The notes under the pieces: generated by a model
Told to the model about the DNA's origin: nothing
Database searches by the model: none
Seen by the model: only the letters and a program-made list of their open reading frames with translations
Shown here: piece after piece, positions 1 through 64,000 of the stretch
How positions within the stretch are numbered: the stretch's first letter is position 1
Layout: the number at the start of each line of letters is the position of its first letter
Source: Clostridia bacterium
GTDB lineage: Bacteria > Bacillota > Clostridia > Lachnospirales > Anaerotignaceae
DNA: 64,000 bases
NCBI GenBank assembly: GCA_022651385.1
Contig: JALCQR010000011.1
Coordinates: 1-64,000, forward strand
Direction of reading: 5' to 3'
Position numbers and translations under genes: made by a program

Positions 1-107
1 GCGGCTCGTTGGATATTTGCTCCTCCCCGCAGCTTTTCGCAGCTTATCACGTCCTTCGTCGGCTCCCAGTGCCAAGGCATTCACCTTGTGCTCTTCTTCG
101 CTTGACC
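1..107 (-). rRNA. 23S ribosomal RNA, 5' end only (gene runs off the window start)
   Basis: Read on the minus strand, this stretch begins GGTCAAGCGAAGAAGAGC and continues with GAATGCCTTGGCACTGGGAG, then a GGACGTGATAAGCTGCG block. These are the universally conserved first ~100 nucleotides of bacterial 23S rRNA. The 5' end is placed near 107 by similarity to the usual GGTTAAGC start and could be off by a few bases. The rest of the gene lies before base 1. Open reading frames across it are not genes. Confidence 0.93.
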
Positions 108-309
108 AGCGGAATGTAGTAGCGTTACTACATCTCTTTCTTTCTTTATTGCTTTCTCGATTATTTTTGACTCTTGTATTTCTCTTTGTTCAGTTTTCAA
201 GGTACAGACAAATGAAATAACAGCAGAAATAAAATTAAAAATTTCACCGAAATTTCATCCTATTTGTTTAAATATTTTTTCAGTCGCTTTTGCTCTCTCT
301 CGCGACCGC
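108..309 (-). promoter_or_regulatory. 23S rRNA leader with boxA-like element and processing hairpin
   Basis: This is a roughly 200-nt transcribed leader between the promoter at 316-344 and the 23S start. On the minus strand it contains GTACCTTGAAAACTGAAC (about 189-206), the motif usually found in the Firmicutes 16S-23S spacer. It also has a perfect hairpin, tgtagta-gcgt-tactaca at 115-132, just before the 23S 5' end, a plausible processing stem. No 16S or tRNA gene is present here, so the stretch resembles the 3' half of a normal spacer joined directly to a promoter. Confidence 0.6.
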
Positions 310-315
310 TTGCTT

Positions 316-344
316 ATAATATCACTACGTAATTTAAAAGTCAA
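316..344 (-). promoter_or_regulatory. Strong sigma-A promoter driving the 23S rRNA gene
   Basis: On the minus strand there is TTGACT (339-344), a 17-nt spacer and TATTAT (316-321), close to the housekeeping consensus with ideal spacing. Transcription would start near 309 and run through the leader into 23S rRNA. It lies upstream of 23S with no 16S between them. Confidence 0.75.
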
Positions 345-401
345 CACTTTTTTCATTTTTTTTACGTTTTTTAATAAAGTCTTTTGCATTTGCTGTCAGA
401 A

Positions 402-1079
402 TCAAGTTATTACTTTTGAAATCATATACATAAGTATATTTTTTTCAAATAGTACAGACGCAATTTTTGATTGTGGAAGAGCCGTATAAAACCATTGTAA
501 TTTATCGCTGCTGCAAAAAAGCACGGCAATTATAAAAAGTACCCATACAATTAAAATACCTTCGCAAACCCCTACGGCAAATCCTCCTATTCTGTTAAAT
601 GTGCTTATAACCGGCAAATGTGTAATAATATCAAGCATCCCAATTATAAGTTTAAATAAAATTATAAGACCAACAACAACAATAATCATAGAGATAATAT
701 TAATGCATATATTTGCAATATATCCTGCTATATAATCCTTAGTATCCGAAACATTAAGTATATTATAAACGACATTGTTGTTGTTTGCTATTAGCAGGCT
801 TTTTAAAAATTGAGGCAAAGACAGAGAATTTACAACGTTTTCAGTTCCGCCTGAAACCGCCGAATTAATGTTTAAGCCTTTGGCGATACTGTTTTTAACT
901 ATATCAAAAAGAGGCGTTTTCATAAGAAACTTGCTTACGTAAGGATATATTTTACCTGTAAAAACCAAAGCCACAATTGATGGTACGAACGAAAAACAGC
1001 TTCTTACAAATCCTCTTGCTCCTCCTATTATGGCTAATAAAGCTATAATTACAATCACTGCTATGTCAAGATTATTCAA
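402..1079 (-). CDS. CvpA family membrane protein
   Basis: The 225-residue integral membrane protein opens with a hydrophobic helix and glycine-rich turn (LLAIIGGARGF, about residues 15-25), then several more membrane segments (about 30-50, 120-150, 165-210). This layout and opening fit the CvpA / colicin V production protein family, whose precise role is unsettled; some members are linked to envelope homeostasis. The start is TTG at 1079, preceded by GAGGTGA six bases upstream, inside the end of the preceding gene. It lies 9 bp behind the propeller protein (stop at 1089), so the two are probably cotranscribed. Function is inferred from family only. Confidence 0.75.
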   Translation of the reverse strand: MNNLDIAVIVIIALLAIIGGARGFVRSCFSFVPSIVALVFTGKIYPYVSKFLMKTPLFDIVKNSIAKGLNINSAVSGGTENVVNSLSLPQFLKSLLIANNNNVVYNILNVSDTKDYIAGYIANICINIISMIIVVVGLIILFKLIIGMLDIITHLPVISTFNRIGGFAVGVCEGILIVWVLFIIAVLFCSSDKLQWFYTALPQSKIASVLFEKNILMYMISKVIT

Positions 1080-1088
1080 AGTCTCACC

Positions 1089-2498
1089 TCATCTCTTTGC
1101 ATTTATTATTTCGGCATTGGTTGAAGTAACAATAAGAATTTTTCTGCCCGACATATCAAAAGGAATAATACATGATATGTCCTGAGTAGCATCAAAAGTC
1201 CAAAGAACTTTTCCCTTGTCGTTTAAACATGCGAAATTTTTATTGTTTCCGACAATAATTCCTTTCTCTGTAGTATTCAGATATGTAATGCTTTGACCTG
1301 TTTTAAATTCTCCTTCTGTTTTCCCGCCGGAGCCAACTATAAGCAAAGTTCCATATGGATATCCGTCTTTTCCGGCAAGCTCATCACCTAATGTTAATAC
1401 AATATCTCCATTGTTTAAAATTGCTGCTTTTTCAGCTTTGTTCGTCAAATCCACATTCCATATTTCCTTTCCTTTTGTATCCACTGCAAATATGTTTTTG
1501 TCGCTTAAAGCTGTGAAATATCCCTTAGAATCATATTTAATAAACGGTATAACTGTATCCTCTTTTTCAATTGCAGCAAAAAAATCGCCTGTATCTGTCT
1601 GTCTTGAATCGTCTTTGCTTGTGTAAAAAAGCATTACACGCGAAATAAGTGAAACATCAGATGTGTCGGCATATGTTACAGCCAAAACTTTTCCGTCATC
1701 GCTTAAAGCCGATGAAATAGGATAAACGCCTTGGTCTTCATCAAATCTTTCAAGCAACAGTGTTCCGTCGGAACTGTAAACCTGCACTTTGTATTCGTCG
1801 TCACAATTAAGAATAATTGTGCTGTATCCCGAGGGGTTAAGCTCGCAGTGAGTTATAAGTCCGTCAGCTTGTACAGTATAAGCCTTTCCGTCCGGAGAAT
1901 AAACCCTTAAGTTTCTTCCCAGCATTTCGTATACTGCCGCATAATCACCGTTTGAAACTGTTGTAATGTTTGAAAGCGTGTATGTATCGTTCCATTTTTG
2001 GTTGTCCGTTGATTGATAGAATTTAACGCCGTCTTTTGTAAAATAATAAAAGCCGTTTCCGCACTGCATAAATTTTGAGATGCTGTCGCTTTCAAAAGTC
2101 ATAAGCTGTACACCCTCATTGTTTTTTACAGTTTTGCCGGAAGCATTTTCATCAGTCTTGTTTTCACCGGCAGAACTTATTGCACTGCTTAATTGGGAAC
2201 TGCTGCTTTGTGAAGCTTCTTTCTGTTCGGCGCTTGATGAAGCAATTTCTTTCGAATCTTCATTGTTTTTTAATGAAAAAGCCTGTAATTTTTCAAAAAT
2301 ATCGCTGTTGGAATTAAGGCCGAAATATATTCCTCCGCCTACAGCTATTAAAAATATAACAATAAAAAGTATTATGCGGCTTTTACTGCTCCCGCTTTTA
2401 TTGCCGCCATCTTCGTCATTTTCTCTGTTTTCGTCAAAATCTTCGTCATTATCGTATTGGTCAAGTTGGTCACTGTCGTCGTCATGTTTATTGCTCAT
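1089..2498 (-). CDS. Membrane-anchored beta-propeller-like protein (DUF5711-like)
   Basis: Residues 1-40 are a very acidic, low-complexity cytoplasmic stretch. A single membrane helix follows (about 42-63, IILFIVIFLIAVGGGIYFGL), then a Ser/Glu/Lys-rich linker and an extracellular region of about 330 residues. That region has repeated short strands with DG, GK and W patterns typical of PQQ/WD-like propellers, and most resembles DUF5711 proteins of Clostridia. A GTG at 2507 gives three extra residues, but the AGAGGTG ribosome site at 2505-2511 sits at proper distance only for ATG at 2498, so that start is chosen. It is the first gene of a pair with the CvpA-like gene. No enzymatic motif is seen; the role is unknown, perhaps envelope sensing or scaffolding. 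Confidence 0.6.
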   Translation of the reverse strand: MSNKHDDDSDQLDQYDNDEDFDENRENDEDGGNKSGSSKSRIILFIVIFLIAVGGGIYFGLNSNSDIFEKLQAFSLKNNEDSKEIASSSAEQKEASQSSSSQLSSAISSAGENKTDENASGKTVKNNEGVQLMTFESDSISKFMQCGNGFYYFTKDGVKFYQSTDNQKWNDTYTLSNITTVSNGDYAAVYEMLGRNLRVYSPDGKAYTVQADGLITHCELNPSGYSTIILNCDDEYKVQVYSSDGTLLLERFDEDQGVYPISSALSDDGKVLAVTYADTSDVSLISRVMLFYTSKDDSRQTDTGDFFAAIEKEDTVIPFIKYDSKGYFTALSDKNIFAVDTKGKEIWNVDLTNKAEKAAILNNGDIVLTLGDELAGKDGYPYGTLLIVGSGGKTEGEFKTGQSITYLNTTEKGIIVGNNKNFACLNDKGKVLWTFDATQDISCIIPFDMSGRKILIVTSTNAEIINAKR

Positions 2499-2528
2499 TC
2501 GCTTCACCTCTGTAAAAATCGTTTATAT

Positions 2529-2557
2529 ATTATACTATAAATAAAAGTGAAAGTCTA
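2529..2557 (-). promoter_or_regulatory. Putative promoter of the propeller-cvpA pair
   Basis: On the minus strand there is TAGACT (2552-2557), a 17-nt spacer and TATAAT (2529-2534), about 30 bp before the ATG at 2498. The -35 element overlaps the stop codon region of the upstream YkvI-type gene. Confidence 0.5.
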
Positions 2558-3571
2558 TTTGTTTTGGCTTGAGCTTCCAAAAAACAGCAGTCTAAATGAA
2601 AAGCCTGTAATTGCAATTCCCAGCACGCAAAATATTGAATATACTTTTTCTACAAAAAACGAAAAGCTTATATGCGAAACCACAAAAGACAGCATAATAA
2701 AAAACACAGCCAAAAAAATGTCATGCCGTATGTTTCCGTTTCTTTTGTATAAAACACAGCCGTTGGCACATGCGGTTGTAAAAACAGCTGATATAAAAAC
2801 AGCCGAATATAAATGTATCATACCATTTTCACGCATAGCCGTAAACATAGGTATTTGACTTTTACATGCATTATTTTCGGCCAAAACACAGGCAAGTATC
2901 ATGTTTAATATTGATATGAATAGAGCTCCAACAAAAAAGCCGGTGTTTCTTTCATTTCTACCGAATTCTTTTCTGCATGCAATAAGTACAGGAATACATG
3001 TTGACATATTGTAAAATGAAAATGCAACAGGAAGTTTAATTTTTCCTAAAAACGAAATTTCAGGCATGTCATACTTACCAATCAAAGACAATAAACAAAT
3101 AATCATTCCAAGCATAAGAAACGGTACAATTACAGAATTCATCTTTGCAATGCCATTTGCCCCAAAAATGATTACAGAAAAACATGTCAGAATAAATCCA
3201 AACCTGATTATGTCCTTGTTTATTCCTAAAAAAATGTAAAACACCTCGGTTGCAGCAGATATCATAGCGCAGAAAAGCACAAAAATAAAAGCTGTAGTGG
3301 CACTTTCAAAAATAACCGCTGCTTTATTACCAAAAATAAGATTATAAAAATCACTGTTTTTTCTCATTTTTTCAGCTGCCTGTGTACATATAACAGCAGA
3401 TAAAAAGAAAATTGCAAAACTTATAATGAATGATAAAATTGATACTTTTCCGTTGTCAACAAAATATGTAACCGTTTCCTTTCCGCCGGCAAACCCTGCC
3501 CCTATAAGTGTACCTGTAAATACTGAAAAAGCTTTAAGCCATCCTTTTTTGCTCAAAATAAAAACCCCCAT
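2555..3571 (-). CDS. YkvI family membrane transporter-like protein
   Basis: This 338-residue polytopic protein has about ten hydrophobic segments. The N-terminal GTLIGAGFAGGKETVTYF (about residues 20-37) matches the broken first helix (GAGFxSGxE) of YkvI-type proteins, distant relatives of LeuT/APC-fold transporters. The substrate is unknown. The listed ATG at 3571 has no ribosome site; a TTG five codons later is preceded by GGGGG at a workable distance and may be the true start. It lies 35 bp downstream of glgA on the same strand and could be cotranscribed, though no functional link is evident. Confidence 0.65.
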   Translation of the reverse strand: MGVFILSKKGWLKAFSVFTGTLIGAGFAGGKETVTYFVDNGKVSILSFIISFAIFFLSAVICTQAAEKMRKNSDFYNLIFGNKAAVIFESATTAFIFVLFCAMISAATEVFYIFLGINKDIIRFGFILTCFSVIIFGANGIAKMNSVIVPFLMLGMIICLLSLIGKYDMPEISFLGKIKLPVAFSFYNMSTCIPVLIACRKEFGRNERNTGFFVGALFISILNMILACVLAENNACKSQIPMFTAMRENGMIHLYSAVFISAVFTTACANGCVLYKRNGNIRHDIFLAVFFIMLSFVVSHISFSFFVEKVYSIFCVLGIAITGFSFRLLFFGSSSQNK

Positions 3572-3606
3572 TATACTTATAAAAATATATGAAGGTTAAA
3601 GTCATA

Positions 3607-5043
3607 TCAGTCACAATTAATGATTTTTTTATATAGTTCTATATATTTTTTAGCTGATGTATTCCATGAAAAATCGGATTCCATAGCGTTTTTAACAACA
3701 TATTTCCAGTCATCGCTGTAATAAACACTTAGCGCTTCATTAATGGCCCATAGAAGCCCGTCTGATGTGTAGTGCTCAAAAACAAAACCGTTACCCTGTT
3801 TAGTGTTTCTGTCAAAATGAGTGACAGTATCCGAAAGGCCTCCTGTTTTTCTCACAATAGGTATGGTGCCGTATCTTAATGAAAACATCTGTCCAAGGCC
3901 GCACGGTTCAAATAAAGAAGGCATTAAAAACATGTCGCTTGAAGCATATATCCTTTGGGCAAGAGTATCGTCAAAAAGAATGTTAGTACTTATTTTATCG
4001 GGATACCTATAAGCAAGGTCTCTGAAAAAATCCTCAAGTCTTTTTTCTCCTGTTCCAAGCAAAACAAGCTGAATATCCCTGTTAAGTATTTCCTCTGCCA
4101 CCCAAGAAACCAAATCAAGTCCCTTTTGCTCGGCAAGACGGGATACAATACTAATCATAGGTACATCTTTTTGATTAAGCCCAAGCTGTTTTTGAAGCTC
4201 AAGCTTGTTTTGTTTTTTCTTTTCTATGGAATCAATTGAAAAGTTTACATATATTCTTTTGTCTGTTTCCGGATTGTTTTTTTCATAATCAATTCCGTTA
4301 AGTATTCCGCAAAGCTTGTCCGCACGGCTTCTCATAACGCCGTCAAGACCGTAGCCATATTGAAATGTTTTTATTTCTTTTGCGTATGTGCTGCTTACTG
4401 TGCTTATCATGTCTGAATACATAAGTCCGGCTTTCATAAAGCTCATTGAGCCGTAAAATTCTACGCTGTCAAAACACCAGTCCGAGATTTCAAGCATTTC
4501 CAAAGTATAACGAGGGAATATTCCCTGATACTGCATGTTATGGATTGTAAAAAGAGTCTTTATGTTTTTGTAGTCTGCAAACTTGTTAAAGTATTCTTTA
4601 AGAAGAAGGCATAAAGGGCCTGTCTGCCAGTCATTGCAGTGTATTACATCCGGGATAAAATCAATAAACTGAAGTATTTCAAGAGCGGCTTTGCAGAAAA
4701 ATGCAAATCTCTCATTATCATCATCGTAGCCGTAATATTTGTCACGTCCGAAATAATAGTTGTTTTCAATAAAATACGTTGTAAAATCTCCGTCTTTTTG
4801 TATAATTCCGGCAGGCTGTTTTCTCCAAGAAAGATGTGTCTCGTAACTTCCCAAATATTTGCAGCCGATAAAATACTCGTTTTTAATGCTTTTGTATTTC
4901 GGCATTACAACTCTTACATCAACACCGTTTTTTCTTAAAGCCACCGGCAGAGAGCCGGTAACATCGCCTAGACCGCCTGATTTTGCATACGGCGCCACTT
5001 CAGATGAAATAATAAGAACCTTAATAGGTTTATTTGTGTCCAT
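3607..5043 (-). CDS. glgA: Glycogen synthase (ADP-glucose, GT5)
   Basis: GlgA transfers glucose from ADP-glucose to the growing alpha-1,4-glucan chain in the cytoplasm. The 478 residues match normal family length. The ADP-glucose binding loop KSGGL is at residues 21-25. The C-terminal GT-B half carries the conserved SLFEPCGLGQM stretch followed by RKTGGLSDTV. A GGAAGGGA ribosome site precedes the ATG. The partner branching enzyme glgB lies about 40 kb away (44238-46436). ADP-glucose pyrophosphorylase and phosphorylase genes are not in this window, so the glycogen genes are dispersed. Confidence 0.95.
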   Translation of the reverse strand: MDTNKPIKVLIISSEVAPYAKSGGLGDVTGSLPVALRKNGVDVRVVMPKYKSIKNEYFIGCKYLGSYETHLSWRKQPAGIIQKDGDFTTYFIENNYYFGRDKYYGYDDDNERFAFFCKAALEILQFIDFIPDVIHCNDWQTGPLCLLLKEYFNKFADYKNIKTLFTIHNMQYQGIFPRYTLEMLEISDWCFDSVEFYGSMSFMKAGLMYSDMISTVSSTYAKEIKTFQYGYGLDGVMRSRADKLCGILNGIDYEKNNPETDKRIYVNFSIDSIEKKKQNKLELQKQLGLNQKDVPMISIVSRLAEQKGLDLVSWVAEEILNRDIQLVLLGTGEKRLEDFFRDLAYRYPDKISTNILFDDTLAQRIYASSDMFLMPSLFEPCGLGQMFSLRYGTIPIVRKTGGLSDTVTHFDRNTKQGNGFVFEHYTSDGLLWAINEALSVYYSDDWKYVVKNAMESDFSWNTSAKKYIELYKKIINCD

Positions 5044-5240
5044 AAAAACTCAATCCCTTCCGATACGACTTCATTAGTCATTTTACTATGAATCATTTTC
5101 CGTTTCAAGTAAATTATAATCCAAGTTAAAAACAAGTAAAAATTAACCTAAAAATAAGCTATAAAAATAAAATTTCTGCAGAATAATTATACATATATGG
5201 TATACTATAAAAAGAAAAAACTGGAAGGAGATAAACATAA

Positions 5241-7040
5241 ATGACTAAAACCAGCATACCTGAAAGAAATGAAATAGATGATAAATTCAAATGGAGACTT
5301 GAGGATATTTTTTCAAGTGACAAAAAATGGGAAGAAGCAGCCGAAACAGTAAAAAAAGAACTTCCGGAATTCAAAAAATACGAAGGCCATCTGAAAGATG
5401 ACGCCCAGACGTTTTTTAACTTTTTAAAATTTTCCGATAAAGTTTCGCAGCTAATTGAAAAGGTATATGTCTATGCCAATATGCGCCTTCATCAGGATAG
5501 CCGCAGTTCATTTTATCAGTCACAGACAAATAAGGCCGAAATGCTTATGGTAGATTTAAGCAATTCCACTTCTTCTTTTGTACCGGAAATAACTAATATT
5601 CCGGATGATACAACAAAAAAATTCATGTCCGAAAAACCGGAATTAAAAATATATGCTCATTACATTGAATCCATAACCAGAAAAAAAGAGCATGTGCTCT
5701 CTCCAAATGAAGAAGCGCTTCTTGCAAAAATGGGGAGTTTTTCAAATTCCGCCGAAGATATATTCTCAATGCTAAATGACGCCGATATTACGTTTCCAAA
5801 AATTAAAGATGAAAACGGAGACGAGGTAGAGCTTACAAAAGGCCGTTATATTCAGTTTATGGAAAGCAAAAACAGAGAAGTACGAAAATCTGCTTTTAAT
5901 GCGCTTTATGAAACATATGAAAAACTTAAACATACAATTGCCGCTGCTTATTATTCAAATGTAAAAAAAGATGTGTTTTATTCACAGGTGCGTAAATACC
6001 CTTCCTCAATAGCAGCAGCGCTTGATGATGATAAAATTCCTTCAAAAGTATACGATAACTTAATTTCGTCTGTCCATAAATATCTGCCACTTATGCACAG
6101 ATATGTGAAAATCCGCAAAAAGCTTCTCGGTCTTGATGAGCTTCATATGTATGATTTGTATGCGCCTCTTGTAGAAGATGCCGATATGAAAATAACGTAT
6201 GATAAGGCAAAACAAATAGTAATAAAGGCTCTGGCCCCAATGGGCGACGATTATGTATCATCACTTAAAAAGGGCCTTGAGGGCGGTTGGATAGATGTTT
6301 ATGAAAATAAGGGAAAGCGCGGAGGCGCCTATTCGTGGGGAGCATACGGAGTACATCCTTATGTGCTTTTAAATCATACTAATAATCTTAATTCGGTTTT
6401 TACCCTTGTTCATGAAATGGGACACGCAATGCATAGCTATTATACTTGGAAAACACAGCCTTATGTTTATTCAGGACATAAAATTTTTGTAGCCGAGGTC
6501 GCATCAACATGCAATGAGTCGCTGCTTATGGAATATATGCTTAAAAATACAACCGACAAAAAGACAAGAATGTACCTTATAAATTATTTTCTTGAGCAGT
6601 TTAAGGGCACGTTTTTCAGACAGGCAATGTTTGCGGAATTCGAGAAAAAATGCCATGAGCTTGTAGAAAATGGAGAGCCACTTACATGTGACGGGATGTG
6701 TGAAATATACAGAAAATTAAATGAACAGTATTTTGGCGACGGTTTGGTAATAGACAAGCATATTGATTTTGAATGGGCAAGGATACCTCATTTTTATAGT
6801 GCTTTTTATGTTTATCAGTATTCCACAGGCTATACTGCCGCAATAGCGCTTTCGAGAAAAATATTAAAAGAAGGGAAACCTGCTGTAGATAAATATATAG
6901 ATTTTCTTTCAAACGGAAGCAGTAAATATTCAATAGACCTTTTAAAGAGTGCCGGAGTCGATATGACAAAAGTTGAACCTTTTGAGGAAGCAATGTCTGT
7001 GTTTGAAAAACTTCTTGATGATATGGAAAAAGAAATATAA
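5241..7040 (+). CDS. pepF: Oligoendopeptidase F (M3 metallopeptidase)
   Basis: This cytoplasmic zinc endopeptidase cleaves short peptides of roughly 7-17 residues, contributing to peptide turnover. The 599 residues match PepF length. The zinc site HEMGH is at residues 391-395, with a downstream glutamate in the EVAST segment as third ligand. The ATG at 5241 follows GGAAGGAG. It is transcribed away from glgA and is monocistronic or followed by the MocR gene after a 235-bp gap that holds a dispersed repeat. A second, more divergent M3 peptidase is at 47892-49652. Confidence 0.92.
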   Translation: MTKTSIPERNEIDDKFKWRLEDIFSSDKKWEEAAETVKKELPEFKKYEGHLKDDAQTFFNFLKFSDKVSQLIEKVYVYANMRLHQDSRSSFYQSQTNKAEMLMVDLSNSTSSFVPEITNIPDDTTKKFMSEKPELKIYAHYIESITRKKEHVLSPNEEALLAKMGSFSNSAEDIFSMLNDADITFPKIKDENGDEVELTKGRYIQFMESKNREVRKSAFNALYETYEKLKHTIAAAYYSNVKKDVFYSQVRKYPSSIAAALDDDKIPSKVYDNLISSVHKYLPLMHRYVKIRKKLLGLDELHMYDLYAPLVEDADMKITYDKAKQIVIKALAPMGDDYVSSLKKGLEGGWIDVYENKGKRGGAYSWGAYGVHPYVLLNHTNNLNSVFTLVHEMGHAMHSYYTWKTQPYVYSGHKIFVAEVASTCNESLLMEYMLKNTTDKKTRMYLINYFLEQFKGTFFRQAMFAEFEKKCHELVENGEPLTCDGMCEIYRKLNEQYFGDGLVIDKHIDFEWARIPHFYSAFYVYQYSTGYTAAIALSRKILKEGKPAVDKYIDFLSNGSSKYSIDLLKSAGVDMTKVEPFEEAMSVFEKLLDDMEKEI

Positions 7041-7088
7041 GCATAAGATTTGCTACAGCGGTATTTTTTGAAGAAATATATTCTGCGT

Positions 7089-7224
7089 CGGAAAACTTTT
7101 CACTTGCAAAAGTTTTCCGAACCTTTCAAAATGTGCTTGTAAGCAAATTAAGACCTTGAGGACTCTGTCCCCAAACCTCTGTAAGCCTTTAAAAAGGCTT
7201 AACCTAAACTTAATGAGCTTCGCC
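7089..7224 (+). repeat. Dispersed intergenic hairpin repeat, copy R1
   Basis: It begins with a perfect 12-bp hairpin, CGGAAAACTTTT / AAAAGTTTTCCG, around the 7-base loop CACTTGC (7089-7119). It ends with a core containing ACTCTGTCCC, then GTAAGCCTTTAAAAAGGCTT and CCTAAACTT. Copies with the same core occur at 10333-10477 (R2) and, inverted, at 15724-15863 (R3). It sits between pepF and the MocR gene. No coding potential is seen. Confidence 0.75.
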
Positions 7225-7275
7225 ACAATAATTTAATTTGCGCAAAATCTTATAGTTTTAAAACAGGAGGCATTT

Positions 7276-8703
7276 ATGAAACTTTCCGATATACGTCTTG
7301 ATAAAAAATCATCCATACCCCTGTACAGACAGCTTGGTGATGAAATTTTCAAACTTATTAAGAGCGGTGTTTTATGCCCAAATGATAAGCTACCGCCTAT
7401 AAGAAAGGTGTCTGATGTCCTCGGAGTAAATAATGTAACTGTAGTAAATGCCTATAAATATTTGGAAAATAAAAAGATTGTATATTCACAGGTAGGGAGC
7501 GGAACATTTGTGTCCCCTCTGCCTTTGGATACGGTTCCCGAGCCCGTTGCCGAGCAAAATATTCATTTTAATGCAAACTTTACTGAGGAAGAACGTCAGT
7601 TTCCGGGTATGATAAACCTTTCTGATACATCCATTCCCCAGTCTCTTTTTCCGGTTGATGAATTTAAAACGGCTTTTAATACACTTCTTGACCTTGAAAA
7701 GGGAGAGGCTTTTTCGACAACTGAAATACAGGGCCATGTGCCTTTGAGAGAGCTGCTTTGCGAATACCTGGCGAAATACGGAATAAATACCAAAATTGAA
7801 AATATACAGATACTTTCAGGTGCTCAGCAGGGTATTGATATAGTTACAAAAGCAATGGCATCATACGGTGATATCGTTTTTACTGAAAAACCGACTTTTT
7901 ATGGTGCGGCAGGCGCCTTTTTGTCCCACGGCTGTCAAATAATAGAAATACCGATGCTTGAAAACGGAGTAGATGTTTCAGCACTTGAAAATATGGCAAA
8001 GCTGTATCATCCTAAGTTTTTTTATACCATGGCTTATTTTCAGACTCCCACTGGGATTTCGGTAAATCTTGAAAAAAAGAGACATGTGCTTGAGCTTTCG
8101 GAAAAATATAACTTTTACATCATAGAGGATGATAACCTATATGATTTTAATTATGGCAAAAGCTCAATTGTCCCGTATAAAGCCCTTGATTATCATGACA
8201 GGGTAATATATATAAAGTCTTTTTCAAAAATACTCATGCCGGGGCTTAGAATTGGTTTTTCGGTTTTGCCTCAAACAATATCAAAAAGCATAGCAGAGGC
8301 AAAATATACATCTGATATATCAACCTCAGGCTTTATACAAAAAGCGCTTGAGATATATCTGTCCGGCAATACATGGCAAAAACATATTGAAAATGTAAGA
8401 AAATACGCAAATGAACAGTACCGCTTTGCAGTAAAATACGCTGACAGAAACTTAAGGGAAACATGCCGGTATATAAAGCCAAACGGCGGAATATCACTTT
8501 GGGTAGATACAGGGCTTGATGATATAAACCGATTAATAAATATGCTCAGAGAAAAAAATGTTATGATTTCAAACGGAAGTCAGTTCATGATTAACGGTGA
8601 AAAAACAAGCTGTGTAAGGCTGTGTTTTTGCAATCTTTCGCAAAATAAACTTGAGGCCGGTATAAGAAGAATGGGAGAATGTATAAAAATGCTGAAAAAT
8701 TAG
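7276..8703 (+). CDS. MocR-type transcription regulator (GntR HTH fused to aminotransferase-like domain)
   Basis: The N-terminal 75 residues form a GntR-type winged helix (IPLYRQLGDEIFKLIKSG, then LPPIRKVSDVLGVNNVTV). The remaining ~390 residues are a fold-type I aminotransferase-like domain. The PLP-binding lysine is K318 in SFSKILMPGLRIG. MocR regulators such as PdxR and GabR sense PLP or an amino-acid derivative bound to PLP. The target is not clear: no pdxST or gab genes adjoin it. The ATG follows AGGAGG. It precedes gltX by 82 bp on the same strand. Confidence 0.88.
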   Translation: MKLSDIRLDKKSSIPLYRQLGDEIFKLIKSGVLCPNDKLPPIRKVSDVLGVNNVTVVNAYKYLENKKIVYSQVGSGTFVSPLPLDTVPEPVAEQNIHFNANFTEEERQFPGMINLSDTSIPQSLFPVDEFKTAFNTLLDLEKGEAFSTTEIQGHVPLRELLCEYLAKYGINTKIENIQILSGAQQGIDIVTKAMASYGDIVFTEKPTFYGAAGAFLSHGCQIIEIPMLENGVDVSALENMAKLYHPKFFYTMAYFQTPTGISVNLEKKRHVLELSEKYNFYIIEDDNLYDFNYGKSSIVPYKALDYHDRVIYIKSFSKILMPGLRIGFSVLPQTISKSIAEAKYTSDISTSGFIQKALEIYLSGNTWQKHIENVRKYANEQYRFAVKYADRNLRETCRYIKPNGGISLWVDTGLDDINRLINMLREKNVMISNGSQFMINGEKTSCVRLCFCNLSQNKLEAGIRRMGECIKMLKN

Positions 8704-8785
8704 CGCTGTTGTCTTTACATAGCGTATCCGTATAATGTAAAATATAGACCGTAGCTTTAGATTACAAATGAAAGGAAGTAAAAAA

Positions 8786-10249
8786 ATGGAAGTCAGAACA
8801 CGATTTGCTCCAAGTCCGACAGGATATATGCATATCGGAAATTTAAGAACAGCTCTTTATGAATATCTTATCGCAAAAAGCCAAGGCGGTAAATTTATAC
8901 TGCGTATCGAGGATACCGACCAAGAACGTTTTGTTGAAGGTGCCGTTGATATAATCTATAACACACTTAAACTCACAGGTCTTGAACATGATGAAGGACC
9001 CGATAAAGACGGCGGATACGGACCATATGTCCAGAGTGAAAGAATGAAATTGGGAATTTATATGAAATACGCTCTCGAGCTTGTAAAAAATGGCAATGCT
9101 TATTACTGCTTTTGTACAAAAGAGCGTCTTGACTCTTTAAAGGAAGCAAACGCAGAAGGCGAATCTTTTGCAAAATATGACCGTCATTGCCTTTCTCTTT
9201 CAAAAGAAGAAGTTGAAAATAACCTTAAAAGCGGTATGCCGTATGTAATACGTCAGAAAATGCCTATAGAAGGCACTACAACATTTACCGACGCCGTATA
9301 CGGCAGTATAACAGTTGAAAACAGCGAACTCGATGACCAGATACTTATAAAATCAGACGGTATGCCGACATATAATTTTGCCAATGTAGTAGATGACCAC
9401 CTGATGAATATAACACATGTTGTAAGAGGCAGCGAGTATCTTTCATCAACACCGAAATATAACCTTCTTTATGACGCTTTCGGCTGGAAAGCACCGCAGT
9501 ATATACACCTTCCGCCTGTAATGAAAGACCAGCATCATAAACTTTCAAAAAGGAACGGAGATGCTTCATTTGAGGACTTGCTAAAAAAAGGCTTTATAGC
9601 CGAGGCAGTGCTTAATTATATAGCTCTTTTGGGCTGGAGCCCGTCGGATAATACAGAGATATTTACGCTTTCAGAACTACGTGATAAATTCAATATTTCA
9701 GGCTTAAGCAAATCACCTGCAATATTTGATATGGCAAAGCTTAGGTGGATGAACGGCGAATATATAAAAAATATGGATGAAAAAACATATCTTGACCATA
9801 CACTTTCATCAGTTGAGAAAGCGTTGTCCGGAAAAAACTTAAACTGTAAAAAGATTGCACTTCTTTTGCAGAAACGTATTGAAACCCTTGACGATATACC
9901 TGAAATGATTAAGTTTTTCGGAGAGCTTCCGGAGTATGAAACAGACTTATACGTTCATAAAAAGATGAAAACTACAAAAGAAATATCACTTTCAAGCCTT
10001 AAAGAGTCTCTTACTGCTTTGGAAAGTATTTCCGACTGGAATGAAGATGTAATACAGGATACATTAATGTCGCTTGTCAGTAAGCTGGGAATTAAAAACG
10101 GCCAGCTTTTCTGGCCAGTAAGAACAGCTCTTTCGGGCCAGCCTACATCCCCGGGAGGAGCAATGGAGCTTGCGGATATACTCGGTAAAGATGAATCAAT
10201 AAGAAGAATTAAAGTAGGAATTCAAATGCTTGAAAAAGAGCTCGCATAG
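8786..10249 (+). CDS. gltX: Glutamyl-tRNA synthetase
   Basis: This class I synthetase charges tRNA-Glu in the cytoplasm. The HIGH motif is HIGN at residues 16-19 after FAPSPTGYM, and the KMSKS equivalent is KLSKR at 252-256, typical of GluRS. An in-frame ATG at 8768 exists, but the AAAGGAAG ribosome site lies between it and the ATG at 8786, so 8786 is chosen (487 residues). A strong terminator follows at 10506-10534, after an intervening dispersed repeat. Confidence 0.95.
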
Positions 10250-10332
10250 CTTTTCGGGTTGACGCCGAAGGCACAATAAAGTTTAGAGCCGCGTTTTTAA
10301 GTACCGCAAAGATATGCGGACGCCAAAGTCGG

Positions 10333-10477
10333 ATTTTGCTTTGCAAAATTACTGACAATATGGGCGGTCAAGGTATTGGGATGAAATCCCAAGGTCTTAA
10401 ACCTTTGGTGGCTCTGCCCCCGACACCCCTGCAAGCCTTTGAAAAGGCTTGACCTAAACTTTAATAGGCTTCGCCCC
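10333..10477 (+). repeat. Dispersed intergenic repeat, copy R2 (left flank of toxin locus)
   Basis: The core at about 10410-10477 (CTCTGCCCC, then CTGCAAGCCTTTGAAAAGG, CCTAAACTTT, GGCTTCGCC) matches R1 and the inverted R3. The 5' part differs but still begins with a hairpin, ATTTTGC-ttt-GCAAAAT (10333-10349). The 378-bp gap between gltX and the toxin gene holds this repeat, the gltX terminator and the toxin ribosome site, and nothing else that I can recognise. Confidence 0.65.
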
Positions 10478-10505
10478 AAAACTTATAACTTTTTCAGCAA
10501 TCTAT

Positions 10506-10534
10506 GACACACCACAACCGGTGTGTCTTTTTTT
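10506..10534 (+). terminator. Intrinsic terminator downstream of gltX
   Basis: A perfect 8-bp stem, GACACACC / GGTGTGTC, surrounds a 6-base loop and is followed by seven T residues. Confidence 0.85.
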
Positions 10535-10627
10535 ATGTTTCTTTTTGAAAATGGGTAACGCAACACAGGTTAAAACGCTGTAGTTTTAAAGTGTTTATTA
10601 TTCAGAAACTATTAAGGAGGTCATTTT

Positions 10628-12102
10628 ATGTCAACAAAAAGAGCAGAAGAACTTAAAGACAACAGCGGATACACATTGGGTACAGCCGAGTATTTCAGAA
10701 AAATTAATGAAACCACGGTTTTCCATTACCTTCAGAAAAAGAAAGCTGTAATTATTATCAATTTATAAAAAATGCTGCAAATAGAATTCCGGGATGTGCT
10801 TCCGAAATTTTATCGGATTTAAAAAACTATCAGTTTTGTTTGTCTTTCGTGCCGTCTAAAAAGAGAGAAAAATTAAAAAGTTTTGTAATGTCACTTTATA
10901 GCTTTTGCAGTCTGGCCGGCAGTTCTCCGTCCGGCTGCAGTAAATGCAAATCATTTCTTGAACTTAGTGAAAGTTCTACTAAAAGATTAAGCAGAGCGTC
11001 AGAAAGCGACATTGACAAAGCAGTAAATGTCATGTATAATGGAGGCAAAGTGAACATTTGTTCTTGGGACAGACTGCGGCTTATTGAAAAAGCATACAGC
11101 AGCGGCATAATCTGGACAGCAGGCAATGACTTGAAAAAATTATCTTATATCAAGGAAGTTATGGGAAATCATGACCAAAAATTCCTCGGCGATGTTTATC
11201 ATAAATACATCTACAAACGTAAAAATTCCGAAAAACTTATAGGCACAAACCGCAGGGATATATTTTCGGATGATTATATTAAGGAATATGAAAAAAGAAT
11301 ATTTGGCACTGAATTAAGCTGGTTCATGTCGAACTTCGATTATCTGGGTTTTTATAAAGAAAAGCTTAAGTATGTCATAAAGAAAATGATTACCGATATC
11401 GGTTCAAAAATAAATAAACAATGCTTTTGGATAAGAGCAGAAAACGCAAAGCGAATGAAAGACGCTGCGGCAAGTATAGAAAAATGCGGCATAAGCTCTG
11501 CAAACTTATATGATGTACTTAAAAACTTTGAACTTACCGATGTAACCGATAAGCTTATGAAAATTTTAAGAGAGGCAAAAAGAGATGGAAAAAGTCTTAA
11601 GGCAAAGTATCCAAATGCTTTCAGTAATCCAGCTAGATGTCAATTTAAATATTCAGTATTTTTGTCAACATCAGTAGGTTTAAAACAAATTTCAGACACA
11701 ATTTCATTATTGTATGAATTCGCAAACCTTGTCGGAGATGGCTGTAAATACGATATTAAAAGAAAATCTGGTTGGCAGTATGACTTACAATATTATTTTG
11801 ATGGTATGATTCTTGACTACGATGACCCCGGAAATATTGTATATGGTGTTATAGCAAAAGCTGCAGGAATTTCTGAATTTGTTTCTCATGCAGGTGCCGG
11901 AGCCGTAAATTTATATGACGCAATTTATACTAAAGAATATAAAAAAATACTTTCACAGGCATTCAAATCAGGTGATATGCCTGAAAATGACACAGCCGAA
12001 AAAGCATTTTTAAAGGAACTTACATTTTTTAAAACAGATTTTGATGATAAAAGAGATTATCAAGCCATAGAATTAGGTTTTCGTTATTATTATAAAGTGT
12101 AA
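10628..12102 (+). CDS. Polymorphic toxin with C-terminal Ntox44-type domain, apparent frameshift near the N-terminus
   Basis: An ATG at 10628 with a strong AAGGAGG site opens a 46-codon frame that closes at 10768. A second frame, open through that point, continues to 12102. Adding one A to the A5 run at 10736-10740 joins them into one protein of about 491 residues. The N-terminal half is unrecognised: no signal peptide, LXG or WXG signature is seen. The C-terminal ~110 residues (SGWQYDLQ, DDPGNIVYG, KAAGISEF, DDKRDYQ) resemble polymorphic toxin type 44 (Ntox44), whose chemistry I cannot state. Six small membrane-protein paralogues follow. The A-run shift could be a sequencing error, a switch or real inactivation; the later frame alone gives 420 residues from ATG 10840. 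Confidence 0.7.
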
Positions 12103-12194
12103 ATGTTTTTTTCTTTATTCTGAACTATAAGGAAAATTATTAATTTCAGAAAAATATATTTTATATTTTTGTTTAGAGAATTGAGGGCATAAAT

Positions 12195-12587
12195 ATGAAA
12201 AAAGTATTAAAGTTTTTAGATGATTTCTATCCTGCTTTGATTTTAATTGCTCTTTTTGCTTGTTATGAATATTCGATGTTTCACTTTTTGATTAATATAC
12301 TTATAGGAATATTTAACAATACAGTTGAAAGAAATGAATCATCTTTAACTTTTGCTGGAACGATTAAATGGACAATTCGTTTTTGTATTATAAAATCATT
12401 TGAATATACATTACACGGTCATATAATTCCATTTATAATTTTATTCGTTCAAAGAAAAATGGCAAAATATTATCCTGCTTTTAATAAAAAAGTATTTATA
12501 ATTCTCTGTATAGTAACATTAATCTCATTAATACTTGTTTTCTGTATTCGTCTATATGCTAATTTATGGGGAAATTATATTATTTAA
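12195..12587 (+). CDS. Putative immunity membrane protein A of the toxin locus
   Basis: The 130-residue protein has three hydrophobic segments (about 12-45, 62-90, 99-122). Family landmarks shared with copies B-F are FYPALILIAL near the start, IFNNTVER (about 40-47), FNKKVF (about 97) and CIRLYANLW near the end. The start is ATG preceded by GAGGGC at a standard distance. It lies 92 bp behind the Ntox44 toxin. Position, small size and multiplication beside a toxin suggest an immunity role; this is inference. I do not recognise it as a named immunity family. Confidence 0.6.
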   Translation: MKKVLKFLDDFYPALILIALFACYEYSMFHFLINILIGIFNNTVERNESSLTFAGTIKWTIRFCIIKSFEYTLHGHIIPFIILFVQRKMAKYYPAFNKKVFIILCIVTLISLILVFCIRLYANLWGNYII

Positions 12588-12613
12588 TAGCTCAGGAAAT
12601 TGAGGGCATAAAA

Positions 12614-12994
12614 ATGAAAAGAGTTTTAAAAATTATAGAAGAGAACTACCCTGCTTTTGTTTTAATCATCCTTTTTTCACTTTATGAATATTGGCTTATG
12701 CATTGGGCCATATATTCTATTACAGTAATATTTAATAACACGATTGAAAGGCCATATCAAATAGATTCAGTTTCGGATAGAATTAATTATTGTGTTTTTT
12801 CAACAATTATACACATTGTAATTTATCATATGCCTCAATTTATATTCATTTTAATAACGAAATATTTAGCAAAATGTTCTCCGCCTTTTAATAAAAAGGT
12901 ATTTATAACCATGTGCATAGCTACGATAGTTTCAATGATAATCATTTTTTGTCTTCGTCTTTACGGTGATTTTTGGCTGTTCAGAGTTATATAA
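12614..12994 (+). CDS. Putative immunity membrane protein B
   Basis: This is a 126-residue paralogue of the second subtype (EENYPAFVLI, YEYWLMH, IFNNTIERPYQ, FNKKVF, CLRLYGDFWLFRVI). An upstream in-frame ATG at 12566 overlaps gene A, but ATG 12614 has the GAGGGC ribosome site shared across the array. It most resembles copy F and partly D (shared PYQ and ERP segment). It has three predicted membrane segments. Role inferred from context. Confidence 0.58.
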   Translation: MKRVLKIIEENYPAFVLIILFSLYEYWLMHWAIYSITVIFNNTIERPYQIDSVSDRINYCVFSTIIHIVIYHMPQFIFILITKYLAKCSPPFNKKVFITMCIATIVSMIIIFCLRLYGDFWLFRVI

Positions 12995-13041
12995 AAAAGG
13001 CCCTAAACTATAGCTCTTTTGTTAAAGAATAGAGGCATAAA

Positions 13042-13503
13042 ATGAAAAAAGTCTTAAAGTTTTTAGATGATTTCTATCCTGCTTTGATTTTAATTGCTCT
13101 TTTTGCTTGTTATGAATATTCGATGATTCACTTTTTGATTAATGTAATTATAGGAATATTTAATAATACAATTGAAAGGTCTTCATCTCCATTTACTTAC
13201 TCTGGAACAATTCAATGGAAAATTCATTTTTGTATTATAAAGTCAATTGAATATTCATTACATGGTCATATAATTCCATTTATAATTTTATTTATTCTCG
13301 GACATATGTCAAAACATTCTCCGACTTTTAATAAAAAAGCATTTAAAACTTTGTGTATAGTTACGGTAGTATCATTAATACTTGTTTTCTGCCTTCGTCT
13401 TTACGGTGATTTTTGGTGGGTTAAAGTTATACAAACCAAAAATTCCTCGGCGATGTTTATCATAAATACATCTACAAACGTAAAAATTCCGAAAAACTTA
13501 TAG
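13042..13503 (+). CDS. Putative immunity membrane protein C, with a chimeric C-terminal tail
   Basis: Residues 1-130 closely follow copy A (FLDDFYPALILIALFACYEYS, with only a few changes early on) and especially the decayed copy E. The native end should be KVIQTKNS-stop as in E. Here the frame instead reads through into DNA copied from the toxin gene at 13433-13446, adding about 20 unrelated residues (SAMFIINTSTNVKIPKNL). The GAGG site and ATG at 13042 are normal. It may still work, because the tail lies after the last membrane segment. Confidence 0.6.
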   Translation: MKKVLKFLDDFYPALILIALFACYEYSMIHFLINVIIGIFNNTIERSSSPFTYSGTIQWKIHFCIIKSIEYSLHGHIIPFIILFILGHMSKHSPTFNKKAFKTLCIVTVVSLILVFCLRLYGDFWWVKVIQTKNSSAMFIINTSTNVKIPKNL

Positions 13504-14363
13504 GCACAAACCGCAGGGATATATTTTCGGACGACTATATTAAGGAATACGAAAAAAGAATATTTGGCACTGAATTAAGCTGGTTTATGTCGAACTTTGA
13601 TTATCTGGGTTTTTATAAAGAAAAGCTTAAGTATGTTATTAAGAAAATGATTACTGATATCGGTTCAAAAATAAATAAACAATGCTTTTGGATAAGAGCA
13701 GAAAATGCGAAGCGAATGAAAGACGCTGCGGCAAGTATAGAAAAATGCGGCATAAGCTCTGCAAACTTATATGATGTACTTAAAAACTTTGAACTTACCG
13801 ATGTAACCGATAAGCTTATGAAAATTTTAAGAGAGGCAAAAAGAGATGGAAAAAGTCTTAAGGCAAAGTATCCAAATGCTTTCAGTAATCCAGCTAGATG
13901 TCAATTTAAATATTCAGTATTTTTGTCAACATCAGTAGGTTTAAAACAAATTTCAGACACAATTTCATTATTGTATGAATTCGCAAACCTTGTCGGAGAT
14001 GGCTGTAAATACGATATTAAAAGAAAATCTGGTTGGCAGTATGACTTACAATATTATTTTGATGGTATGATTCTTGACTACGATGACCCCGGAAATATTG
14101 TATATGGTGTTATAGCAAAAGCTGCAGGAATTTCTGAATTTGTTTCTCATGCAGGTGCCGGAGCCGTAAATTTATATGACGCAATTTATACTAAAGAATA
14201 TAAAAAAATACTTTCACAGGCATTCAAATCAGGAAGCTTACCTGACAATGAAATTGCTGAAGAGGCATTTATTAAAGAACTTCCATATTTGAAAACATAT
14301 TTTGACGATAAAAGAGATTTTAAAATGATAAACTTGGGATTTAGTTATTATAATAAAATATAA
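13434..14363 (+). pseudogene. Orphan Ntox44 toxin C-terminal cassette (N-terminus missing)
   Basis: This frame is homologous to the toxin at 10628-12102 from its FLGDVYHKYIYKRK segment to the end but lacks the first ~190 residues. The frame is open from 13425 with no start codon until ATG 13587 (MSNFDYLGF), which has no ribosome site. By eye it is identical to the first copy over 13710-14233 at the nucleotide level. It then switches to a diverged tail (SLPDNEIAEEAFIKELPYL versus DMPENDTAEKAFLKELTFF). It resembles the orphan toxin cassettes kept behind full polymorphic toxins as donors for tail exchange. It overlaps the 3' end of immunity gene C in another frame. Confidence 0.7.
13710..14233 (+). 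repeat. 524-bp direct repeat of the toxin gene (matches 11449-11972)
   Basis: The two segments show no difference by eye over 524 bp, at a constant offset of 2261 bp. They diverge by scattered substitutions before 11449/13710 and almost completely in the final ~45 codons after 11972/14233. The pattern fits recent duplication or gene conversion bounded by a variable tail. Confidence 0.8.
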
Positions 14364-14423
14364 TTTGCTTTTGTCTTTAAGGTTATGTAATTTTGTTTTT
14401 TACTCAGAGAATTGAGGCATAAA

Positions 14424-14810
14424 ATGAAAAAAATATTAAAGTTTTTAGATAATTACTATCCTACTTTGATTTTAATTGCTTTTTGGTTTTACTATGAAAA
14501 TTGGCTTTTATTTAATCATGGTGTAATAAGTTCAGTTATAGGAATATTTAATAACACGATTGAAAGACCATATCAAACAGATACAGTATCAGGAGGAATT
14601 TATTATTGCATTTTTTTTGCAGTATTAAAGACAGTAGTAAACCATATACCTGCTTTTTTTACAGTATTTATTATTAAATACATAGCAAAGTCATTTCCGG
14701 CTTTTAACAAAAAAGCATTTATTATTTTATTCATAGCAACGGTAGTATCTTTTATCCTTGTTTTTTGCCTTGGCCTTTATTGTGAGTTGTGGTGGAACAG
14801 AGTTATATAA
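14424..14810 (+). CDS. Putative immunity membrane protein D
   Basis: The 128-residue paralogue has the same landmarks (FLDNYYPTLILIAFW, NWLLFNHG, IFNNTIERPYQ, FNKKAF, CLGLYCELWWNRVI). It combines an A/C-like N-terminus with a B-like middle. ATG 14424 follows GAGGCATAAA; the TTG at 14412 lies inside that ribosome site and is rejected. It is the first gene after the orphan toxin cassette, mirroring gene A after the full toxin, and so is the likely partner of the second toxin tail. Confidence 0.58.
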   Translation: MKKILKFLDNYYPTLILIAFWFYYENWLLFNHGVISSVIGIFNNTIERPYQTDTVSGGIYYCIFFAVLKTVVNHIPAFFTVFIIKYIAKSFPAFNKKAFIILFIATVVSFILVFCLGLYCELWWNRVI

Positions 14811-14855
14811 AAAAGGCCCTAAACTATATGTTTTAGGTCGAATTGAGGTATAAAA

Positions 14856-15260
14856 ATGAAAAAAGTATTAAAGTTTTTAGATGATTTCTATCCTGCTTTA
14901 ATTAATTGCTCTTTTTGCTTGTTATGAATATTCGATGATTCACTTTTTGATTAATGTAATTATAGGAATATTTAATAATACAATTGAAAGGTCTTCATCT
15001 CCATTTACTTGCTCTGGAACAATTCAATGGAAAATTCACTTTTGTATTATAAAGTCAATTGAATATTCATTACATGGTCATATAATTCCATTTATAATTT
15101 TATTTATTCTCGGACATATGTCAAAACATTCTCCGACTTTTAATAAAAAAGCAATAAAACTTTGTTTATAGTTACGGTAGTATCATTAATACTTGTCTTC
15201 TGCCTTTGTCTTTACGGTGATTTTTGGTGGGTTAAAGTCATACAAACCAAAAATTCCTAA
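14856..15260 (+). pseudogene. Decayed immunity-like gene E
   Basis: This is a near-copy of gene C starting at ATG 14856 with a GAGG site. A 2-bp deletion (GCTTTAATTAATTGC here, GCTTTGATTTTAATTGC in C, near 14900) shifts the frame after about 15 codons. A further 1-bp deletion occurs near 15152 (GCAATAAAAC versus GCATTTAAAAC). It keeps the native family end QTKNS and stop at 15258-15260, which shows what gene C has lost. A hairpin follows immediately. Confidence 0.75.
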
Positions 15261-15282
15261 ACAATATGTTTTAGGGCTTTTT
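15256..15282 (+). terminator. Possible terminator after immunity copy E
   Basis: The short stem CCTAAA / TTTAGG with a loop of about 8 bases is followed by GGCTTTTT. Related but T-poor hairpin sequence (ggccctaaac...ttttaggtc) occurs at 14815-14839 between D and E. Weak stem. Confidence 0.4.
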
Positions 15283-15313
15283 AGTTAGAAAATTGAGGTT
15301 ATAAGTTATAAAA

Positions 15314-15697
15314 ATGAAAAGAATTTTTAAAATTTTTGAAGAAAACTACCCTGCTTTGGTTTTAATTACTCTTTGGGCTTTATATGAATATTGGTTAATA
15401 CACTTTTCTGTAAATCCAATAATAAGAATTTCCAATAATGCAATCGAGAAGCCATATCTATTTGATGAAACAGTTTCAGAACGAATTCATTATTGTATTA
15501 TGATGTCTTTTCTTAGCATAGTAATTTTTCATATTCCTCATTTTATAATTATATTAATCATGAGATATATTGCAAAATGTTCTATGCCTTTTAATAAAAA
15601 GGCATTAAAGATTTTATGCATAATTACAATAATATCAATGATATTTCTTTTCTTTGTCCGTCTCTATGCTGATTTGTGGCTGTTCAGAGTTATATAA
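15314..15697 (+). CDS. Putative immunity membrane protein F
   Basis: This 127-residue protein is the last member of the array and a B-type paralogue (FEENYPALVLITLW, YEYWLIHF, NNAIEKPY, FNKKALKIL, LYADLWLFRVI). The spacing between GAGG and ATG is longer here (GAGGTTATAAGTTATAAAA), so translation may be weaker. Downstream lies the inverted repeat copy R3, then the convergent hydratase gene. Confidence 0.58.
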   Translation: MKRIFKIFEENYPALVLITLWALYEYWLIHFSVNPIIRISNNAIEKPYLFDETVSERIHYCIMMSFLSIVIFHIPHFIIILIMRYIAKCSMPFNKKALKILCIITIISMIFLFFVRLYADLWLFRVI

Positions 15698-15723
15698 GCA
15701 AAAAACTTGAATATTTTACTCAA

Positions 15724-15863
15724 GGCTTTAGCTTATCAAAGTTTAGTTCAAACCTTTTTAAAGGCTTGCAGGGTTGGTGGGACAGAGTCCTGCCGGTTTT
15801 TATTACTTTTAAGCGCATTTTTAAAGGGCTAGGGGAGCTTTTTGCAAGTGAAAAAGCTCTCCT
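15724..15863 (-). repeat. Dispersed intergenic hairpin repeat, copy R3 (right flank of toxin locus, inverted)
   Basis: Read on the minus strand it has the same order as R1: an AGGAGAGCTTTTT / AAAAAGCTCCCCT hairpin with loop CACTTGC (15831-15863), a CTTTAAAAATG linker, AGGACTCTGTCCC, and the GCAAGCCTTTAAAAAGG core. The loop and core are conserved while the stem bases differ from R1 in a pairing-preserving way. It is opposite in orientation to R2, so the two bracket the toxin locus. Confidence 0.72.
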
Positions 15864-15911
15864 AAATTATTCTTTTGTGTAATTTTATTTTTTATATAGG
15901 TTTTTTCTACA

Positions 15912-18191
15912 TTAGCTTCTATAGAAATTTATAAGACATCCGTCAATGATAATTTTTCTTTCATCATCTGTAAGTTCTCCTAATTTAAGCGTAAACTCTG
16001 TGTCTTTTCCTACAACATAAGCTTTTATATTATCCGTCTTTTCGGCTATTGCCTTTTTTATTTCAGGTATAAAAATATAATCTCCTTTTTCAAAAGGCAG
16101 CTTCTCGTCAAGAATAAATGGTATCATTCCCCAGTTAATGAGGTTTGAACGGTATCGTTTTGTAGCATATTCTCCGGCAATGTTTGCCCAGCCTCCAAGC
16201 ACTTTCTGACAGCTTGCGGCCTGTTCTCTTGCAGAGCCGTCGCCGGGTTTTACGGCATATATTGTTGAGCCTATGCCTGTTTTATTTATGTCAAAGCCTG
16301 CAAATTTGCTCTTGATTTTGTCATTTACTTCCTTAAGCTCGCTGTAAGCCTCAATTGGATTTTTTCCTTCTTCTCTTGCTTTTTCAGCGACCTGAACTGC
16401 TTTTGCGTTTCCGACATATGCCGGGTCTTTTCTTGAAAGGGCAAACTCGGCAAGCTTAAGAGGGTTGGACCTGAACGATGATGTTTCGCCGGAAGGTATA
16501 AGCTCGTCCGTTGTGGTAACAGGGTCCGTTATCACAGATACAACCTTAAGTAATATATCGTCTGTAAGAGCACACATTTCAGGCCAGTTTGTTATGTTAG
16601 GCCCGAATCTAAGCTCAACAGACGGGTCAGCTTTTCCGTATCCATTATAACATCTGTTTTCGTAAACTGTCTTGTCAAAGAAATACTGCGGCTTTGTAAG
16701 CTCAAAATCAGCTTCGCTTGCAGGTGTAAGGACTCCCTTGTTTACAGCAGTTGCCGCAATGCTTCTTGCATCCATTAAAGCAACAGAGGCTATCTGTCCG
16801 TTTGTTACTTTTGAGCCTTCTCTGTTAGGGAAGTTTCTTGTTGTGTGCCTTATACTCAGGCAGTTGTTTGCGGGCACATCTCCGGCGCCAAAGCAAGGTC
16901 CGCAGAATGCAGAACGCACTGTAGCTCCCGAAACCATTATATCGGCAATAGAGCCGTTGTTTACAAGGCTTAAAAATACAGGCTGGCTTGCAGGATAAAC
17001 GCTCAGTGCAAATTCCCCGTCACCTATATTGTGGCCCTTAAGTATGTCTCTTGCGGCGCATACATTTTCAAATGTACCTCCGGCACACCCTGCAATAACT
17101 CCCTGCTCAACTAAAAGTTTTCCGTTTTTAACTTTGCTTCTGAGTGATACCGAAACTTTGTCGCTGTCAAGCTGTTCTTGGCAGTGTTTTTCGACTTCAG
17201 CAAGAATATCCATCAGATTGCCGTTAAGCTCATCTATAGTATATACATTGCTTGGGTGGAAAGGCATGGCAATCATAGGCTTAATCTCACTCATGTCAAT
17301 ATAAATACATCCGTCATAGTAAGCTATGTCTCCCGGTTTTTGGTATTTAAAATCTCCGCTTCGTCCGTGTATGTCATACCAGCCTTTTACTTTGTTGTCA
17401 GTTTTCCATACAGATGAAAGACATGTTGTTTCCGTTGTCATAACATCTATGCCGTTTCTGTAGTCGACACTAAGGTTTTCAATTCCGTCGCCAACAAATT
17501 CCATTACTTTGTTTTTGACGTATCCGTTTTTGAATACTTTGCCAATTATTGCAAGAGCAATGTCTTGAGGCCCCACAAAAGGCGCCGGTTTTCCCGTAAG
17601 ATATACCGCTACAACTTTAGGCATGTCAATGTCGTATGTCTTGCCAAGAAGCTGCTTTACAAGCTCAGGTCCGCCCTCGCCTATTGCCATTGTTCCCAAA
17701 GCACCGTAACGGGTGTGGCTGTCGGAACCGAGAATCATTTTTCCCGCTCCGCTCATCATTTCTCTCATATACTGATGTATAACAGCCTGATGCGCAGGGA
17801 CATAAATTCCGCCGTATTTTTTAGCACAGCTAAGGCCGAAAAGGTGGTCGTCTTCGTTTATTGTTCCGCCTACTGCACATAAAGAGTTGTGGCAGTTTGT
17901 AAGAACATACGGTATGGGAAATTTTTCAAGCCCGCTTGCTCTTGCTGTCTGTACAATGCCTACATATGTTATATCATGGCTTGCCATGGCGTCAAATTTT
18001 ATTTTAAGTTTATCGTTGTTCCCGGATGTGTTGTGGTTTGTAAGTATTCTGTAGGCCATTGTGTTTTTAATAGCCTCAGGCTTTGAAACCTCGGCACCTG
18101 TCATGCTTTTAATTTTAAGCGCGGCATCGGAAGAATCGGCTACAATATCTTTGTTGTTCACAAGATAAACGCCGCCGTTATAAAGTTTCAT
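15912..18191 (-). CDS. Aconitase-family hydratase
   Basis: The 759 residues have aconitase superfamily features: GSDSHT (155-160) and the [4Fe-4S] ligands C369, C430 and C433. The 61- and 3-residue spacing is close to the 63 and 3 of classical aconitase (C358, C421, C424). The swivel domain follows (about 600-759, with the substrate-binding [12 protein letters not shown] stretch). It differs from AcnA and AcnB in sequence around these motifs and looks like the YbhJ-type 'hydratase' branch, so the true substrate is uncertain. It lies 42 bp behind two AEC transporter genes on the same strand. Together they suggest uptake or efflux and dehydration/hydration of a hydroxy-dicarboxylate or tricarboxylate (inference). 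Confidence 0.82.
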
Positions 18192-18233
18192 AAATCTTAA
18201 ATCCCCTTTCTGTTTTAAAAATTATACTATGTA

Positions 18234-19166
18234 TTATATAACAGTTGTAAGCCATATTACAAATGGCATTGTAAAAAGGCATAAAATCGTTGTGGCAATT
18301 GTACCGGAAGAGGCATATTCGCTGTCCGAGCCGCTTATCTGAGCGACTATAGGCAAAGCCATTCCGGAAGGAGTTGAAAACAGCACAACAAACATTACAA
18401 GCAAATCACCAGTAAGTATTCCAGTTTTTCCAAAAAGAATAAAAGCAATAACAGGGAAAATTATAAGCTTAAATGGTGCAGCAAATAAGACTTTCAAATT
18501 ATTTTTAAGTCTTTTAAGCCCCATCATTCCTATGTTCATTCCAATATAAATGCTTGCGAAATATTTGCTTGTGTTGCCCACATCGGTAAGAGTGTCCCAA
18601 AATACAAGTCCGGTAAGATTAATATTTAAAAGTACAATTATGATGCCGATTGCTATTGAAATTGTAAGAGGAGAAATCACCATTTTAAAATCAATTTTCT
18701 TCTTTTTTTCAGGTGAGGCAAGTATTGGTCCGAAAACCCAGTATACCACAGCCTCAATAAACATAAAGGCTGCCGCTGCTTTGCCTGCCGTTTTTGGGAA
18801 CATGGAAATAATAAGAGGAAGTCCTATAAATCCGCCGTTTCCAAAGCTTGTAACTAAAACATGCATGCTTTTTTGCGGTTCTTTTAACCTCAAAAATTTA
18901 GTAACCATACCCGCGAGAAATATGCACAAAGGATACATAATTATAGTGCATAAAAAGAATCTGCCGGAACTTATAAGGTCGCTTCTTGAAATAGAACCTA
19001 TAACGGTCATAAGCTGTATAGGCAATATAAGTTTTGATATTATCTGAGAAAGAGCGTCTATAAGATTTTTGCCGAAAAGCTTAATCCTTTGTTCAAAAAC
19101 CCCTATTATCATAAGCGAGCCTATAATTTTCATTTGTTCGATAAGGATTAGAACATTGTTGTCCAT
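18234..19166 (-). CDS. AEC family (auxin efflux carrier-like) transporter
   Basis: This 310-residue protein has about ten membrane helices with the AEC inverted-repeat layout; the GNGGFIGLPLI segment in the first half and the conserved late helix SGTIATTILCLFTMPFVIW are typical. Bacterial AEC proteins move malate, malonate and similar organic acids. The TTG at 19184 is rejected in favour of ATG 19166, which follows GGGGAGGGGA. It lies between a paralogous AEC gene and the aconitase-like hydratase and is probably cotranscribed with both. Confidence 0.8.
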   Translation of the reverse strand: MDNNVLILIEQMKIIGSLMIIGVFEQRIKLFGKNLIDALSQIISKLILPIQLMTVIGSISRSDLISSGRFFLCTIIMYPLCIFLAGMVTKFLRLKEPQKSMHVLVTSFGNGGFIGLPLIISMFPKTAGKAAAAFMFIEAVVYWVFGPILASPEKKKKIDFKMVISPLTISIAIGIIIVLLNINLTGLVFWDTLTDVGNTSKYFASIYIGMNIGMMGLKRLKNNLKVLFAAPFKLIIFPVIAFILFGKTGILTGDLLVMFVVLFSTPSGMALPIVAQISGSDSEYASSGTIATTILCLFTMPFVIWLTTVI

Positions 19167-19185
19167 TTTAAATCCCCTCCCCAAG

Positions 19186-20127
19186 TTAAATGTTGCTGAA
19201 AATCGACACTATAAAAAATACTATTGGCATTGTAAAAAGACATGATATTGTAGTTGCAAGAATAGCACCTGTGGCGTAATCCGGCGCACAGTTATATTCT
19301 TGGGCAAGTATTGAGATTACAAGCATTGAAGGAAGCATTGCAAATATTGTTATAGCTATAATCGAATTTATATCTACAATTCCCGTTCCCAAAAGTATAA
19401 AAAATAATATAAGAGGAGAAATTATAAGTTTTATCGGAACAGTAAAAAATACCCTTGGATTAGAAAACAGTTTCTTAAACCCTTTTCTGCCTATGTCTGC
19501 TCCTATGTATAAAAGCCCCAGATATTTTAATGTACCCCCTATTCCCGTAAAAGCCTCCCACACCACATTTTTAGGATGTACGTCGGCAAAAACCATAATA
19601 ATTCCTATAACAAGTGCAATTGTCATAGGTGTAATCACTTTTCTTAAATCTATTTTACCGCTGCCAGTTCCGCTTGTAATAATAAGTATTCCTACAGTCC
19701 AGCACATTAATGTTTCAACTATTAAAAACCCCGCTATATAAATTCCTGATTTTTCAGGAAACATGGCAATTATTATAGGATATCCCAGTATAGCACTGTT
19801 TTGAAATGACACGGAACAAATGTGAATATTAATCTCAGGCTTTTTCATTTTTAAAATTTTGCCTGATAAAAACCCTACCGTCATGTTTATTCCATACATT
19901 AAAAAGCAGCAAATCATAAAAGGCCATGAAGCCAAAAACTCACCTTTAGTACCGCTTGAGGGAACAACAGTAAGAATCATAAGCGGTATAACGACCTTCA
20001 TCATTATTCTTGAAAGAGAATCTATAGTCTGGCTTGTAAAAAATCCCACTCTCTGGGCTATAAAGCCAATTATCAGAGTAGTTGAGAAAAAACCCACCTG
20101 ACGTATAAGTATATTAAAAAGCTCCAA
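19186..20127 (-). CDS. AEC family transporter, paralogue
   Basis: It is similar in length and layout to the gene just downstream (FQNSAILGYPIIIAMFPE, and TGAILATTISCLFTMPIVFF near the end). The tandem pair could form a heteromer or transport two related acids. Two TTG codons are possible starts: TTG 20133 touches the GGGGGA ribosome site, while TTG 20127 lies 6 bases beyond it and is chosen. It is the first gene of the AEC-AEC-hydratase unit. The intergenic region before it (20128-20261) shows no clear promoter. Confidence 0.8.
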   Translation of the reverse strand: MELFNILIRQVGFFSTTLIIGFIAQRVGFFTSQTIDSLSRIMMKVVIPLMILTVVPSSGTKGEFLASWPFMICCFLMYGINMTVGFLSGKILKMKKPEINIHICSVSFQNSAILGYPIIIAMFPEKSGIYIAGFLIVETLMCWTVGILIITSGTGSGKIDLRKVITPMTIALVIGIIMVFADVHPKNVVWEAFTGIGGTLKYLGLLYIGADIGRKGFKKLFSNPRVFFTVPIKLIISPLILFFILLGTGIVDINSIIAITIFAMLPSMLVISILAQEYNCAPDYATGAILATTISCLFTMPIVFFIVSIFSNI

Positions 20128-20261
20128 AAGCAATCCCCCATATATACCACTTTTTAACCTTGTTTATTCTTTAAAACGTATATCTCATTATTTTTTTCTG
20201 TAAAACATATTTTTATAAAATTATCCGCCGCCCGAAAGCCGAACGACGAATACCATATAAA

Positions 20262-22898
20262 TCAAATCTGAGTTTTAATAATTTCCATTGCTTTATCTAA
20301 GGCCTCATCAATCTTTGATGAGTCTTTTCCGCCGGCTTGGGCCATATTAGGTCTCCCGCCTCCGCCTCCGCCGCATACCGCAGCAGCAGCCTTTATTATT
20401 TTTCCGGCATGAGCGCCTTTTTTAACTGCTGAGTCAGTAGCCATTGATACAATGCTGACTTTTCCGTCATTTGCAGATGCAAGCACAATAACTGCGTCTT
20501 TAAGCTTGTTTTTAAGCTCGTCGCCCATTGTCTTAAGCGCTTCGGCATCGCCGTTAGTTTTTGTACACAATACTTTTATGCCGTTAATATCCGTACAGTT
20601 TTTAAGAATACTGTCAGCCGACTTTGCAGCCATTTCCGCTTTAATCTTCTCAAGTTCTTTATTAAGCTCTTTCTGATCGGCTACAATGTCTGAAATACGT
20701 TTCATCATATTTTCCGGAGCAGCCTTTACCATTGCACATATCTCTTTAAGCTTATCATCCTGAGCCTGATAATATTTAAGAGCACCCTCACCTGTAAGAG
20801 CTTCAATTCTTCTTACACCGGCTGCAATACCGCTTTCGCCTATAATCTTAAATGAACCTATCTGCGCAGTATTTTTAAGATGTGCGCCGCCGCAAAGCTC
20901 AATGCTGAATCCGCCCATGTCTACAACACGCACAATCTTGCCGTATTTTTCTCCGAAAAGAGCCATAGCGCCCATTTTTCTTGCGTCCTCAATAGATTTT
21001 TCACTGATTTCAATGTTTAAGGCCTCAAGAATTTTCTCGTTTACAATGTCCTCAACTTTCTTTATTTCATCATCAGTCATGGCTTGGAAATGAGTAAAGT
21101 CAAAACGCAGTCTGTCAGCAGATACATATGAGCCTGCCTGTTCAACATGCGTTCCCAAAACTTCTCTCAATGCTTTTTGCAGAAGGTGAGTTGCGGAATG
21201 GTTTCTGGAAATAGCAGTTCTGTTTTTGGCGTCATATTTTGCCTCGGCTTTTTCTTCAACCGAAATTATGCCATCAACAACAGTTCCGATGTGAGCAATT
21301 TTGTTGCCTACAACTCTTATTGTGTTGTTTACATCAACAGTACCCATGTCGGTCTTGATTATTCCTATGTCGCCTACCTGACCTCCCATTTCAGCATAAA
21401 ACGGAGTTTTGTCAAGAAATACCGCAACATCGGCTCCAACCTGAGCGCTGTCAACAATTTTGTTGTCGCTTACAACAGCAACTATTTTGGCGTCGTTTAT
21501 TTCAGCTTTGTCATACCCGTCAAAATCTGTAACCATAGCCGCATCAAGCTGATTGTAAATAGTCTCGGCTGAACCCATATAGTTTGAGACAGCTCTTGCT
21601 GCTCTTGCTCTTTCCTTTTGTTCCTTCATTTCCTTCTGGAAAGCGTCTTTGTCAAGAGAAAGGCCTGATTCCTCAAGTATTTCTTCTGTAAGCTCAATAG
21701 GGAATCCGTATGTGTCGTAAAGTCTGAATGACTTGTTGCCGTCCATAACTTTCCCGCCTTTGGCGTTCATTTCATCTATGTCGCTTTTAAGAATTTCCAT
21801 TCCTTTGTCAAGAGTCTTGTAGAAGCTGTTTTCCTCAACCGTTATGACTTTTTTGATATAGTCTTTCTTTTCTTTAAGCTCAGGATATGCGTCTCCAGAA
21901 GTCTCAATTACAACATCGCAAAGCTTTGCAAGGAATTCGCCCTCTATTCCGAGACGTTTTCCATGTCTTGCGGCACGTCTTAAAAGACGTCTTAAAACAT
22001 ATCCCCTGCCCTCATTTGAAGGAAGCACGCCGTCGGCAGTCATAAATGCAACCGAACGAATGTGGTCAACAATAACACGTACACTTTCGTCTGTCTTGTG
22101 GTCAACCATGTATTTTACATTTGCAATATTGCATACGGCGTCACGAAGTGCCTTAAGTGTATCAACATCAAATATTGAGTCAACTCCCTGCATTATGGTA
22201 GCCATTCTCTCAAGCCCCATGCCCGTATCAATGTTTTTGTGCTCAAGTTCAGTGTATGTCCCGTCCTCGTGGGCATCAAACTGTGTAAATACAAGGTTCC
22301 AAAACTCCATGTATCTGTCGCAGTCACATCCTACTGTACAATCAGGTTTTCCGCAGCCGTATTCCTCGCCTCTGTCATAATATATCTCAGAACAAGGACC
22401 GCAAGGGCCTGTGCCGTGTTCCCAGAAATTGTCTTCTTTTCCCATGTAGAATATTCTGTCACGCGGTATACCAACTTTTTCGTGCCAGATTGTAGCAGCT
22501 TCTTCATCATCCTTGTAAACAGTAACATAAAGCTTGTCCTCAGGTATTTCGAGAACTTTAGTAATAAACTCCCAGCTCCAAGGTATTATCTCATTTTTAA
22601 AGTAGTCGCCGAAAGAGAAATCGCCGAGCATTTCAAAAAAAGTACCATGCCTTGCCGTTTTTCCGACATTTTCAATGTCGCCTGTTCTGATACATTTCTG
22701 ACATGTTGTAACTCTTTTTCTCGGAGGTATAACTTGGCCTGTAAAGAAAGGCTTTAAAGGCGCCATACCTGAATTTATAAGAAGAAGACTGTCATCATTA
22801 TGAGGTATAAGAGAAGCAGAAGGCAGCCTTAAATGATCCTTGCTCTCAAAAAATGACAGAAATTTTTCTCTTATTTCGTTAACTCCCAGTGGTTTCAT
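20262..22898 (-). CDS. alaS: Alanyl-tRNA synthetase
   Basis: This class II synthetase charges tRNA-Ala and edits mischarged Ser/Gly. Its 878 residues are full length: N-terminal catalytic core (opening with the conserved LRLPSASLIPHNDDSLL), a tRNA recognition region, an editing domain with HSATH (HxxxH) and the CGGAH motif, and a C-terminal Gly-rich C-Ala domain ending in GGGGGGRPNMAQAGG. A zinc-binding cysteine cluster (CGKPDCTVGCDCD) occurs around residue 180. The ATG follows AAGGAGG. Expression is controlled by the T-box leader at 22930-23188. Confidence 0.96.
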   Translation of the reverse strand: MKPLGVNEIREKFLSFFESKDHLRLPSASLIPHNDDSLLLINSGMAPLKPFFTGQVIPPRKRVTTCQKCIRTGDIENVGKTARHGTFFEMLGDFSFGDYFKNEIIPWSWEFITKVLEIPEDKLYVTVYKDDEEAATIWHEKVGIPRDRIFYMGKEDNFWEHGTGPCGPCSEIYYDRGEEYGCGKPDCTVGCDCDRYMEFWNLVFTQFDAHEDGTYTELEHKNIDTGMGLERMATIMQGVDSIFDVDTLKALRDAVCNIANVKYMVDHKTDESVRVIVDHIRSVAFMTADGVLPSNEGRGYVLRRLLRRAARHGKRLGIEGEFLAKLCDVVIETSGDAYPELKEKKDYIKKVITVEENSFYKTLDKGMEILKSDIDEMNAKGGKVMDGNKSFRLYDTYGFPIELTEEILEESGLSLDKDAFQKEMKEQKERARAARAVSNYMGSAETIYNQLDAAMVTDFDGYDKAEINDAKIVAVVSDNKIVDSAQVGADVAVFLDKTPFYAEMGGQVGDIGIIKTDMGTVDVNNTIRVVGNKIAHIGTVVDGIISVEEKAEAKYDAKNRTAISRNHSATHLLQKALREVLGTHVEQAGSYVSADRLRFDFTHFQAMTDDEIKKVEDIVNEKILEALNIEISEKSIEDARKMGAMALFGEKYGKIVRVVDMGGFSIELCGGAHLKNTAQIGSFKIIGESGIAAGVRRIEALTGEGALKYYQAQDDKLKEICAMVKAAPENMMKRISDIVADQKELNKELEKIKAEMAAKSADSILKNCTDINGIKVLCTKTNGDAEALKTMGDELKNKLKDAVIVLASANDGKVSIVSMATDSAVKKGAHAGKIIKAAAAVCGGGGGGRPNMAQAGGKDSSKIDEALDKAMEIIKTQI

Positions 22899-22929
22899 AA
22901 AAAATATATCCTCCTTGTACTAATTTTTA

Positions 22930-23188
22930 AGTTTGGGTATAAAAAAATCCCCGTATGCCTAAAAAGGATTTAGGGACGAAGATGATTCCGTGGTACCACC
23001 CTATTTATGCTGTATAAAACAGCATCACTTTAGGCCCTGTAACGCAAGGCAGCGTCCGGTGCTTTTTAGCCGGAGGCTCAAAGATTTGCTTCACCGGTCA
23101 TGGCAGTAACGCGCTTTCAGCAAATGCGAGTCTCTCTGAAAAACCATCAAATCGGCTAATTATTCTTATCACAGCCTATAAACTCAAT
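22930..23188 (-). promoter_or_regulatory. T-box riboswitch leader of alaS
   Basis: On the minus strand the leader contains the diagnostic T-box AGGGTGGTACCACG (22989-23002), then the competing terminator region ending in TTTTTTT (about 22941-22975). Upstream are a long structured stem I and an AGAGAG-containing element (about 23131-23136). It should read uncharged tRNA-Ala and allow alaS transcription under alanine starvation. I could not fix the specifier codon by eye; GCA and GCC triplets occur in the right part of stem I. Confidence 0.92.
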
Positions 23189-23194
23189 GAAACA

Positions 23195-23223
23195 ATTATA
23201 TTTTAACATTAAATGCTTGTCAA
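23195..23223 (-). promoter_or_regulatory. Consensus sigma-A promoter for the alaS T-box transcript
   Basis: On the minus strand: TTGACA (23218-23223), 17-nt spacer, TATAAT (23195-23200). Both hexamers match consensus exactly. Transcription would start near 23188. Confidence 0.85.
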
Positions 23224-23518
23224 CAAAAATAGACAGAAAGGCGCATTTTTTATTGTGCATACAATATTGAGCGTCCCTTTTTTTGATTGTTCAAAAGGCT
23301 TCGTTTTATTTTCCGCTTTTAATATAAATGGTAAATGGTGTAAACGGTGTTTGAAAATATTGGCGCAATTATCCACGCCTTACGCATATTCCGTATGCCG
23401 ATGCCGCAATTATTCCATAGCTGTGTTTACAATACCTCTTCGCTTAAGGCAAATATTTATCGTTGCCTACTGCAAGACGCTTTGAAGACAAATACTCATA
23501 AGGTCTTTGTAAGTAATG
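23224..23518. other. Intergenic stretch with no recognised feature
   Basis: Between the alaS promoter and the 3' end of the CorA-like gene. Short open frames here have no ribosome sites or family signatures, and I see no clear terminator, RNA gene or repeat. Confidence 0.5.
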
Positions 23519-24433
23519 TTACCAAAATTTTCTTTTTTTGCAAATCCAAATGGAAAGCAGCACAACTACTAAACTAACTGCAAAAACAAACGGATATCCA
23601 TATTTCCATTTAAGCTCCGGCATATTAAAATTCATTCCGTACCATCCTGTTATAAGTGTAAGCGGCATAAAAACAGTTGTCACAATAGTCAGTATTTTCA
23701 TTATTATGTTTTGGCGTATGTCTATCTGTGCCTGATACACTTCACGTATCTGTGCAGAATATTCCCAAAGTCTCTGAGCTTCATTTGAGAGTCTTTTTGT
23801 ACGTTCTGAAAACAGTCTAAAAAAAGATACTGTCTCGTCGTCAAAAAAACCGTTTTCATTTTTCACAAACACATCTCCGCAGTCGGAAAGCTGCGAGTAA
23901 TAGTGGGTAAGGGAAAGAATAATTTTTCTTACACTCATAATCGCATGATTAAACTGTTTAAAATCCGCGTATTCATTATCAACAGCATATGAGTCCATCT
24001 GAGAAAGTTTGTCGTCTAATTTAATAAGTAAAATTAAATCATCAAGAATAAGGTTTTCGGAAAAATAGAAAAGAAAGCGTCCGGGGCTTTGAATATTTTC
24101 CCCATGGTTTTTAACTATTTCTTGAGCATTTTTATGCGCCATACCGCTGTCATCAATAAACACCAAATGATTTTTGTCAAAAAAATATGAAAATCCGGAT
24201 CTTTTTCCTGTTTTTTTGTTCGGAACTGAAAAAGAGCCGTAAATTACGTTGGAATAAACTTCGGTTTTGCAAAAACGAGTGTTTCTTGAAAATTGACTTA
24301 CAGTTTCGCTGCATTTTCTGCAAAATTCATCATCGTCCGCTTCTTCTGTTTTAAGCACTGCCGCAAAAGCATCATGTTTGTAAGCTTCTTCTTTTGACAC
24401 TTGCTCACATTCGTTTTCAAGCAGATAATACAT
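23519..24433 (-). CDS. CorA-like divalent cation transporter
   Basis: The 304-residue protein has a large N-terminal cytoplasmic part with a long helical region (about 130-245). Two C-terminal membrane helices (about 245-268 and 279-298) are separated by the YGMNF signature of CorA channels. These form pentameric Mg2+/Co2+ (or Zn2+ efflux) channels. The N-terminal ~90 residues contain a Cys-x-x-Cys (CRKC) and diverge from typical CorA. The ATG overlaps the ruvB stop codon by one base (TAATG), indicating translational coupling to ruvB. Confidence 0.85.
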   Translation of the reverse strand: MYYLLENECEQVSKEEAYKHDAFAAVLKTEEADDDEFCRKCSETVSQFSRNTRFCKTEVYSNVIYGSFSVPNKKTGKRSGFSYFFDKNHLVFIDDSGMAHKNAQEIVKNHGENIQSPGRFLFYFSENLILDDLILLIKLDDKLSQMDSYAVDNEYADFKQFNHAIMSVRKIILSLTHYYSQLSDCGDVFVKNENGFFDDETVSFFRLFSERTKRLSNEAQRLWEYSAQIREVYQAQIDIRQNIIMKILTIVTTVFMPLTLITGWYGMNFNMPELKWKYGYPFVFAVSLVVVLLSIWICKKRKFW

Positions 24434-25446
24434 TAAATCCCTTCTTTGCCTTCCGGATATTTGAAATTAAAGTATTCGTAACAGCTTTTTGTAGCTACAC
24501 GTCCTCTTGGCGTACGCTGAATGTACCCAAGCTGTATAAGATATGGTTCATATACATCTTCAATTGTTTCCGCTTCTTCTCCTATATAAACGGCAAGAGT
24601 GTCTACCCCTACAGGACGTCCGCCAAACTTTTCTATCATAGCAAGCAGCATCTTTCTGTCGGTAAGGTCAAGCCCCATCTTGTCCACTTCAAGCCTGTCA
24701 AGAGCTGCTGAGGCAACTTCCGCGGTTATTACCCCGTCAAATTTTACCTGAGCAAAATCGCGTACTCTTTTTAAAAGACGGTTTGCCACTCTCGGCGTTC
24801 CCCTTGAACGCTTGGCTATTTCTTCCGTTCCTAAGTCATCAATTTCTATATTCAAAACTTTGGCGGAACGCCTTACAATCTCTTTTAGGTTTTCTACACT
24901 GTAAGGTTCAAGGCGCTGTATTACTCCAAACCTGTCACGCAAAGGTGCGGTTAAAAGTCCAATTCTTGTAGTTGCACCTATAAGTGTAAATTTCGGAAGC
25001 TCAAGTCTTACGCTTCTGGCTCCGGAGCCTTTTCCTATAACAATGTCAATTACAAAGTCTTCCATTGCCGGATATAGTATTTCCTCAATCATTCTGTTTA
25101 ATCGGTGTATCTCGTCCACAAAAAGTATGTCGCCTTCATCAAGTCCGTTTAAAATTGCAGCCATATCCCCGGGACGTTCAATAGCCGGCCCTGATGTGGT
25201 CTTGATGTTTACGCCCATTTCGTTTGCAATAATGTTTGAAAGAGTAGTTTTGCCAAGTCCCGGAGGTCCGTATAAAAGCACATGGTCAAGAGGTTCTTTT
25301 CTTTGCTTAGCCGCTTCAATAAATACCTTCATATTGTTTTTGACATTTTCCTGACCAATGTAATTTTCAAGATTCTGCGGTCTCAGCTTCGGCTCTATGT
25401 CAACATCCTCTGCACGAAATCCGGATGTAATTATTCGTTCTTCCAT
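24433..25446 (-). CDS. ruvB: Holliday junction branch migration helicase RuvB
   Basis: RuvB is the hexameric AAA+ motor that drives branch migration with RuvA. The 337 residues include Walker A GPPGLGKT (60-67), Walker B FVDEIHRL, an arginine-finger region ([18 protein letters not shown]) and the C-terminal winged helix. It lies 21 bp after ruvA on the same strand and shares a TAATG overlap with the CorA-like gene. No ruvC is seen next to them. Confidence 0.97.
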
Positions 25447-25467
25447 TTATTTTAGGCACCTCGTCTT

Positions 25468-26070
25468 TCATAGCATGGAACGCAGTGATTTTTTTAGTAT
25501 GTCCTCAACGCTGTCATTTTCGTCATATACAGCTGAAACCGCCTTAAAGGCCTCACCTCGGGTATATCCCAAAGCCATAAGAGCCTCGAGAGCTTCCGAT
25601 TTTTTTCCGTTTGAGGGAATTTCCACAGAAATGTCATCAGCTTCAGCACCAATCGAAGATGCAATATCCTCTGTGCTAAGCTTGTCTTTAAGCTCAAGTA
25701 TAATTCTTTGAGCTGTCTTTTTGCCTATTCCCTGAGCATGGCTTAAAAAGGCCGTATCTCCCGATGCCACTGCCGTTATAAATTGGGCAACACTCATACT
25801 GCCTGTAATATTCATTGCTGCTTTAGGCCCTATGCCGGAAACAGAAATAAGCTTTAAAAATAAATCTCTTTTTTGAATGCTCTCAAATCCGAAAAGTGAT
25901 ATACCGTCTTCTCTTACGCTCATAAAAGTATATATTTTCGCAGTATTTCCTATTTTAACCAATGCGGCCGTTTCAGGTGATACGGTTATGTTATACCCTA
26001 TGCCACCTGTTTCTATAACAACCGAGGTTTCGGATACGTTTTCAACTGTACCGTTAATATATGAAATCAT
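25468..26070 (-). CDS. ruvA: Holliday junction-binding protein RuvA
   Basis: RuvA tetramers bind the four-way junction and load RuvB. The 200 residues have the OB fold (MISYINGTVENV opening), two helix-hairpin-helix motifs (ISVSGIGPKAAMNI, LSHAQGIGKKTAQRI) and a C-terminal RuvB-binding domain (EALMALGYTRGEAFKAV). The frame extends upstream to 26118, but ATG 26070 has AAAGGAG eight bases before it and gives the normal family start. Confidence 0.96.
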   Translation of the reverse strand: MISYINGTVENVSETSVVIETGGIGYNITVSPETAALVKIGNTAKIYTFMSVREDGISLFGFESIQKRDLFLKLISVSGIGPKAAMNITGSMSVAQFITAVASGDTAFLSHAQGIGKKTAQRIILELKDKLSTEDIASSIGAEADDISVEIPSNGKKSEALEALMALGYTRGEAFKAVSAVYDENDSVEDILKKSLRSML

Positions 26071-26141
26071 AAACATACTCCTTTTTAAACATATATTAAA
26101 CAGTATACCATAAAACACATGTTTGTGTCTTGATAAACAAT

Positions 26142-26180
26142 AAAAAAGGCTGCATTTTACAATATTGTATTAATACAGTC
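26142..26180 (-). terminator. Terminator between the MATE gene and ruvA
   Basis: On the minus strand the stem GACTGTATT / AATGCAGCC is followed by TTTTTT; it lies 15 bp past the stop of the MATE gene. The long loop makes it only moderately strong. Confidence 0.5.
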
Positions 26181-26194
26181 TCTTTTTTTCTTTT

Positions 26195-27586
26195 TTAATT
26201 TTGTTTAATAACTTCTCCGTATTCCGAAGAAAGCGTTCTGAAATACTTTTTGTTCCGCTTCATATATACAAAGTAGTAAATTGTAAAAGCAATGCTCGTC
26301 ACTACCCAAGTTATTGGAAAACTTGCTAAAATCCAATGTATTTCAAGGTGTGACGGCACAACCGTCAAAAGCCAGCCTACTCTTAATAAGCATACTCCGC
26401 ACACTGTTATAATAAGCGGCATCACAGAATCACCCAATCCGCGCAAAGAACCGGCGAACACCTCAACTGCCACGTAAGTGATAAAAAGAGGCACTAAAAA
26501 CTTAAGTATTGTGTTGCCTATTGCCATTACATTGCTGTCTTTTGTAAATATGCAGAAAATATCGGGGCTAAGAAAGTATAAAGCTGCACTAACAACAATT
26601 GTAGAGCATGTTATCATAATAAAACAATCCTGTATACTTTTTTTAACACGGCTGAATTTCCCGGCGCCGTAGTTTTGCCCCACGAATGTGGTTATGGCTA
26701 TTCCGTATGCACCAGACATCATCCAAAATATATTGGCTATTTTATTAAAAGCAGTATAAGCCGCAATAGTATCTGTTCCCAGTTGATTTATGGAAAACTG
26801 CAAAAGAGCATTGGAAAAAGTATACATGCATGACTGCAGGCCAGCAGGAATGCCTAAGTATAAAATTGTTTTTAAAGCAGGCACGTAAAATCCAAGCTGT
26901 CTTAAAACAAGTTTATAGCAGCTTTTTGAACGCATAAGGCAAATAATAACCATAAATGCACTTAAAAACTGTGAAATTACGGTAGCAGTTCCTACTCCTG
27001 CAACACCGAGATTAAATATAACCACAAAAAGTATATCTAACCCTATGTTAACAAAACATGTGATTATAAGAAAATACAGCGGACGTTTTGAATCACCTGT
27101 TGACCTAAGTATGGCCGAACCCATGTTGTATACCATGTTTGGCACCATTCCGCAAAGGTATATTTTAAGATAAATCAAAGAATCAGGGAGCACTTCCTGC
27201 GGAGTATCCATTATTATTAGTATTGTCCTTGCCAAAATCATTACAATTATAGATACAGAAAGTCCAACTACAACTGAAAGCGTTAGGGCGGTATGTACGG
27301 CTTTAGACGTCATATTGTCTTTTTTGCTTCCGTAAAACTGGGCGACAATAACTCCGGCGCCGGATGATAATCCATTAAAAAAACATACAAATATATCTGT
27401 AATTGAACCATTGCTTCCGCCAACAGCGGATAACGCGACTTTTCCAACAAACCGGCCGACGATAAGTGCATCAGCAGTATTGTACATCTGCTGAAAAAAA
27501 GTACCAAATAAAATCGGGAAGAAAAAAATAAGCAGTTGCTTCCAGATTACACCTGTCGTCATATATCCGGCCTCTTCTTTCAACAT
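26195..27586 (-). CDS. MATE family efflux transporter
   Basis: A 463-residue, 12-helix cation-coupled multidrug/toxin exporter. The opening GVIWKQLLIFFFPILFGTFF and QQMYNTADALIVGRFVG are typical of the MATE branch common in Clostridia. The C-terminal tail is short and basic. The ATG at 27586 has only a poor ribosome site; ATG 27562 (residue 9) follows AGAGG at better distance and may be the real start. Substrate unknown. Stands alone between ruvAB and the divergent CoA-transferase gene. Confidence 0.88.
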   Translation of the reverse strand: MLKEEAGYMTTGVIWKQLLIFFFPILFGTFFQQMYNTADALIVGRFVGKVALSAVGGSNGSITDIFVCFFNGLSSGAGVIVAQFYGSKKDNMTSKAVHTALTLSVVVGLSVSIIVMILARTILIIMDTPQEVLPDSLIYLKIYLCGMVPNMVYNMGSAILRSTGDSKRPLYFLIITCFVNIGLDILFVVIFNLGVAGVGTATVISQFLSAFMVIICLMRSKSCYKLVLRQLGFYVPALKTILYLGIPAGLQSCMYTFSNALLQFSINQLGTDTIAAYTAFNKIANIFWMMSGAYGIAITTFVGQNYGAGKFSRVKKSIQDCFIMITCSTIVVSAALYFLSPDIFCIFTKDSNVMAIGNTILKFLVPLFITYVAVEVFAGSLRGLGDSVMPLIITVCGVCLLRVGWLLTVVPSHLEIHWILASFPITWVVTSIAFTIYYFVYMKRNKKYFRTLSSEYGEVIKQN

Positions 27587-27778
27587 TTAAAAGACCGCCC
27601 TTTCTGTATTAAATTATCACCTTCAAATATGCATTATCATTATATCTTTATTTTCTTTTTTTGCAATACAAAAATCGTTAAAAATCATTAATTTTTTTAT
27701 TAGTCACTTTTATTAAAAAATATACTGTAATATAATGAGTTAAAAACATATTATGATTGCTTTCGGAGGTGTTAAATA

Positions 27779-29083
27779 ATGGACTGGGAAAAATTATATA
27801 ATGAACGTACTTTAACAGCAAAACAAGCTGTGGATGAGCTTGTAAAAAACGGTGACAGCATATTTATAGGCGGACTTACCGTAGCAGACGAATGCATAAA
27901 AGAAATAACGAAAAAAGCTGCTGATGGAAATTTAAGTGATATTAAACTTTATGGAAATAAGATAAGCTTAGATATAGGCCTTGAAGATGAAAGGCTTAAA
28001 AATAATCTGCGGTATTATAGCTTTTTTTACGGCAGCTTTGAGCGAAATGGTGCAAAATATCAAAACACTACTCTTACACCAATTTATCTGAGCATGTTCG
28101 GAAAATATATGGAATATATAAAGCCAGATGTAGCTGTAGTTCCAATGACGTCGCCTGATGAAAACGGCTATTGCAACATAGGGCCTATGGGTTTCATACC
28201 TGCCGCATTAAGCAATTGCAAAACAATAATAGCACAGATAAATACTGCGCTTCCGAGTGTATTCGGCTCAAATCATGATTATCATGTAAAAGATATAGCG
28301 GCATTTGTGCCCTGTCAAAACCATATTGCAGAAATCGAATCTGCTCCGCTTACAAAAACGGATGAGAAAATAGCGTCATATATATTGGAACGTATACCCG
28401 ACGGAGCCTGTATACAGTTAGGCATAGGCTCAATGGCAAACGCCGTCGGTTTTGGGCTTAAAGACAAAAAACATTTGGGAGTACACAGCGAAATGTATAC
28501 CGAGTCAATGGCAACACTTCAGGAAATGGGAGTAATAGACAACAGTCAAAAAACATTTATGAAAGGCCGTTCTGTAAGCGGTTTTTGCTTTGGCAATAAA
28601 AATACATATAACTATATAAATAAAAATCCAAAAATATATTTTCTGCCCTATGAGTATTCAAATGATGTAAGGTTAATAAGTCAAAATGACAATATGATTT
28701 CAGTAAATTCAGCCATGTCCGTTGACTTAACGGGACAAGTTTGCGCTGAGAGTATAGGCTCGAGACAGTTTTCTGCTTCTGGAGGGCAAGTTGATTTTAT
28801 AAGAGGTGCCTCCATGAGCAAAGGCGGCAAATCATTTATAGCTTTTTCATCTACGGTTAAGACAAAAGATGGCATACAGTCAAGAATAACACCTACTCTT
28901 TTAAACGGCGCAGCTGTAACCACCTCAAAATATGAAGTTCAGTACATAGTAACCGAATACGGTATAGCAGATTTAAAATTCAAAGATATTCCCACAAGAG
29001 CAAAAATGCTTATAAATTTAGCTCACCCGGATTTTAGGGATGAGCTTATGTTTGAGGCTAAAAAATTGGGATATATTTATTAA
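27779..29083 (+). CDS. Acetyl-CoA hydrolase/transferase family CoA-transferase (4-hydroxybutyrate / butyrate type)
   Basis: These enzymes move CoA between acetyl-CoA and another short-chain acid through a glutamyl-CoA intermediate. The 434 residues match the class. The proposed catalytic glutamate is E238 in HSEMYTE, the same position as in 4-hydroxybutyrate CoA-transferase. The CoA-binding glycine-rich LGIGSMANAVGFGL (214-227) and late GGQVDFIRGAS are present. Which acid is used (4-hydroxybutyrate, butyrate or other) cannot be decided from sequence reading. ATG follows GGAGGTG. Monocistronic: a TATAAT lies at 27731-27736 and a terminator follows at 29101. Confidence 0.82.
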   Translation: MDWEKLYNERTLTAKQAVDELVKNGDSIFIGGLTVADECIKEITKKAADGNLSDIKLYGNKISLDIGLEDERLKNNLRYYSFFYGSFERNGAKYQNTTLTPIYLSMFGKYMEYIKPDVAVVPMTSPDENGYCNIGPMGFIPAALSNCKTIIAQINTALPSVFGSNHDYHVKDIAAFVPCQNHIAEIESAPLTKTDEKIASYILERIPDGACIQLGIGSMANAVGFGLKDKKHLGVHSEMYTESMATLQEMGVIDNSQKTFMKGRSVSGFCFGNKNTYNYINKNPKIYFLPYEYSNDVRLISQNDNMISVNSAMSVDLTGQVCAESIGSRQFSASGGQVDFIRGASMSKGGKSFIAFSSTVKTKDGIQSRITPTLLNGAAVTTSKYEVQYIVTEYGIADLKFKDIPTRAKMLINLAHPDFRDELMFEAKKLGYIY

Positions 29084-29100
29084 AACAATTAAAATTTAAA

Positions 29101-29128
29101 ACGGTGCCCATAATTGGGCACCGTTTTA
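29101..29128. terminator. Bidirectional intrinsic terminator
   Basis: A perfect 10-bp stem, ACGGTGCCCA / TGGGCACCGT, encloses TAAT and has T-rich tails on both strands. It separates the convergent CoA-transferase and ychF genes. Confidence 0.88.
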
Positions 29129-29168
29129 TCTATTAAACATGTTCTAATTCTTCTAACCAGCATAGATA

Positions 29169-30266
29169 TTACACATTAAATCTAAAAAGAATAACGTCTC
29201 CGTCTTTTACAACGTAGTCCTTGCCTTCGGAGCGTACAAGCCCCTGTTCTTTTGCGGCATTCATTGAGCCAAGTCTGTCAAGGTCGGCAAAAGGCACAAC
29301 TTCTGCTCTTATAAAGCCTCTCTCAAAATCCGTATGTATCTTCCCTGCGGCCTGCGGAGCTTTAGTGCCGTTTTTGATTGTCCAAGCTCTTGTCTCATCC
29401 GGACCTGATGTAAGAAAACTTATAAGGCCCAAAAGTTTATAGCTTGCTTTTATAAGCCTGTCAAGACCGCTGCCTTTTACACCAAGGTCGGCCAAAAACT
29501 CTGCTTTCTCATCATTGTCAAGCTCTGAAATTTCTTCTTCTATCTTAGCACAAAGCACAAATACCTCAGAGCCTTCTTTTTTTGCAAGCTCTCTTACAGC
29601 TTTTACGTTTTCGTTTGACTCTCCGTCGTCGGCAAGGTCATCTTCCGAAACATTAGCAGCATAAAGCACCGGCTTGTCTGTAAGAAGGTCAAGAGAGTTT
29701 ACAAAAGCTCTGTCGTCGGGGTCCTCAAACTCAAGCATTCTTACAGGAGTACCGGCTTCAAGACTTTCCTTGATTTTAGTTAAAATGTCAACTTCTTTTT
29801 TAAGTGCCTTGTTGCCCATCATTGCTTTTGTAGTCTTTGACAGACGGCGTTCAATAATTTCCATATCAGAAAAAATAAGCTCAAGGTTAATTGTCTCTAT
29901 ATCTCTTGTCGGATTAATGTTTCCGTCAACATGAATTACATTTGGGTCAACAAAACAGCGTACAACATGAACAATAGCGTCAACTTCACGTATGTGGCTT
30001 AAAAATTTGTTGCCGAGGCCTTCGCCTTTGCTTGCACCTTTTACAAGTCCGGCTATGTCTACAAACTCAATTACAGCCGGCGTTGTTTTAGCTGAGTTAT
30101 ACATTTGTGTAAGCCTGTCAAGACGTTTGTCTGGAACGGCAACCACTCCTATGTTAGGGTCTATTGTACAAAATGGATAATTGGCCGCTTCAGCCTTTCC
30201 CAGTGTCATTGAGTTAAAAAGCGTGGATTTTCCAACATTTGGAAGTCCTACTATACCTAATTTCAT
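29169..30266 (-). CDS. ychF: Redox-regulated ATPase YchF (OLA1 family)
   Basis: A 365-residue Obg-like P-loop protein that hydrolyses ATP and associates with ribosomes. Walker A GLPNVGKST is at residues 7-15. A central coiled-coil insertion follows (about 130-200). The C-terminal TGS-like domain ends in GKDYVVKDGDVILFRFNV, typical of YchF. In place of the guanine-specific NKxD, the sequence reads AANVSED, as expected for an ATP-preferring member. Confidence 0.95.
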   Translation of the reverse strand: MKLGIVGLPNVGKSTLFNSMTLGKAEAANYPFCTIDPNIGVVAVPDKRLDRLTQMYNSAKTTPAVIEFVDIAGLVKGASKGEGLGNKFLSHIREVDAIVHVVRCFVDPNVIHVDGNINPTRDIETINLELIFSDMEIIERRLSKTTKAMMGNKALKKEVDILTKIKESLEAGTPVRMLEFEDPDDRAFVNSLDLLTDKPVLYAANVSEDDLADDGESNENVKAVRELAKKEGSEVFVLCAKIEEEISELDNDEKAEFLADLGVKGSGLDRLIKASYKLLGLISFLTSGPDETRAWTIKNGTKAPQAAGKIHTDFERGFIRAEVVPFADLDRLGSMNAAKEQGLVRSEGKDYVVKDGDVILFRFNV

Positions 30267-30359
30267 TTTTGTTTCGTCCTTTCATACCACTGCAAAATAA
30301 GCAGAAAATTAGTCATCTTTGGTTATTATACTTTATGGAAACACAATAATCAAATAAAT

Positions 30360-30527
30360 TTAACGCTTTAAAAATGCAAACAGCTTTTTAATTTTCAAAA
30401 CAGTAAAAACAGTCAGTACAAAAGATATAAATAAAAATGCCATATTTTCCTTTTCTGCTTTTGTAATATACATACCGTTTTCAGATGTTTTGTGAATATC
30501 TTTTAAATTAATTCTTTTTATGTCCAT
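30360..30527 (-). CDS. Small single-pass membrane protein (55 residues), unknown
   Basis: On the minus strand an ATG at 30525-30527 is preceded by GGAGGATAATT and opens a 55-codon frame ending TAA at 30360. The protein starts with a charged part (MDIKRINLKDIHKTSENG). One hydrophobic helix follows (about 30-45, AFLFISFVLTVFTVLKI), then a basic tail (KKLFAFLKR). The start lies 12 bp after the deoB stop, so it is the last gene of the pdp-deoB unit. No family recognised. The ideal ribosome site and frame integrity support a real gene. Confidence 0.6.
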   Translation of the reverse strand: MDIKRINLKDIHKTSENGMYITKAEKENMAFLFISFVLTVFTVLKIKKLFAFLKR

Positions 30528-30539
30528 AATTATCCTCCG

Positions 30540-31724
30540 TTACTTTAAAATATCCTTTAAAAACGAAGTTCCGGGAAGTGTGTTTTCAAGACCTAAATAA
30601 TCAAGTATTGTTTTGCCGAGGTCGGCAAATGTGCTTCTTATGCCGAGGTCTATATTTTGTCTGACATTTTTTCCGTAAGCAAGGATAGGCACATATTCTC
30701 TTGAATGGTCCGTTGAAGGTGTAGTAGGGTCGCAGCCGTGGTCAGCCGTCATAAAAAGTATGTCATCGTTTTTTAGTGCCGATTCAATTTCAGGCAGTTT
30801 GTTATCAAAATACATTAGAGCGTTTTTGTATCCTTCCGTGTCATTTCTGTGGCCGTACAGCATGTCCGTATCAACAAGATTTGTAAAAATAAGGCCGCTT
30901 GAGTTGTCTTTAATAAATTCTATTGTTTTTTCTATTCCGTCAGGATTGTTTGTTGTGTGGTTTGAGAAAGTGATTCCGCGTTTTAGAAAAATGTCCTCGA
31001 TTTTTCCTATTGCCTTTACATCAAGGCCGTTTGAGGAAATAACATCAAGAATTGTTGTTGATGTAGGCGGCAGAGAAAAGTCTCTCCTGTTTTTAGTACG
31101 CGTAAAGTTACCGTTTTTGTCTCCTATAAACGGTCTTGCTATTATTCTTCCCACAGCATATTTCCCAGTCATTATTTTTCTTGCGTTTTCGCAAATCTCA
31201 TAAAGTTTTTTAACAGGGACTATGTCCTCATGCGCCGCAATCTGCATTACACTGTCTGCAGATGTATAAACAATGGGATAGCCTGTTTTCATATGCTCCT
31301 CACCCAAAACATTGATTATTTCAGTTCCTGAAGCGGCATAGTTTCCTAAAAATCCCATATCGCCGTTAACTTCTTCAAGTTTTCTCATTACTTCATAAGG
31401 AAAACCATGTTCGGTAAAAGTAGGAAATGGAGTTTCTGTTATAATTCCGGCCATTTCCCAGTGTCCGGTAGTTGTGTCTTTTCCGTTTGAGGCTTCCGCC
31501 ATTTTGCCGTAGGCTCCTGTAGGATTATTAATTTTTCCAAGCAAGCCTATATCTTTTCCCTGAATGTTTCCAAGACCTATGGCACATAGATTTTTAAGTT
31601 CCATTTCTGGTTTTGCCTTTTTAAGATTTACAAGGGTATTGCTGCCTTCGTCATGATATTTGTAAGCATCTGGCAGCTCACCTATGCCCACGCTGTCCAA
31701 AACTATAATAATCGCTCTTTTCAT
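30540..31724 (-). CDS. deoB: Phosphopentomutase
   Basis: Interconverts (deoxy)ribose-1-phosphate and -5-phosphate in nucleoside salvage. The 394 residues match DeoB of the alkaline phosphatase superfamily: metal-binding [14 protein letters not shown] at the start (phosphate-accepting region near [10 protein letters not shown]) and [20 protein letters not shown] near the C-terminus with metal ligands. It lies 12 bp after pdp, which produces its substrate, and before the 55-residue membrane protein gene. Confidence 0.96.
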
Positions 31725-31736
31725 ATCCCCATCTCC

Positions 31737-33041
31737 TTATTCTATTATGTGTTTTATAAGCTTAGGTATGTCAGGACTGTTCTTAGAAATATGTACAGCA
31801 GATAAAATAAGTTTTTCCGCCTGCTCACATTTTTCATCACTCGCCGAAAATACCTCTGCTATTTTGTCTCCCATTTTAACTTTGTCACCTATGCGCACAT
31901 TCATTATTATACCGGCTCCATAATCAATTTTATCCTCTTTTTTTATTCTTCCTGCACATGTAGCCACCGATGCCTTTCCTATAAGGTCCGTATCCATGCC
32001 GCATATAAATCCGTCTTCTTTTGCGTATACAGTTTTGCTTGTACTTGCGTGAGGAAGAAGCGAATAATCATCAACTACACTGTCGCTGCCGCTTTGCTGA
32101 ATTAAAAGTTCTCGGAATTTGTTTAAACCGCTTCCGTCTTTTATTTTTTCCTCAAGCATTTTTTTGCCTTCATCAATGGATAACACTTTCCCGGCATTTT
32201 TGAGCATGCATGCACCAAGCGTAAGAGTAAGCTCATATAAGTCACCCTTTACATTGCCTTTAAGCACTTCTATTGCTTCTATTACCTCAAGACTGTTTCC
32301 AATATTCATTCCTAAAGGCTGGTCCATGGATGAAATAACGGCAGTCACTTTTCTTTTGGCATATTTTCCAATTTCCGTCATCTGTTTTGAAAGCTCAAGT
32401 GCGTCTTTTTCGTTTTTCATAAATGCACCGCTGCCGCATTTTACATCAAGTACAATGGCGTCGGCTCCAGCAGCAATTTTTTTGCTCATAATAGAGCTTA
32501 CAATAAGCGGTATTGATTCAACAGTACCGGTAACGTCTCTTAATGCGTATAGTTTTTTGTCTGCCGGTACAAGGCCGTCAGACTGTCCCATTAAAACTAT
32601 GCCGCTTTCTTTAGCAAATTGAAGAGCCTCGCTTTCATCAATGTTTGTTCTGAAATTTGGAATAGATTCTAATTTGTCTATTGTTCCGCCTGAAAAACCA
32701 AGCCCGCGGCCGCTCATTTTTATAACCGGCACCCCGCAGGAAGCAACAAGCGGAGCCAAAATAAGAGTTGTTGTATCTGCTACGCCTCCTGTGGAATGTT
32801 TATCTACTTTCGTACCATTAATTGACGAAAAATCAAATGTTTTTCCGGAATGGGTCATGGCGTCTGTAAGAGCAAATGTCTCGTCACGGTCAAGCCCGTT
32901 TAAAAAAACAGCCATAAGAAGTGCTGATGTCTGATAGTCCGAAATAGTGCCGTCAGTCACACCGGATACAAAAAAATTTATTTCTTCCCTTGTAAGTTTA
33001 TGGCGGTCACGTTTTTTAATTATTATATCAACAATGTTCAT
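31737..33041 (-). CDS. pdp: Pyrimidine-nucleoside phosphorylase
   Basis: Phosphorolyses uridine/thymidine/deoxyuridine to base and (deoxy)ribose-1-phosphate. The 434 residues have the thymidine phosphorylase fold: KHSTGGVADTTTLILAP glycine-rich phosphate loop, the SGRGLGFSGGTIDKLESIP signature, and a C-terminal barrel-sandwich domain with GMDTDLIGKASV. Firmicutes members use both uracil and thymine nucleosides, so pdp is preferred over deoA. ATG follows AAAGGAG. First gene of pdp-deoB-small protein. Confidence 0.93.
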   Translation of the reverse strand: MNIVDIIIKKRDRHKLTREEINFFVSGVTDGTISDYQTSALLMAVFLNGLDRDETFALTDAMTHSGKTFDFSSINGTKVDKHSTGGVADTTTLILAPLVASCGVPVIKMSGRGLGFSGGTIDKLESIPNFRTNIDESEALQFAKESGIVLMGQSDGLVPADKKLYALRDVTGTVESIPLIVSSIMSKKIAAGADAIVLDVKCGSGAFMKNEKDALELSKQMTEIGKYAKRKVTAVISSMDQPLGMNIGNSLEVIEAIEVLKGNVKGDLYELTLTLGACMLKNAGKVLSIDEGKKMLEEKIKDGSGLNKFRELLIQQSGSDSVVDDYSLLPHASTSKTVYAKEDGFICGMDTDLIGKASVATCAGRIKKEDKIDYGAGIIMNVRIGDKVKMGDKIAEVFSASDEKCEQAEKLILSAVHISKNSPDIPKLIKHIIE

Positions 33042-33091
33042 TTGGATACTCCTTTTGAAAAATAAAGTAAGGCATTTTAAGTTGTGGTTTA

Positions 33092-33120
33092 ATTATACAG
33101 CTTTTAATATATTTTTTAAA
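33092..33120 (-). promoter_or_regulatory. Putative promoter of the pdp-deoB operon
   Basis: On the minus strand: TTTAAA (33115-33120), 17-nt spacer, TATAAT (33092-33097), about 50 bp before the pdp start. The -35 element is weak. No clear DeoR-type operator was recognised. Confidence 0.45.
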
Positions 33121-33206
33121 CCTATAAAATTCTTTCTTAACTCATATAAGTGGACATACCTGAATAGAAATTAAATTGTACAAGTATTATTAAAAAGGGT
33201 GATAAA

Positions 33207-34088
33207 ATGTTTTTTATAACTACAATTAAAGTACCGCATAAAAAGATCATTAAAAAGGAACGCAAAAAGCACGGCAAGAGTCTGTTAATAACTTTTTTCA
33301 TACTGTTTTCATTTTTTATGGGTATAAGTTTTGCCAAAATATCACATTTCGGAAATAATGATTCCGAAAAAACTAAGTCGAAGTTCTCTGTTGAAGACGG
33401 TGCTTATGTGGAAGACGGACTTCTTGACGAAGAAAGGCTTGGTAAAATTCCTCTTGATAATCTAAAATACTCTCCCGAGCCTGAAATACTTATATTTCAT
33501 ACCCATGCAAGCGAGGAATACAGCGACTGTGATTTAGATGGAAACCATTATACGGTAAACGATGCCTCCAAATATCTCGGTAATCTTCTTTCTGAAAAAG
33601 GCTTAAGTGTGGTGCTTGACACAACGGCATACGATGATGACGGAAATGACGGAAGTTATACAAAATCAGAAAAAGGTGTTACAGAGCTGCTTCAAAAATA
33701 TCCTACAGTTCATGTCTTGATAGATATACATAGAGACAGTCCCAAAGATACTAAAAATCCGGTAATTGGCGGTAAAAAGTGTGCACAGCTTATGCTTGTA
33801 GACGGCGTATGTGCTCTTAATAACAACGGCAAAAAAAAGGATGCCGGCGTTGAAAGCCAGTATATAGACCAAAATCTTGCTTTAAGCCTCGCTGTTAAAA
33901 ACACGTCCGACAGCACGTACCCGTCTTTGATGAAAAGTATATATATTAAGCCATATAGGTACAGCCTCAATATGAAACCTATGTCGCTTCTTATTGAAAC
34001 CGGAAATGAAAACGACACTTTAAAAGAAGTCGAAAACTCACTTGATTACTTTGCCGATATACTTGTAGGCACAATTGATAAAAAATAA
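33207..34088 (+). CDS. spoIIP: Stage II sporulation protein P (peptidoglycan amidase)
   Basis: SpoIIP is the cell-wall amidase/endopeptidase of the SpoIIDMP engulfment complex, made in the mother cell and membrane-anchored. The 293-residue protein has a basic N-terminus, one membrane helix (about 25-46) and the SpoIIP zinc motif FHTHASEEY (H98, H100, E103/E104). VLIDIHRDSP follows with another catalytic-site histidine, and LLIETGNENDT near the end. Its presence indicates an endospore former. ATG follows AAAGGGTGAT. It lies directly upstream of lepA, an arrangement common in Clostridia; gpr is not seen upstream. Confidence 0.9.
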   Translation: MFFITTIKVPHKKIIKKERKKHGKSLLITFFILFSFFMGISFAKISHFGNNDSEKTKSKFSVEDGAYVEDGLLDEERLGKIPLDNLKYSPEPEILIFHTHASEEYSDCDLDGNHYTVNDASKYLGNLLSEKGLSVVLDTTAYDDDGNDGSYTKSEKGVTELLQKYPTVHVLIDIHRDSPKDTKNPVIGGKKCAQLMLVDGVCALNNNGKKKDAGVESQYIDQNLALSLAVKNTSDSTYPSLMKSIYIKPYRYSLNMKPMSLLIETGNENDTLKEVENSLDYFADILVGTIDKK

Positions 34089-34144
34089 AAGATGTGATAT
34101 ACTTACAGCAAAAATTTATGTATAAACTAAGGAGGATTGCGTGA

Positions 34145-35959
34145 ATGTCATCTTCACGACAAAGTAAAATCAGGAATTTCTGCATAGTTGCCCATATAGA
34201 CCACGGCAAAAGCACTCTTGCGGACAGGCTGATTCAAAAAACAGGACTTCTTACCGAAAGGGAAATGCAGGAGCAGGTGCTCGATAACATGGATATCGAA
34301 CGTGAAAGAGGTATAACAATAAAATCTCAGGCCGTAAGGCTTGTATATAAATCAAAATCCGGAGAGGAATATATCTATAACCTTATTGATACACCGGGAC
34401 ATGTAGACTTTAATTATGAGGTTTCAAGAAGCCTTGCAGCGTGTGAGGGTGCAGTGCTTGTTGTTGATGCTGCACAGGGTGTTGAGGCTCAGACATTGGC
34501 AAATGTGTATCTCGCAATAGACAATAACCTTGAAATACTTCCGGTAATTAATAAAATCGACCTTCCGAGTGCAAACCCGCAGATGGCTATAAATGAAATT
34601 GAGGACATAATAGGTATACCAGCTCATGACGCCCCTTTAATATCGGCTAAAAACGGTATAAATATTGAGGAAGTTTTGGAAAAGATAGCCGAGGTTATAC
34701 CGCCTCCGTCTGGAGATGAAAACAAACCGCTTAGGGCACTTATTTTTGATTCCGTATACGATTCATATAAAGGTGTAATAGTAATAATGCGTGTAATGGA
34801 CGGCAAAATACAAAAAGGCTCCAAAGTGCGCTTTATGGCAACAAAAAAGGAATTTGAGGTTGTTGAGGTGGGATATTTTGGTCCTGGAAAACTTATCCCG
34901 TGCAATACTCTTTCAGCAGGTGACGTAGGATACTTAACGGCAAGCATTAAAAACGTAGCCGATACACATGTAGGCGATACGGTAACTGATGTAGAAAATC
35001 CTACTCATGAACCTTTCCCGGGATACAAAAAAGTAAATCCAATGGTATACTGCGGAATATTTCCTGCAGACGGTGCAAAGTATCCGGAGCTTAAAGACGC
35101 TCTTGAAAAATTACAGTTAAATGACGCTTCTCTTTTCTTTGAGCCTGAGACATCGGCTGCATTGGGATTCGGTTTCAGATGCGGTTTTCTCGGTCTTTTG
35201 CATCTTGAAATAATACAGGAAAGACTTGAAAGAGAATTTAATCTTGACCTCGTAACAACGGCACCAAGCGTTATATATAAGATTTTTCTAACTGACGGTA
35301 CTGAAATTGATATTTCAAACCCGTCAAATATGCCTGATCCCGCAAAAATAGAGCATATGGAAGAGCCTGTAGTAAAAGCTGAAATAATACTTCCGAAAGA
35401 TTATATCGGTACTATAATGGAACTCTGCCAGCAAAGGCGCGGTGAGTATGAAAGTATGGAATACCTCGACGATACAAGAGCTATGCTTGTTTATCATATG
35501 CCGCTTAACGAGATAATATATGACTTTTTTGATGTGTTAAAGTCAAGAAGCCGCGGTTATGCTTCATTTGACTATAGTCTTGAGGGCTACAAGGAAAGCA
35601 GTCTTGTAAAGCTTGATATACTTGTAAACCGTGAAGTGGTAGACGCTCTTTCGTTTATTGTTTTTAAGGATTCTGCTGTTGAGCGAGGCAGAAAAATATG
35701 TGAAAAACTTAAAAAAGAGATACCGAGACATCTCTTTGAAATACCTATTCAGGCAAGCATAGGAAGTAAAATCGTTGCCAGAAGCACAGTAAGCGCAATG
35801 AGAAAAGATGTGCTTGCAAAATGCTACGGCGGAGATATTTCAAGAAAGAGAAAGCTTCTTGAAAAACAAAAAGAGGGCAAAAAGCGAATGCGGTCAATAG
35901 GTTCCGTAGAAGTTCCGCAGTCAGCATTTATGAGTGTTTTAAAACTTGATGATGAATAA
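34145..35959 (+). CDS. lepA: Elongation factor 4 (LepA)
   Basis: A translational GTPase that acts on ribosomes during initiation/elongation stress. The 604 residues are full length: G1 AHIDHGKST, switch region with [11 protein letters not shown]3 DTPGHVDF, G4 NKID. EF-G-like domains III and V follow, then the LepA-specific C-terminal domain ([18 protein letters not shown]). ATG follows AAGGAGG. Lies 56 bp after spoIIP and 59 bp before hemW. Confidence 0.97.
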
Positions 35960-36018
35960 ATATTATTTTTAAATTTAGGCCTGTGTAAGCAGGTCCTATT
36001 TTTATTGGAGGATTAAAA

Positions 36019-37158
36019 ATGAAACAACCGCTTAGCATTTATATACACATACCTTTTTGTGTAAAAAAATGTCTCTATTGTGATTTTCCGTCATTTGCCG
36101 GATGTGAAAACATTTACGATGATTATGTTTCGGCGCTATGCTCTGAAATCAGTGACAATGCTTCTGTTTTTTCTGACTGTGAAATAAAAACCATTTTTAT
36201 AGGCGGTGGCACACCTACTGTTCTCTCTTGTAAAAATATAGGAAAAATAATGGACAGCATAATTGAAAAATATAATGTATCTAATGACGCCGAAATTACT
36301 TCCGAAGCTAATCCAGAAACAGTTGACTTTAAAAAGCTTTCCGAAATGCGTTCAATGTATATAAACAGACTGAGTATGGGCGTTCAGGCATGGCAGGACA
36401 GGCTTTTAAAAAAGCTTGGGCGTATACATACAAGAGAAACTTTTGTCGCAAATTTTAATGAAGCAAGACGTGCCGGGTTTAAAAACATCAACTGCGATTT
36501 AATGTTTTCACTTCCGTCACAGACAATGGACGATTGGGAAGAAACCTTGGAAAATGTGCTAAAACTTAAGCCGGAACATATATCGGCTTATTCTCTTATA
36601 ATCGAGGACGGAACTCCGTTTAAAAAAATGTTTGACGAAGGCTGCCTAAACCCAATAGATGATGATATTGACAGGAAAATGTATTATCTCTGTAAAGAAA
36701 TGTTAAGCGATAAAGGCTATAAGCAATATGAAATAAGCAATTTTGCAAAACCCGGTTTTGAATGCAGGCATAACTGTGTCTATTGGCAGACACAGGAATA
36801 TGTTGGTTTCGGGCTCGCTGCACATTCATATTTTAACGGAAAAAGATTCCACAATACCCTTGATATGAAAAAGTATATCGAAGCAAAAGGCAGTTTTAAT
36901 AAACTTCATGAGGATATAGAAATTTTAAGCGAAAAAGAAAAGATAGAAGAATTTATGTTTATGGGATTAAGAATGAATAGAGGAATTGAAAAAGAAGAAT
37001 TTAAAAACCGTTTTAATTTTGAAATTGACGATATTTATAAAAATGAGCTATGTAAACTCAAGGAAGAAAAACTTATTAATGAAAATAACGGCAGAATATT
37101 TCTAACGGAATATGGAATGGATGTAAGTAATTACGTATTTGAAGAATTTATAAAATAA
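36019..37158 (+). CDS. hemW: Radical SAM protein HemW
   Basis: HemW is a heme chaperone related to oxygen-independent coproporphyrinogen oxidase. The 379 residues have the radical-SAM cluster CVKKCLYC (C14, C18, C21), the GGGTP SAM-binding motif and the HNCVYW segment typical of HemW rather than HemN. A C-terminal winged-helix domain follows. ATG follows GGAGG. It is the last gene of the spoIIP-lepA-hemW run, ended by a strong hairpin at 37168-37212. Confidence 0.93.
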   Translation: MKQPLSIYIHIPFCVKKCLYCDFPSFAGCENIYDDYVSALCSEISDNASVFSDCEIKTIFIGGGTPTVLSCKNIGKIMDSIIEKYNVSNDAEITSEANPETVDFKKLSEMRSMYINRLSMGVQAWQDRLLKKLGRIHTRETFVANFNEARRAGFKNINCDLMFSLPSQTMDDWEETLENVLKLKPEHISAYSLIIEDGTPFKKMFDEGCLNPIDDDIDRKMYYLCKEMLSDKGYKQYEISNFAKPGFECRHNCVYWQTQEYVGFGLAAHSYFNGKRFHNTLDMKKYIEAKGSFNKLHEDIEILSEKEKIEEFMFMGLRMNRGIEKEEFKNRFNFEIDDIYKNELCKLKEEKLINENNGRIFLTEYGMDVSNYVFEEFIK

Positions 37159-37167
37159 AATTAATAT

Positions 37168-37212
37168 AAACTCAAGCCGGTAATTGAGTAAAGCCTTTAT
37201 CGGCTTGAGTTT
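37168..37212 (+). terminator. Terminator after hemW
   Basis: Twelve-bp perfect stem AAACTCAAGCCG / CGGCTTGAGTTT around a 21-base loop, followed by an AT-rich tail (ATATTTC). The ends are A/T-rich on both strands, so it may work in both directions. Confidence 0.6.
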
Positions 37213-37305
37213 ATATTTCAAGACATTGTTGTTTCTGATTAAACAAATGTTCTCCCAAAGTGAACAAATTCTGTACACATTCGGAATAAATCATAATCCT
37301 GTTTT

Positions 37306-38550
37306 TTATTTTGTCATAATATCAATACGTTCATCACGTCTTTTTGAATATATAATTTTTTGTGCTGTATATAATCCCGTATAGCCTGAAAGCATATAGC
37401 TTACGGCACATGCGGAAGCAAAAAACGGCAGCCCTTCGGAACCAAAAAGCTCAATACTTAAAATTAGAGCTGTAACAGGACAGTTTGTAACACCGCAGAA
37501 AATACTAACAAGCCCAATTCCTGCTCCAAATGAAGGGTCAATCCCGAAAAGCCCCGATATAGCATTTCCAAAAGTTGCTCCGGTATAAAAAGCCGGTACT
37601 ATCTCTCCGCCTTTAAAGCCTGCTCCAAGAGTAAAAGCAGTAAATATTATTTTAATTAAAAAGACATATATCGGTATGCTTCCAGTAAATGACCTTGCAA
37701 TAATGTCCATTCCGGCACCGTTGTAGTCTTTTGTTCCGGCAATAAGCGTAAATACAATTATTATTGCTCCGCCTGCAATTGCTCTAAGATATTTGTTTTC
37801 AATATACTTTTTGTAAAGTCCCGCTACTCTTTTCATAATAAAACAAAAAAGCATGCTTACAAATGCACATAAAACTGCAAGAATAAGAACTCTGCATATA
37901 TTATCTACATCAAGCTCGCATATGTCATTGATTTTATATGCTGTAGGCAGCACGCCAAAATTTTTTGCAACCATCCAGCCTGTGACAGCCGCAACAATAC
38001 ATGGCACAAGAGCCGAAAAGTGCATAACGCCAATGCTCACTATTTCAATTGACAAAACAGCCGACGTAACAGGAGTGCCGAAAAGCGCCGAAAAAGCCGC
38101 CGCCATACCGCACATGCTCATAACGTTCATGTCTTCTTCGTCAAATTTGAAGACTGTACCAATAGTGTCAGAAAGGCTGCTGCCAAGCTGAAGAGCTGCT
38201 CCTTCACGTCCTGATGAGCCGCCGAACATATGAGTTACAACAGTGCTCACAAAAATAAGCAAAGTAGTTCTTAGAGGCACTTTTTCTTTCCCACGGCATG
38301 AAACTAAAACAAAGTTTGTACCCTGATCGTTTTCCGCACCAAGGATTTTGTAAAGCCAAACAATAAAAATACCTCCAAGCGGCAGCAAAAGTATTATTAT
38401 GCTGTGCTGCATCCTATATGTAGTTACGAACCCGACAGCATAGTGAAAAGCCGTGCTTACAAGCCCAACCACAACACCTACTAAAATAGCCACCAGTACC
38501 CATTTGATAAATGCCTTCATGTCTTTAGACATTTCCATCAAATCAATCAA
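37306..38550 (-). CDS. CLC family anion channel/antiporter, fluoride-exporter-like subgroup
   Basis: The 414-residue polytopic protein has the CLC motif GSSGREGAALQLG, with gating glutamate E116. The classical chloride-site GSGIP is absent; the aligned region reads QGTNFVL, followed by VPLRTTLLIFVSTVVTHMFGG. This pattern, including THxFGGSxGREG, resembles CLC-F fluoride/proton antiporters rather than chloride CLCs; this is from memory of the family. The start is TTG at 38550 with AAGGGGGG six bases before it. No fluoride riboswitch was recognised in the upstream gap. Confidence 0.82.
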   Translation of the reverse strand: MIDLMEMSKDMKAFIKWVLVAILVGVVVGLVSTAFHYAVGFVTTYRMQHSIIILLLPLGGIFIVWLYKILGAENDQGTNFVLVSCRGKEKVPLRTTLLIFVSTVVTHMFGGSSGREGAALQLGSSLSDTIGTVFKFDEEDMNVMSMCGMAAAFSALFGTPVTSAVLSIEIVSIGVMHFSALVPCIVAAVTGWMVAKNFGVLPTAYKINDICELDVDNICRVLILAVLCAFVSMLFCFIMKRVAGLYKKYIENKYLRAIAGGAIIIVFTLIAGTKDYNGAGMDIIARSFTGSIPIYVFLIKIIFTAFTLGAGFKGGEIVPAFYTGATFGNAISGLFGIDPSFGAGIGLVSIFCGVTNCPVTALILSIELFGSEGLPFFASACAVSYMLSGYTGLYTAQKIIYSKRRDERIDIMTK

Positions 38551-38647
38551 AATAAGCCCCCCTTAAAGCATTAACTCAAAACCGTGTATATTTTAGCATA
38601 AATGCTCAATTCATGCAAACTATTGAATTATTTTATAAATATTTTTG

Positions 38648-38678
38648 AAAAAAATCTCTCCGAATAATAATTCGGAGA
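38648..38678 (-). terminator. Terminator after the addA unit
   Basis: On the minus strand a perfect 9-bp stem TCTCCGAAT / ATTCGGAGA with loop of four is followed by ATTTTTTT (37-40 bp beyond the 38713 stop). Confidence 0.85.
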
Positions 38679-38712
38679 AATATAAGGAAATATGGATTTT
38701 AAATTAGCATTG

Positions 38713-39039
38713 TTATGTAATAAAAGCAATAAACGTACCTATGAAAAAAGCACCGCAAATAAGCAGTTTGGCTATTAAATCGTTTTTTTTCAGAACATAC
38801 CTAAGTAACAGTGCAATTAAAACAAGCACTGCAGGGATATATGCGAAAGCTATAGTTTTATTCATATTTTCAGGAAGAGATTTAATGTTATAAAACGTTG
38901 ATGCAAATCCGATTGCTGCAGTTATAAGAAAAGCGATGTTATTTTTTATTTTGCTATCCCATATAAACATAAAAATTGCCGAAGCAACTCCCAAAAGGGA
39001 TACTGCAACAAGTATCAGCATCAATACTGCCAGTGCCAT
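38713..39039 (-). CDS. Small four-helix membrane protein, unknown
   Basis: The 108-residue protein has four hydrophobic segments (about 3-25, 32-50, 60-79, 87-106) with short basic loops. The frame extends to 39069, but ATG 39039 has CAAGGAGATG seven bases before it. Its ribosome site lies next to the addA stop, so it is probably cotranscribed with addA. I recognise no family; a functional link to DNA repair is not implied. Confidence 0.6.
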   Translation of the reverse strand: MALAVLMLILVAVSLLGVASAIFMFIWDSKIKNNIAFLITAAIGFASTFYNIKSLPENMNKTIAFAYIPAVLVLIALLLRYVLKKNDLIAKLLICGAFFIGTFIAFIT

Positions 39040-39059
39040 GAAATCATCTCCTTGGTAAA

Positions 39060-42000
39060 TCAGAAACAAACAGCTATTTTTCTGCCGAGGGCAAACGAAT
39101 AAATATATACTTCATCAGGCTTTCTTCCAATATCCCTCTCTATAGCCATAGCATAAACTTTGAGTTGTGTCAAATACTTTTTGATGAATATTTCTTCATT
39201 TTCGTCACGATTCATGTCTGTTTTATAGTCTAAAAGCACAGTTTTTCCTTTTACCTTAAAGAAACAGTCAATAATACCATGAATAAGTATTATTTCTTTT
39301 GAGTCCCTAAAATTTTCGTCTTTGTATATTTCATATGGAGCAAGACTAAGCGCAAATGGTGCTTCTTTTTTCACTTCATCGGCATTTCTAATTCTTTCTC
39401 CCAAATCCGAGTTAAGAAAGTCAATTATTTTTTGCCTGTCAACAGATTGTGCTTCATCAGGCAAAAGCAGTTTTTTTTCAGTCATTTCGCCAATGCAGTT
39501 ATTTAAGTCAGAAATTGTATAATTTTTCCTGAAGTCAATATATTCCAAAACAGAATGCATTGCCGTACCTTTTTTGGCCGGTGAAATTTTCTTGAATTCA
39601 TTTGATATAAACTCCGGTTCTTTAAGCACCGGAAATTTTTGTTCCTCATTTTTGAGCATTCTTTTTAAATCACTTATTGAAATATTAGACGGCACCTGTG
39701 ACAAATCTTCATGCTTATATTTCCAGTTCATGTCAATAACAGGAACCTTATTTTCAATGCTTTTTTCATTCAAAGTGCATTCGTTTATAAAAAGAGATTC
39801 TTTTTTTCTTATTGTATTAACATTCCATTTAGAAGGATGATTGAAAAAGGTTCCTTCCATAATTGAAATACCGCCTAAATCTCTAATTGCTTCACCGTCT
39901 TTGTGTCGGCTTACGGCACTGCATATCCAGTCAAGGTAACAGTAAGCGTTTTTTCTTGCTATGTAAGGAAGAAGTTTTTCTCTGCTGTCTGCAAAAAGTG
40001 ACCATTTTTGGCAGCTTTTTTCGACATTTTTAACTGTTCCGGTAAGTATAAGTTTTTCTTTGGCTCTTGTCATAGCCACATAAAGAATACGCATTTCTTC
40101 CGAAAGGCTCTCGTTTTTAAGCCTGTCGGATATTATGTTTTTTGATAAAGTTGTCCGCTTAACACGTTTTTTTATGTCTGTAAAATCACAGGCAAGTCCC
40201 ATTTTTCTGTGCAATAGCACAGCTTCCGATGAATCACGCACATTGAATTTTTTGCCGAGACCGCATATGAAAACTACAGGAAATTCAAGCCCTTTGCTTT
40301 TATGTATACTCATTATTCTTACAAGATTTTCATTTTCGTCGGCGATTTTAGCTTCTCCTATATCGGCACCTGATTTTTCAACTTTTTCGATGTATCTTAC
40401 AAAGTTAAAAAGTCCTCTCATGTTCCCGTCTTCAAGGTTCTGTGCTCTTTCAAGAAGCATTCTTAAATTAGCCTGCCGTATTTTTCCGGATGGCAAAACA
40501 AGGCAGTAGTCATAATAGCCTGTCTTAGTGTAAATGTCCCACAATAATTCTCTTACGGAAATAAAAGCCGATTTGTTTTTCCAATCTGTAATATCATTAA
40601 TAAACATATTTATTTTTTTTCGGAGTATTTCATCTTCTCCATTTTCGGCATAGCTTCTTAAACAATCGCAAAAATCACCATTACAAAACATTCTGATTTT
40701 CAGTAAATCATCGTCGTCACAGCCATAATAAGGTATTTTAAGCGACGCCATAAGAGGAATGTCCTGCCTGAAATTGTCAATTACTCTTATTAAACTCATT
40801 ATGTCTTTAATTTCTTTTCTTGAAAGGTATCCGCTGTTTATATCGCTGAATGCCGGTATGGAAAAAGCCGAAAATACATTCTGAGCTGTATCAGCCCAAT
40901 TTTTTGTTGTTCTTAAAAGAACTACAATGTCGCTGTATTTTATTTTGCGTTCTTTGCCGCGTTCTTTGCCGCTTTCTTTGTCACGCACCGTAAATCCGCT
41001 TGAAACAAGCTCGTTTATTCTTTTTGCAGCAAACATAAATTCCAGCTGTATATTTGTAATATCACTGTCGCCGTTATCGTTTTCTTCTTTGTTTTCAAGC
41101 TCTATTATGTCAAGCTCTGTTTTGTTGTTTTGGCTTTCATCAAAAACGGCTCCTGCCTTTAAACTGTCCTCGTCGGTATATTCCATTTCTCCAAGGTCAT
41201 AAGAAAAAAGCTGTTCAAATATAAAGTTAGTGCAGTCAAGTATTTCTTTTCTGCTTCTGAAATTTTTTATTAGGTCAATTTTAACTTGTTTTCCTTCTCT
41301 TTTGTAAACTTCATATTTTTCGGTAAAAAGCTCAGGAGCCGCCTGCCTGAAACGGTAAATGCTCTGTTTGACATCCCCAACCATAAATCGGTTGTTTTCA
41401 CCTTTTCCGCGGCCGCTTACGCTTTGAAGTATCATTTCCTGAACAGGATTGCTGTCTTGGTATTCATCGGTCATTACCTCGTAAAATCTTTGCTGAAGCT
41501 CCAAAGCTTCACTTGACGGATTCCCGTTTTCGTCAACTAAAATCTGTATGGCGAAATGCTCAAGGTCACTGAAATCAACTATATTTTTTTCTTTTTTTGC
41601 AATACTGTATAAATCATCAAATTTTTTAATAAGTTCCGTTAAATTCTTAAGATATACAGCAGAGCATTTCATATCCTGCGACATTTTGCTGTTTTCGGCA
41701 TAGAAAAAATTATCCCTGATATAATCTATGCTTTTTTTAAGACTGTCCCTTAAATTTTTAATAATGCCTGCCGCATCTTTGTCGTCATTTTTTGATGTAC
41801 GTCCCAAATTGCAAAATTTATACTCTGAAATAAACTCTCCGAATTTTACCAAGTCTTTTTCAAGTAAAGATTTCATGTAATCGATATCGTCAATGTCACA
41901 CTGCAGAGCCTTGGCATATCCTAAAGTAATATTTTTGCTGTTTGCTTTTTTTGCATAATCATAAGCGGCATCCAAATATGTACGGCATATTGTTTTAATA

Positions 42001-42647
42001 TACCCTCCCCAAACCGAATGTTCAATGTCGTCGCCTGCAAAATCATAATCTGCTATTTTTTCGTCAAGCCATGCTTTGTAAAACGGCATGCTTCTTAAAA
42101 ATGAATATACATTTATAACCAATTCTTTAAGACGCCTGTCACCTGTGCTTTCTGAAAAAACCTCCACAAGCTGTAAAAAATCCTCGTTTTCGTCTCTTGA
42201 GTATTCACTTTCAAAAAGCTTGTCCAATACCTCGTCAATAATTACGTTGCATTCATTTTCATCGGCAATTCTGAAATCTGGGTCAATATTTACTTTTATG
42301 TAATTTTCACGTACAACACGCATACAAAAAGAATGTATGGTAGTGATATAAGCATGATTAAGCAACGTAAGCTGTCTTAAAATATGCTCATTTTCAGGTT
42401 CTGACTCTATTTCTTTGTTTATAGCTTTTCCTATTCTGTCACGCATTTCGGACGCTGCCGCAGATGTAAACGTAACAATAAGAAGATTGTCTATGTCAAT
42501 GTGTTTTTTAGGATTAGTTATTATGCTCACAATTCTTTCAACAAGAACGGCCGTTTTTCCGCTTCCTGCCGAAGCCGAAACAAGAATGTCGCTGTCTCGT
42601 TTTTCTATAGCCGAAAGCTGTTCCTCTGTCCATTTTGCCATTGACAT
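39060..42647 (-). CDS. addA: ATP-dependent helicase/nuclease subunit A
   Basis: AddA is the UvrD-like helicase-nuclease subunit of AddAB, which resects double-strand breaks for recombination. The 1195 residues are normal. Walker A SAGSGKT is at 26-32, then MTDEYQDSNPVQ (Walker B), VGDVKQSIYRFRQAAP (motif III), EEMRILYVAMTRAKEKLILTG (motif VI) and a C-terminal RecB-type nuclease core HGIIDCFF / LLDYKTD. ATG follows GGAGG. The usual partner addB is not adjacent: the upstream neighbour is an unrelated 197-residue protein. Confidence 0.95.
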   Translation of the reverse strand: MSMAKWTEEQLSAIEKRDSDILVSASAGSGKTAVLVERIVSIITNPKKHIDIDNLLIVTFTSAAASEMRDRIGKAINKEIESEPENEHILRQLTLLNHAYITTIHSFCMRVVRENYIKVNIDPDFRIADENECNVIIDEVLDKLFESEYSRDENEDFLQLVEVFSESTGDRRLKELVINVYSFLRSMPFYKAWLDEKIADYDFAGDDIEHSVWGGYIKTICRTYLDAAYDYAKKANSKNITLGYAKALQCDIDDIDYMKSLLEKDLVKFGEFISEYKFCNLGRTSKNDDKDAAGIIKNLRDSLKKSIDYIRDNFFYAENSKMSQDMKCSAVYLKNLTELIKKFDDLYSIAKKEKNIVDFSDLEHFAIQILVDENGNPSSEALELQQRFYEVMTDEYQDSNPVQEMILQSVSGRGKGENNRFMVGDVKQSIYRFRQAAPELFTEKYEVYKREGKQVKIDLIKNFRSRKEILDCTNFIFEQLFSYDLGEMEYTDEDSLKAGAVFDESQNNKTELDIIELENKEENDNGDSDITNIQLEFMFAAKRINELVSSGFTVRDKESGKERGKERKIKYSDIVVLLRTTKNWADTAQNVFSAFSIPAFSDINSGYLSRKEIKDIMSLIRVIDNFRQDIPLMASLKIPYYGCDDDDLLKIRMFCNGDFCDCLRSYAENGEDEILRKKINMFINDITDWKNKSAFISVRELLWDIYTKTGYYDYCLVLPSGKIRQANLRMLLERAQNLEDGNMRGLFNFVRYIEKVEKSGADIGEAKIADENENLVRIMSIHKSKGLEFPVVFICGLGKKFNVRDSSEAVLLHRKMGLACDFTDIKKRVKRTTLSKNIISDRLKNESLSEEMRILYVAMTRAKEKLILTGTVKNVEKSCQKWSLFADSREKLLPYIARKNAYCYLDWICSAVSRHKDGEAIRDLGGISIMEGTFFNHPSKWNVNTIRKKESLFINECTLNEKSIENKVPVIDMNWKYKHEDLSQVPSNISISDLKRMLKNEEQKFPVLKEPEFISNEFKKISPAKKGTAMHSVLEYIDFRKNYTISDLNNCIGEMTEKKLLLPDEAQSVDRQKIIDFLNSDLGERIRNADEVKKEAPFALSLAPYEIYKDENFRDSKEIILIHGIIDCFFKVKGKTVLLDYKTDMNRDENEEIFIKKYLTQLKVYAMAIERDIGRKPDEVYIYSFALGRKIAVCF

Positions 42648-42658
42648 AAATAATCCTC

Positions 42659-43252
42659 CTACTGAGCTTTAGATATTTCAATACGCCTGTTAAAAGAAAT
42701 ATATTTTGTGTAATAGCGCATGAATGTTCTAAAAGAATTATAGCAGAAATTTTCCGTAAATGCCACTGCAAAAAGGCTCGGTTTAATTATGCCGAGAGTA
42801 TGTCCAATAAATGCCTTTGAAAAAAGAGGCCAGAATTGCTCTTTATTTTCCATTCGGCATTTAAAAAGTAGCTGAAAAAGTAGTTTTTCAGTTTCCTCAA
42901 AATCAAAAACTCTAAAAAGAGCGTCTTTTAACTCCTTAATATTAATTTTTCCCCGTTTTTTGGCTGAAAGGCTAATAGTGTAATATATAGAAAGCATTCT
43001 GTAAAATCGTCTGCACTTGTTCCCGTCAAGATTTTTTAAATTTCTGAAGAAAATATTGCTTCTTGCTGTAAACGGAGAAAAAAATGTGTCTGAATCAATA
43101 TGTATAAATTCCGCCTCAAAAGCAAGCAGGTCACGAATAAACATATTGTTTTCCGTCATTGCATTGTCAACATAATTTTTTTTAAGCTCAGCCATTGTAT
43201 TTTTGTTTTCTTTATAACTTTCAAATTTTTTTATATAAAATCTTTTTTTCAT
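42659..43252 (-). CDS. Conserved-looking hypothetical protein
   Basis: The 197-residue protein is basic and rich in Phe, Tyr, Lys and Arg, probably soluble and mainly helical. It includes the stretches FIRDLLAFEAEF and KLLFQLLFKCRM and ends FRTFMRYYTKYISFNRRIE. No motif is recognised. ATG follows GGAGGTG at ideal distance, so it is very likely a real gene. It ends 11 bp before addA starts, occupying the place where addB is usually found, but shows none of the AddB features (far too short, no cysteine cluster or Walker motif). Confidence 0.6.
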   Translation of the reverse strand: MKKRFYIKKFESYKENKNTMAELKKNYVDNAMTENNMFIRDLLAFEAEFIHIDSDTFFSPFTARSNIFFRNLKNLDGNKCRRFYRMLSIYYTISLSAKKRGKINIKELKDALFRVFDFEETEKLLFQLLFKCRMENKEQFWPLFSKAFIGHTLGIIKPSLFAVAFTENFCYNSFRTFMRYYTKYISFNRRIEISKAQ

Positions 43253-43358
43253 TTTTTTGCACCTCCAATTTTTATTTTAATGTTACATTAAGGACAAAGC
43301 AAAAACATTCGTGTTCATAATTGTCACAAAAAAATTTATAAAAATTAAAAATACAATA

Positions 43359-43390
43359 GAAAAAAACAGCTTTGTTAAAAAAAGCTGTTT
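43359..43390 (-). terminator. Second of two tandem terminators after yqeY
   Basis: On the minus strand AAACAGCTTT / AAAGCTGTTT (43364-43390) with a 7-base loop is followed by TTTTC. Confidence 0.6.
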
Positions 43391-43410
43391 TATAATTAAA
43401 TTAAATGTAC

Positions 43411-43442
43411 AAAAAAGGCCGTTACAACTTACTGTAACGACC
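43411..43442 (-). terminator. First terminator after yqeY
   Basis: On the minus strand GGTCGTTACA / TGTAACGGCC (one G-U pair, 6-base loop) is followed by TTTTTT, 7 bp beyond the yqeY stop. Confidence 0.85.
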
Positions 43443-43448
43443 TGTTTG

Positions 43449-43892
43449 TTATTGAAGCATTTGTTTTACAAGAGTGCTGACGATTTTGCTATCTGCACGT
43501 TCCTTTACTTTAGGAGTAATGCAGCGCATAACCTTTCCCATATCTTTAATTGAAGAAGCACCTGTTTCTTTTACTGTCTGTTCAACTATCTCTTTTATCT
43601 CACTTTCAGTGAGCTGTTCAGGAAGATAACCAAGCAAAACATCTATTTCCTTGTTTAGTTCATCAATAAGATCCTGTCTTCCGCTTTTTACAAAATCAGG
43701 CATAGAATCACGGCGTTTTTTGAGTTCCTTTGCGATAACATCAAGAACGCCTTCATTGTCAAGCTCTACCTGCTTATCCTTCTCGATTTGGAGGACACCA
43801 GAACGAATAAGCTGTATAGTATTTTTACGTACAGTCTCCTTATTTTTCATGGCTTCCTTCAGATCCTGTAAAAGTTTTTCCTTCAATGACAT
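43449..43892 (-). CDS. yqeY: GatB/YqeY domain protein
   Basis: The 147-residue helical protein of the YqeY family resembles the tRNA-binding tail of GatB. It starts MSLKEKLLQDLKEAMKNKE and ends with the conserved helical bundle TGASSIKDMGKVMRCITPKV. The role may be in tRNA-dependent amidation or translation and is not settled. The frame extends to 43913; ATG 43892 gives the normal family N-terminus. It follows rpsU on the same strand, a widely conserved pairing in Firmicutes. Confidence 0.9.
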   Translation of the reverse strand: MSLKEKLLQDLKEAMKNKETVRKNTIQLIRSGVLQIEKDKQVELDNEGVLDVIAKELKKRRDSMPDFVKSGRQDLIDELNKEIDVLLGYLPEQLTESEIKEIVEQTVKETGASSIKDMGKVMRCITPKVKERADSKIVSTLVKQMLQ

Positions 43893-43913
43893 TTGAATCA
43901 TTCCTGCTTTCAA

Positions 43914-44090
43914 TTATCTGAATTTACGTTTTCTTGCAGCCTCTGACTTCTTTTTGCGCTTAACGCTCGGCTTGTCATAATGTTCTCTCTTACGAACTTC
44001 ACCCATTATACCGTCTCTGGCACAGTTTCTTTTAAAGCGACGAAGAGCACTATCCAAGGATTCATTTTCTTTTACTCTAACCTCTGACAT
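43914..44090 (-). CDS. rpsU: 30S ribosomal protein S21
   Basis: The 58-residue basic protein of the small ribosomal subunit has the S21 signature [18 protein letters not shown] and a Lys/Arg-rich C-terminus ([15 protein letters not shown]). The open frame runs to 44198, but the GGAGGGAGGGA site and family length fix the start at ATG 44090. It is cotranscribed with yqeY downstream. Confidence 0.97.
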
Positions 44091-44237
44091 GAATTTCCCT
44101 CCCTCCGTAAGCTTAATTCGTAAAATAAGCGGTGCGAAATCCATCCACACCACATACCTAAAGATTATACACAAAAAAACTAATTGCGTCAACCACAAAA
44201 CTTATTTTAAGCATTATTAATTATATTTTTCGGCAAT

Positions 44238-46436
44238 TTAACTATTTATTTTACAAAAAACGCAAATTGCCAAAGGTGGAACAGTAATGTTTATGCTGTT
44301 TTCGCACCTTCCTCCCCTAATTTCGGAAGAATAAAACTTTCCTTCATTCATAACACCGCTTCCTCCAAAGTCGCAGCTGTCACTGTTTAATATTTCCTTA
44401 TAAATACCGCTTTCGGGCACACCAAGCTTGTAGCCGCTGTGCACAGATTCAGTAAAATTACAAATAAAAATCAGTTCTTCACTGTCACAGTGTCTTTCAA
44501 ATGAAACAAGACTTCTGTCACTGTCGTCACAGTCAATCCAGCTAAAACACATAGGGTCGAAATCTTTTTGCCAAAGTGCCGGATGATGCAGATAAAAATG
44601 ATTCAAGGCCTTCATATATTTTTGCAGACTTTTATTAGTGTCATATTTAAGCAGATGCCAGTCAAGACTTCTCTCTTCGCTCCATTCTGAAAACTGTCCA
44701 ATCTCATCGCCCATAAAAAGGAGTTTTTTCCCGGGATGCGCGTACATAAATCCATATGCAACACGCAGATTCGCGGCTTTCTGCCAAATGTCGCCCGGAA
44801 CTTTTGTCATCATTGAGCCCTTCATGTGCACAACCTCATCATGAGAAAGCACCAAAATAAAGTTTTCGTTATAATTATACATCATACTGAAAGTAAGATT
44901 GTTATGATGAAATTTTCTGTATACTGTTTCTTTTTTAATATAACTTAAAAAATCATTCATCCAGCCCATGTCCCACTTAAAAGTAAAACCGAGGCCGTTA
45001 TATTTTACATCCCTTGTCACACCTTCCCATGAAGTAGATTCCTCCGCCATCATCATTACACCATGATGTTTTATTTGCATGACAGAGTTTAAATGCTTAA
45101 TAAACTCTACAGCTTCAAGGTTTTCCCTGCCTCCATACCTGTTAGGCAGCCATTCTCCGTCGCTTCGGCAGTAATCAAGATAAAGCATTGACGCAACTGC
45201 GTCTACTCTAAGGCCGTCAACATGAAATTTCTCAACCCAGAAAAGAGCATTTGAAATAAGAAAATTGCTTACTTCTTTTCTTCCATAGTTAAAAATATAA
45301 GTCCCCCACTGCACATGCTCTCCAATCCGTGGGTCCTGATGCTCATAAAGAGCCGTTCCATCAAAACGTGCAAGTCCTGATGAGTCTTTAGGAAAATGCG
45401 CCGGCACCCAGTCAAGTATTATGCCAATTCCTCTTTGATGGCATTTGTCTATAAGATACATAAGCTCGTCTGGAGTCCCATATCTGCTTGTGGGAGCAAA
45501 ATATCCAGTTACCTGATATCCCCAGCTTCCGTCAAATGGATGCTCGGCAAGTGGCATAAACTCTATATGTGTGTATCCCATATCACAAACATAATCGCAA
45601 AGGTCTTCGGCAGCTTCTTCATAAGTCATAAAACGGTTGTCTTTTCCGTATCTGCGCCATGAGCCCAAGTGAACCTCATAAATGTTTACAGGCTTTTCAT
45701 AGCGTTCCTCTTTAGTTCTTTCGGCAATCCATTTCTCATCATTCCATTTATACTTGTCAATGTTAAAAACTATTGAGCCAGTTTCAGGTCTTAATTGAGT
45801 AAAATTGCCATAAGGGTCAGTTTTTTCAACAACGTTTCCGTCCTGCTTTTTTATACGGTATTTGTAAATATCATTTTCTTTAACTCCCGGAATAAAAAGC
45901 TCCCATATGCCGCTTTCTCCGAGAACACGCATTTGGCTTCGTCTTTCATCCCAAGAGTTAAATGTGCCGCCAACTGCAACACTTTTGGCATTAGGCGCCC
46001 ATACTGCAAAGGCCACCCCTTCAACACCGTCAACAGTCATTATATGCGAGCCAAGCTTTTTATATATCTCATAGTGTGTCCCCGAACCAAAAAGGTACCT
46101 GTCATAGTCGGTTATTGTAGGTTCAAAAGTATACTGGTCGTAAGTTTTCCAAATACTGTTTCCAAAATCCACATTAAGCACATATTTAAAATATTTTTCC
46201 CTGTTTGGTATTATAACCTCAAAAAATCCGTCATCATGAATTTTTCTCATAGTAAAGCTTAGACCAGTTTTTATATCAATAACCTTTATGCCGACAGCAT
46301 TCGGAATAAACTCTCTTACGGCTACAACATTTTTACCCCTGTATTTTATTTCATGCATTCCCAATACACTGTGAGGGTTGCTAAATTCCGCTTTCAGTAT
46401 AAGTTCAATCTGGCTTATGCTTACCGAACAAACCAT
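44238..46436 (-). CDS. glgB: 1,4-alpha-glucan branching enzyme
   Basis: GlgB introduces alpha-1,6 branches into glycogen. The 732-residue protein has an N-terminal carbohydrate-binding module and CBM48-type E-set (FAVWAPNAKSVAVGGTFNSW, 143-162). The GH13 barrel follows: DWVPAHFP (342-349), nucleophile D412 in GLRVDAVASM, acid/base E465 in MMAEESTSW, and LSHDEVVH. It ends with a C-terminal beta domain. The frame extends to 46490 but ATG 46436 follows GGGGTGG and gives the usual start. It lies 16 bp after metY on the same strand; glgA is far away. Confidence 0.95.
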   Translation of the reverse strand: MVCSVSISQIELILKAEFSNPHSVLGMHEIKYRGKNVVAVREFIPNAVGIKVIDIKTGLSFTMRKIHDDGFFEVIIPNREKYFKYVLNVDFGNSIWKTYDQYTFEPTITDYDRYLFGSGTHYEIYKKLGSHIMTVDGVEGVAFAVWAPNAKSVAVGGTFNSWDERRSQMRVLGESGIWELFIPGVKENDIYKYRIKKQDGNVVEKTDPYGNFTQLRPETGSIVFNIDKYKWNDEKWIAERTKEERYEKPVNIYEVHLGSWRRYGKDNRFMTYEEAAEDLCDYVCDMGYTHIEFMPLAEHPFDGSWGYQVTGYFAPTSRYGTPDELMYLIDKCHQRGIGIILDWVPAHFPKDSSGLARFDGTALYEHQDPRIGEHVQWGTYIFNYGRKEVSNFLISNALFWVEKFHVDGLRVDAVASMLYLDYCRSDGEWLPNRYGGRENLEAVEFIKHLNSVMQIKHHGVMMMAEESTSWEGVTRDVKYNGLGFTFKWDMGWMNDFLSYIKKETVYRKFHHNNLTFSMMYNYNENFILVLSHDEVVHMKGSMMTKVPGDIWQKAANLRVAYGFMYAHPGKKLLFMGDEIGQFSEWSEERSLDWHLLKYDTNKSLQKYMKALNHFYLHHPALWQKDFDPMCFSWIDCDDSDRSLVSFERHCDSEELIFICNFTESVHSGYKLGVPESGIYKEILNSDSCDFGGSGVMNEGKFYSSEIRGGRCENSINITVPPLAICVFCKINS

Positions 46437-46452
46437 AATGCCACCCCATTTT

Positions 46453-47736
46453 TTATTTACATTTTTCAAAAGCCTGTTTAAAATCGGCAATTATGTCGTC
46501 CGCATTTTCAATTCCCACGGAAAGCCTAATCATGTCCGGAGAAATTCCACACTTTATAAGTTCTTCGTCCGATAGCTGTCTGTGTGTTGTAGAAGCAGGC
46601 TGCAATACGCATGTTCTCGTGTCGGCCACATGTGTTACAAGAGCCACCATTTTAAGAGCGTTTATAAACTTCCTGCTGGCATCGCGTCCGCCTTTTACAC
46701 CAAAAGTCATAACACCGCTTTGGCCTTTCGGAAGGTATTTTTGCCCAAGCTCATAATATTTACTGCTTTTAAGCCCGGGATATTCTACCCAAGCACACAT
46801 GTCTGAGTTTTCAAGGAATTGCGCTATTTTTAAAGCGTTTTCGCAGTGACGCTGCATACGCACATGAAGGCTTTCGCAGCCAAGATTTGTAAGCCATGTG
46901 TTAAACGGACTCGGAGTCATACCAAAGTTTCTCATAAGCTGAACTCTTGCTTTTGTAATAAACGCTGCTTTTCCGAAATTTTTGCTGTAGCTAAGTCCGT
47001 GATAGCTTTCGTCAGGCTCAACCATCTGCGGAAATTTTCCGTTGTCCCAATTAAAGTTTCCGCCGTCTACAACAACTCCGCCGAGAGCAACGGCATGACC
47101 GTCAAGGTATTTGCTTGTAGAATGTATAACAACATTTGCTCCAAATTCAAACGACCTGCAAAGATACGGCGTAGCAAAAGTGTTGTCAACAAAAAACGGT
47201 ATGCCAAGCTTGTCGGCTACAGACTTAAATTTATCGAAATCCAAAACATTTGCAAGCGGATTGCCAAGTGTTTCGCCGTATATCAGCTTTGTGTTCGGCT
47301 TTGCCAAAGCAAGTATCTCATCTTCCGGAATGTCTGGGTCAAACATTATGGCTTCTATTCCCATGTCTTTAAAAGTAGTTGTAAAAACAGTGTAGCTTCC
47401 GCCGTAAATGGTGTTTGATGCAAGTATGCTGTCACCTTGTTTACATACGTTCATAACCGCAAGAGTAACGGCTGCCATACCTGAAGATGTGGCAAGAGCA
47501 CCAACCCCGCCTTCCATAAGCGCCATTTTCTTCTCAAAAACATCAGTAGTTGGGTTTGCAAGTCTTGTGTACATCGGTGTATCCTGCTCAAGGTCAAAAA
47601 CACTTGCAAGTTCTTCACATGTGTTGTATCTGAAAGTTGTGCTCATTTCTATAGGCATAACACGCGCCTTTGCGTTTTCAGGCCAGTATTCACCCTGAAC
47701 AGCCATAGTTTCAATGCTCCATTGGTTTTTATCCAT
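46453..47736 (-). CDS. metY: O-acetylhomoserine sulfhydrylase (aminocarboxypropyltransferase)
   Basis: A PLP enzyme of the Cys/Met metabolism family making homocysteine from O-acetylhomoserine and sulfide. The 427 residues have YTRLANPTTDVFEKKMA, SSGMAAV and the PLP lysine K209 in IHSTSKYLDGHA. The length and the insertion after GGVVVDGGNF distinguish it from cystathionine gamma-synthase. ATG follows CAGGAGG. It is divergent from the M3 peptidase gene, with a plausible promoter at 47795-47823. No SAM riboswitch is seen upstream. Confidence 0.92.
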   Translation of the reverse strand: MDKNQWSIETMAVQGEYWPENAKARVMPIEMSTTFRYNTCEELASVFDLEQDTPMYTRLANPTTDVFEKKMALMEGGVGALATSSGMAAVTLAVMNVCKQGDSILASNTIYGGSYTVFTTTFKDMGIEAIMFDPDIPEDEILALAKPNTKLIYGETLGNPLANVLDFDKFKSVADKLGIPFFVDNTFATPYLCRSFEFGANVVIHSTSKYLDGHAVALGGVVVDGGNFNWDNGKFPQMVEPDESYHGLSYSKNFGKAAFITKARVQLMRNFGMTPSPFNTWLTNLGCESLHVRMQRHCENALKIAQFLENSDMCAWVEYPGLKSSKYYELGQKYLPKGQSGVMTFGVKGGRDASRKFINALKMVALVTHVADTRTCVLQPASTTHRQLSDEELIKCGISPDMIRLSVGIENADDIIADFKQAFEKCK

Positions 47737-47794
47737 ATTTTAGCCTCCTGATTTCAAAATTAAAAATAACAGGTATAATTTTTCTGTTGAAAAC

Positions 47795-47823
47795 ATTATA
47801 CTTTATATTGCGCAGCTTTTCCA
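47795..47823 (-). promoter_or_regulatory. Putative metY promoter
   Basis: On the minus strand: TGGAAA (47818-47823), 17-nt spacer, TATAAT (47795-47800), about 60 bp before metY. Confidence 0.5.
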
Positions 47824-47830
47824 TAATAAA

Positions 47831-47859
47831 TTGCACGAAAGCTTATGTAATATTAAAAT
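47831..47859 (+). promoter_or_regulatory. Putative promoter of the second M3 peptidase gene
   Basis: On the plus strand: TTGCAC (47831-47836), 17-nt spacer, TAAAAT (47854-47859), about 32 bp before the GTG start. Back-to-back with the metY promoter. Confidence 0.5.
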
Positions 47860-47891
47860 GGTAAATAATAAACACAAAAGGAGAATGCAAA

Positions 47892-49652
47892 GTGAACGAT
47901 AAAAAGTGGGATTTAACACCGATATATGAATCATTTGACAGTGAAAGTTTTAAAAAAGATATTGAAAAACTTACAAGATTAATATCTTCTCTACAAGTAT
48001 GGGCAGAAAACGAATTGAAAAATACTGAAAATTCGGCAGAAAAAATTAAATTTTTTATTAATCAAAGAAATATAATAGATGACCTTTCCCAGAAACTTTC
48101 CGTATACGCTCAGCTTTCATTAAATGAAAATTCCGAAAATGAAACGGCATTAAAATATGCTGAAAAGACCGAAAAAATAATTTCTGATACATCTATTCCC
48201 TACACGGCTTTTGAGAAATGGTTTTCAGGTCTTGAAAACAAAGAAGAAATATACAAAGACGCAGAGCTTTCAAAATACAGATTTTTCCTTGAAGAGATTA
48301 ATAAAAAAAGCCGCTACCTTCTAAGTGAAAAAGAAGAAGAAATAATTTCAAAAATGAAAGCTACAGGCTCATCATCTTGGGAAAAGCTGTGGGAAAAACT
48401 TATAACTTCTCTAATGCCGGAGGTTGGAACAGATAAAAAACGCTATTCGTTTTCCGATGTAAGGAATATGGCTTATTCCCCATCACAGCAGCTTAGGAAG
48501 GCAGCATACGAAGCTGAAATAAAGTGCCTTGATACAATTAAGATTCCGTCTGCAGCGGCTTTAAACGGCATAAAAGGCGAAGTTTTAAATATCTGTAATA
48601 TACGCGGCTACAGTTCACCTCTTGAAATGACTTTAATCGATTCAAGACTTGACAAAGAAATATTTGATAACTTAATTACTTCAGTTAAAAACCTTGTTCC
48701 TTGTTTTAAGAAATACTTTGAAAGAAAAGCAAAATTATTGGGCTGTAAAAAATTGAAATTTTATGACTTGTTTGCGCCTTTGGGCAAAAACAACAAAACT
48801 TATTCATACGATGATGCCCAAAAAATAATAATTGAAGTGTTTTCATCTTTCAGTCCTAAAATGGGAAATTTTGCAAAAAATGCTTTTGATAATAATTGGA
48901 TAGACGTTTATCCCCGTCAGTATAAGACAGGCGGAGCCTTCTGCGAATGTATACATTCAATAAAACAAAGCCGAATACTTACAAATTTTACCGGTTCATT
49001 TTCCGATGTAGTAACAATTGCCCATGAATTAGGCCACTCTTTTCACGACAGCCTGCTTTATAACTCTCCCGCAATAAACAGCGATTATCCTATGCCTGTT
49101 GCCGAAACCGCCTCAACATTTGCGGAATGCCTAATAAAAAATGCCGTAATGAAAAATTCTGAAAAAGAAGAAGCTCTTTCTATACTTGAAAACGATATAT
49201 CGGACAGTGCACAGGTTATATGTGATATATACAGCCGTTTTATGTTTGAGAAAAAAGTATTTGAAAAAAGAACAGATGGTCCTCTTTCACCGGATGAGTT
49301 TTCAAAAATAATGCTTGAGGCACAAAAAGAGGCATACTGCGGCAGCTTGGATGAAGAATTTCTTCATAAGTATATGTGGATAGTAAAACCGCATTATTAT
49401 GACGCTGACTATAACTATTATAATTTTCCGTATGCTTTCGGCCTTATTTTCGCAAAAGAACTTTACTCAATTTATGAAAAAAAAGGTGCCGAATTTGCCA
49501 AAGATTATGAAAAAATATTCAAAGCAACCGGCAGCAATTCAATAAAAGATGTGGCAATGATAGCCGGAATAGATATGACAAAAAAAGATTGGTCATCAGC
49601 CGAGGAAATAATTAAAAAAGATATTGATAAGTTTTTGGAAATGACAAAATAA
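47892..49652 (+). CDS. M3 family oligoendopeptidase (PepF-like paralogue)
   Basis: The 586-residue zinc metallopeptidase has the HELGH motif at 378-382 and the downstream ETASTFAE segment supplying the third ligand. It shares overall layout with PepF at 5241-7040 but differs widely in sequence, resembling the second pepF/M3 subgroup. The GTG start follows AAAGGAGA. Cytoplasmic, no signal peptide. The two M3 enzymes probably differ in peptide preference. Confidence 0.9.
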   Translation: MNDKKWDLTPIYESFDSESFKKDIEKLTRLISSLQVWAENELKNTENSAEKIKFFINQRNIIDDLSQKLSVYAQLSLNENSENETALKYAEKTEKIISDTSIPYTAFEKWFSGLENKEEIYKDAELSKYRFFLEEINKKSRYLLSEKEEEIISKMKATGSSSWEKLWEKLITSLMPEVGTDKKRYSFSDVRNMAYSPSQQLRKAAYEAEIKCLDTIKIPSAAALNGIKGEVLNICNIRGYSSPLEMTLIDSRLDKEIFDNLITSVKNLVPCFKKYFERKAKLLGCKKLKFYDLFAPLGKNNKTYSYDDAQKIIIEVFSSFSPKMGNFAKNAFDNNWIDVYPRQYKTGGAFCECIHSIKQSRILTNFTGSFSDVVTIAHELGHSFHDSLLYNSPAINSDYPMPVAETASTFAECLIKNAVMKNSEKEEALSILENDISDSAQVICDIYSRFMFEKKVFEKRTDGPLSPDEFSKIMLEAQKEAYCGSLDEEFLHKYMWIVKPHYYDADYNYYNFPYAFGLIFAKELYSIYEKKGAEFAKDYEKIFKATGSNSIKDVAMIAGIDMTKKDWSSAEEIIKKDIDKFLEMTK

Positions 49653-49782
49653 TAAAATCTCTGCATTAAGCATGCTTGAACAATAATGAGCCTTACAGAT
49701 AAGACATACCTTTTTGAGACGTACCTTTTTGGCAAATCTGTAGGGCCGTACATATTAACCTCAGGGAGTGCAGATAGAACAT

Positions 49783-50325
49783 ATGAAAATACAAAAGAAA
49801 ATCCTTATTGTTTTTCTGTTAATTATAATAACCGATATTTTCAAGTGGTTTTTGTTTTCGGATATTCTTAAATATTCTTTTATTATAATGCTGCTTATTT
49901 CAGCCTATTTTTCAAAAGACAAATTACTTTTTTCAGCTTTTTTTATGAGTTCTTTAGCAGATTTTATGCTGATTTTTACATCAAAATATCAATTGGGAAT
50001 GTTGTTTTTTTCAATCGCATTTTGCATATATATAATCCGACACAGCGGTCAAAAGCTATTAATACCAATAATTTTTTTAGCTGTTTTTATACTAAATAAA
50101 ACAGGCATACCGTATATATATATTGTATACGTATGTCTGTTTTACATCAACTTATATTATGTTTTCAAAAACTGCCGTCGGCTTTTTTTGCCGTTTTTTC
50201 TTTTTGCCATATGTGATATAATTACGGCTCTGCGCTTTTACTGCATTAAAATACCGTCATATGTGATTTGGATGTTCTACGCTCCGGCAATATACCTTAT
50301 TGTTTTCACTCCCGCCACAATGTAG
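49783..50325 (+). CDS. Polytopic membrane protein, possibly YhhN/TMEM86-like
   Basis: The 180-residue protein has about seven short hydrophobic segments and little soluble sequence. SLADFMLIF followed by YQLGMLFFSIAFCIYIIR, and the C-terminal pattern (CDIITALRF, then a final helix YAPAIYLIVFT), recall YhhN (lysoplasmalogenase-like) proteins, but the match is weak. ATG 49783 is used; a GTG at 49768 is possible and neither has a well-spaced ribosome site. Its 3' end overlaps the convergent thioesterase gene by 20 bp. Confidence 0.45.
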   Translation: MKIQKKILIVFLLIIITDIFKWFLFSDILKYSFIIMLLISAYFSKDKLLFSAFFMSSLADFMLIFTSKYQLGMLFFSIAFCIYIIRHSGQKLLIPIIFLAVFILNKTGIPYIYIVYVCLFYINLYYVFKNCRRLFLPFFLFAICDIITALRFYCIKIPSYVIWMFYAPAIYLIVFTPATM

Positions 50326-51058
50326 CAATCTCACAATGGATTTCTTCTTCGTTATCGGCGTTTACAATCATTGTAATTAATTTCTTTACTCCATTTTCAT
50401 CCTTTAAGTATGTTTTTGCTTTGACTTTGTCATTCATATAGCTTTCTTTTCTGTACACAACTCTTACATCAAAACATCTGTAATTGTCATATATTTTCTC
50501 AGGAACCATGTCAATTGCCCAAGCAATATACTGAGTGTTGTTTGCATGTCCGTTGGAATCTGTCTGAGAACGCATTACCACTGCCTCAAATATACTCATA
50601 GGCTCACCCTCAGGCTTCGGCATACGGTATTTCTCATTTTCAATTGCCGGGCCAATCCCGCTTTTGTAGTCTTCAGCCACATGTGACGGTATACGTTCAA
50701 TACTTCTTTTTTTCATATCAAGCACAATCCAGCGTGACGACACTCTTATAACTGTTTCTCCGCTTTGGGAAATAACGTCGTAGCTTCTTTCGGCCTGAAA
50801 ACCTCTGCATGCCGACGCCCATGTCTCAAGACATATTTCATCTCCGTATTTAGGCATGCTGTCAATTACTATGTGCCAGTTTGAAATTATCCACGCTTTA
50901 TTAATTGAACCAAGATAACTAATTGTGTACCCAAGATTATCCGAGTTGTCTATAGCAAGGTCCTGCAAAAGTTCCGTAAGAGAACTGATTTTAAGTTTTA
51001 GCTTGTTGTCTGTCATATAATAAGAAATTTGTTTGTTTTCACTGAATTTTCCAAGCAT
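50306..51058 (-). CDS. Acyl-ACP thioesterase
   Basis: It releases fatty acids from acyl-ACP in the cytoplasm. The 250 residues form two hot-dog folds: N-terminal half with WIISNWHIVIDSMPKYGDEI and ETWASACRGFQAERSYDV, and second half with the catalytic Asn-x-His in DSNGHANNTQYIAWA. Length fits the bacterial FatA/FatB-like family. ATG follows AAAGGAGA. It lies 21 bp after the cardiolipin synthase gene on the same strand, suggesting a lipid-related pair. Confidence 0.9.
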   Translation of the reverse strand: MLGKFSENKQISYYMTDNKLKLKISSLTELLQDLAIDNSDNLGYTISYLGSINKAWIISNWHIVIDSMPKYGDEICLETWASACRGFQAERSYDVISQSGETVIRVSSRWIVLDMKKRSIERIPSHVAEDYKSGIGPAIENEKYRMPKPEGEPMSIFEAVVMRSQTDSNGHANNTQYIAWAIDMVPEKIYDNYRCFDVRVVYRKESYMNDKVKAKTYLKDENGVKKLITMIVNADNEEEIHCEIATLWRE

Positions 51059-51079
51059 CTAATGTCTCCTTTAGAAAAA

Positions 51080-52540
51080 TCAAAGCATAGGCGAAATAAG
51101 TCTCGCCACAGATTCTCTGAATTTAAAAATTTTACCTCTGTTTTTATAATCCTCATATGTTATCCTCTTGCTGTCCTCAATATCTTTAATGAAATCTGCC
51201 TCAAGCCCGGCTACTATTTTTTCATCATAAATAAAGGAATTTACCTCAAAATTAAGACCGAAGCTTCGCACATCCATATTTGCGGTTCCTACCGTTGCCA
51301 CAAGAGAATCTATAAAAATTGTTTTGCTGTGAATAAATCCGTCAGTGTACTGGTATACTTTTACCCCGACCTCAATAAGCTCTCCAAGATATGACATACT
51401 TGACCAATATACAAAGAAATGGTCCGGATGGGCCGGTATTATAATTCTAACATCTATACCTGACAGCGCAGCAACTTTAAGTGCCTCAAGCACTCCCTCA
51501 TCCGGCGAAAAATAAGGTGTTTCAATATATATATTTTTCTCTGCTTCATTTATCATTTTAAAATACCCATTTTTCACATTCTGCCATTTTGTGTCAGGCC
51601 CGCTTGATACAATCTGTGCCGGAAGATAACCAAGCAGCGGCTTTTTAGGGAAATAAAACTCGGAAATTTTAAGTTCTTCGTTTGAAAAGAAATTCCAGTC
51701 CATCATAAACCTAAGCTGAAGCTGATCAACGACGTCTCCCTCAAACCTGACATGAGTATCTCTCCAATACCCGAAACGTTTAACGTCGCCCAAATATTCA
51801 TCACCAATGTTAAATCCGCCTATATAGCCGATTTGGCCGTCTATTACTGCAATTTTTCTGTGGTCTCGATAGTTTATCCTTATAAAAAGCGGCGGATTAA
51901 ACGGCGTAACTTTTCCGCCGGCTTTTATAACCGGAGTAAAAAAATAATCAGGCAATGACATATTGCCCATAAGGTCATATATTATTCTTACTTCTACTCC
52001 TCTTATTGCCGCTTTCGTAAGATGATAAATCATTCTTCTGCCAAGTTTATCGTTTCTGAAAATGTAATATTCAAGATGTACATAATTTTTTGCATTGTCA
52101 ATGTCATTTATTAGCGATTCAAATTTAAGTTTGCCGTCGGTAAAGCGCCGCATTGAGTTGTTGTATGTCATCCAGCTTCCGCTTCTTATGTTCAGTGTGG
52201 CAAAGTCCCTTAAATGTCCATAATTTTTATCAAGCTCAATACCATCGGTACTGAAAATCTGCTTTCCGATTTCGTCGCTTAAAAGATTGTTGCTTTTAAT
52301 AAAATCAAAAAGTATTTTTTCGTCAAGCTTTTGCTTTCTGCCGAAAATTCTTTGTTTGCCGGTATTTCTTCCAAAAATCATATATATTAAAAATCCGGCT
52401 ACCGGAACAAAGAACAGAACAAACAGCCACGCCCATGTACTGGCAGGATTCCTACGCTCAAAAAAAACGACTATTGCGGCAAGTATAACATTTAATATAA
52501 ATATCGCGCTTACAATATAAAAAATAACATTAAAATACAC
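51080..52540 (-). CDS. cls: Cardiolipin synthase (phospholipase D family)
   Basis: Condenses two phosphatidylglycerols into cardiolipin at the membrane. The 486 residues have two N-terminal membrane helices (about 5-28 and 36-56). Two HKD motifs follow, HRKIAVIDGQIGYIGGFN and HSKTIFIDSLVATVGTANMD, with typical spacing. It ends with a hydrophobic/basic tail. The start is GTG at 52540 preceded by AAAGGAGTG. Confidence 0.94.
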   Translation of the reverse strand: MYFNVIFYIVSAIFILNVILAAIVVFFERRNPASTWAWLFVLFFVPVAGFLIYMIFGRNTGKQRIFGRKQKLDEKILFDFIKSNNLLSDEIGKQIFSTDGIELDKNYGHLRDFATLNIRSGSWMTYNNSMRRFTDGKLKFESLINDIDNAKNYVHLEYYIFRNDKLGRRMIYHLTKAAIRGVEVRIIYDLMGNMSLPDYFFTPVIKAGGKVTPFNPPLFIRINYRDHRKIAVIDGQIGYIGGFNIGDEYLGDVKRFGYWRDTHVRFEGDVVDQLQLRFMMDWNFFSNEELKISEFYFPKKPLLGYLPAQIVSSGPDTKWQNVKNGYFKMINEAEKNIYIETPYFSPDEGVLEALKVAALSGIDVRIIIPAHPDHFFVYWSSMSYLGELIEVGVKVYQYTDGFIHSKTIFIDSLVATVGTANMDVRSFGLNFEVNSFIYDEKIVAGLEADFIKDIEDSKRITYEDYKNRGKIFKFRESVARLISPML

Positions 52541-52712
52541 TTTGCCACTCCTTTCAAAAGATCGTATTTTTAAAATAAGATTATTCTACCATATTTTTGT
52601 AAGATTTCATACTACAAAGCACTTTTTTAGTTAGTTTTTAAATTTTCTATTTCCTAAATTAAAATAATATGCTAAAATTAAGGTTAAGTTACTTTTAAGG
52701 AGGATGTACAAA

Positions 52713-53171
52713 ATGCAGTTAAGCGATATTATACTATTAGTCGCAATAATCGTCGCAGTAGTTATTGGCTTGATGATTTATTTTGGAAGAAAAAGCTATG
52801 CAAAATCTCTTGAGGCACAGTCTTTCATAAATCAGTATAAAATGGTAACGCCTATACTTGTTATAGACAAAAGGTTTGAAAAGCCTTCAACCAAAAATCT
52901 TCCCAAAAACATTTATGAAAAGCTTCCTAAAGCCGCTCATATAAGGAAGATGCCTATAGTTAAAGCAAAAGTAGGTCCGCAGATACTTACACTTATGTGC
53001 GACAAAAATATTTACGATGTATTGCCTGTAAAGAAAACCGTAAAGGTAGAGCTTGCCGGTATTTATATATCACATGTTATTGGCATGAATCTTGAAGATA
53101 AAAAGAAAAAAACCGTTGGTCAGAAATTGTCTTTGTGGCTCAAAAAAAATCAAAATAATATGCCTAAATAA
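52713..53171 (+). CDS. Hypothetical protein with one N-terminal membrane helix
   Basis: The 152-residue protein has an N-terminal helix (about 5-27, IILLVAIIVAVVIGLMIYFG) followed by a basic soluble domain of about 120 residues. That domain has a repeated PxxxTP / VLPVKKTVKVELAGIY pattern and a Lys-rich end. ATG 52713 follows AAGGAGGATG; the ATG at 52704 lies inside that site. No family recognised. It is probably an inner-face membrane-anchored protein and is followed by a strong terminator. Confidence 0.6.
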   Translation: MQLSDIILLVAIIVAVVIGLMIYFGRKSYAKSLEAQSFINQYKMVTPILVIDKRFEKPSTKNLPKNIYEKLPKAAHIRKMPIVKAKVGPQILTLMCDKNIYDVLPVKKTVKVELAGIYISHVIGMNLEDKKKKTVGQKLSLWLKKNQNNMPK

Positions 53172-53220
53172 AACTGCTGTATAGCAGAGTGTAAATTTAT
53201 CTAATAATTTAATTTTATTA

Positions 53221-53264
53221 AGCCCTGTATATAAAGCTTATGCTTTGTAATACAGGGCTTTTTT
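53221..53264 (+). terminator. Terminator after the 52713-53171 gene
   Basis: A perfect 10-bp stem AGCCCTGTAT / ATACAGGGCT is followed by TTTTT. The opposite strand is not T-rich. Confidence 0.88.
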
Positions 53265-53265
53265 A

Positions 53266-56200
53266 TTAAATACTTAATGACTGGTTGTTGTCACTTGGCA
53301 TGCTTATTCTTTTTTCTTTCTTAATTACTACCTTTTCAAAATTCTTATGTGCTACATCCATCATAAGCTTTATACGGTTAAGCTGGTTTACTTCACTTGC
53401 TCCCGGGTCATAGTCGACGGCCACAATGTTTGCCGCAGGGTTGTTTCTCTTAATTTCTTTTATAACACCTTTGCCAACAATGTGGTTAGGCAGACATGCA
53501 AAAGGCTGAGTGCAGACTATGTTTGTAACACCGTCATGTATAAGCTCCATCATTTCGCCTGTAAGGAACCATCCTTCGCCTGTTTGGTTGCAGAGCGAAA
53601 CTATAGGCTCGGCATATTTTCCAAGAGTTTCAATTCTTGCAGGAGCTGTAAAGCGTCTGCTCTTGTTAAGCGCCTCTATAAGCGGTTTTCTGAAATGCTC
53701 AATAAGAGCTATTATGCTCTTGCCTTCTATGCTCTTAATTGCTTTTGCGCCAAGGTATTTGTGCTTTTGCACAGAGTTGTAGCCTGAGTATAATCCAAAT
53801 CCAAGCAGGTCCGGAACAACGGCTTCGGCTCCCTCTTTTTCTATTGTACCCACAAGATTGTTGTTTGCAGTAGGGTGAAACTTAACAAGTATCTCCCCTA
53901 CTATTCCGACTCGCGGCTTTCTTTGCCCAGTAACTTCAAACTCATCAAAATCTTTTACAATGGCTTTTATGTTTGAAGCAAAGTTAGAACCCGTTATAAC
54001 ATCTTTTTTTACTTTTTCATTCCATTTTTCATAAAGAGCGTTTGCAGAGCCGGGTGTCTTTTCATAAGGCCGTACTCTGTAAAGCACACGCATAAAAAGG
54101 TCGCCGTATACAAATGCCTGAATAACTCTTTTGGCAAGCGGAAGAGAATATTTCCAGCCCGGATTTTTCTCAAGTCCGGCGCTTACCGAAATAACCGGAA
54201 TATATTCCATGCCGGCATTTTTAAGTGCTTTTCTTATAAAACCTATGTAATTTGAGGCACGGCATCCTCCGCCTGTCTGGCTCATAAGCACACCGACTTT
54301 GTTTAAGTCGTATTTTCCGCTTTTTAGAGCGTTTATAAGCTGGCCTACAACAATAAGAGCAGGATAGCATGCATCATTATTTACGTATTTAAGGCCGGTA
54401 TCAATAGAATTTCTGTCTATTGCTGGCATTACCACTATTTTGTATCCACTTGCCTTAAAAGCCTCTTTTAATATGTCAAAATGAATAGGTGACATCTGCG
54501 GGCAAAGCAAAGTGTAGTCCTTCTTCATTTCTTCTGTAAAAAGCTTTCTCTTTAATGACGCATCGCCTTTTTTAGGCACAACGCCCATGGCTTTTCTGTC
54601 CTCTATTGCCGCAATAAGAGACCTGATTCTTATTCTTGCGGCACCGAGATTGTTTACCTCGTCAATCTTAAGAGATGTATATATCTTTCCGGCAGCATTC
54701 AGTATGTCTTTTACTTCATCTGTTGTAACAGCGTCAAGTCCGCAGCCGAACGAATTAAGCTGTATATATTCAATGTCATTTCTTGTCTTCACAAAAGCAG
54801 CAGCCTCATAAAGTCTTGAATGGTACATCCATTGGTCACGTACAACAAGAGGTCTTTCTACATGCCCCATCCAAGCCACACTGTCTTCGGTAAGCACAGG
54901 CATTCCAAAACCAGTTATAAGCTCTGGTATGCCGTGGTTTATTTCAGGGTCAACATGATATGGCCTTCCGCCAAGAACAATACCTGTTACGTGGTGCTTT
55001 TCAATGTATTCAATAGCCTCCGTACCCTTTTGGTGCATGTCTTCTCTGAATTTGGTCCATTCGTCCCAGCCGAAATTAACTGATTCTCTAACTTCGTTTT
55101 TAGTTACTCCAAAATCACGGAATTCATATGTAAGCCTGTCAACAAGAGCGTCTCTGTTTTTAAATGATAAGAAAGGATTCATAAATTTTATGTTCTTTTC
55201 ACGTATTTCCTCAACATTGTTTTTAATGTTTTCGGAATATGACGCAACTATCGGGCAGTTATAACACTCGTCGGCATTTTCAATATCTGGCCTTTCATAT
55301 GCAATAGCAGGATAAAAAATAGTCTTAATGCCGCTGTTTATAAGATGCATTATATGTCCGTGTACAATCTTTGCCGGATAACATGCCGATTCACTTGGTA
55401 TTGACTCAATTCCTTCTTCGTAAATCTTTTTTGATGAAAACGGCGAAAGCACTACTCTGAAGCCGAGGTTTGTCAAAAACGTATGCCAAAACGGATAATC
55501 CTCATACATGTTAAGCACTCTCGGTATACCTATAGTACCTCTTTTCGCTTCGTTTTCATTAAGGCTTTCATAGTTAAAAAGCCTGTTTTTCTTATACTCA
55601 TAAAGATTAGGTATGCCTGTTTTAATGTGGCTTTTGCCCTCTCCTTTTTCACATCTGTTGCCTGTAATAAATCTCCTGCCTCCGTCAAAAGTGTTAATTG
55701 TAAGCAGGCAGTTGTTTGAGCATCCGCCGCATCTTGCATGTGACGTTTTAATTTCAAGATGGTTCATGGCATCTCTTGAAATCAATGTCGTTTCATATCC
55801 CTTGGTATATTTTTCACGGGCAATAAGTCCGGCTCCGAAAGCGCCCATAATACCAGCAATATCAGGTCTTACAGCTTCTCTTTCGCTTATAAACTCAAAA
55901 CTTCTTAAAACGGCGTCATTGTAAAAAGTTCCGCCCTGAACAACAATGCTTTTGCCTAAAGCTGTAGGGTCCGAAATCTTTATAACTTTAAGCAAAGCGT
56001 TTTTAATTACTGAGTAAGCAAGACCGGCAGAAATATCGCCTACTTCGGCACCTTCTTTTTGTGCCTGCTTTACTCTTGAGTTCATAAAAACAGTACATCT
56101 TGAGCCGAGGTCAATAGGATTTTTGGCAAAAAGAGCAATTTTTGCGAAATCCTGAACAGTGTAATTAAGTGACTTTGCAAATGTCTCAATAAATGAGCCG

Positions 56201-57552
56201 CAACCCGATGAGCAGGCCTCATTTAAAAGCACACTGTCTATTACGCCGTCTTTTATCCTCATGCATTTCATGTCTTGGCCGCCTATGTCAAGTATAAAAT
56301 CCACATCAGGCTTAAAGAACTCCGCGGCCTTGTAATGCGCTACAGTTTCAATGTATCCCAAATCCACCATAAGCGCTTCTTTTATAAGCCCTTCGCCATA
56401 GCCTGTAACACATGAATTTACAATATTAACAGTATCCGGCATTTTGTCATAAAGGTCGTTTAAAGCCTTAATTACTACATTAAGAGGATTGCCCTCATTT
56501 GACGCATAGAAAGAATATAAAAGCTTTCCGTCGTCAGATACAAGCGCTATTTTAGTAGTTGTGCTGCCTGCGTCTATTCCGAGAAAAGCATTTCCGCTGT
56601 ATTGTGAAAGCTCACATCTTTCAACTTTTTCAGCAGAGTGTCTTTTTGTAAATTTTTTGTAGTCTTCTTCGTCTTTAAATAAAGGTGCAAGGCGGCTCAC
56701 CTCATTTTTAAGAGCCGTAACATTTTTAAGTTTATTTTCAAGAGTGTCAAAATCCGTAATCGGACTTGTCTTTTTAGCACTTATAGCAGCACCGAAAGCC
56801 GCAAAAAGATGTGACCTTTCAGGCACTATAGCTGTTTCGTCAGTAAGTTTCAGTGTTTCAATAAACCGTTTTCTAAGCTCCGGCAAAAAGTGAAGCGGGC
56901 CCCCTAAAAAAGCTACGTGCCCTCTTATAGGTTTGCCGCAGGCAAGACCTGATATGGTCTGGTTAACAACGGCCTGAAAAATAGATGCGGCAAGGTCTTC
57001 TCTTGCAGCACCTTCGTTTATAAGCGGCTGTATATCGGTTTTTGCAAAAACACCGCATCTTGAAGCAATAGGATATATAACCTTGTGCCTTGAAGCATAT
57101 TCATTTAGTCCCTGAGCGTCAGTCTGTAAAAGACTTGCCATCTGGTCAATAAAACTGCCTGTGCCTCCGGCACACACACCGTTCATTCTCTGCTCAATTC
57201 CGCCTCTAAAATAAATAATTTTGGCATCTTCTCCGCCAAGCTCTATTGCCACGTCTGTTTTTGGTGCAACCTCCTCAACGGCATTTGCCGTAGCGACAAC
57301 TTCCTGTATAAATTCAATGCCGAGAACATCGGATATAGCTACGCCGCCGCTTCCGGTCATCATCACTGAAAATGAAAGATTGCCTAAGGCTTTATGAGCC
57401 TGATGTATGAGATCTCCAAGAGTCTCTTTAATTTCGGAAAAATGTCTTTTATACTGTGAAAAAACAGTATCGCCGTCTTTTGACACAGCAACGACTTTTA
57501 CAGTAGTGGAACCGATATCAATTCCAAGACGAAGTCTGTCAAAAAAACTCAT
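53266..57552 (-). CDS. 2-hydroxyacyl-CoA dehydratase activase-type giant protein (two BadF/BcrA ATPase domains plus DUF2229 and HgdB-like part)
   Basis: The 1428-residue multidomain protein begins with an ASKHA ATPase ([14 protein letters not shown] at 10-23; cluster cysteines in [11 protein letters not shown] and ASRCGVFAK). A second ATPase follows ([16 protein letters not shown]; cysteines in [11 protein letters not shown] and [10 protein letters not shown]). Next come a Cys-rich linker ([13 protein letters not shown]), a DUF2229 domain and a C-terminal HgdB-like region. Activators of this family use ATP and a [4Fe-4S] cluster to pass a low-potential electron to radical dehydratases. The long fused form is common in Clostridia but its acceptor is unknown. 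ATG 57552 follows AGGAGG. It has its own consensus promoter and Fur-like palindrome. Confidence 0.88.
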
Positions 57553-57579
57553 ACTTAATTTCCTCCTGTCATTATATGT

Positions 57580-57600
57580 AAATAACAATCATTATTATTT
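57580..57600. promoter_or_regulatory. Fur/PerR-like palindrome upstream of the activase gene
   Basis: A 21-bp palindrome with one mismatched pair, AAATAATAATGATTGTTATTT on the minus strand (written here as the motif only), contains a 7-1-7 core at 57583-57597. That core matches 12 of 14 positions of the Fur box TGATAAT-N-ATTATCA. It lies between the predicted transcription start and the ribosome site, where a repressor would block transcription. Assignment to Fur, PerR or another regulator is inference. Confidence 0.4.
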
Positions 57601-57618
57601 GCATTATTCATTGTACAA

Positions 57619-57647
57619 ATTATAACTGAATGTTTCAAAATTAGCAA
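57619..57647 (-). promoter_or_regulatory. Promoter of the activase gene
   Basis: On the minus strand: TTGCTA (57642-57647), 17-nt spacer, TATAAT (57619-57624), about 65 bp before the ATG at 57552. Confidence 0.7.
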
Positions 57648-57734
57648 GTTTTGTTTGAGGAAAAAAGGCAAAATCTTGTTAATGTTGCATAAAAGTTGTA
57701 ATTGTTAAAATTGTCTTGATTGCCGCAAGCTTTA

Positions 57735-57767
57735 CAAAATAAGAACGCCGGACAAGCTATCCGACGC
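57735..57767 (-). terminator. Terminator after the his operon
   Basis: On the minus strand the stem CGTCGGA / TCCGGCG (one G-U pair) with a 7-base loop is followed by TTCTTATTTT, about 27 bp past the hisE stop. Confidence 0.6.
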
Positions 57768-57793
57768 TTTTTATTATTATATCTATTATAAAT

Positions 57794-58123
57794 TCAGATT
57801 TCACCTTTTGTATGGAACTTTTTTAGATTGCCCTCTTTAAGCTCACGCTTTGCAAGCTCTTCAAAAACATCATCCCATGTTATTCCCTGTTCTTCCATAA
57901 GCACCGAAAGATGATACATAAGGTCACATATTTCATATATTGTCTCACTGTTTTCGCCGTTTTTTGCGGCAATTACAGTTTCAGTGCATTCTTCTCCAAC
58001 TTTTTTAAGTATCTTGTCTATGCCTTTCTCTATAAGGTAGTTTGTGTATGAGCCTTCCTTTGGGTTTTTCTTTCTGTCAATTATAACGTTATAAAGCGCG
58101 TAAAGCACCTGTGAGTTTTCCAT
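57794..58123 (-). CDS. hisE: Phosphoribosyl-ATP pyrophosphatase
   Basis: Second step of histidine synthesis, PR-ATP to PR-AMP. The 109-residue all-alpha NTP pyrophosphatase of MazG-like fold has the metal-binding GEECTETVIAAKNG and ICDLMYHLSVLM segments. Last gene of the his operon; its start abuts the hisI stop (58124), so the two are split, adjacent genes rather than a hisIE fusion. Confidence 0.95.
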   Translation of the reverse strand: MENSQVLYALYNVIIDRKKNPKEGSYTNYLIEKGIDKILKKVGEECTETVIAAKNGENSETIYEICDLMYHLSVLMEEQGITWDDVFEELAKRELKEGNLKKFHTKGEI

Positions 58124-58459
58124 TTATAGTACCTCTTTTCCGTTTTCATCTCGGTAAAAACAGCTTCTCTTGCCGGTATGACAGGCCGCACCAATCTGTT
58201 CTACTTTTATAAGCAGTGTGTCACAGTCACAATCATAGTATATTGCCTTTACATACTGAAAATGCCCTGATGTATCGCCTTTATGCCAAAGCTCCTGCCT
58301 GCTTCTTGAGTAATAATAGCATGTTCGTTCCTTAACCGTTTTTTCCACAGCTTCCTTATTTGCATATGCAAGCATAAGCACCTGACCGTTTTCATAGTCC
58401 TGTGCAATTACCGGCACAAGACCTTTTTCATCATATTTAATAATGTCTGCAAGCCCCAT
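58124..58459 (-). CDS. hisI: Phosphoribosyl-AMP cyclohydrolase
   Basis: Third step: opens the adenine ring of PR-AMP, zinc dependent. The 111 residues have [17 protein letters not shown] and the metal site [20 protein letters not shown] with the conserved Asp/Cys ligands and [10 protein letters not shown]. Lies 10 bp after hisF. Confidence 0.96.
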
Positions 58460-58469
58460 TTTAATCTCC

Positions 58470-59228
58470 TTAAAGTCTCACTGGAACATTTCTGTCCCTC
58501 AAATATGCCTTTAAATCCCTTATTTCCATTTCTCTGAAGTGGAAAAGACTTGCCGCAAGAGCCGCGTCCGCTCCGCCTTCAGCAAGAGCATCATAAAAAT
58601 GCTCCATCTTTCCGGCGCCTCCAGAGGCTATTACAGGTATTCTAACGGCAGATGAAACAGCTTTTGTAAGCTCTATGTCATAACCGTTTTTCACGCCGTC
58701 GCAGTCCATGCTTGTAAGCAGTATCTCACCGCAGCCGCGGCTTTCAACTTCTTTCGCCCATTCAACAGAGTCACGGCCGGTGTTTACCCTGCCTCCGTTT
58801 AGATATACGTCAAAACCGCCGTTTTTGCGTCTTTTTGCGTCTATGGCCGTAACAACACATTGGTTACCGAATCTTTTGGCAGCTTCGTTTATAAGCTCCG
58901 GTCTTTTAAGAGCTGCGGAATTTACAGAAATTTTGTCAGCACCTGCGGCAAGTATTTTTCTGAAATCTTCTATTGTCCTTATGCCGCCGCCTACAGTAAG
59001 GGGTATAAAGACCTGTTCTGCCGTTCTTGAAACCACGTCAAGCATTATGTTTCTTGCATCCGATGAAGCCGTTATATCAAGAAACACCAGCTCATCAGCC
59101 ATTGAGTCATTATAAAATCTCGCGGCCTCAACAGGGTCTCCTGCGTCAATAAGGTTTACAAAATTCACGCCTTTTACAACTCTGCCTTTATTTACATCAA
59201 GACATGGAATGATTCTTTTTGTGTGCAT
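58470..59228 (-). CDS. hisF: Imidazole glycerol phosphate synthase subunit HisF
   Basis: Cyclase subunit of the HisFH enzyme that makes IGP and AICAR from PRFAR and ammonia. The 252-residue beta/alpha barrel opens [20 protein letters not shown] with catalytic aspartate in CLDV and a second catalytic Asp in [13 protein letters not shown], plus the phosphate loop [12 protein letters not shown]. Lies 15 bp after hisA; partner HisH is encoded at 59967-60563. Confidence 0.97.
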
Positions 59229-59243
59229 ACTGAACCCCTCCCG

Positions 59244-59963
59244 TTATCTTTTCTCAAATTTGTCTATTACTTCTTTAAGGTTAAGTTTACCCTGATAAAG
59301 CGCCTTACCGATTATAACGCCTTCGGCTCCGATTTTTGCCGCATTTTCAATATCTTTCATTGTTGTAACACCGCCGGAAGCAATTATATTTATTCCTGTC
59401 TTTTCTATAAGTTTTTTTGTACTTTCAATGTTAGGTCCGCTCATCATGCCGTCTTTAGATATATCGGTATAAATAACATATTTTACACCGTATCCCGCCA
59501 TTTTCCTGCAAAGGTCAAGAGATGAAATATTACTTATTTTTTCCCAGCCGTCTATGGCAACCATTCCATTTGAAGCATCTATTCCAACAGCTATCTTTTC
59601 GCCGTATACTTTAACGGCGTCTTTCACAAGGTCTGGATTTTTTACCGCCGCAGTGCCGATTATCACTCTTGAAACACCGGCTTTTATTCTCTCCTCGATG
59701 TCACGCATTGTTCTAATGCCGCCGCCGGTCTCAATTGATACTTTATAGGTTTCAGCTATTTTTTTAATTGCCTCAAGGTTTTCGCCGTTTCCGGTTCTTG
59801 CCCCGTCAAGGTCAACAACATGTATGTATGTCGCCCCGGCCTTAATCCATTCACCTGCACGCTCAACGGGGTCGTTTCCATAAAACGTTACATCATCAAA
59901 CCTTCCCTGTTTAAGGCGAACACACTGGCCGTTTTTTAAATCTATTGCCGGATAAATCTGCAT
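59244..59963 (-). CDS. hisA: ProFAR isomerase HisA
   Basis: Amadori isomerase converting ProFAR to PRFAR. The 239-residue barrel is related to HisF: it opens IYPAIDLKNGQCVRLKQG with catalytic Asp in AIDL, has the second catalytic Asp in TDISKDGMMSGPN, and phosphate loops at both halves (ETGGGIRTM, ASGGVTTM). Stop and start of hisH/hisA are 3 bp apart. Confidence 0.97.
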   Translation of the reverse strand: MQIYPAIDLKNGQCVRLKQGRFDDVTFYGNDPVERAGEWIKAGATYIHVVDLDGARTGNGENLEAIKKIAETYKVSIETGGGIRTMRDIEERIKAGVSRVIIGTAAVKNPDLVKDAVKVYGEKIAVGIDASNGMVAIDGWEKISNISSLDLCRKMAGYGVKYVIYTDISKDGMMSGPNIESTKKLIEKTGINIIASGGVTTMKDIENAAKIGAEGVIIGKALYQGKLNLKEVIDKFEKR

Positions 59964-59966
59964 ATA

Positions 59967-60563
59967 TCAAAGACCTCCAAAATTTTTAAGTATCTTAAGT
60001 CCTGTATTTCCGCTTTTTTCTGGATGAAACTGCAAAGCAAAAGTGTTTCCTTTTTCTGCTGCAACCTGTATATTCTCGCCGTAAAAACATGTGGCAGTCA
60101 CAACATCGGCGTCTGTTTTAAGTCTGTATGAGTGAACGAAATACACATACGGTTTATCGCCTATGCCTTCAAAAATACGGCTTTTTTTCTTAAAATCAAG
60201 ACTGTTCCAGCCAATCTGGGGTATTATCTGATCTTTCGGTAAAAGCACAATTTCTCCCGGCATTATGCCAAGGCCTGTATATTCGCCGTTTTCATAGCTT
60301 TTGTCAAACATCATCTGCATACCGAGACATATTCCCAAAAACGGTTTGCTTTCTCTTACTATATTGTATATGGCATCGTCTATTTTCTTATCTTTTATTG
60401 TTTTTATAGCGTCGCCGAAAGCACCTACTCCGGGAAGTACCACTTTGTCAGCATTTCCTATTACTTCCGGATTGTCTGTTATAACAGCCTCGTAGCCCAC
60501 AAACTCCAATGCTTTTTGAACACTTCTGAGGTTTCCCATTCCGTAATCAATTATAGCTATCAT
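59967..60563 (-). CDS. hisH: Imidazole glycerol phosphate synthase glutaminase subunit HisH
   Basis: Class I glutaminase that feeds ammonia to HisF. The 198 residues have the nucleophile C79 in FLGICLGMQMMF, and the His-x-Glu pair in LQFHPEKSGNTG; it opens IAIIDYGMGNLRSV as usual. Between hisB (3 bp upstream) and hisA. Confidence 0.97.
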   Translation of the reverse strand: MIAIIDYGMGNLRSVQKALEFVGYEAVITDNPEVIGNADKVVLPGVGAFGDAIKTIKDKKIDDAIYNIVRESKPFLGICLGMQMMFDKSYENGEYTGLGIMPGEIVLLPKDQIIPQIGWNSLDFKKKSRIFEGIGDKPYVYFVHSYRLKTDADVVTATCFYGENIQVAAEKGNTFALQFHPEKSGNTGLKILKNFGGL

Positions 60564-60566
60564 TTC

Positions 60567-61166
60567 TCACACCTCCAGCATTCCCTTTGTGGAAAGCACG
60601 CCTTCGATTCTCTCATCTTTTTTTGTAGCCATATCGAGAGCTTTTCCGAAGCATTTAAAAATGCCTTCCGCTATGTGGTGATTGTTTTTCCCTGCAAGCA
60701 TTTTTATGTGCATGTCTATTCCGGCATTTTGAACAACCGCTCTGAAAAACTCCTCAACCATTTCCGTATCCATTTCGCCTATACGGTCTGTTGAAAATTC
60801 TGCATCAAAGGAAAGGTACGGCCTGCCTGAAATATCGAGGGATACAAGTATAAGAGCCTCATCCATAGGCAGTATGAAAAATCCGTAGCGGTTTATGCCT
60901 GCCCTGTCTCCGAGAGCCTTTGAAATACATTTTCCGAGCACTATTCCCACATCTTCAATTGTATGATGACTGTCAACATACGTGTCGCCTTCAGCTTTCA
61001 CATAAATGTCAAAAAAGCCGTGCTTTGAAATATGTGTAAGCATGTGGTCAAAAAAGCCTATCCCTGTTGAAATATCGTTTTTGCCTTTTCCGTCAATTTC
61101 AATACTCATATTTATTTTTGTTTCAAAAGTGTCTCTGTTTAATTCTGCTTTTCTCAAACCCAACAC
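60567..61166 (-). CDS. hisB: Imidazoleglycerol-phosphate dehydratase
   Basis: Manganese enzyme converting IGP to imidazole acetol phosphate. The 199-residue monofunctional form has the two repeated metal motifs DSHHTIEDVGI and NNHHIAEGIFK, and GIGFFDHMLTHISKH near the N-terminus. No phosphatase domain is fused, so histidinol phosphatase must be a separate gene elsewhere. Lies 5 bp after hisD. Confidence 0.97.
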   Translation of the reverse strand: MLGLRKAELNRDTFETKINMSIEIDGKGKNDISTGIGFFDHMLTHISKHGFFDIYVKAEGDTYVDSHHTIEDVGIVLGKCISKALGDRAGINRYGFFILPMDEALILVSLDISGRPYLSFDAEFSTDRIGEMDTEMVEEFFRAVVQNAGIDMHIKMLAGKNNHHIAEGIFKCFGKALDMATKKDERIEGVLSTKGMLEV

Positions 61167-61171
61167 CTCTC

Positions 61172-62461
61172 TTATTTTCTGACTCTTACTGCGTTTGCGT
61201 GTGCCGTGAGTCCTTCCGCATTTGCGAAAGTTATTATATCATCTGAAAGCTCGTTAAGAGCACTCTTACTGAATGATATTATACTTGATTTCTTTATAAA
61301 GTCGTCAATTGAGAGAGGTGAAAAAAACCTTGCTGTTCCGCTTGTAGGCAAAACATGGTTAGGTCCAGCCATATAATCTCCGAGAGGCTCCGGTGTATAG
61401 TGTCCAAGAAATATCGCGCCTGCGTTTTTAATAAGCGGAAGTACCTCAAAAGGAGAATTTACACAGATTTCCATATGTTCCGGAGCAACACCGTTTGCAA
61501 TATCACATGCTTCTTTAATATTTTCCGCTATTATCACAGCTCCGAAATTTTCAATTGATTTTTCTATAATTTCTTTTCTCTCAAGTACATTTGCCTGCTT
61601 TGATACTTCTTTTTGCACCTCATAAGCAAGTTTTTCATCGGTAGTAATAAGTATTGCGGACGCCATTTCGTCATGCTCAGCCTGAGAAAGTAGGTCTGCA
61701 GCGGCATAAACCGGATTTGCGCTGCTGTCGGCAAGAACAAGTATTTCGCTCGGACCTGCAACAGAGTCTATGTTTACATAACCGTAAACAGTACGCTTTG
61801 CAAGCGCTACAAATACGTTTCCGGGTCCGCATATCTTATCTACCTTTGGCACACTTTCAGTACCGAATGCAAGAGCAGCTATAGCCTGTGCCCCGCCTAT
61901 TTTAAATATATCGTCAACTCCTGCCTCTTTTGCGGCAACTATTGTAGTTGGATAAACTGTTCCGTCTTTTTGAGCCGGAGTTGTCATATATATGTTTTTA
62001 ACACCTGCAACATGAGCCGGTATAACATTCATCAAAACCGATGAAGGGTATGCGGCCTTTCCTCCCGGTACATAAACACCCACATTTTCAAGAGGACGTA
62101 TAAGCTGACCCATTATTTCTCCGTTTTCGCTTGATTCAAACCAGCTGTTTATTTTCTGTTTTTCGTGAAACTTTCTTATTCTTTCAGCAGAGCGTCTTAT
62201 TACCCTCACAAGGTTTTCGTCAACCTGAGTATAAGCATAGTCTATCTCTTTTTGTGTAACCTTTATTGTTTCGGCATTTAAGTCTATTTTATCAAATTCT
62301 TTTGTATATTCAAAGACAGCCTTGTCGCCGTTTTCCTTAACATTTTTAAGTATTCCGTTTACTATTTCCTGAACGTTTCCATGTTCAAGCTGAGAACGCG
62401 AAAATATTTTTCTAACGGTTTTTTTGCCTTCTTCGGTTTTATAGCTTATAACAGGTATCAT
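61172..62461 (-). CDS. hisD: Histidinol dehydrogenase
   Basis: Zinc- and NAD-dependent enzyme catalysing the last two steps, histidinol to histidine. The 429 residues show LENVGVYVPGGKAAYPSSVLM, KICGPGNVFVALAKR, SVAGPSEILVLAD and the catalytic QAEHDEMASAIL segment, with the HVLPTSGTARFFSPLS C-terminal signature. Its ATG overlaps the hisG stop by one base (TAATG), indicating coupled translation. Confidence 0.97.
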   Translation of the reverse strand: MIPVISYKTEEGKKTVRKIFSRSQLEHGNVQEIVNGILKNVKENGDKAVFEYTKEFDKIDLNAETIKVTQKEIDYAYTQVDENLVRVIRRSAERIRKFHEKQKINSWFESSENGEIMGQLIRPLENVGVYVPGGKAAYPSSVLMNVIPAHVAGVKNIYMTTPAQKDGTVYPTTIVAAKEAGVDDIFKIGGAQAIAALAFGTESVPKVDKICGPGNVFVALAKRTVYGYVNIDSVAGPSEILVLADSSANPVYAAADLLSQAEHDEMASAILITTDEKLAYEVQKEVSKQANVLERKEIIEKSIENFGAVIIAENIKEACDIANGVAPEHMEICVNSPFEVLPLIKNAGAIFLGHYTPEPLGDYMAGPNHVLPTSGTARFFSPLSIDDFIKKSSIISFSKSALNELSDDIITFANAEGLTAHANAVRVRK

Positions 62462-63099
62462 TATTTTTCCTCCTTAATCGCTCTTATTTTTTCAATAATG
62501 TCCATTATTCTTTCGTGTTCCATTTTAATGCTTACTCTGTTTACGATTACTCTGGCAGAAAGCGGGCAAATTTCCTCAAATACCTCAAGGCCGTTTTCTT
62601 TTAGTGTTTTTCCGCTTTCAACTATATCAACAATACAGTCCGACAGTCCCACTATAGGAGCAAGTTCAACAGAACCGTTAAGTTTTATAATTTCAGCCGT
62701 TTTATGCTTTTTGTAGAAATAATCCCTTGCAATTTTAGGATATTTTGTTGCAACTGTAAGGGAATGGCTTTTTAAAACTTTTTCTTTTGTCTCAGGCAGA
62801 CCGCATACGCACATGCGGCATTTTCCGAGCCCAAGGTCAAGCATTTCATATACGTTTCTGTTTTCTTCTATTATAGTGTCTTTACCCACAACACCAATGT
62901 CTGCGGCGCCGTGTTCCACATATGTAGGCACATCGCTTGTTTTGGCAAGAAATATTTTAACTCCCAGTTCTTCGTTAAGGAAAATAAGTTTTCTTGTCTT
63001 TTCTTTCATTTCCTCACATGGCATACCTATTTTTTCAAGCAGTTCCATTGTTTGGTCGGCAAGTCTGCCTTTGGCAAGTGCAAATGTAAGATATCTCAT
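62461..63099 (-). CDS. hisG: ATP phosphoribosyltransferase, short catalytic form
   Basis: First, feedback-controlled step: ATP plus PRPP to PR-ATP. The 212 residues are the short form without the C-terminal regulatory domain, opening [22 protein letters not shown] and containing [18 protein letters not shown] for the PRPP loop. Short HisG needs HisZ for activity and histidine inhibition, which agrees with hisZ directly upstream (its stop at 63100 abuts this start). Confidence 0.97.
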
Positions 63100-64000
63100 T
63101 TATCTGCTCTCCTTTCCCGGAAAAACAAGGTCCGAAACCGAAATTTCCGTTTTAAGTATGCCCTTATGCGTATTTCTGACATACGTTATATGGATAGAGT
63201 CATTAAAAAATATAAGCGAGTCATAATTTTTTTCAACCATATAATCTATGTTCTTTTCAATGTCAGGTCCTATAAGACTGTTTTCGACCTTTACTCCGCC
63301 TTTTCTGTATATATCGGCGATTTTGAGTGCAGACGATAACCCAAGTGCTGTACAGCCAACCATTGCTTTTACGTCTCGTGAGGAATAGTCAGCGCCGTTT
63401 TTTATAAGCACGTTTATAACTTCGTCTATTTTTATCCCGAAACCAACGGCAGGAATGTTTTTGCCAAACTGCTTTACAAGATTATCATATCTGCCGCCGT
63501 CTACAATGGAATATCCGCTTCCGTAAGTATAGCCTCTGAATATAATGCCTGTGTAGTAGTTTAATTTGTTTACCATGCTTAGGTCAAACGATACATAGCT
63601 GTTTACTCCGTGCATTATAAGCATGTTATATAAAGTCTCAAGCTCATCCAAAAATTTTAAAGCGTCATCGCTTTTTGTAAGGCTTCTTGTATAATCAAGT
63701 ATATCCGTTCCGCCTACAAGTTTAGGAAAATCCAAAAACAGCTCTTTTATGTTTTCAGGCATATTTTTTTGTTTTATAAACTCTTCGGCTTCGGCATAAT
63801 TTCTTGATGCAATATAGTTTTTAAGTTTATTTTTTTCTTCTTTTTCCAATCCCGTTTCATCAAGCACAGCGTTAAAAAATCCAACCTGGCCTATATTTAG
63901 CTTAAACTCTTTAATTCCGGAGGCAAGTATGCTTTTTATGGAAACGGCTATAGCCTCAGCGTCGGCATATACACCGTCTGCGCCCATAAGTTCAACGCCT
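63100..64000 (-). CDS. hisZ: ATP phosphoribosyltransferase regulatory subunit HisZ (partial, N-terminus off the window)
   Basis: HisZ is a catalytically inactive HisRS-like subunit of the HisGZ enzyme. The visible part runs in frame to the last base, so the true start lies beyond 64000 and the ATG at 63987 (inside GVELMGADG) is not the start. Class II synthetase-like features: EFKLNIGQVGFFNAVL, YDNLVKQFGKNIPAVGFGIKID (motif 3 region) and YYTGIIFRGYTYG. First visible gene of the his operon on the minus strand; its leader, where a control element might be, is outside the window. Confidence 0.92.
   Translation of the reverse strand, partial: GVELMGADGVYADAEAIAVSIKSILASGIKEFKLNIGQVGFFNAVLDETGLEKEEKNKLKNYIASRNYAEAEEFIKQKNMPENIKELFLDFPKLVGGTDILDYTRSLTKSDDALKFLDELETLYNMLIMHGVNSYVSFDLSMVNKLNYYTGIIFRGYTYGSGYSIVDGGRYDNLVKQFGKNIPAVGFGIKIDEVINVLIKNGADYSSRDVKAMVGCTALGLSSALKIADIYRKGGVKVENSLIGPDIEKNIDYMVEKNYDSLIFFNDSIHITYVRNTHKGILKTEISVSDLVFPGKESR

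Follow-up and report, generated by a model that had tools for sequence, protein, structure and literature searches.

At the start of a contig of an Anaerotignaceae genome (G000), we found the beginning of a 23S rRNA gene that is preceded by a predicted promoter and by no 16S gene. We interpret this as a real 23S operon without 16S, most likely a working one, which arose by the loss of the 16S gene from an ordinary rrn operon, and we place the probability of this reading at roughly 0.87. The observations on which it is based are the anatomy and synteny of the site, the absence of 16S from the same site in relatives assembled as single contigs, the intact operons of outgroups, the conservation of the promoter, and the near-identity of the 16S-less ("orphan") 23S genes to the copies in linked operons.

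Anatomy of the 23S rRNA gene start

The window, the whole stretch of DNA analyzed here, comprises 64,000 nt and corresponds to positions 1-64000 of contig C11 (107,956 bp) in an assembly of 19 contigs and 2.6 Mb. The 5' end of the 23S rRNA gene was identified on the minus strand at 1..107 by Rfam and blastn. The Rfam model LSU_rRNA_bacteria (RF02541) matched 107..1 over model positions 1-107 (74.3 bits, E-value of 5.3e-20), and the fragment showed 90.6% identity in blastn to the 23S gene of the relative G029. The gene is truncated by the contig start, and is visible in G000 for 107 nt only. Upstream lies a leader (108..315, minus), similar in its 23S-proximal half to the spacer between 16S and 23S in the linked operons of relatives, and then a sigma-70-type promoter, TTGACT-17-TATTAT with a TG before the -10 element (316..344, minus), recognized by its sequence match and its conservation in relatives. 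A preliminary description of this DNA had located the promoter about 200 bp from the 23S gene, and it indeed reads from 344 to 316, with a spacing of 208 nt. There are 14 promoter-like sites in 3 kb, compared to a shuffle mean of 9.8 (sd 3.0). Taken alone, one promoter match is weak evidence; it is position and conservation that give it weight. Within the leader, a hairpin, GTAGTA-ACGC-TACTAC (116..131, minus), is situated directly upstream of the 23S gene and occurs also in the linked operons of relatives. The motif CTTGAAAACTGAA (189..201, minus), which we take to be boxA-like, is retained at 201..189, as the preliminary description had proposed.

The same description had noted a 23S gene lacking an upstream 16S gene, and this was borne out. 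Rfam detected no 16S and ARAGORN no tRNA in the 64,000-nt window, and neither lies between the promoter and the 23S gene. The contig extends 107,956 bp upstream of the 23S gene, and the 1500 bp nearest to the gene contain no 16S. In the whole G000 assembly, a covariance search gave 0 matches to 16S at threshold among the best 26 of 28 candidates.

The adjoining protein-coding genes had been described as following the 23S gene. In the direction of that gene they do not; the four nearest are all upstream of it and oriented towards it. Closest is a cvpA-like gene (Pfam Colicin_V; 402..1079, minus), a conserved upstream neighbor of the 23S gene. It is preceded by a gene for a DUF5711 protein (1089..2507, minus), by an open reading frame without a Pfam or NCBIfam match that some of the relatives also have at this position (2555..3571, minus), and by the glycogen synthase gene glgA (3607..5043, minus). 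The DUF5711 gene and glgA are conserved neighbors, as is the divergent oligoendopeptidase gene pepF (5241..7040, plus). Elsewhere in the window, a T-box leader is found at 22969-23181 (minus, 114.9 bits).

Distribution in the Anaerotignaceae

The arrangement is found widely in the family Anaerotignaceae. Our sample consisted of 58 family genomes, G000 included. The cvpA model matched 50 of these and gave no match in eight; 49 were examined, G019 being excluded since its match position was lacking. The next rRNA after cvpA was a 23S start in 25 genomes, at a distance of 248 to 2,069 nt, and 16S in 0; the contig end came first in 22, and neither was reached in two. In these two, G035 and G039, the 7 and 10 kb that follow cvpA contain no rRNA. 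At the 22 contig ends, a script with a 12% mismatch limit found no 16S or 23S start of at least 14 nt. Inspection by eye revealed about 16 nt of a 23S-like start at the end of the G048 contig, and showed those of G050 and G057 to stop directly past the 23S-leader hairpin. A tRNA-Ala gene follows cvpA in 8 of the 49 genomes, as a relic would.

Four family genomes are single contigs, three from one genus (G021, G022 and G027) and one from another (G029). In all four, the orphan 23S gene lies in the order glgA-DUF5711-cvpA-23S-5S-Asn-Glu-Cys, with the 5S gene after the 23S gene. Each contains exactly one 23S gene without 16S upstream and exactly one 16S gene without 23S downstream, the latter always with a Sir2-type deacylase gene before it and tRNA-Tyr after it. 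From covariance models and mapping on fetched regions, the 16S/23S totals in G021, G022, G027 and G029 are 4/4, 7/7, 6/6 and 5/5, counts that cover the best 10 of 14-63 candidates per genome, or the best 14-22 of 14-52, such that a missed copy is possible. Linked operons number 3, 6, 5 and 4, and linked and unlinked rRNA genes thus occur together in these genomes. The preliminary suggestion of an unlinked 23S operon is supported by this placement, at the same site without 16S in four of four single-contig relatives and with a 23S start following cvpA in 25 of 49 genomes.

The preliminary description had also raised collapse of repeated rrn operons during assembly, by which a 16S gene between the promoter and the 23S gene would have been dropped. 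C11 does end inside the 23S gene, G000 has many branch ends, and rrn operons are frequently left incomplete by short-read assembly, according to passages of one report (PMC5513972). As the cause of a contig that ends 107 nt into the 23S gene, collapse is plausible. As the cause of the missing 16S we find it scarcely credible, since the promoter-leader-23S junction lies inside C11, the cvpA-23S junction recurs in 25 family assemblies, and the four single-contig genomes have a full 23S gene there and no 16S. On the single-contig relatives and the 25 family contigs, we rejected it.

Contig ends of the G000 assembly

A blastn comparison of the G000 contig ends located 16S pieces, 57-112 nt in length, on C1, C2 and C19 only. 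Eight of the 15 sequence-sharing pairs of contig ends share exactly 127 nt, which we read as the mark of a k-mer assembler halting at repeats. The C11 start has no sequence in common with any other G000 contig end, so that a second 23S copy in G000 is itself presumed. C5 ends in 5S-Asn-Glu-Cys-Leu, much as the orphan 23S operon does, and stops 10 nt beyond a 5S gene. C1 starts with a 16S 3' end followed by tRNA-Tyr, and one end of C19 carries sir2 followed by a 16S 5' end, as in the orphan 16S of all four single-contig relatives. C2 ends in a further 16S 5' end, whilst C18 starts in a Glu-Thr-Met-Asp-Val-Met array with 110 nt common to C5. These ends fit an orphan 23S operon (C11-C5), an orphan 16S gene (C19-C1) and one or more linked operons (C2-C18), joins that we propose from the gene order. 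The G000 23S gene would then be complete and would connect C11 to C5, probably with a 5S gene after it (C5). A linked operon is likewise predicted in G000 from the ends of C2, C19, C1, C18 and C5. The C1 end (L052) and the C10 start (L041) share 127 nt terminating in two tandem TTGACA-type promoters, and may represent two further rrn operons.

Conservation of promoter, leader and 23S gene

Promoter conservation was measured in 22 cvpA-23S spacers, one per genome, in which the 23S start was available. A promoter scoring at least 10/12 is present in 21 of the 22, whereas 200 mononucleotide shuffles gave 2.9 on average and 8 at most; the exception, L117, scores 9/12. Most of the best sites have the form TTGACA-17-TANTAT. 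The present window is among those with at least 10/12, which is what would be expected of an independent 23S-5S transcription unit with its own promoter. The hairpin, in the form GTAGTA-NCGC-TACTAC, occurs in 15 of the 22 spacers. In G029, two linked copies contain the hairpin GTAATA-ACGC-TATTAC, in which the stem is changed on both sides. The boxA-like motif was found in 16 of the 20 leaders examined, and is absent within 250 nt in G027 (three copies) and G052.

We also compared the orphan and linked copies within the four single-contig genomes. In all four, the leader of the orphan is nearly identical to the linked-operon spacer. The duplex energy of the pre-23S processing stem, calculated for eight copies, gave z-scores of -1.1 to -3.6, with orphan copies similar to linked ones. 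Over the approximately 2,900 positions of the 23S gene, orphan and linked copies differ at 1-2 positions in G022, 0 in G027, 0-17 in G021 and 1-9 in G029. These differences resemble those among the linked copies, and the same holds for 16S. The near-identity suggests that concerted evolution includes the orphans, which at the level of sequence look functional.

Loss of rRNA genes from the cvpA site does occur. The site keeps tail tRNAs only, with or without 5S, in G331 and L165, and is without rRNA in G035 and G039, as might be expected if the 23S gene here were an unused remnant in the course of being lost. The 23S gene is, however, full-length and nearly identical to the linked copies in four of four single-contig genomes, and the promoter is retained in 21 of 22 spacers. 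We thus regard a dying remnant as very improbable.

The cvpA site in outgroups

Elsewhere in the order, some families keep an intact operon at this site. In G094 and G205, both single contigs, a full operon follows cvpA, 3.2 and 0.5 kb away, in the order 16S-5S-(Ile-Ala)-23S and with an array ending Asn-Glu-5S-Cys. G205 contains two 16S-23S units after cvpA. G223 resembles these genomes, but a 2,500-N run interrupts its two units. The three genomes come from two other families. A 16S start also follows cvpA in G104 (L205) and in five contigs outside the 49 family contigs (L132, L142, L148, L149 and L164). The site is further reduced in G331 (L202), with only Glu-Cys after cvpA, and in L165, with Asn-Glu-5S-Cys; in both cases the stretch read contains neither 16S nor 23S.

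In total, 19 outgroups were fetched at cvpA. Four have 16S there (G094, G205, G223 and G104), and G331 has tRNAs only. G101, G255, G227, G066, G080 and G191 have no rRNA within 4.4 to 14.8 kb after cvpA, and in the remaining eight the contig ends within 0.7 kb of it. Since 16S was seen at cvpA in only 4 of 19 outgroups, the ancestral state rests on few genomes. The shared tail suggests a single site in three states, namely intact, 16S-less and tail only. The simplest reading is that 16S was lost in the Anaerotignaceae ancestor and that both rRNAs were lost elsewhere. On this evidence the 16S was most likely lost in place at the cvpA site.

Many linked operons carry a 5S gene between 16S and 23S, often with tRNA-Ile and tRNA-Ala genes, and some have a second 5S after the 23S gene. 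Operons with 5S between 16S and 23S were seen in G021, G022, G027, G029, G094, G205 and others (L071-L096, L199, L200 and L229-L268).

Orphan 16S rRNA genes in outgroups

We listed 16S genes in 10 outgroup genomes (best 13-16 candidates per genome) and examined nine, leaving out G124, which has one partial match. For G082, six full-length genes of 12 16S matches were read, with three full-length (46237, 76840 and 84394) and three partial matches left out. A 16S gene followed by tRNA-Tyr, with no 23S in the stretch read, occurs in four of the nine outgroups, G094, G205, G279 and G101, from four other families (loci L231, L239, L261 and L243). A 5S gene lies between 16S and tRNA-Tyr in G101 (L243). 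Among the six loci read in G082, two on C1 (L263 and L265) are full 16S genes without 23S. The 16S-Tyr orphan is absent in G331, G078, G170 and G177. The last three belong to the family of G205, and the trait is therefore patchy. It may be older than the Anaerotignaceae, or may have more than one origin. The proteins encoded on either side of the orphan 16S match only within the family, apart from one G094-G205 pair, and with flank matches so limited, any homology of the family and outgroup orphan 16S genes rests on tRNA order.

The orphan 23S at the cvpA locus and the orphan 16S at the sir2 locus could be the two halves of one operon, separated in a single event. This would account for there being exactly one orphan of each kind in four of four single-contig relatives, with equal totals. 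It is also favored by the absence of rRNA downstream of sir2 in 10 outgroup genomes (of 16 searched; 2.5 to 11 kb read). Against it, the 16S-Tyr orphan is present in G094, G205, G101 and G279, and in G094 and G205 it exists beside an intact cvpA operon. The orphan 16S thus looks older, although four outgroups lack 16S-Tyr and the flanking proteins give no link to the family's orphan, so that separate origins are conceivable. The split reading is weakened by these loci, and we consider it unlikely.

Discussion

We propose that an rRNA promoter of the sigma-70 type, located some 200 nt upstream, would drive a 23S-5S-tRNA-Asn-tRNA-Glu-tRNA-Cys transcript, the downstream half of the operon probably being contig C5. 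The 23S rRNA would be processed and assembled with 16S rRNA from other loci, one of which would be the orphan 16S-tRNA-Tyr locus (C19 and C1). The source would have been an ordinary rrn operon, of the kind that some families elsewhere in the order still have downstream of cvpA, and the 16S gene would have been lost together with the spacer 5S and tRNA-Ile genes, in many genera also with tRNA-Ala. The parts of the scheme that we infer from sequence are transcription and processing, the joining of C11 to C5 through the 23S gene, and the direction of change.

Unlinked rRNA genes in "mixed" genomes are a known kind. Cellulosilyticum lentocellum belongs to the same order as the Anaerotignaceae. To our knowledge, the genomes of Wolbachia and Helicobacter pylori have no linked operon, unlike the single-contig Anaerotignaceae relatives, which have 3 to 6. 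Mixed genomes are defined, in the passages concerned, as those with both linked and unlinked rRNA genes, with a limit of 1,500 bp (PMC7761764, PMC8178347). C. lentocellum DSM 5427 is given as mixed in a portion of the second of these papers (PMC8178347), which there cites Brewer 2020 for unlinked genes being absent from the human gut. As far as that portion goes, C. lentocellum is similar to the Anaerotignaceae in combining linked operons with separate rRNA genes in a clostridial genome, but in the Anaerotignaceae the orphan 23S is at a fixed site in many genomes, and outgroups have an intact operon there. Wolbachia and H. pylori have 16S and 23S-5S as separate transcription units, according to a section of PMC7761764. 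The likeness, as described in that section, is a 23S-5S transcription unit without 16S, which in our case is predicted from sequence. An extract of PMC2914790 describes a 16S-5S-23S order as common in Lachnospiraceae, comparable to the many linked operons of Anaerotignaceae and outgroups with 5S in that position. What the extract describes differs in being a reordered complete operon, with no loss of 16S. In Romboutsia ilealis, rRNA genes are duplicated, missing or reordered at 5 of 15 loci, and three assembly gaps fall in rRNA operons, as stated in part of PMC5598433. Our literature search, which for the longer result lists covered the top 10 to 20 titles, gave no description of this fixed orphan 23S, of where it came from, or of the equal 16S/23S totals, and the tables of Brewer 2020 (ISME J) may include some of these genomes.

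The cvpA site shows a route to an unlinked rRNA gene, with an intact operon in some outgroups, a 16S-less operon in the Anaerotignaceae and, in two others, only tail tRNAs, accompanied by 5S in one of them. In practical terms, surveys based on 16S-ITS-23S amplicons would overlook one copy each of 16S and 23S in every such genome. The equal numbers of 16S and 23S genes despite unlinking make rRNA gene balance testable. We tentatively put forward, as a possible but doubtful scenario, that a surplus orphan 16S-Tyr gene existed beforehand in the order, that the loss of 16S at the cvpA site in the Anaerotignaceae ancestor restored equality, and that selection then held the 1:1 ratio while copy number varied. 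If this were true, separate promoters would permit the independent setting of small- and large-subunit rRNA.
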